20,967 nt of DNA from a virus. Below the pieces are notes generated by a model. It was not told the DNA's origin, made no database searches, and saw only the letters and a list, made by a program, of their open reading frames with translations. Every line of letters starts with the position of its first letter. The stretch's first letter is position 1. Positions 1-20,967 of this stretch are shown piece by piece. A program made the position numbers and the translations under genes. The DNA is taken from positions 1-20,967 of the IMG/VR virus record IMGVR_UViG_3300025767_000160; one strand, 5' to 3'.

Positions 1-1922
1 AGCTCTCCCTTGTAGCTTCCAACAACAATTTCGTTATCGAACTTATCATAAAAACCACCAAAGTCTTTATTGCTCAGTTCAATCTCCTTGTATTTCTCTG
101 GAGCTGCGCTAATCTCGTACTCTTTTAGATTGTCTACGTATTCTGAGATGTTTAATGCGATAGAAGAACGAACGTCGTTCATATTATCAAAGATGAATTT
201 CTGCTCACCTTGGCGATAATCATAAACAAGACTAAGGCCAAATCGCTGCATAATCTCAGTAAATAGGTCGTATGGGGTATACGAATCATTGTTGCCTAAG
301 CTATCTTGGAATGTAAAATTGTCGGAGCCGGCAATAGCGGGTAGGTTTCCAGCGTTTGTAACCTTCAATCCCAAGTCAGACCACTCGTAACCGAAGATGC
401 GTTGCTTGCGGATGTCAACCTGTGTGAAGGACTGTGAAGTAGCAAGTGCTGCTGCTTGGAATCCAGAACCCGCTTGATTTGTCGTATAAAGGTCTACAGT
501 AAGCTCTCCTGCGGAAAGCTCAAGGCCAATAGACACTGAGTAACGTGTACCCCCTAAGAAGCGGAATACCTCCTCATCGTCAATGTACGCATCAAATTCT
601 GCAAATGTAAGCGTGTTGCTAACACCTCCGGTTAGATTGATGTCAGGGTCATCCTGTGATACCGCGTTCACAATAGACTCTGGAGTAAGTGATAGAATAT
701 CTCCGTTGACATTACGCATAGGGATGCGGAAGGATACTGCATCAATACCAGAATAACCACCGTAGATGTAAACGTAGGGGGTGAACTTAGCCGTATTGAT
801 GGAAGTGATATCCACAGCTACAGGGAAGATAATATCGCTGTACTCATATTCAGAGCTTACAATAGCTGTTCTAAGACCATTGATGGTCACAAAGCCATTA
901 GCGTCCGTCCAGTTCACTACAGCATCAAAAGCGCTGCCATAGGCAATATATCCAAGGTTCTCTGAGCCATAATCAGCCACACCAGTTGATGTGCGATACT
1001 GGAAGCCGTAATCATACGGTATCTCTAGTGCTGTAGGATTGTAGTTGGTGGGTCCGTGAGGCTCATACGTGTCAGCAACAGTCAGCTTGTAGTTCGTAAT
1101 CATATTATACGAAAGGTTTGCCTGTTGTCCGGCAAACTCTACAGATTGCGAGCCAAGCTCTTGGTCTTGGTTGATGGGTACGTTGTACGGATACGGGAAT
1201 AGGAATTCAGCCCTTGCGTCAGAAGGTGACGTAGATAAGTAAGCTGGATACAGAAGATATAAATCATCAGCTGCCCAAGTTGCCGTTCCTGCAATGAACT
1301 GTGAGGTATAATTGAATCCTAGACTTGTGAATACTCGGTCAAGGAAGTCCACCACACGAAGCGCAGGAAAAAGACCAAACTTCTTCCCGTCAATACCCCA
1401 CGTAGTAAGCTGACGGGCTTCATATCCCGCAGCCTTCTGGATATTGTCCACATCAACAAATGGAATCTCAATATCACGACCAGAGTAATCTTCGTTTGAC
1501 TCAAGGTATGTTTGGAGGGTTCTAACAGTCGTAGAGAACGTATCATTATACATATCAGCAAACGTAAGGTCCCTTAGGTCAGAAGCGAAGTTTGCTGCTC
1601 TATCAGTAAATGATATATTGAAATAAGGTTCAGAGCTGTTTACAACAACAGAGGTGATGCTCGCCTTTCCGCTAGAGATAATAGCCGTACCATTGTAAAT
1701 GGTATAATCCTGCTTAGTTCTTGTGCCAATATCTAAAGCCGAAGAAGCGTTGTATTGCAAAACGCTCTTGTTGTGAGAGGTATATGGGAACTTGTCCTCA
1801 AAGGAAAATGGAATCTTGATACGAGAAGGGTCCTCGTTGTCATAGTAGTCCAAAGAGATATTAATCTCTTGCTCTGGGAAGAGGTCGATATTGTTCCCAC
1901 CAATAACTATACGATAGCTCAT
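1..1922 (-). CDS. Large tail hub/fibre-type protein, C-terminus beyond window
   Basis: An uninterrupted minus-strand frame of 640 codons runs from an ATG at 1922 off the left edge, so the C-terminus is missing. The start overlaps the stop of the preceding gene as TAATG. The product is beta-rich, with many Ser, Thr, Asn, Tyr and Gly residues and no signal peptide or membrane segment. Its N-terminus (MSYRIVIGGNNIDLFPEQEI) resembles a family of large tail proteins in Bacteroidetes phages that begin with an 'INGKxxDLYxDExI'-like strand followed by a 'xFTVPASxxN'-like segment. Here the matching part reads IKIPFSFEDKFPYTSHNKSV. Its place after the tape measure and a small distal-tail candidate is where siphoviruses encode the tail-associated hub or fibre. 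Function is inferred from order and style; the reading frame itself is clear. Confidence 0.85.
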   Translation of the reverse strand, partial: MSYRIVIGGNNIDLFPEQEINISLDYYDNEDPSRIKIPFSFEDKFPYTSHNKSVLQYNASSALDIGTRTKQDYTIYNGTAIISSGKASITSVVVNSSEPYFNISFTDRAANFASDLRDLTFADMYNDTFSTTVRTLQTYLESNEDYSGRDIEIPFVDVDNIQKAAGYEARQLTTWGIDGKKFGLFPALRVVDFLDRVFTSLGFNYTSQFIAGTATWAADDLYLLYPAYLSTSPSDARAEFLFPYPYNVPINQDQELGSQSVEFAGQQANLSYNMITNYKLTVADTYEPHGPTNYNPTALEIPYDYGFQYRTSTGVADYGSENLGYIAYGSAFDAVVNWTDANGFVTINGLRTAIVSSEYEYSDIIFPVAVDITSINTAKFTPYVYIYGGYSGIDAVSFRIPMRNVNGDILSLTPESIVNAVSQDDPDINLTGGVSNTLTFAEFDAYIDDEEVFRFLGGTRYSVSIGLELSAGELTVDLYTTNQAGSGFQAAALATSQSFTQVDIRKQRIFGYEWSDLGLKVTNAGNLPAIAGSDNFTFQDSLGNNDSYTPYDLFTEIMQRFGLSLVYDYRQGEQKFIFDNMNDVRSSIALNISEYVDNLKEYEISAAPEKYKEIELSNKDFGGFYDKFDNEIVVGSYKGE

Positions 1923-2554
1923 TAGGCTACAATTCTAAAGGTTACATCCTTACGAAACTTGTTGTTAAACAACTCAAAGGTTGTCTCAGGCATATACACC
2001 TTATACGCTACGCCATTAGGGCTTGCGCAGTCATCAATCATAATCACATTAGAAGCTGTTGCGATATTGCTGAAGTCTTCAAAGAAATATCTGCGAGTGC
2101 TATCCAATATGACATCATAATATGATTTTACTTTATATCGAATGTATTGCTCCGAATAGGCAGCGGTCTCAATTCGAGCATTAATCTTATAGGCGTATGA
2201 TACGTTTTCGTTCACCGTGATGCTTGTAAGGTAGTCCTTTGCATAAACAACGAACTTATCCATATCGGCTAGGCTATCTGCGTAGACGTTGTAGTCGTAT
2301 GAAATACCTAAGTTGTAGCCACCACCAATAACGGCAGCCTTACCTGTAAGAACAGCATAAATAAATTTTGAGCTGTCGCTAGCATCGTAAATCTTAACCG
2401 CGTCACCAACAACCACATCAGAATCAAGACTGAATCCAGTATCTGTAGTTATTGTTACGACACCACTAGAAGACTCAGAATAGCTATCAATAGTTCCGTT
2501 AACGCCAGCGTCTGTATCTGGATAAGAGTCAAACGAATAAAAGTATGTTGCCAT
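1922..2554 (-). CDS. Probable distal tail protein (Dit-position), 210 aa
   Basis: A 210-aa acidic, Tyr/Asp/Ser-rich protein with strongly alternating beta-type sequence and no membrane segment. It is joined to the tape measure gene upstream and the large tail gene downstream by TAATG stop/start overlaps, which suggests translational coupling. In siphoviruses the gene directly after the tape measure usually encodes the distal tail protein that caps the tube, and that is the basis of this call. I see no diagnostic Dit motif. The N-terminal 100 residues carry VVTITTDTGF and VVVGDAVKIYD stretches that could be a small beta-barrel or carbohydrate-type domain. It could instead be a tail-tip accessory or chaperone. 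Confidence 0.8.
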   Translation of the reverse strand: MATYFYSFDSYPDTDAGVNGTIDSYSESSSGVVTITTDTGFSLDSDVVVGDAVKIYDASDSSKFIYAVLTGKAAVIGGGYNLGISYDYNVYADSLADMDKFVVYAKDYLTSITVNENVSYAYKINARIETAAYSEQYIRYKVKSYYDVILDSTRRYFFEDFSNIATASNVIMIDDCASPNGVAYKVYMPETTFELFNNKFRKDVTFRIVA

Positions 2555-2556
2555 TA
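2554..2556 (-). other. TAATG stop/start coupling at tape measure / distal tail junction
   Basis: On the minus strand the tape measure stop TAA and the next gene's ATG share one base (TAATG, 2556-2552). The same arrangement recurs at 1924-1920. It supports both start choices and implies reinitiation by terminating ribosomes. Confidence 0.7.
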
Positions 2557-5500
2557 GATATTTGAGTTTCTTTCTTTGATTCTACGTGCGTTGTTATCGT
2601 TCCTTAGGTCATCCGAAGATACGAAAGCCTTGACCGGCTTTCCGGTATTTATTGCAGTTCCAGTTGTAGCTTCTGCAATAGCCTCTAAAAGCTCAAGGCT
2701 TCTATTTGATGATTCTTGAGGACTTACCACTCCGCCAGTTGCAAACTTATATTTTGGATTATATTTAGTCTCGTTAATTTGGTCAAGTAGGCTTTTGTAT
2801 TTAGAGGCCGATTTTTTGTTGACAATGTACTCACCGCCTTCCATCTCGTATCCTCCTTGGCCATTTATAGTAAATGGAACTCCGCCCTGACTGTGTGATG
2901 GGCCTTCAACAATACCACCTTGCGCAAATCGCTTTGGAACAAAAATTCTTTTATTAATAGCAGACACCTGAGCAGAATACCTTGCTGTAGCAATACCAGA
3001 CGTAAGTGCAGCAAATGCCAAGTTCAATGGGAACTCTCTTCCTGCGCCTATTTCATTTATAAATGCTTTTGCAATTGACTCAAGTAGGTCTGTTTGGGCT
3101 TGTTGCAAATCTCTTTTCTTGTCTGCCTCAAACTCATTTTTTTCAACCTCGTTCTGTCGCTGGATTTCTTTTTTCTTAATTTGTTCAAGGCGAGCAGCAT
3201 ATTCCTCTTGAGATATAACTTGAGAATCAAGTTGAGCCTTAACAATGTTTTGTTCAAATTCAGACCTATCTTTAATTAATGCCTTCTCTGCGTCAAACTG
3301 ACGTTTTAAGTTTTCGTAATTTACGTCATTAAAATCATCAATACTATCCGCCGCCGCTGATACCGCTTGACCAAGCAATTCTTTTAATGACTTTCTTAAC
3401 TCTTCCTTAAATTTATCAGCCTTCTTTTTGGAAGCTTCGCCAGCCTTCTCAAATATTGAATTTGCTAATATCTCTGCAAGTCTTGCTTTATCTTCGTTTG
3501 AAATTGAATCTCCAAACTCGTTTACGAAGTTGTTTATCTGCTCGTCAATAAATGAACGCTGAATATCAGTAAGTAGTTCGGGGTCCTCAATTTCAACGCC
3601 ATCAAATGCCGCCTTAAAGGAGTTTGCAATTCTAGTTGCAGCATTTAATATATCAGACTCAGCTACTTTTATTGAAGAAATAGAGTCAAGAAGTGCAAGT
3701 TTTTGTTCTTTAGTTAATATTGTTGAGCGTTCAATATTGTAAGACAAGTCCGAATATGCTTGCTCTCTTGCCTTTAATACTTTTACCTCGAGTTCCTGTA
3801 CGGCCCTGTAGTCATTTGTTTGTTTAGCATACTCACGCTCAATTACAAGCTGTTCTTCTAAAGCCTTTAAAGACTCTTGTCTTCCCTTAATTTGACGTTG
3901 AATCCTATCGTATTCTTCTTTGTTTGCTTCTTCTGCGTTTTTTTTACGCTCCGCTTCTCGGTCTTTCTCTGTGGATACAACCCTGCCGAGCGTGAACAAA
4001 TATTCTTGAAGCGCTTGGATTTGAGCTTCAGCAATCAATGTTGCATCGCTATTTGTATCACCATAGGATTCTATAGCCTTGTCTAACTCATCAATCCTAC
4101 TTGTTATTGATGAGGCCAAAATATCTACTTCGTCTAAAGAAACAGCAGACCCTTGTTTTTGCAGTTCAATAAGATTGTTTACTGATTTTCCAAATTCATC
4201 AGTAGCCTTTTTCCTTCCAACCTGAATGCTTAGAGAATCCGAGTACGCCTTTTTCTCAGCGTCCCCCATCGCAATGATTGCTGACCTTCCAGCATCTAAT
4301 TCTTTTAGCGCTTCAAGTCGTTTATTTTTTAATTCATTCTGGAGCTGTAAATTGTCCTTTGCTGCACTTATAGCAGACCGAAAATAATCTTCTGTTGTTT
4401 TTCTCAATCTATTATATGCGGCTTCTCCGTTTTCCGCCTGCTTTACAATCATTTTGAAAAAGCCCTCAAAGTCGACACCCAGAATACCTGCCCGTGCAAA
4501 TAACTTCTCAGCGTCACTCAATGCTTTAAATGCGTCTGTCGCGCTTAATGCGGCGCCTGCATCCTCGTCAAGGAAACCGACTATTGACTTTAAAATATTT
4601 AAAAGAACCGGAGAGTCTGCTATAAACTCACCAATTCTAGTGAGAAACGAATCCCAAGAAGAACTTAATATTGATACCGCTCCAGAAAAAGAATCAATTT
4701 GAATCTTTGATGCCTCCGTAGCAGCCCCGGCTCTATAGTATTCATCGCCGGCCTCTTTTAGTTTATCAATATTTTTTGCAAGAACAATTAACTGAGCAGC
4801 ATTTCGTTTACCAACTAAATCAACAGCGTCCGATAATGTTAAATTACTCTTTGCTAAGTCTTCAATTGTTGATATAATCCCCTCAGATGTGTCGCCAAGG
4901 TCCGATAATATCCCTCTTAGTCCGGTTCCTATTCTTGATGCTCTAAATCCAGCGTCAGAAAGAATGCCCATTGCCTGTGCTGTTTGCTGAAATGTCAATC
5001 CAGCATTTTGAGCAATTGGGCCAATGTATTGTATTGCCGTTGCAAACGTATTAAAAGAAAGTGCTGAATTGTTTATAGCAGAAACGAGTACGTCTCCAAC
5101 ATACGTAGCTTCTTCAGCCAATAAGCCAAAAGCATTTATAGTTTGCCCAAATACTGTTGCAACACTTGAAACATCCTCACCTAACGCCTGGGCAGTCTCT
5201 GATACTGGCTTTACAAGGTTTATTGTTTCTTTTGCCGTGAAACCTAATTTTATTAATTCTGTTTGCAGGCCAATAATTTCTTTTGCAGTGAACCTCGTAG
5301 TTCCCGCTACCTCTATTGCTTGCTGTTTTAATTGCTCTAGCGAATTTCTTGCTTCATCGCCACCAACAGCCGCAAGGTTAGCCAAGGCTCTGTCAAAGTC
5401 AATAAATCTTTTTGTTGATTCAATAAATGCTGTTTTGACAGCATTAACAACCCCGGAAAGCGTTTGATATATTCCTACAAAGCGCAATACCGTCCCTATG

Positions 5501-6141
5501 CTTGATGCTATTTTTTGACTAGAGAACGAGCCAAATAAGGTTTCAAAAAATCCCTTGGAACTTTCTTGAGCCTTTCTTTGGGCCTCCCTTAATTTAATTG
5601 CTGAAGCTTCGGCCCGTTTATCAGCGTCCTCCTTTTTATTAGCGGCCTTTAAATCAACTTTTTGATATTCGACAATGGCCTTTATAAGGCCTTTTATCTC
5701 ATTTACTTTTTCCCCGTATGCCTTGTTTTCCTCTTCAATTGAGGCCGCGACAGATTTATTGATTTTTTCCTGGGTCGCAAGTGCGGGATTTAACGCTGAA
5801 TTTAATACGGACGCAATTGATTCATCCGTAGCGCGTAATCTGTCGTTTGCTGCTGATATTGAATTTATCTGAACCCTTAACGACTCATATGATTTGCCTT
5901 GCTTTTTGTTTTTGGCAATGTTTCTTTCTTGAGCAGCAACAAAGGAAGATGACTGATTTGTTAATTTAAGATACTCTTGACTAAGGCTTTGTAAATTCTT
6001 GGATATTAAAGAATTTATCTCGTTAAGGCTCTTTCCTTCTTTTTTATATGAGTCAACAGAGACTTTGAGTCCCTGCATTTTTGCCCGCAGGTCATCAATT
6101 GCCTTAGTCAGTTCTTTGAACCTATCTCCCGCCTTTGCCAT
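2554..6141 (-). CDS. Phage tail tape measure protein (TP901 family core)
   Basis: A 1195-aa protein that should set tail length and occupy the tail lumen. Residues 1-200 are Lys/Glu/Gln-rich predicted coiled coil. About residues 210-240 form a more hydrophobic stretch. Residues about 245-460 match the TP901-type tape measure core: FDRALANLAAVGG, then AGTTRFTAKEIIGLQTELIKLGFT, then AQALGEDVSSVATVFGQTINAF, then YIGPIAQNAGLTFQQTAQAMGILSDAG and GTGLRGILSDL (given here in pieces). The middle and C-terminal parts return to long coiled coil. A Gly-rich tail near residues 1095-1140 (FAQGGIVEGPSHSQGG, GGEYIVNKKSASKY) is common in tape measures of this type. At about 0.15 nm per residue the tail would be near 180 nm, implying a siphovirus. 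Only 2 nt separate it from the preceding gene. Confidence 0.96.
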   Translation of the reverse strand: MAKAGDRFKELTKAIDDLRAKMQGLKVSVDSYKKEGKSLNEINSLISKNLQSLSQEYLKLTNQSSSFVAAQERNIAKNKKQGKSYESLRVQINSISAANDRLRATDESIASVLNSALNPALATQEKINKSVAASIEEENKAYGEKVNEIKGLIKAIVEYQKVDLKAANKKEDADKRAEASAIKLREAQRKAQESSKGFFETLFGSFSSQKIASSIGTVLRFVGIYQTLSGVVNAVKTAFIESTKRFIDFDRALANLAAVGGDEARNSLEQLKQQAIEVAGTTRFTAKEIIGLQTELIKLGFTAKETINLVKPVSETAQALGEDVSSVATVFGQTINAFGLLAEEATYVGDVLVSAINNSALSFNTFATAIQYIGPIAQNAGLTFQQTAQAMGILSDAGFRASRIGTGLRGILSDLGDTSEGIISTIEDLAKSNLTLSDAVDLVGKRNAAQLIVLAKNIDKLKEAGDEYYRAGAATEASKIQIDSFSGAVSILSSSWDSFLTRIGEFIADSPVLLNILKSIVGFLDEDAGAALSATDAFKALSDAEKLFARAGILGVDFEGFFKMIVKQAENGEAAYNRLRKTTEDYFRSAISAAKDNLQLQNELKNKRLEALKELDAGRSAIIAMGDAEKKAYSDSLSIQVGRKKATDEFGKSVNNLIELQKQGSAVSLDEVDILASSITSRIDELDKAIESYGDTNSDATLIAEAQIQALQEYLFTLGRVVSTEKDREAERKKNAEEANKEEYDRIQRQIKGRQESLKALEEQLVIEREYAKQTNDYRAVQELEVKVLKAREQAYSDLSYNIERSTILTKEQKLALLDSISSIKVAESDILNAATRIANSFKAAFDGVEIEDPELLTDIQRSFIDEQINNFVNEFGDSISNEDKARLAEILANSIFEKAGEASKKKADKFKEELRKSLKELLGQAVSAAADSIDDFNDVNYENLKRQFDAEKALIKDRSEFEQNIVKAQLDSQVISQEEYAARLEQIKKKEIQRQNEVEKNEFEADKKRDLQQAQTDLLESIAKAFINEIGAGREFPLNLAFAALTSGIATARYSAQVSAINKRIFVPKRFAQGGIVEGPSHSQGGVPFTINGQGGYEMEGGEYIVNKKSASKYKSLLDQINETKYNPKYKFATGGVVSPQESSNRSLELLEAIAEATTGTAINTGKPVKAFVSSDDLRNDNNARRIKERNSNI

Positions 6142-6143
6142 AG

Positions 6144-6776
6144 TTAAAATACGTTTGCTTTAAATAAGCCTACTTCAAATTGATTGATGAACTCGTCGCT
6201 CCAATAATCTACAAATCTTACCAATGCCGCATCTGCTGCATACTCAGCATCCTCAATGCTTTTTGACAGGTAGTTTGTTTTGTAATCCGTTGCCCTGTCT
6301 GGATTGCTTAAATTTGAATTAGCTATAGCGATAGCAAGTTTCCTTACTTTATACTCTTTAGATAAATCAATATTTATTGGCTTTCTCCAAGTTGATGGAT
6401 TCTTTGTTCGTATCCAGGACATAAGTTTTCTTATCTTATTGCCTCTTCCTGAATACTTTATCCTTGCGTATTCATCTCTTGTTATTTCTTTATGAAGCTC
6501 ATCATCTAACAATAGTCCATAAGTTGCGCTACCTAATCTAACACTATAAGATAATTCAAAATATGTAATTAACCCAGTAAACTCATCAAATGAAGTCTTA
6601 GAAACGCGTATTGATTTTTGATAATTAAATCTCTGCAAAGCGGAAATAAGCGTTCCTTTACCTACATTTTGGTTTCCCTTTAATGTAGATATCATTGTCT
6701 CCTTTACCCTTTTCTTTTTTAATTCTTGTATTAAAAGGGAGCGGAGTACGCCTATTTGCTTTTGCTTTGATATCAT
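6144..6776 (-). CDS. Probable tail component preceding the tape measure, 210 aa
   Basis: A 210-aa basic protein, rich in Lys/Arg over its first 35 residues. The C-terminal half contains KLMSWIRTKN, VRKLAIAIANS and a helical segment ending ALVRFVDYWSDEFINQFEVGL. That pattern (a 'WIRxK' turn, a helix with 'AIAIA', then an amphipathic helix) reminds me of the HK97 gp10-like tail/neck components of Bacteroidetes phages, but the resemblance is weak and by eye. Its ATG overlaps the stop of the upstream zinc-ribbon gene as ATGA (6776-6773), and its stop lies 2 nt before the tape measure start, so it is certainly part of the tail operon. A tail-completion or neck role is inferred. Confidence 0.82.
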   Translation of the reverse strand: MISKQKQIGVLRSLLIQELKKKRVKETMISTLKGNQNVGKGTLISALQRFNYQKSIRVSKTSFDEFTGLITYFELSYSVRLGSATYGLLLDDELHKEITRDEYARIKYSGRGNKIRKLMSWIRTKNPSTWRKPINIDLSKEYKVRKLAIAIANSNLSNPDRATDYKTNYLSKSIEDAEYAADAALVRFVDYWSDEFINQFEVGLFKANVF

Positions 6777-6949
6777 AGTTCACGCACAAGTGCGCCACCA
6801 CAGCGCTTGCAGCGCTTGTTTTCTACATCTCCACCACACTCAATGCAGCGATAGCTCTTCGCTTGAGCCGCCTTTTTAACTTCTGGTTGTGCAACGACCT
6901 CCTCTGCTAAGGTTGTTTGTGGTGTTGCTACTTTCTTCTTACGTGCCAT
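6773..6949 (-). CDS. Small zinc-ribbon protein in the tail operon, 58 aa
   Basis: A short gene between the Ig-domain tail protein and the gene before the tape measure. The product starts MARKKKVATPQTTLAEEVV and ends with a compact treble-clef/zinc-ribbon pattern, CIECGG at Cys35/Cys38 and CKRCGG at Cys47/Cys50, spaced by 8 residues. The N-terminal 30 residues are a basic, low-complexity Ala/Val/Lys tail that is probably disordered. Its TGA overlaps the next ATG (ATGA), and its own ATG lies 10 nt after the preceding stop. Both facts support a real gene. Its role in tail assembly is unknown; a protein or nucleic-acid contact, or a fold stabiliser, is possible. Confidence 0.75.
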   Translation of the reverse strand: MARKKKVATPQTTLAEEVVAQPEVKKAAQAKSYRCIECGGDVENKRCKRCGGALVREL

Positions 6950-6959
6950 AATTTATATT

Positions 6960-7985
6960 TTATGGAGTAGTTACTTGTGCTGTCGCTACGCTTTCAGCAG
7001 TGTCACTACCCTCTGTGTTAGTTTCTGTCTGTACAACCCGGAGGTACTTGCTGTCGTCACCTGCAATGATTGTGTAGGTGGCGCTTGTCTGCTCCTCAAT
7101 GTCGGCCCATTCCGTTTCTCCGTCGTCGCTAATCTGCCACTGCCAAGTGGTGTCTGGCGTTGGAGTTCCTGTTACTTCTGCGGCCTCAGCGGTCAGCTCT
7201 TCACCTACCTCAACAGTTCCTGTGATAGTAGGAACCCCATCAATTACCGGGGCGGCTGGCACTTGCTCCGTAGCAGCACTAGCCTCAAAGTCTACTCCTT
7301 CACTGTTCGTTTCTGTCTGAACAACCCGAAGGAAGTTGTTGCCGTCGGCCTCAAGTATAACATATGTGTCTTCAGTCTCGCCCTCAATGTTTGTCCACTC
7401 TGTCTCACCGTCAGCGCTATACTGCCACTGCCAAGTCGTAACGGGAATTGGAATACCATCCTTGTCTGCCGCGGTGGCTGTAATGGTCTCGCCGATAGCA
7501 ATAGTTCCGGAGATTGTAGGAATATCACTGACGACAGGCGGTACTGGCTCTGCGATAGCGTTGGTGTATCCCTTGCGTGAGAAATTAACGCCAAAGTCGC
7601 AGTAGGCCACTGTAATTACATAATCGTCTGCATCATCAATGCTGACAACTTCAATGTCCTCAAACTCTACATCCTTATCTTTCTGGAGCAGGTAATCTTG
7701 ATATTGACCAATAACAAAGATGTTCTCTTCGGTGGACAGCAGTCTAGCACGAGCATCTCCCGCAACCGTCTTATCCATTACGATAAGCGAGAAGTTCAGA
7801 CGGAAAGTAGGTCTGTTCAACTCACGGGAGATGTTGGAGCTAGAGACCACCAACTGCATACTGCGGTATTCAAACTCAACACTACCGATTTCCTCTTCTG
7901 AGCCAAGAACGCCGAACTCCGAAATCATACGGTGTCGCTCGGCAAACTCGGTAGTAATGTCGTAAAGTTGAAGCAGGTTGTTCAT
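6960..7985 (-). CDS. Tail-region protein with two C-terminal Ig-like domains, 341 aa
   Basis: Residues 1-145 form an alpha/beta domain (MNNLLQLYDITTEFAERHRM, then FRLNFSLIVMDKTV, then FVIGQYQDYLLQK). It resembles small tail-terminator or tail-completion proteins of Bacteroidetes phages, in which a strand ending 'VMDxV' is followed by a long helix. Residues about 156-242 and 252-338 are two tandem Ig-like (beta-sandwich) repeats with a 96-residue period. Both carry TTWQWQ, DGETEW and FLRVVQTETN / YLRVVQTETN. Such domains commonly decorate tail or capsid surfaces and are thought to bind surface glycans. A tail-tube identity is also possible, because no other tube candidate is present in the window. 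The gene is followed after 10 nt by the zinc-ribbon gene and preceded by a 23-nt gap. Confidence 0.87.
   Translation of the reverse strand: MNNLLQLYDITTEFAERHRMISEFGVLGSEEEIGSVEFEYRSMQLVVSSSNISRELNRPTFRLNFSLIVMDKTVAGDARARLLSTEENIFVIGQYQDYLLQKDKDVEFEDIEVVSIDDADDYVITVAYCDFGVNFSRKGYTNAIAEPVPPVVSDIPTISGTIAIGETITATAADKDGIPIPVTTWQWQYSADGETEWTNIEGETEDTYVILEADGNNFLRVVQTETNSEGVDFEASAATEQVPAAPVIDGVPTITGTVEVGEELTAEAAEVTGTPTPDTTWQWQISDDGETEWADIEEQTSATYTIIAGDDSKYLRVVQTETNTEGSDTAESVATAQVTTP
6972..7520 (-). repeat. Tandem duplication encoding the two Ig-like domains
   Basis: Two copies, about 7260-7520 and 6972-7232, encode the paired Ig-like domains with a 288-nt period. DNA identity is also visible, for example gtttctgtctg followed by acaacccg at 7022-7039 and again at 7310-7327. 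Silent differences exist, so the duplication is not brand new. Confidence 0.75.
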
Positions 7986-8008
7986 ACTTTGTTTTTTAAA
8001 TTTACAAA

Positions 8009-8713
8009 TTACCTTCTGTAGAGTGCGCGTGTGCGGGCCTCCTCAGCGCGGGCTTTTGCGTTTTCAATTATTGAGACTTGCGCACGATATGAAAGTTCAA
8101 CCATAACATCAGACATTTTTAACTCATATATTTTTGGATACATAGTGATGTCTTCGTTTGCAAGCGTTCTGACAACTTTATACCAAAACCATTGAGAGTT
8201 GTGATTTGATTCATCGTCAGGTTCGTATTCTTCTTCGTCTTCATTGTCAACCGGTTGAATCTTGTCGTAGATGACCCCACTAAATTTCGTAAATAGTATG
8301 TATTCACGATTCAGTAGCATTGTCTGTATTACTGAATAAACACCAGAAAAGTCTTCCTCAATTATTGATTGAAGTATTTCATCTTCTCTTCTAATGTCGT
8401 CATTGTCAAATGATAGTTCATCAAGAGGGCGTATAATTAAACTAGATATTTTATACTCTGGCTCGTCAGAATTAATTGCGCTCTCAAGAAGTATGAATTG
8501 ACCCAACTTCATAGAGAGTACATTCGTATATAGATTGTATCTAGTTGCCATCTGCCTAACTAAAGACGGGTCTGGAGATTTGGGCAACGGGAAGTGATTC
8601 GCTATGTTTACTATAGCTTCATCTCTCAAGTCTTCATCAAGTGACTTTATGTAGTCAATATACGTTTCCCTTCTTACGTGAGACAGTATATCGCAAAATT
8701 CTCCAAAATTCAT
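8009..8713 (-). CDS. Helical protein, possible tail assembly chaperone, 234 aa
   Basis: The start is placed at the ATG at 8713 because it overlaps the terminase stop as ATGA; a longer version starting inside the terminase gene is less likely. The protein is helix-rich and acidic. It contains MKLGQFILLESAI followed by SSLIIRPLDEL, a helical pair I associate with helical tail-assembly or 'xxGQFxxL' proteins of Bacteroidetes phages. After an Asp/Glu-rich linker (VDNEDEEEYEPDDES) it ends with FWYKVVRTLANEDITMYPKI and a basic Ala/Arg helix. The ending is chaperone-like to my eye. No slippery-sequence frameshift of the classical type is apparent. The call is an inference from position and style; a head-tail connector is an alternative. 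Confidence 0.82.
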   Translation of the reverse strand: MNFGEFCDILSHVRRETYIDYIKSLDEDLRDEAIVNIANHFPLPKSPDPSLVRQMATRYNLYTNVLSMKLGQFILLESAINSDEPEYKISSLIIRPLDELSFDNDDIRREDEILQSIIEEDFSGVYSVIQTMLLNREYILFTKFSGVIYDKIQPVDNEDEEEYEPDDESNHNSQWFWYKVVRTLANEDITMYPKIYELKMSDVMVELSYRAQVSIIENAKARAEEARTRALYRR

Positions 8714-9960
8714 AAGAACATTGTTACACCACCATCTTGCTCCTCTTTTGCGCAGTAAGCGCAAATGGCTAAACTCATAACCATATCATCGTGTTTACCA
8801 TCCGTGTTGCTGAATTGCAAGTTTCCGGTAATAGGATTCCGTTTAGATTTGAAGTCATACAATTCCTTGACTAACTCATTGTAGTCTGGAATCTTGATGA
8901 CCTTATCCTCAAACAACTTTATTAGGTTCCTTACAATCTCGGGCTTTGACTTGCTTGTTGTTTGGAATGGAATCATCTTATACATTTTATCGTCATCGGT
9001 AATCTCGTCAAATAATAAGTCGTTGTTATTGACCTCAAAATAACACGCTGCTAATTTCTCATCGTGCCTCAGGTAAAAGTCCTTTATACGCTGCTTAAAT
9101 GAGTCGGTATCTAATCTGTCTTCCTTGTAGTGGAACCTGTCAATGTCTACTACCTCATAACGCTCGTTCATAGCAGTGAGTACACTATAGTCTTGCGCAA
9201 CACCGATATCCATACCGATATATATTCTTTCGTAATCCAATGGCGGTTGTTTGGAGATGGACTCTTCTATGTTTGAGAAAAGCGCATCGGCACTAACTGG
9301 CTTGCAAAGGAACTCCTGGTCAAACTGCGCCTTGGTCATATTCTTCTTAATACCAAGGACCGTCTTCTCAACATCCGGGTCATTTAGGTCTAGGTACGTT
9401 TTCCTTATGGAGATTATGTCGTCAACGTTATCCTTGTCTAATCCACGCTGATACCATTCCCAATACCAGTTCTTACCATTGAACGTACTAGACATCACCA
9501 CCCGCCCACTAGTGCGAGTCACCATAGGTAACAATACCTCGTTAATAAAGTCAATACGCATAAATGCAGCCTCGTCAATGTAAATGAAGTCCAATGTCGC
9601 ACCACGAAGGTTATCGCCAGAGTCCGCAGAGCGGAACTTTACAAAGCTCCCGTTGTGGAAGTACATCTCATTGTTCTTCCTGTCAAAGCGTTTGACAAGT
9701 TGCTGGAATACGTCTTGGTGATTGATAAAGGCAGCTTCTATGTCCTTCATAACCTTATTGGCTTGGTCCTGAATAGGACTTACCCAGAACATCCTAGTGC
9801 GGGGTTTATTGAGGCCACGCATCACCGCGTCGTTCATCATCATAAACGTCTTGCCCGTCTGTCGCCCAGCGACGATTAAAGTGATAAACGGCTTGTCGTT
9901 ATGTATGACCTTTAGGAAATCCTTCTGTGGCTGGCTTGGGTTGTAGAGATTAATCTTCAT
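8710..9960 (-). CDS. terL: Terminase large subunit (packaging ATPase/nuclease)
   Basis: A 416-aa DNA packaging motor that translocates phage DNA into proheads and cuts it. ATPase domain: Walker A GRQTGKT at residues 32-38, adenine-contact region RMFWVSPIQDQANKV near 56-70, Walker B LDFIYIDEAAF at about 123-133, coupling motif SSTFNG at 157-162. RNase H-like nuclease domain: GMDIGVAQDYSV with Asp251 and Asp257, YFEVNNND with Glu309, and the third acidic site in GKHDDMVMSLAICAY at 391-392. Length is normal for this family. The first 11 nt overlap the end of the small terminase gene, and its TGA overlaps the next ATG. All key residues are present, so it should be active. Confidence 0.97.
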   Translation of the reverse strand: MKINLYNPSQPQKDFLKVIHNDKPFITLIVAGRQTGKTFMMMNDAVMRGLNKPRTRMFWVSPIQDQANKVMKDIEAAFINHQDVFQQLVKRFDRKNNEMYFHNGSFVKFRSADSGDNLRGATLDFIYIDEAAFMRIDFINEVLLPMVTRTSGRVVMSSTFNGKNWYWEWYQRGLDKDNVDDIISIRKTYLDLNDPDVEKTVLGIKKNMTKAQFDQEFLCKPVSADALFSNIEESISKQPPLDYERIYIGMDIGVAQDYSVLTAMNERYEVVDIDRFHYKEDRLDTDSFKQRIKDFYLRHDEKLAACYFEVNNNDLLFDEITDDDKMYKMIPFQTTSKSKPEIVRNLIKLFEDKVIKIPDYNELVKELYDFKSKRNPITGNLQFSNTDGKHDDMVMSLAICAYCAKEEQDGGVTMFL

Positions 9961-10432
9961 AGTCTACGTCAAGATACATCTCGTCATCGTTTACTTGCTT
10001 GGTAAGGTCAATCGTGGCCTTCACATCAATCTTCGTTTGCTGGACCTTTACAGGCGCTTTGTAGCCCTGCATATCATTTATAATCTTGATGGTCTCAAGG
10101 GCCGTCTTAGTGTCGCCATTAGAAAACGCCTCGTCACGCATCTTTACGAGTAAGTCTAGGTTACTCCCCTTCGCCACCTCTATTCGTTCCTCAGAGAGCT
10201 TTACAACGTCCCTCAGGGCTAAGTGGAAGGCCGTACCCTGTGTGTTCTTGTCTCTGTAGTAACTAGTGTAGTTTAATTCCTTGGCAATCTTGCCTTGGTT
10301 GGTTATACCCTCCTCTTGAATCCTCTGGAGGAACTGCTCTTGAAGGGTGGTTAACTCAGCACCACGTCCAGCAACCACCTGACCGTTATCGTTTCTTATT
10401 GATGCCATATACGGGTCGCTTATCCAATACAT
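9950..10432 (-). CDS. terS: Terminase small subunit
   Basis: A 160-aa protein directly upstream of, and overlapping, terL, the standard position for the DNA-recognition subunit. About residues 26-60 (ELTTLQEQFLQRIQEEGITN, then KIAKELNYTSYY) form a helix-turn-helix, as in small terminases. The middle LALRDVVKLSEERIEVAKGS and DTKTALETIKIINDMQGYKA fit the oligomerisation helices, and the acidic end (DDEMYLDVDYED) could contact TerL. Two starts are possible: ATG at 10432 (used here) and ATG at 10408 (MASIRNDNGQVVAGRG), which would shorten it by 8 residues. Either start overlaps the end of the upstream small gene. No clear ribosome site distinguishes them. Confidence 0.88.
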   Translation of the reverse strand: MYWISDPYMASIRNDNGQVVAGRGAELTTLQEQFLQRIQEEGITNQGKIAKELNYTSYYRDKNTQGTAFHLALRDVVKLSEERIEVAKGSNLDLLVKMRDEAFSNGDTKTALETIKIINDMQGYKAPVKVQQTKIDVKATIDLTKQVNDDEMYLDVDYED

Positions 10433-10670
10433 ACTTATCTAGGAAAACCAAAGAATCAAACTTTGGCTCGTGTTCGTTATGGTAGTATTTGAAGAGGTTA
10501 CTCTTCACACGCATAATGCAACTACCACACATCGTGTACTCGTTCTCAGCCTTCTTAATGTAGGCACTCTTGCCGACAAGAGAGTTGTGCATCTTAAACA
10601 TATCGGACTTCAATGGCCCCTTGGGAAAGGAAGTCTTCAGTAACTCAAGCAATAGGTTTTCTAAATCCAT
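10386..10670 (-). CDS. First gene of late operon, CxxC protein of unknown function, 94 aa
   Basis: The start is set at ATG 10670 (MDLENLLLELLKTSFPKG). An upstream ATG at 10700 lies inside the promoter and inverted repeat and is unlikely. The protein is basic at its end (KYVLDKRPVYGINKKR) and has a single CGSC motif near residue 48 with ITMRV-like hydrophobic flanks (actual MCGSCIMRVKSN). Similar small proteins with one CxxC pair sit just ahead of terminase genes in other Bacteroidetes phages, in my recollection. It overlaps the terS start and heads the minus-strand operon immediately beyond a -7 box, so its message would be nearly leaderless. Function unknown; DNA or terminase interaction is a guess. 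Confidence 0.75.
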   Translation of the reverse strand: MDLENLLLELLKTSFPKGPLKSDMFKMHNSLVGKSAYIKKAENEYTMCGSCIMRVKSNLFKYYHNEHEPKFDSLVFLDKYVLDKRPVYGINKKR

Positions 10671-10673
10671 ACC

Positions 10674-10704
10674 CAAATATACAAATGAATGTTCATTCAT
10701 TAAA
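10674..10704 (-). promoter_or_regulatory. Predicted Bacteroidetes-type promoter of the late operon
   Basis: Read on the minus strand: TTTA (10704-10701), 19-nt spacer, TATATTTG (10681-10674). The second element matches the Bacteroidetes -7 consensus TAnnTTTG exactly; the first matches TTTG in three of four positions. Only GGT separates the -7 box from the ATG at 10670, so transcription would begin at or inside the start codon. Confidence 0.55.
10684..10701. promoter_or_regulatory. Inverted repeat inside the late promoter spacer (candidate operator)
   Basis: AATGAATG, TT, CATTCATT: a perfect 8-bp inverted repeat filling the spacer between the -33 and -7 boxes. This is where a repressor or activator dimer would control the late operon. 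The operator role is inferred. Confidence 0.45.
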
Positions 10705-10727
10705 ATAATGCATTACGATATATAGTC

Positions 10728-10755
10728 ACTATAATAGTTACACTATAATAGTAAC
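10728..10755. repeat. Tandem pair of 14-bp dyad elements
   Basis: ACTATAATAGTTAC (10728-10741) is followed directly by ACTATAATAGTAAC (10742-10755). The first 11 bases form an odd palindrome, ACTATAATAGT. The same element recurs at 16484-16548. It is a likely binding site for a phage-encoded DNA-binding protein. Confidence 0.7.
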
Positions 10756-10760
10756 CATAC

Positions 10761-10789
10761 CTATAGATACCCGTATAGGGTATCTATAG
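10761..10789. repeat. Perfect hairpin, 12-bp stem
   Basis: Arms CTATAGATACCC (10761-10772) and GGGTATCTATAG (10778-10789) are separated by GTATA. The stem is perfect and is not followed by a T-run on either strand, so it is not a terminator. An operator or origin hairpin is more likely. Confidence 0.75.
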
Positions 10790-10814
10790 TTACTATTATA
10801 TAATAGTAACTATA
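10785..10814. repeat. 30-bp perfect palindrome
   Basis: The left half is TATAGTTACTATTAT and the right half its exact reverse complement, with no central spacer. It consists of two oppositely oriented copies of TATAATAGTAAC, the element found at 10728-10755 and 16484-16548, and it shares its first 5 bases with the hairpin to the left. Confidence 0.8.
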
Positions 10815-11104
10815 TCTATAGTATCTACTATATACAAATAAGTTCGGCATACTAATGATAATTGTTAATAAATAATTCATTTGCAACCCCAATTCCATCA
10901 ACTCCCCCCGGTCAGAGTAGCTACCCCAACCCAGGAGGTTCTTTTTTTCCGGTCATCATTGCACCCGCACGCGTATACAACAAAAAAAGTTCCTATGCAA
11001 TAGAAAAAAAATTTTTTTACTCAATACTTCGCCCCACATTTGTAGTGTCCAAAGGGGACAAGTACAAAAATCAAATGCCGGGGGGCGTGGTACCCAAAAC
11101 GAAA

Positions 11105-11419
11105 ATGGAAGCAAATACAAAAGTAAGTCAAAAGTTGGTAAGAATTTACCAAATCACAACCAAAGGCGAAATGCGCTTAATTGCGTTAGGTTATGACTTT
11201 AAAGATGCGTGTGAACTATTGTGGAACGGACTGCGTATACAATTAAAGTTTGGGCGCAAAATTTACAAGATTAGCAAGGGCCTACCCATCTACATTGAAG
11301 GAATGGAGGCGAAAGGTGCGAAGGGCCTTCGAGGCCACGCCCATCACATCGCAATCGTTCCCGCCAAATGGGAATTGGCCGAGGCCATTGAAATGGTAGG
11401 AACCTACATCGGTAAATAA
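11105..11419 (+). CDS. Hypothetical early protein, 104 aa
   Basis: The start is placed at ATG 11105 after the A-rich run aaaacgaaa, typical of Bacteroidetes starts. The open frame extends upstream to a TTG at 10862, but that extension is Pro/Gly-rich, crosses the bent AT region and looks non-coding. The product begins MEANTKVSQKLVRIYQITTK and is basic, with the helix YDFKDACELLWNGLRIQLKF and a turn-rich stretch GMEAKGAKGLRGHAHHIAIV before a final helix. It looks like a small alpha/beta protein without membrane segments or catalytic motifs. I do not recognise the family. It is first in the plus-strand block, the usual place for host-takeover proteins. The 3' half lies within the CGAGGC repeat cluster. 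Confidence 0.65.
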   Translation: MEANTKVSQKLVRIYQITTKGEMRLIALGYDFKDACELLWNGLRIQLKFGRKIYKISKGLPIYIEGMEAKGAKGLRGHAHHIAIVPAKWELAEAIEMVGTYIGK

Positions 11420-11690
11420 TATGTTAACCGCCCCAAGTAACACGAGGCCCCGAATGGGGCGGGGAATGGTTCCCCAAGATATACGCAAAGGTGAGGCCAC
11501 AAGGGAAGCCAACAAAGGTGCCCGAGGCAAGGCCAAAGGCGCGAAGGTATCACGCATTCAATCGGTATGCGAGGCGCAAATCTCGGCTATCTCAATGAGG
11601 ATTGAACGAGGCAACGCACAAAGGGCCACGCGAAGGGCCAAGAGATAAGAGGCCCTAAATAATTCCGCGAGGCGGGGAACTACGGCGAGG
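11306..11690 (+). repeat. Cluster of strand-biased GAGGC/CGAGGC motifs
   Basis: GAGGC occurs at 11306, 11331, 11381, 11444, 11493, 11524, 11571, 11608, 11649, 11669 and 11686. Eight of the eleven copies are preceded by C (CGAGGC), and I saw no reverse-strand copy in the interval. Copies fall in different codon phases and continue past the last stop codon, so protein composition alone does not explain them. GGCC is also frequent in the same stretch, as are gcgaagg and aagggcc. Confidence 0.55.
11421..11648 (+). CDS. Very basic small protein, 75 aa, uncertain
   Basis: ATG at 11421 follows the preceding stop by one base. The product is unusually rich in Arg, Lys, Ala and Gly (for example EATREANKGARGKAKGAK, and the end RATRRAKR) with almost no hydrophobic core. 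It could be a disordered nucleic-acid-binding protein. Alternatively the frame may be open only because the region is GC-rich and repeat-laden. It shares a KGAKG stretch with the preceding protein, reflecting the same short DNA repeats. Tight spacing favours a gene; odd composition argues against it. Function unknown. Confidence 0.4.
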   Translation: MLTAPSNTRPRMGRGMVPQDIRKGEATREANKGARGKAKGAKVSRIQSVCEAQISAISMRIERGNAQRATRRAKR

Positions 11691-11767
11691 CCGTAGATGG
11701 TGGTGACCACACCTTACAACGGACTAAAGCACCCAAGGGCGCATACTATGTGCGCTAATTCAATGGG

Positions 11768-11788
11768 AAGGAAGCGAAAGCTTTTTTT
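11768..11788 (+). terminator. Possible intrinsic terminator, short stem with T7
   Basis: AAGC, GAAA tetraloop, GCTT (11772-11783), extended by G-T pairs, then T-run 11782-11788. A second hairpin without a T-run lies just upstream (GCGCATA, CTA, TGTGCGC, 11739-11755). The stem is only 4 Watson-Crick pairs, so this is tentative. It would separate the first two early genes from the rest. The 11649-11845 stretch around it holds no gene that I can see. Confidence 0.35.
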
Positions 11789-11845
11789 CTATTGTCTAAA
11801 ATTGGGTGGCTTTAGGCGTTTATACTAACCAATCTTTTCACTAAA

Positions 11846-11986
11846 ATGAAAAAAGTACAAACATTCGAGGACATCGCGGTCCTCGCGTTCGGCGCATTCG
11901 TAATATGTTTGGGCCTTGTGTTGTTCGTGTCCATAGCCTCTGTAATCGTGAGAACGGCAGAACACTTGGACACATTGTTATTCTAA
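11846..11986 (+). CDS. Single-pass membrane microprotein, 46 aa
   Basis: The ATG at 11846 follows cactaaa. The product starts MKKVQTFEDIAVLAFGAFVI and continues through a hydrophobic stretch (about residues 11-35: Val, Leu, Ala, Phe, Ile, Gly) to a short polar end, AEHLDTLLF. The composition predicts one transmembrane helix with no signal-peptidase site. It sits among early genes 35 nt before the next start. Small early membrane proteins of phages often act on the host envelope or in superinfection exclusion, but nothing here shows which. Codon use looks normal and the start context is good, so I think it is a real gene that length cut-offs miss. Confidence 0.55.
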   Translation: MKKVQTFEDIAVLAFGAFVICLGLVLFVSIASVIVRTAEHLDTLLF

Positions 11987-12021
11987 AATTTTCCAGAGTA
12001 AAACGATTAAATACAAAAATT

Positions 12022-12291
12022 ATGGAAATTGATATCCTCCCTGAAACGCATAAAAGCGTTCGTTATTGGCGTTGTTCCAACAATACATACGGAAACGCCC
12101 GGTGGCTAATCTATGGGCTTGACTTCTACGGAGTATGGCCGGGTCTTGAGCATATGACCAAGGAGATGAAAAGCTTTGGTCTTAAAGAAAAGCGCAACAA
12201 GTCCATTTGGACTCAATGCGTTTATGTCTATGAGGGACAATTCCCAAAGGACAAGATTGAACAAATACTAAACGCACTGTCTAACCTCTAA
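12022..12291 (+). CDS. Hypothetical protein, 89 aa
   Basis: The start is at ATG 12022 (MEIDILPETHKSVRYWRCSN) after tacaaaaatt; a longer frame beginning with TTG at 11905 overlaps the membrane microprotein and is unlikely. The small alpha/beta protein is rich in aromatic residues (RWLIYGLDFYGVWPGLE) and has a basic middle and a helical end (KDKIEQILNALSNL). It has no Cys pairs or membrane segment. I do not recognise it. It is followed 10 nt later by the next small gene in a collinear array, so it is probably cotranscribed with it. Confidence 0.7.
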   Translation: MEIDILPETHKSVRYWRCSNNTYGNARWLIYGLDFYGVWPGLEHMTKEMKSFGLKEKRNKSIWTQCVYVYEGQFPKDKIEQILNALSNL

Positions 12292-12301
12292 TTATAAAAC
12301 G

Positions 12302-12520
12302 ATGACCACTGAAGAATTGAGAAACTTGTTGCACAAAGCGACTGCCCCAGCCCCAAATGATTTTTTACAAACGGCGGACACTATGAGTTCTTGCTGTTAC
12401 AAACCTATGGTTGACCTGAAGGGAAGCCGTGGTATATGTACGAAATGCGGGGAACACTCGCTAACGGAGTCCGCCTATGAAGATTTGGCGCATCGTTCTT
12501 GGTTTAATTCCGAATATTAG
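12302..12520 (+). CDS. Small zinc-ribbon-like protein, 72 aa
   Basis: The product starts MTTEELRNLLHKATAPAPND. It contains a Cys pair in SSCCYKPMVDL (Cys31, Cys32) and a CTKCGEH motif (Cys46, Cys49). These could form one zinc site of the CC-x13-CxxC kind, although the first pair is adjacent rather than CxxC. Small phage proteins with a 'CCxxP.......CxxC' layout are frequent in Bacteroidetes phages and their role is unknown. The N-terminal helix and a polar C-terminus frame the zinc site. The next gene starts 5 nt after the stop. Confidence 0.7.
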   Translation: MTTEELRNLLHKATAPAPNDFLQTADTMSSCCYKPMVDLKGSRGICTKCGEHSLTESAYEDLAHRSWFNSEY

Positions 12521-12524
12521 AGGT

Positions 12525-12686
12525 ATGAGCATATACAAGACAGTCCACCTAAACGAAGAAGATTCGAGGGTGATTAACGACACGCTAAATGATGCTATGG
12601 AGTATTTAGCCAACAGACCTGAACAAACCTACAATCATTGGCTATTCCATAGAATTGCCGATGTATTTGAATTACTAAATAAATAA
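12525..12686 (+). CDS. Hypothetical small helical protein, 53 aa
   Basis: The start is placed at ATG 12525 (MSIYKTVHLNEEDSRVINDT), 5 nt after the previous stop and preceded by tagaggt, a weak ribosome site. An earlier ATG in the same frame at 12477 lies inside the previous gene. The protein is acidic and helical, with a Trp-containing middle (QTYNHWLFHRIADVFELLNK). There is no recognised motif. The spacing to both neighbours (5 and 3 nt) supports it as a coupled gene. Function unknown. Confidence 0.6.
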   Translation: MSIYKTVHLNEEDSRVINDTLNDAMEYLANRPEQTYNHWLFHRIADVFELLNK

Positions 12687-12689
12687 ACT

Positions 12690-13034
12690 ATGGGATTTTT
12701 CTCTTGGCACACAAGCAATACAAACAAGAGTATTGCAAATGTTCACTCAAGTAAAGACACGATAACTGTGGCTATGGTGGACGATAAGAACAATGTTTGG
12801 ATTGAACGAGCATACGATGGGTATGGTGAGTTCGGTGGAAAGGACTTCTACGAGCTACTTGCCCAAATGAACGGAGGCAAGACCCGGGAAGATGGTATTG
12901 CAATGGCTTTCTCTGACGAGGCGAAGCATTACATCTACCCTTGTCTTTATGAGATGAAAAACGGGAAGGTACCCCGTTGGAAACACTTTCACGGTGGCCC
13001 GGTGGATTGCGAACACCAAGGTTACTTCTATTAA
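12690..13034 (+). CDS. Conserved phage protein of the 'MGFFSW' type, 114 aa
   Basis: Begins MGFFSWHTSNTNKSIANVHS and contains VAMVDDKNNVWIERAYDGYG, FGGKDFYELLAQMNG and the ending CEHQGYFY. I recognise this layout ('MGFFSWxTxDTxxSI', 'YxGYGxFGGxDxYxLLAxMN', 'CxxQGYFY') from hypothetical proteins that recur across phages of very different hosts. Function is unknown in all cases I know. It is cytosolic by composition, with no membrane segment. It follows the preceding gene by 3 nt and belongs to the same cluster. The sequence is complete and typical in length, so family membership is fairly secure even without a role. Confidence 0.85.
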   Translation: MGFFSWHTSNTNKSIANVHSSKDTITVAMVDDKNNVWIERAYDGYGEFGGKDFYELLAQMNGGKTREDGIAMAFSDEAKHYIYPCLYEMKNGKVPRWKHFHGGPVDCEHQGYFY

Positions 13035-13061
13035 TACTAACTCGCAATAAATACAAAAAAA

Positions 13062-13319
13062 ATGGAAGATTCAAAAACAGAGAAAGCGATTCCGAAAGAT
13101 GTTCGGAACGCTATAATTGGTCGCACGATTGTCAATATGCGATGGATGAGAGATAGCGAAATGGACTTATTCGGCTGGTATAAACGGCCTATGGTTCTTG
13201 TTTGCCAAGATGGTACACTAATCGTCTTCCAATCTGACGATGAAGGAAACGATGGAGGTGCTGCCCTCATCTACAACGCACACAAGGATACCGAACTAAT
13301 TTGCTACACTTCCAGATAA
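13062..13319 (+). CDS. Conserved phage protein with 'DDEGNDGG' motif, 85 aa
   Basis: Starts MEDSKTEKAIPKDVRNAIIG and carries IVNMRWMRDSEMDLFGWYKR, a VCQDGTLIVFQSDDEGNDGG stretch and a hydrophobic end. The 'W..RP.vl...DG..i..S.DDEGN.GGA' pattern is one I know from small phage and plasmid proteins of unknown function, probably a compact beta-rich fold. The start follows a run of eight A's. Two bases separate it from the next gene. No catalytic role can be assigned. Confidence 0.8.
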   Translation: MEDSKTEKAIPKDVRNAIIGRTIVNMRWMRDSEMDLFGWYKRPMVLVCQDGTLIVFQSDDEGNDGGAALIYNAHKDTELICYTSR

Positions 13320-13321
13320 AA

Positions 13322-13906
13322 ATGACACTACAAGCATTAACCCCGAGTATAGAGAGGTCAGTACGCAAGAGATTGCGTACCCTCTTTAACGAAGCCACTA
13401 CCGAGCAACTCAAGTCCGGTAGTGCGTGGTATAAGAAGGCACACGACATTTGCCTTGATTATGCAAAAGAGTTTGGGACAACCACAGAAGTTGTTGCCAA
13501 TGTAATCAGTGCGCTGTCCCCCAGAAACAAGTGGGAGCGGAATATTGAGGATTGTTACGCAGTAATGAAGGCCGTTAAGTTGGGATATAAACCCGAAGAC
13601 ATCAAGGTATGTACCTTTAACGCCAACAAGTACAAAGCGTTTGACATTGCCCGTAATGGCGCAAGAATTAGTAAATCAGCACCAAAGACCTACTCGTTCG
13701 TCCGCAACATATCCGCATTAGATGTGCATCGTGTTACGATTGATGTATGGCATCTTCGTGCTTGTTTCGGCAAGACAGTCGAGGGTGGTCTAACCCCAAA
13801 GCGTTACAAACGATTGGAGGATATAACCATTCAAGAGGCGAAGAAGTTTGGACTTCGCGGCTATGAGTTCCAAGCAATCATATGGGAAGTAATCCGTTGT
13901 AAATGA
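13322..13906 (+). CDS. Helix-hairpin-helix-like phage protein, 194 aa, function unknown
   Basis: The start is at ATG 13322 (MTLQALTPSIERSVRKRLRT), 2 nt after the previous stop. It is a helical, basic protein. Motifs include SAWYKKAHDICLDYAKEFG, VVANVISALSPRNKWERNIE, KYKAFDIARNG, APKTYSFVRNISALDVHRVT and IDVWHLRACFG. The combination of an 'A.SP...W..N' turn, a glycosylase-like 'G.K..sF..NI' loop and a 'VTIDVWHLRA' segment resembles the architecture of HhH-GPD DNA glycosylases and of a phage DUF family with the same motifs. I cannot show catalysis: the candidate catalytic Asp would be in the IDVWHLRA segment. It could be a DNA repair or modification protein, consistent with the methyltransferase further on. 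Confidence 0.8.
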   Translation: MTLQALTPSIERSVRKRLRTLFNEATTEQLKSGSAWYKKAHDICLDYAKEFGTTTEVVANVISALSPRNKWERNIEDCYAVMKAVKLGYKPEDIKVCTFNANKYKAFDIARNGARISKSAPKTYSFVRNISALDVHRVTIDVWHLRACFGKTVEGGLTPKRYKRLEDITIQEAKKFGLRGYEFQAIIWEVIRCK

Positions 13907-14046
13907 TGACTACTAATTATTCACAAGAGTCAGCAAATCAGTTGGTCAAATTCCAGGCCGAGATGATTAAAAAGCTTCAAGGTGAGATTGACTCACTCAA
14001 GCAAGAACTGAATGCGTGCTACGCACAAATACCACAGCAAAAATGA
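13903..14046 (+). CDS. Short coiled-coil protein, 47 aa
   Basis: ATGATG at 13903 overlaps the previous stop as ATGA, and its own TGA overlaps the next ATG in the same way, so it is locked between two coupled genes. The product, starting MMTTNYSQESANQLVKFQAE, has a heptad-like middle (MIKKLQGEIDSLKQELNACY) that predicts a short parallel coiled coil. No other motif is present. It may be an oligomerising or anti-host microprotein. The double overlap is the main support for it being a true gene. Confidence 0.7.
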   Translation: MMTTNYSQESANQLVKFQAEMIKKLQGEIDSLKQELNACYAQIPQQK

Positions 14047-14276
14047 ATTACATTGACCTTGAGGGTGAAGACCCTATGCGCTACGGCATTGAAATTTCCA
14101 TAGAGGGAATTTTCCAGATACAAACAGGCATTGAAGGAGCCGAGCATATGACTAACGAATACTCCTATGTTGAGGAGGTGGAGCCGTTTTCATTGTCTGT
14201 TAATGGGCACAAAGTGCAACTACCCGAAGAGTTGCGTAAGCGAATTGAAGAATCTATAATTTCTTATCTTGATTAA
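14043..14276 (+). CDS. Hypothetical acidic protein, 77 aa
   Basis: The start is taken at ATG 14043, which overlaps the TGA of the coiled-coil gene; the same frame is open a little further upstream (14016) but without coupling. The acidic product (MNYIDLEGEDPMRYGIEISI) has alternating hydrophobic strands, a VEEVEPFSLSVNGHKVQLPE stretch and a C-terminal helix (ELRKRIEESIISYLD). It looks like a small beta-sheet protein closed by a helix. No family recognised. The next gene begins 1 nt after its stop. Confidence 0.7.
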   Translation: MNYIDLEGEDPMRYGIEISIEGIFQIQTGIEGAEHMTNEYSYVEEVEPFSLSVNGHKVQLPEELRKRIEESIISYLD

Positions 14277-14277
14277 A

Positions 14278-14553
14278 ATGGGAGCAACAAACTTTGTTGA
14301 AGTTATGCAAGGGTACGATTCAGCAGACGAAGCGTACAGTGAAGCAGTAAGCCAGGCCATTTACGAATATGGCCACGACCCGTATAACGGGACAATATCA
14401 ACAACCAATGGGTATCAATACCTTGGTGAGGTTGATAAAAGCGATGTTAAAGATTTAATAGATAAACGCGAAGACGACTTCCATAAGTGGGGTAAGTGTG
14501 GGTGTATTAAATCGGGCGACAAGTACATATTCTTTGGATGGGTAGCTATTTAG
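14278..14553 (+). CDS. Conserved phage protein of the 'MGATNF' type, 91 aa
   Basis: ATG at 14278 lies 1 nt after the previous stop (an in-frame TTG at 14269 overlaps that gene). The product begins MGATNFVEVMQGYDSADEAY and contains AVSQAIYEYGHDPYNGTIST, KWGKCGCIKSG and the ending YIFFGWVAI. I recognise the family: small phage proteins with 'MGATNF', 'YEYGhxxYtGTI', 'KxGxxxCI' and 'FFGWA' motifs, found in many unrelated phages, function unknown. Length and motif order are typical. It is cytosolic and carries no metal motif beyond isolated Cys residues. Confidence 0.85.
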   Translation: MGATNFVEVMQGYDSADEAYSEAVSQAIYEYGHDPYNGTISTTNGYQYLGEVDKSDVKDLIDKREDDFHKWGKCGCIKSGDKYIFFGWVAI

Positions 14554-14563
14554 TTTTTTGATT

Positions 14564-14644
14564 ATGGAACAAGAATGTTTAGACGATTGGTGCGACTTCA
14601 CCCACGAGGTGGGATATTGCACTTGTAACAATAAAATTGTTTGA
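14564..14644 (+). CDS. Cys-rich mini-ORF, 26 aa, uncertain
   Basis: ATG at 14564 follows ttttttgatt. The product is MEQECLDDWCDFTHEVGYCT plus six more residues, with Cys at 5, 10, 19 and 21 and a His at 15, enough ligands for one metal site. It lies 10 nt after the preceding gene and overlaps the -33 box of the next promoter. At 26 codons chance is a serious alternative; I keep it because of the Cys spacing and collinearity. Confidence 0.3.
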   Translation: MEQECLDDWCDFTHEVGYCTCNNKIV

Positions 14645-14670
14645 TAACTAATTTTTTATTCATAGTTTTG
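14640..14670 (+). promoter_or_regulatory. Predicted Bacteroidetes promoter, near-leaderless
   Basis: TTTG (14640-14643), 19-nt spacer, TAGTTTTG (14663-14670): both boxes fit the TTTG / TAnnTTTG consensus exactly. Only gttt separates the -7 box from the ATG at 14675, so the mRNA would start at or next to the start codon. It would drive the SH3-like gene, the methyltransferase and the genes after them. Confidence 0.7.
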
Positions 14671-14674
14671 GTTT

Positions 14675-14944
14675 ATGAAAAACACACAAACACTTCAGAC
14701 CATAAAGAGCCACCTGGCAAGTACGGGTCAGTTCTTTAGCATTAAGTTCATTAAGTTGGACGGAACCGAGCGAAGCCTTACGGGTCGTTTCGGTGTACAC
14801 AAACACGTAAAGGGTGGGGTTAGTTGCCTTAACGATAACAACTGGAACTTCTTTGATGTGAAGGACGGCTACCGCTCCGTGAGGGTAGAATCCATCGTTG
14901 AGGTAACTTATGATGGCGTGACCATTTTATCTGACTACAAATGA
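14675..14944 (+). CDS. SH3-barrel-like small phage protein, 89 aa
   Basis: Starts MKNTQTLQTIKSHLASTGQF. The core reads FSIKFIKLDGTERSLTGRFG, VHKHVKGG, then FFDVKDGYRSVRVESIVEVT. This 'F.v.FiK.DG..R.l.gR.gV.k.vkGG......dv..GYR.i....I' pattern is a family I know from phages, predicted as an SH3-type beta-barrel of unknown role, possibly nucleic-acid contact. It directly follows a strong promoter and overlaps the methyltransferase start as ATGA, so the two are cotranscribed and likely co-translated. It could assist modification, but that is context only. Confidence 0.82.
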   Translation: MKNTQTLQTIKSHLASTGQFFSIKFIKLDGTERSLTGRFGVHKHVKGGVSCLNDNNWNFFDVKDGYRSVRVESIVEVTYDGVTILSDYK

Positions 14945-16077
14945 AAATAAATCAATTAGACCTCTTTTCAGGAATAGGCGGATTTCATCTTGGATTTGAG
15001 AAAGCCGGTTACAAAGTGACTAGCTTTTTCTCCGAGGTGGACAAGCACGCCATCGCAGTTTACAAACAACAATTTAAAAATTCAACTTATGTCGGCTCAG
15101 TTACAGATGTTCGGGGGGAAGACCTCCCAAGAATCGACCTTATCACCTTCGGAAGCCCTTGCCAAGACTTCAGCCTTGCTGGAAAGCGTAAAGGAATGGA
15201 TGGGGACAGAAGCAGCCTTATCCTTGAAGCAATTCGCCTCATTGGGGAATGCAGACCAAGAGTATTTGTGTGGGAAAACGTTAAAGGAACTTTCTCCTCA
15301 AACTCTGGCGAAGATTTTGCGGCAATCATCCAAGCGTTTGCCAACATTGGGGGCTATAGACTTGAATGGCAACTGCTTAATACATCGTGGTTTCTACCCC
15401 AAAATAGAGAGCGAATATACCTTGTCGGATATTCTACAGAAACAAAACGAGATTGGCGAGGAGTATTTCCTATCGGAGAAAGTAACCCAAAGATTGATGA
15501 GTTACAAAGACAACACCTACCAGCAAATACAATCCTACAGCGATACGATGCCGGAGCAAACGGAACTTATATCGGTGAATGTAAACAGTCTGCACAAGCG
15601 GTAAAGCAAATCGGAACTAAACTTGATTCTAATGGTGGAACGCAACCCTATCAACAGGACCGAGTGTACGATGCGGATGGAATTGTCCCTGCCTTGAACC
15701 AAGGTAAGAGTGACTTGATAATCAAAGCTAATTATTCAAGCAAGTCTCTGAACGAAACAATAGAGAACAATATACTTGTAGAGGGAGAGCCAAAAGCACT
15801 TGACCTATACAATCGTTCAGCAAGGGATGAATCACCGACTCTTACAGAGCCGCACCATAATTCACTTCGTATGTTTGATGGATACAGAATACGGAGATTA
15901 ACCCCCATTGAGTGTGAAAGACTGCAAGGATTCCCAGATGACCACACATCACTTGGTAACTACGATGGTGAGGTAAAATCAATGAGCAACGCGCAACGAT
16001 ACAAGCAATGCGGTAACGCGGTAACTGTTGATGTTGTCAAGGCCGTTGCGGAACGATGTAAACCATTATTCAAATGA
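14941..16077 (+). CDS. DNA (cytosine-5) methyltransferase
   Basis: A 378-aa enzyme that transfers a methyl group from S-adenosylmethionine to carbon 5 of cytosine in phage DNA. Conserved motifs appear in order: I DLFSGIGGFHLGF (residues 7-19), IV GSPCQDFS (71-78, catalytic Cys74), VI WENVKG (111-116), VIII QNRERIYLVG (154-163), IX RRLTPIECERLQGFPDD (about 318-334), and X GNAVTVDVV (from about 358). The span 165-315 is the variable, target-recognising region. All catalytic elements are present, so activity is expected. The target cannot be read from sequence. No cognate restriction gene is nearby, so it is probably an orphan that protects phage DNA from host restriction. Both ends overlap neighbours as ATGA. 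A second open frame lies inside it (15089-15604). Confidence 0.97.
   Translation: MKINQLDLFSGIGGFHLGFEKAGYKVTSFFSEVDKHAIAVYKQQFKNSTYVGSVTDVRGEDLPRIDLITFGSPCQDFSLAGKRKGMDGDRSSLILEAIRLIGECRPRVFVWENVKGTFSSNSGEDFAAIIQAFANIGGYRLEWQLLNTSWFLPQNRERIYLVGYSTETKRDWRGVFPIGESNPKIDELQRQHLPANTILQRYDAGANGTYIGECKQSAQAVKQIGTKLDSNGGTQPYQQDRVYDADGIVPALNQGKSDLIIKANYSSKSLNETIENNILVEGEPKALDLYNRSARDESPTLTEPHHNSLRMFDGYRIRRLTPIECERLQGFPDDHTSLGNYDGEVKSMSNAQRYKQCGNAVTVDVVKAVAERCKPLFK
15089..15604 (+). CDS. Nested out-of-frame ORF inside the methyltransferase gene, 171 aa
   Basis: In the +1 frame relative to the methyltransferase, covering its residues about 50-221 (motifs IV to VIII), an ATG-initiated frame of 171 codons is open to a TAA. 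The ATG follows the A/T-rich run aaattcaactt. The product starts MSAQLQMFGGKTSQESTLSP, has LNGNCLIHRGFYPKIESEYT in the middle, then LSDILQK and EEYFLSEKVTQRLMSYK. The MFGGKTSxES start and the 'LSxIL...YFLSxKA'-like end match, in my recollection, a family of phage proteins of unknown function annotated beside or within cytosine methyltransferase genes. The methyltransferase frame is intact, so this would be a dual-coding region. Chance openness is the alternative, and long shadow frames do occur elsewhere in this window. Confidence 0.5.
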   Translation: MSAQLQMFGGKTSQESTLSPSEALAKTSALLESVKEWMGTEAALSLKQFASLGNADQEYLCGKTLKELSPQTLAKILRQSSKRLPTLGAIDLNGNCLIHRGFYPKIESEYTLSDILQKQNEIGEEYFLSEKVTQRLMSYKDNTYQQIQSYSDTMPEQTELISVNVNSLHKR

Positions 16078-16472
16078 TAAAAGACGAATATGAAATTCTT
16101 GCGTTTAACGACCTCCAAGTCGCCCACGCACACCTCACTACCATTTATGGTGTGATGACCTCTCTACGGGAAGAATTTGACCCTCGTGGGGAGGAATTAA
16201 CTACTCCATACATTGGACTTTATGATTTTGCTGACAAATACAAAAACCGGATGAGTGATATTTCCACCATCAAGGACACTATTGAACAAGCAAGGTCAAA
16301 GCACCGAGGTGTATTGGCGAGACTTGACGAGGCCCAGGCGAAAGTTGAGGAGCTTTCCAAGTCAGAGGGCAAACTACGGGATGAGGTTCTATCGTTGACA
16401 TCAGTCAACGTGGAACTTAATAAGACCGTTGATAAAATCAAAGAACAAGTTAAAAGTTTAGGTTTAATTTAA
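16074..16472 (+). CDS. Coiled-coil protein after the methyltransferase, 132 aa
   Basis: ATG at 16074 overlaps the methyltransferase TGA. The N-terminal half (MIKDEYEILAFNDLQVAHAH, IGLYDFADKYKNRM) is mixed. From about residue 60 the chain is an uninterrupted predicted coiled coil with regular Leu/Val/Ile spacing (VLARLDEAQAKVEELSKSEG, LRDEVLSLTSVNVELNKTVD). No enzymatic motif is visible. It might oligomerise or act as a scaffold for replication or modification proteins. The gene ends 12 nt before the dyad-rich region ahead of the DnaA-like gene and is probably the last gene of the promoter-14640 transcript. Confidence 0.75.
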   Translation: MIKDEYEILAFNDLQVAHAHLTTIYGVMTSLREEFDPRGEELTTPYIGLYDFADKYKNRMSDISTIKDTIEQARSKHRGVLARLDEAQAKVEELSKSEGKLRDEVLSLTSVNVELNKTVDKIKEQVKSLGLI

Positions 16473-16483
16473 TTAGTCAGTGT

Positions 16484-16548
16484 ACTATTATAGTAACTAT
16501 ACTATAATAGTAACTATAGTTCCTTACGGAACTATATATAATAGTAAC
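16484..16548. repeat. Dyad array upstream of the DnaA-like gene
   Basis: ACTATTATAGTAAC (16484-16497), ACTATAATAGTAAC (16501-16514) and TATAATAGTAAC (16537-16548) repeat the elements at 10728-10814. A perfect 9-bp hairpin lies between them (TATAGTTCC 16515-16523, loop TTAC, GGAACTATA 16528-16536). The array ends 6 nt before the ATG at 16555, so a bound protein would block expression of the following gene. It is a candidate operator or iteron set. Confidence 0.75.
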
Positions 16549-16554
16549 TATAGT

Positions 16555-17013
16555 ATGAAAAAAGAAATACACAATCTCATCATCGCAGAAAAGTTTGCTG
16601 CGGAGCTCTACGCTAACACGGGTATTGATTTGGCTAACTCAAGCCGTACCCAAGTTTACTCTATGTATAGGCAAGCGTTCATCCACTTATGTTCAACGAA
16701 GTTGGGTATTCGCAATACGGACGTGGCCGGAATCATTAACCGGGACCACTCAAGTGTTGTGCATTCACTCAAGAAGGCATACACCCTATTGGATTATGAC
16801 GACAAGTTGTTCATTGATTACTACGAGAGGGCGAAGGATGCCTTAAACTCCGTTCGGTATGGCGATGACTCATACACGACCACTATGGGTCACAGTATGA
16901 ACATCAATGACCTCATCCGCTCCTATTTGATTGAGCACAAGATTGAGGGTGCGCGATTGAATCAGGTACTGCAACAACTAACCCATAACATTAAAATAAA
17001 TCGCTATGCCTAA
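16555..17013 (+). CDS. DnaA domain-IV-like DNA-binding protein, 152 aa
   Basis: The start is at ATG 16555; an in-frame GTG at 16480 would only translate the repeat array (MYYYSNYTIIVTIV), so it is rejected. The core, SSRTQVYSMYRQAFIHLCST followed by IINRDHSSVVHSLKKAYTLL (residues 29-79), matches the C-terminal DNA-binding domain of the replication initiator DnaA. RDHSSVVHS is the counterpart of the 'RDHTTVLHA' signature that reads the DnaA box. No AAA+ ATPase domain is present, so it is a stand-alone binding module with an extra helical C-terminus. Likely roles are origin recognition, competition with host DnaA, or autoregulation through the dyads just upstream. The last 8 nt overlap the next gene. 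Confidence 0.8.
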   Translation: MKKEIHNLIIAEKFAAELYANTGIDLANSSRTQVYSMYRQAFIHLCSTKLGIRNTDVAGIINRDHSSVVHSLKKAYTLLDYDDKLFIDYYERAKDALNSVRYGDDSYTTTMGHSMNINDLIRSYLIEHKIEGARLNQVLQQLTHNIKINRYA

Positions 17014-17242
17014 AAGGAATAAGTTTGTTCGCTTTGGTGTTGAGTACACTTCAGTTCGTGAATACTACAATGCAGTAGAGAGAGCTGAGGCAAGGGATGA
17101 CTTTGGCAATCCCTTCCTAATGCATTTTGGATTTAACTACTGGGGGGACCTAAATAAAGGCGTGGAGGCGTATGAAGTGAGTAAGTACTACAGCAATGGA
17201 GCGTCTCTACACAAAGGGAGCGGCACGCGTTCTTCGGAATAG
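17006..17242 (+). CDS. Hypothetical protein, 78 aa
   Basis: The ATG at 17006 lies within the last codons of the DnaA-like gene, overlapping by 8 nt. The basic, aromatic-rich protein starts MPKRNKFVRFGVEYTSVREY and continues with a helix (YNAVERAEARDDFGNPFLMH), then FGFNYWGDLNKG and a Gly/Ser-rich end. I see no known motif; 'YTSVREYYNA' looks like a short recognition helix but this is weak. Being coupled to the DnaA-like gene, it may work with it. It is the last gene before the recombination promoter. Confidence 0.65.
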   Translation: MPKRNKFVRFGVEYTSVREYYNAVERAEARDDFGNPFLMHFGFNYWGDLNKGVEAYEVSKYYSNGASLHKGSGTRSSE

Positions 17243-17244
17243 CT

Positions 17245-17276
17245 ATTGTTTTATTAAACCTTTTGTTTTATCTTTG
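17245..17276 (+). promoter_or_regulatory. Predicted Bacteroidetes promoter of the recombination cassette
   Basis: ATTG (17245-17248; a TTG core), 20-nt spacer, TATCTTTG (17269-17276), an exact TAnnTTTG box. The ATG at 17305 lies 28 nt further on, after a short A-rich leader. It would transcribe 17305 to the terminator at 19199-19224. Confidence 0.72.
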
Positions 17277-17304
17277 ACTTAATTAACCTCTAAACTCAAA
17301 ACAA

Positions 17305-17805
17305 ATGTCGAACTATCAGTTTAAAACGACAAACATCAAGGGTAAGGAATACGTGCAGGTCAATGACCGCATCCTTTTCTTCCGTAACGAGCCTCGCTTT
17401 CAAGGTTGGGGATTGGAGAGTGAGATTCTAAATCTTGACTCTGACTCTTGCGTTATCCGCGCAACAATCAAGAACGCCGATGGCATTGTTATGGCCCAGG
17501 GCCTCGCTCAAGAGGACCGAAGCAGTTCGTACATCAACAAGACATCTTTTGTTGAGAACGCAGAGACCTCTGCCTGGGGTCGTGCCTTGGCAAACCTTGG
17601 TATTGGAATTGAAACATCCATCGCATCTGCTCAAGAAGTATCTATGGCTGTATCAAAGCAAGCAATGCCAGAGAAGAAAAAACTAACCCAAGAGATTGCT
17701 GAGAAGATGAAGGCAGCAATGGATAGCGGTGAATCCGAAAAGGTTAAGTCGGCCTTGAATAATTACTCTGCTACCAAAGAGCAGTTGTCTTACATAGGAT
17801 TGTAA
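17305..17805 (+). CDS. Single-strand annealing protein-like recombination protein, 166 aa
   Basis: Begins MSNYQFKTTNIKGKEYVQVN and includes RILFFRNEP, a beta stretch (SCVIRATIKNADGIVMAQGL) and the diagnostic segment NKTSFVENAETSAWGRALAN followed by LGIGIETSIASAQEV (residues 78-112). The 'ENAETSAxGRALAxLGIGI' pattern is shared with phage proteins of the Rad52/Sak/Erf-like group, which anneal complementary single strands. Its end overlaps the next ATG as TAATG, and that gene is a RecE-like nuclease, giving the classic annealing-protein plus exonuclease pair. The last 45 residues are a Lys/Glu-rich helix. The pairing raises my confidence; the exact subfamily is uncertain. Confidence 0.85.
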   Translation: MSNYQFKTTNIKGKEYVQVNDRILFFRNEPRFQGWGLESEILNLDSDSCVIRATIKNADGIVMAQGLAQEDRSSSYINKTSFVENAETSAWGRALANLGIGIETSIASAQEVSMAVSKQAMPEKKKLTQEIAEKMKAAMDSGESEKVKSALNNYSATKEQLSYIGL

Positions 17806-18548
17806 TGTTTTACTCCGACGAAGAATACTATGCAGACCGCGAGTTCTTAACGAACTCCTCTCTGAAGTTGCTACACAAGTCTCCGGTTCAGTTCTATCAG
17901 TGGCTGACGAATACGAGTGGCAACCAAAGCACAGCAGCATTAGAGATAGGCAAGGCGTTCCACGCCTTGTGCCTGGAAGACATAGTAAGCTTTGTTGGTT
18001 ACGATGGTACTCGCAGAGGTAAAGACTACCTTGAGTTTTGTGAGCAGAATGATGATAAAATCGTGCTGTCCAAGAAGGATGCGGATATGATTTATGCTAT
18101 GCAGAGCGTTCTTATGAAGACCCCTCAGGTCGTAGAACTAATGTATAGCAAGGATGATGTTCAACTCACGGAACTCCCTGCGATATCTGAATGGGATGGA
18201 ATTAAAATCAAGGGCAAGGCAGATATGGTGGTTGAAAAAGACTTTCAGCCAGCATACATAGTTGACCTTAAAACTACGGGCGGAACGCTTGAGGAATTTC
18301 GTAGGAGCGCAAAGTATATGCACTACGACCAACAAGCCGCCATATATTGCAAACTGTTTGAGGTTGATACCTTCTACTTTGTAGCGATAACAAAGAGCTA
18401 TCCGTATGAGGTAGGCATTTATAAATGTTCACAACAGTTCATACAGCAGGGTGCTATCAAAGCCCAGGAGGCGATTGATAAGTACCGCAGGTTGTTCTTG
18501 GGCAAACAATTCAATCCATATGACGCATCAGAAATCGGTATCCTTTGA
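17805..18548 (+). CDS. RecE-like PD-(D/E)XK exonuclease
   Basis: A 247-aa nuclease that would resect double-stranded ends to give the single strands used by the annealing protein. Visible motifs: SSLKLLHKSPVQFYQWL (18-34), GKAFHALCLE (49-58, conserved His), E128 in PAISEWDGIKIKGKADMVVE with GKAD at 137-140, catalytic DLKTTGG at 154-160 (Asp154, Lys156), and YDQQAAIYCKLF (from 174). This is the RecE C-terminal / Cas4-like layout. All metal-binding and lysine positions are present. It starts on the stop of the preceding gene (TAATG) and its last 29 nt overlap the second DnaA-like gene. Confidence 0.93.
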   Translation: MFYSDEEYYADREFLTNSSLKLLHKSPVQFYQWLTNTSGNQSTAALEIGKAFHALCLEDIVSFVGYDGTRRGKDYLEFCEQNDDKIVLSKKDADMIYAMQSVLMKTPQVVELMYSKDDVQLTELPAISEWDGIKIKGKADMVVEKDFQPAYIVDLKTTGGTLEEFRRSAKYMHYDQQAAIYCKLFEVDTFYFVAITKSYPYEVGIYKCSQQFIQQGAIKAQEAIDKYRRLFLGKQFNPYDASEIGIL

Positions 18549-18927
18549 TGAGTTCACTCGCAATGTAATAGACATTGCTTGTTCTCACGCAGCGATACAC
18601 CCATCAGAGCTGTTCTCCTCAAAGAGAAAAGATGTAGTGAATGTGCGCAGTATTATTTCCGTAATCTTACGAGAGAACGGAAGTACCTACCAGGCCATCG
18701 CTGACATATTAAGTGTTGACGTAAGGAACACTCACTCGTATGTTATGGGACACGATAACAGAATGGCAGACAAGAAGTATTCATCGTTATTTAAAAGTGT
18801 TCAACGGAGTATGAACGACGTTGAGTCAATTAGTGACGACATACATCTATCAATAACAAATCTCCTGGTCCGGCTGGAGAAACTTGAGAGCCGGGTAAAT
18901 CATTTAACTCATCTATTAACAGCGTAG
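18520..18927 (+). CDS. Second DnaA domain-IV-like protein with coiled-coil tail, 135 aa
   Basis: The start is at ATG 18520 (MTHQKSVSFDEFTRNVIDIA), overlapping the nuclease gene by 29 nt; an earlier frame start at 18451 is unlikely. Residues 34-80, SKRKDVVNVRSIISVILREN, then STYQAIADILSVDVRNTHSY and VMGHDN, follow the DnaA C-terminal fold: 'RK..vv..R.ii...lr......IA..l..d...hhsyV.H'. The signature differs from the first copy (NTHSYVMGH in place of RDHSSVVHS), so target specificity may differ. The remaining 50 residues form a heptad-like coiled coil (LSITNLLVRLEKLESRVNHL), suggesting a dimer. No ATPase domain. Two such modules in one genome segment is unusual. Confidence 0.75.
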   Translation: MTHQKSVSFDEFTRNVIDIACSHAAIHPSELFSSKRKDVVNVRSIISVILRENGSTYQAIADILSVDVRNTHSYVMGHDNRMADKKYSSLFKSVQRSMNDVESISDDIHLSITNLLVRLEKLESRVNHLTHLLTA

Positions 18928-18929
18928 AA

Positions 18930-19178
18930 ATGGAAACAAAACGCAAGTACGTAGGCCGTGTTGAGACGAAGAACACTCAGTATGGTGACATCATCAAAAT
19001 TGGTTTCGGACCAAATGACCTTGAACTAATCAATGCATCAAAGAGCGCAAAGGGTTGGGTAACTGTTGATGTTAAGCTCAAGAAGGATGGCGGATATTAT
19101 GCAGAGATTGCATCATACGAGCCGAACTCTAACTACGGTCAGCCAAAGGCTGCACCCGTAAATGATGATTTGTTTTAA
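18930..19178 (+). CDS. Small ssDNA-binding-like protein with acidic C-terminal tip, 82 aa
   Basis: Begins METKRKYVGRVETKNTQYGD, then IIKIGFGPNDLELINAS and GWVTVDVKLKKDGGYYAEIA, consistent with a compact beta protein of five or so strands. The tail is Pro/Asn/Gln-rich and ends APVNDDLF, an acidic tip with a terminal Phe like the DDDxPF end through which single-stranded-DNA-binding proteins recruit partners. It is also the last gene of the recombination cassette, just before a strong terminator, where an SSB is expected. It is much shorter than a normal SSB, so it may be a mini-OB protein. OB fold not proven. Confidence 0.7.
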   Translation: METKRKYVGRVETKNTQYGDIIKIGFGPNDLELINASKSAKGWVTVDVKLKKDGGYYAEIASYEPNSNYGQPKAAPVNDDLF

Positions 19179-19198
19179 GCAAATCCATATATGATAAT

Positions 19199-19224
19199 AA
19201 AGAGGGGCCTATGCCCCTCTTTTT
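19199..19224 (+). terminator. Strong intrinsic terminator
   Basis: AAAGAGGGGC (19199-19208), CTAT loop, GCCCCTCTTT (19213-19222): a perfect 10-bp GC-rich stem running into a T-run. It ends the recombination cassette. Confidence 0.9.
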
Positions 19225-19234
19225 ATCTAAAAAA

Positions 19235-19480
19235 ATGAGTAACCCTATTTATCATTTGAACGTGCAGTATCGTTGGTCCTTCAAAAGGGGCAACGCTACG
19301 ATGCATCACTATAGAGATGGGTATGCCATCTCCAGATACAATACGATTGAGGAAATCAATCTTGATAATGTGAATTACGCTATGGCTACAAAAAGATATG
19401 GATTGGTTGGTCGCAAATTCTTTGACTTCCAAGTAACCAAGATATACGACAGCAAGATTGTCGGACAAGTAAACCAATAA
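19235..19480 (+). CDS. Hypothetical protein, 81 aa
   Basis: The start is placed at ATG 19235 (MSNPIYHLNVQYRWSFKRGN) after an A-run; an ATG at 19211 lies inside the terminator hairpin and is rejected. The small basic protein is Tyr-rich and beta-like (MHHYRDGYAISRYNTIEEIN, YGLVGRKFFDFQVTKIYDSK). No motif recognised. It lies downstream of a terminator without an obvious own promoter, so it may depend on read-through. The helicase gene starts 13 nt later, suggesting cotranscription with it. Confidence 0.6.
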   Translation: MSNPIYHLNVQYRWSFKRGNATMHHYRDGYAISRYNTIEEINLDNVNYAMATKRYGLVGRKFFDFQVTKIYDSKIVGQVNQ

Positions 19481-19493
19481 CACTCCCCAAATT

Positions 19494-20453
19494 ATGATGA
19501 AGGAATTTATATACACCCTTGACAGGCTAGAGCCACAACTACGCAATATGCGTATCACCGGAGTAAAGAAAGGTGAGTGGGTTGGGTTCGATGCACTATT
19601 CGAGAAGTTCTCAGTAAAGAGAGGCTCAACAACATACATTTATGCAGGGGCGCACCAGGGCAAATCACAATTTGCCTTTGAGATAATGATGAACCTCGCT
19701 GAGTTCGAAGGTTGGAAGTGGGCAGTATACACTCCAGAGACCGGTAGCCCGGCAGAAGTATATGCTGAACTAGCTTGGTGCTACCTTCGTAAGCCATTCC
19801 TACTCAATGACAGGATAAACGCTACAGACCTAGAAGCTGAAAAAGCTATGTCGTTCCTCCGCGAACACTTTTATGTGATTGACTCTGGGCTAAAAGACCT
19901 AACCATTGAAGGCTTCTATACTGCCGTTGATGAGATTGAGAGTAGCGGAGTGAAGATTGATGGATGCTTGGTGGATCCATTTACAGAGATTAAGACTGAC
20001 GTGAATACAGGTGTGCGTGATGACATTGCCATTGGTAATATTCTAACGCGAGTGCGCAAGCACTCAAATGACAAGGACTACCATACGATTGTCACTGTGC
20101 ATACCAAACACCAACAAGCGAAATACAAGAACGGTATTCCCTATGTCGACGTACCGACAATGAACGATATTGCCGGAGGTATGCAGTGGTCCCGTAAGGG
20201 GATGATGATAGTAAACGTATGGCGTTGTCCATATGGTTTAGAAGATGAGCAAGGCGTTCCTTATGAGCCTAATCAGGTTAAGATTAGCGTAGTTAAGGCG
20301 AAGCCTAAAGCTGTTGGAAGTGTAGGTTCGTTGTATATGTACTACGACAAGATAACCAACAGATACTATGTTGACGAGGGAGGGAAGAAAGGATACTCTC
20401 ATCCTCGCCATAAGGAAGTGAATATTGTTGAACAAAAAGACCTTGAGTTTTGA
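19494..20453 (+). CDS. DnaB/Twinkle-type RecA-fold helicase domain, 319 aa
   Basis: A 319-aa protein consisting of the RecA-like motor domain of replicative helicases and little else. Motifs: GEWVGFDALFEKFSVKRGST (28-46) before Walker A GAHQGKS at 52-58, the Glu-bearing AVYTPETGS (77-85), Walker B GCLVDPF (157-163, Asp161), and the polar TIVTVHTKHQQAKY (His203), followed by the NDIAGGMQWSRKG loop and a C-terminal strand pair. This layout is that of the Twinkle/gp4-like helicases that unwind at the fork. The N-terminal primase or TOPRIM domain is absent, so priming must come from another gene or the host. Starts ATGATG at 19494. Ends by overlapping a TTG start of the next small gene. Confidence 0.88.
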   Translation: MMKEFIYTLDRLEPQLRNMRITGVKKGEWVGFDALFEKFSVKRGSTTYIYAGAHQGKSQFAFEIMMNLAEFEGWKWAVYTPETGSPAEVYAELAWCYLRKPFLLNDRINATDLEAEKAMSFLREHFYVIDSGLKDLTIEGFYTAVDEIESSGVKIDGCLVDPFTEIKTDVNTGVRDDIAIGNILTRVRKHSNDKDYHTIVTVHTKHQQAKYKNGIPYVDVPTMNDIAGGMQWSRKGMMIVNVWRCPYGLEDEQGVPYEPNQVKISVVKAKPKAVGSVGSLYMYYDKITNRYYVDEGGKKGYSHPRHKEVNIVEQKDLEF

Positions 20454-20584
20454 AAGAGCAAGAAAACGAACAGGAGCAGTTTATCAGAATAGCACTGGCT
20501 AAACTTCGCAAGAGCAGCCCGTACTACCCACAGAGAATTGCACTAGCTGCGAATATGTATCGTAGATGGAAATCAAGAAAGTAA
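20450..20584 (+). CDS. Small helical protein, 44 aa, TTG start
   Basis: TTG at 20450 overlaps the helicase stop (TTGA). The product, starting MKEQENEQEQFIRIALAKLR, has an acidic first third and a basic helical remainder (KSSPYYPQRIALAANMYRRW). It resembles no family I know. Coupling to the helicase, and an overlap with the next zinc-finger gene, suggest a real gene. The non-ATG start lowers confidence. Confidence 0.45.
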   Translation: MKEQENEQEQFIRIALAKLRKSSPYYPQRIALAANMYRRWKSRK

Positions 20585-20718
20585 ATACCTGCAACACCTG
20601 CAAAGAGGAACTCGATATTAAGTTCTTCTATGTGCAGAAAAGAGATGGCGTTGATGCCTACTACCGGGGTAAGTGTAAGATGTGCTACTCAAAGCACAGA
20701 AGGTATGCCGGGTACTAA
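20566..20718 (+). CDS. Stand-alone zinc-finger protein, endonuclease-VII-N-terminus-like, 50 aa
   Basis: ATG at 20566 overlaps the previous gene by 19 nt. The product, starting MEIKKVNTCNTCKEELDIKF, contains CNTC (Cys9, Cys12), a FYVQKRDGVDAYYRGK spacer and CKMC (Cys37, Cys40), then a basic end SKHRRYAGY. The 'CxxC....l..F......dG....rC..C....r.Y' arrangement is the zinc finger I know from the start of recombination endonuclease VII-like and HNH proteins, here with no nuclease domain attached. It may bind DNA or be a remnant of a larger gene. Confidence 0.65.
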   Translation: MEIKKVNTCNTCKEELDIKFFYVQKRDGVDAYYRGKCKMCYSKHRRYAGY

Positions 20719-20774
20719 GAGTTGAGCGAAGATAAGGGGGGGAGGATTATATCAGCACAATCCCCTCCTGCTCA

Positions 20775-20836
20775 TTGAGCCATAAAAGAAACAAATACGG
20801 CTCAAAGTGTAAAGTAAATGAGCCACAAAGTGTAAA
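20775..20836. promoter_or_regulatory. Alternative hairpins and direct repeats upstream of the last gene
   Basis: Arm 1 TTGAGCC (20775-20781), arm 2 GGCTCAA (20799-20805), arm 3 TGAGCC (20819-20824). Arm 2 can pair with arm 1 or arm 3 but not both. Direct repeats CAAAGTGTAAA lie at 20803-20813 and 20826-20836. The element could be an RNA switch or protein-bound repeats; neither is proven. The whole 20719-20862 gap holds no gene that I can see. Confidence 0.4.
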
Positions 20837-20862
20837 ATAGAAACCTTTAACACCAAAGAGAA

Positions 20863-20967
20863 ATGAAAAACAAAATGGCAAAATTTAAGAAAGGCGACCG
20901 AGTTCGCTACATTAGAGAAGTTGGAGATGATGGTGTCGTGTCTGGAAGTTTGGGTACTGTAGATGAA
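20863..20967 (+). CDS. SH3/KOW-like protein, 5' part only
   Basis: ATG at 20863 after accaaagagaa opens a frame of 35 codons that runs off the right edge. The visible part, starting MKNKMAKFKKGDRVRYIREV, then GVVSGSLGTVDE, has the 'kfkkGDrVryi...g.vsGslGtV' pattern of small SH3/KOW-type beta-barrels that occur in phages and may contact nucleic acid or protein. A second in-frame ATG at 20875 is a possible alternative start. It is preceded by the hairpin/repeat element and could be controlled by it. Confidence 0.7.
   Translation, partial: MKNKMAKFKKGDRVRYIREVGDDGVVSGSLGTVDE

Follow-up and report, generated by a model that had tools for sequence, protein, structure and literature searches.

The DNA analysed here, referred to as the window, is a virus contig of 20,967 bases (IMG/VR record IMGVR_UViG_3300025767_000160). 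Its plus strand carries the gene of a C5-cytosine methyltransferase (MTase), within which a second, ATG-started open reading frame occupies MTase codons 50-220 in the +1 frame. The features of the locus are as follows.

14941-16077, plus strand: C5-cytosine MTase, 378 aa (open reading frame; PF00145, E 8e-70; PDB relatives; AlphaFold2 and Foldseek)
~14959-14985, plus strand: motif I of the MTase (frame 0)
15157-15165, plus strand: PCQ of motif IV (frame 0)
15274-15282, plus strand: ENV of motif VI (frame 0)
15400-15429, plus strand: motif VIII (frame 0), with QNRER at 15400
15895-15939, plus strand: motif IX (frame 0)
16000-16029, plus strand: motif X (frame 0)
15069-15091, plus strand: translation start region of the nested gene, AT-rich and weakly structured, with the ATG at 15089-15091
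15089-15604, plus strand: nested +1 gene, 171 aa, PHROG 16143 family, proposed second MTase subunit (open reading frame, no +1 stops in relatives, synonymous constraint)
15098-15112, plus strand: nested residues QLQMF, a hypothetical sliding-clamp-like pentapeptide (N-terminal pattern count)
15392-15502, plus strand: nested residues ~102-138 (FYPKIESEYTLSDILQKQNEIGEEYFLSEKVTQRLM), putative displaced element (hhalign, shuffle and deletion controls, +1 identity above frame 0)
15076-15480, plus strand: zone of strong synonymous constraint in the MTase frame, codons ~46-180 (third-base identity)

The MTase has what is expected of a PF00145 large chain, namely motifs I, IV, VI, VIII, IX and X and the PCQ catalytic loop; motif IX (RLTPIECERLQGFPD) is located in this chain, as is motif X. 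Its structural relatives in the PDB are M.HaeIII and M.HhaI, and the Foldseek match of its AlphaFold2 model is M.HhaI. The large domain of the model is confident, and residues 182-261, directly past motif VIII, mostly have a pLDDT <50. A preliminary description made from the letters alone had reported a 171-codon +1 frame across motifs IV-VIII with an AT-rich start context. The ORF coordinates confirm the frame, the motifs do lie inside it (PCQ 15157, ENV 15274, QNRER 15400), and the AT fraction of the start context is 0.69 vs 0.56 for the rest of the gene. The MTase gene also contains an antisense ORF of 86 aa (15087-15347, minus strand), and an 88-codon antisense open stretch recurs in many relatives; this ORF is probably a by-product of codons fixed by the overlap.

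Coding status of the +1 frame

The MTase protein served as the sole query for relatives, which were hence not selected for the nested frame. In all of them the +1 frame stays free of stops at the corresponding position for some 150-220 codons, with a few contigs cut by their ends, and the +2 frame for at most 76 codons. Over MTase codons 50-180, not one of the 62 distinct MTases has a +1 stop, where 8.4 per sequence would be expected if the same protein were recoded synonymously with pooled codon usage; in the +2 control frame 7.4 stops were observed vs 8.2 expected. Under a stricter null, which permutes only the codons present, the median P per sequence was 0.024 for +1 and 0.49 for +2. Stops in +1 are also absent from 69/70 members of a Streptococcus MM1-like clade and from 75/78 members of a P1/Vibrio Dmt-like clade, both lying outside the clade of the window. 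Relatives share descent and the counts are therefore not independent; the three clades agree, however.

Synonymous variation is depressed across the overlap. In sequence pairs with 50-75% protein identity, third-base identity at conserved 4-fold residues was 0.60-0.91 inside codons 51-185 vs 0.25-0.43 outside, where synonymous sites are near saturation and the flanks of the same gene are without constraint. A finer profile has the constraint rising in the 9-codon bin that holds the nested ATG and dropping past codon 180. At codons 166-185 of the window clade, MTase-frame identity is 0.44-0.57 and third-base identity 0.80-0.87; for the nested C-terminal segment the corresponding values are 0.36-0.41 and 0.89-0.92 in the Streptococcus MM1-like clade, and 0.35-0.55 and 0.92 in the P1/Vibrio Dmt-like clade. 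Amino-acid identity at the nested C-terminus is highest in the +1 frame in all three clades (+1/0/+2: 0.72/0.51/0.50 in the window clade, 0.53/0.39/0.34 in the MM1-like and 0.63/0.45/0.40 in the P1/Vibrio Dmt-like clade).

The nested ATG is retained in 62/62 members of the window clade, and the energy of the start region is -1.99 kcal/mol vs -5.30 for the rest of the gene and -4.38 for synonymous recodings. There is no Shine-Dalgarno motif ahead of the nested ATG in the window, an absence that is usual in Bacteroidota. The small protein would be made by internal initiation at this AT-rich ATG. Streptococcal nested ORFs do have a Shine-Dalgarno site, such as AAAGGAG ahead of the ATG in MM1; selection for these sites in the streptococcal clade was considered and dropped, the sites being no better than synonymous recoding of the MTase residues gives.

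Length alone, as the preliminary description had remarked, does not exclude that the +1 frame is open by chance. Chance is, however, ruled out by the absence of +1 stops in the 62 relatives chosen by their MTase and in the two outside clades, and it is contradicted by an open frame combined with constraint in three divergent clades, by the overlap with an MTase at every family locus, and by the full length of the nested ORF of P1 dmt in 519/531 plasmid matches, so that we regard its probability as negligible. It could further be argued that the open frame and the constraint are due to RNA structure, a DNA signal or codon bias of the MTase and not to a protein, as third-base constraint by itself does not identify its cause. 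This explanation, which we hold to be highly improbable, is already largely contradicted: stops are avoided in +1 only and not in +2, the protein read in +1 is similar to a segment known from MTases, local structure at the nested start is reduced and not increased, and the constraint is lacking in the flanks of the same gene. To judge from these comparisons, the nested ORF 15089-15604 is a real reading frame and almost certainly codes for a protein. The computational checks named in the preliminary description, which were +1 stops in close relatives (none, 62/62), synonymous variation, and conservation beyond what the MTase frame explains (third-base constraint and the lead of +1 in identity), thus all came out in favor of its suggestion that one DNA stretch encodes an enzyme and a second conserved protein. 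Of that suggestion the dual coding is supported; the second protein is most likely part of the MTase and not unrelated to it.

The segment after motif VIII and a possible second subunit

The conserved C-terminus of the nested protein (FYPK..YTLSDIL...EEYFLSEK; residues ~102-138) is similar to the stretch found after motif VIII in ordinary C5-MTases, of which FKFPKPKKVDLSIRDILEPKVDDKYTLSDKLWNYL is an example. The two were matched by hhalign with a probability of 91% (E 1.2e-6), and a second, overlapping sequence set gave the same profile match at E 2.2e-6. The real score of 49.9 compares with at most 23.7 in 100 column shuffles, 13.4 for the reversed profile and 17.9 after removal of the element columns, and no similarity was seen between the nested profile and the MTases of its own class (E 0.44). 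In a survey of 360 MTase ORFs with a motif model built from nested proteins only, 280 had the element in +1, 10 had it in frame 0, 70 had it in neither and none had it in both. Phocaeicola phage BV739P1, at 38 bits, and Streptococcus phage Javan117, at 35 bits, provide two clear in-frame examples. Since 70 of the surveyed MTases show the element in neither frame, it may be dispensable in some C5-MTases. As shown by comparison, the nested C-terminus is the counterpart of the stretch lying between motif VIII and the target-recognition domain (TRD), and the overlapping MTase chain is without that segment in its own frame; at the level of sequence only, the second chain holds the piece missing from the first, as in a two-subunit C5-MTase. 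GH[LF] or GYS in the MTase frame reads as DIL in +1. A frame-changing deletion just past motif VIII has probably moved the segment to the +1 frame, where an internally started ORF would have kept it.

We propose that 15089-15604 is a second, fully nested +1 gene in a phage C5-MTase gene and that its product is, with reasonable probability, a second subunit of the same enzyme. The nested protein would dock on the MTase at the place usually taken by the covalent post-VIII segment and so complete the junction of catalytic domain and TRD. This proposal fits because C5-MTases split between VIII and the TRD reassemble (PMC3404938, PMC5944983), because the two parts form a single chain in one natural case, and because the nested protein is poorly modelled alone. 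The natural case is Lactococcus reticulitermitis (L182 3626-5071), in which a sequencing error is possible: its nested frame, which has QLTLF near the start, measures 482 codons from stop to stop and extends uninterrupted across TRD, IX and X. The C-terminal half of the MTase thereby belongs to the same chain as the nested protein, and the MTase frame retains motifs I-VIII only. When modelled alone the nested protein has a pLDDT of 49, which made the predicted fold unusable; such low confidence weighs against the proposal but could also be that of an obligate partner. The low pLDDT of the MTase model directly past motif VIII speaks for the proposal.

Near the N-terminus, many nested proteins carry a pentapeptide resembling the sliding-clamp motif of bacteria, for instance QLQMF (window), QLDLF (Mycobacterium phage Dallas) and QLSLF (Lactococcus phage 4268). 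A QL[SD]LF-like pattern was counted in 88/127 nested proteins vs 3/654 other windows, counts that partly reflect shared descent, and the motif is absent in 39/127 family members. We hypothesize that the nested N-terminus binds the sliding clamp. In many lineages the QLQMF-type motif would then tether the enzyme to the clamp, and new phage DNA would be methylated at the fork.

The clamp-like motif, the lack of an assigned role for the N-terminal two thirds of the nested protein and the prediction that this protein is mostly unstructured would also suit a true gene whose product does not belong to the enzyme structurally but is a separate effector (a regulator or inhibitor of the MTase, a clamp-binding protein or an anti-restriction factor). 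We consider such an effector rather unlikely, as its C-terminal element is precisely what the MTase lacks and no family member was found away from an MTase. Much less likely still is that programmed ribosomal frameshifting joins the two frames, the +1 frame being the tail of an MTase fragment and not separately started. The continuation of the +1 frame into TRD, IX and X in L182 would agree with frameshifting, as would the indel that swaps the two frames in Faecalibacterium phages and L187. Against it stand the ATG kept throughout the window clade with reduced local structure, the constraint that begins at this ATG, and the overlap of LSDIL with motif VIII on the DNA, by which a shift could not yield both whole. 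If the second-subunit proposal is extended to the whole family, an ancient class of phage C5-MTases, including that of P1, might be a two-gene enzyme encoded on one DNA stretch, in which the post-VIII segment was displaced to +1 by a frameshift, is supplied in trans and, in many lineages, carries a clamp-binding tail by which methylation is coupled to replication. We offer this extension tentatively, as a possibility somewhat short of an even chance.

Distribution of the nested family

The nested protein of the window matches PHROG 16143 over residues 1-136 (E 5.3e-13), a family labelled 'DNA methyltransferase' that was matched by 23/23 members of a diverse nested set. No family in Pfam or NCBIfam was above cut-off for the nested protein, no solved structures of the nested family were found, and phrog_1008, as a longer relative, gave one match in 119 genomes. 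Bacteroidota, Bacillota and Pseudomonadota genomes or prophages contain nested homologues, as do bins labelled Fermentibacteria, Cloacimonadota, Neomarinimicrobiota and archaea, and viruses of Mycobacterium, Caulobacter, Roseobacter, Vibrio, Clostridioides, Lactobacillus and Methanobacterium. The family always overlaps an MTase (58/58 genome loci, 45/45 and 66/66 viral-contig loci); homologues without an overlapping MTase, for which the preliminary description had suggested a search, did not turn up among these loci. Conversely, there was no nested ORF in 60 MTase loci of randomly drawn Bacillota, Bacteroidota and Pseudomonadota genomes. The nested ORF looks like a phage or prophage feature that is always tied to the MTase. 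In a tree of the catalytic part nearly all nested MTases fall in one larger group, which includes some in-frame MTases; the tree is compatible with one or more origins of the nested arrangement, a single origin being neither shown nor excluded.

Several members have altered frames. In the Faecalibacterium phages Lelie (L256) and FP_Toutatis (L383), and in L187, an indel, located near a run of G in Lelie and FP_Toutatis, swaps the MTase and nested frames; the swap may be a sequencing error or phase variation. In Mycobacterium phage Thibault (L381 1344-3145) both frames are interrupted by the insertion of an HNH endonuclease gene into the MTase gene.

Relation to known overlapping and split methyltransferases

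The closest known arrangement is that of Streptococcus phage MM1, where ORF14, annotated within ORF13, is a homologue of the nested ORF. The MM1-type pair (PHROG 16143) resembles the window in being fully nested in a C5-MTase gene, in the +1 frame over motifs IV-VIII, with a homologous protein, and its clade has the same constraint pattern. The window differs in belonging to a Bacteroidota-type phage clade, in having no Shine-Dalgarno site and in the longer C-terminal tail of its nested protein. In the accessible part of PMC5601072, the total overlap of the two MTase frames in phages of the S. thermophilus 5093 group is called 'a striking feature', MM1 and, earlier, Tn5252 are cited, and no function is given for the small protein; 'beta subunit' names in records are annotations. 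The preliminary description had likened the start and end of the nested protein to phage proteins that are annotated inside cytosine MTase genes or close to them, and PHROG 16143, MM1 ORF14 and PMC5601072 bear this out.

The small gene of M.EcoHK31I is nested in another frame. According to PMC3404938, this is a natural two-protein C5-MTase with a large and a small chain, both said to be needed, in which motif IX is reportedly absent from the large chain and located in the small one. By this description the window is alike in having a large and a small chain and unlike in that IX and X are both in its large chain, the small chain not supplying IX. Since M.EcoHK31I as described differs in this respect, the window gene is a further member of the MM1-type overlapping pair. 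M.AquI is described in the same source as a two-polypeptide C5-MTase split after motif VIII (PMC3404938). Its second chain comprises the TRD half, IX and X, whereas the second chain of the window has the post-VIII element only; L182 alone resembles M.AquI. In Dmt of phage P1, the cytosine-MTase half carries the same nested +1 ORF (L379 3216-3686, corresponding to NC_005856.1 ~66728-67198), although the P1 record NC_005856.1 does not list this ORF as a feature. Dmt is unlike the window in being a longer bifunctional protein, and in the P1-like clade the nested N-terminus is different and its start less clear.

Total overlap was thus already known in streptococcal phages and, as cited in PMC5601072, in Tn5252. 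What we did not find in the literature open to search, from which most subscription journals are excluded, is its breadth including P1, the evidence of selection and the displaced element. The overlap is deep, selected and spread across several bacterial phyla and archaea, and includes the well-studied P1. If the proposal of a second subunit is right, an essential partner has been missing from the annotation, and perhaps from the assays, of many phage and prophage C5-MTases. Gene callers would then conceal one gene of the pair, and a protein segment would be able to switch reading frame and yet serve the same enzyme.

Elsewhere in the window, the ORFs 16480-17013 and 18451-18927 (both plus strand) resemble the DnaA DNA-binding domain (PF08299, E 3.5e-7 and 1.7e-4, neither match reaching the curated cut-off), and these two small DnaA-like proteins may belong to phage replication control. 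A virion-region protein (6960-7985, minus strand) has two similar repeats (TWQWQ.S.DGETEW..IE..T..TY), over which an antisense ORF of 201 aa is located (6975-7580).
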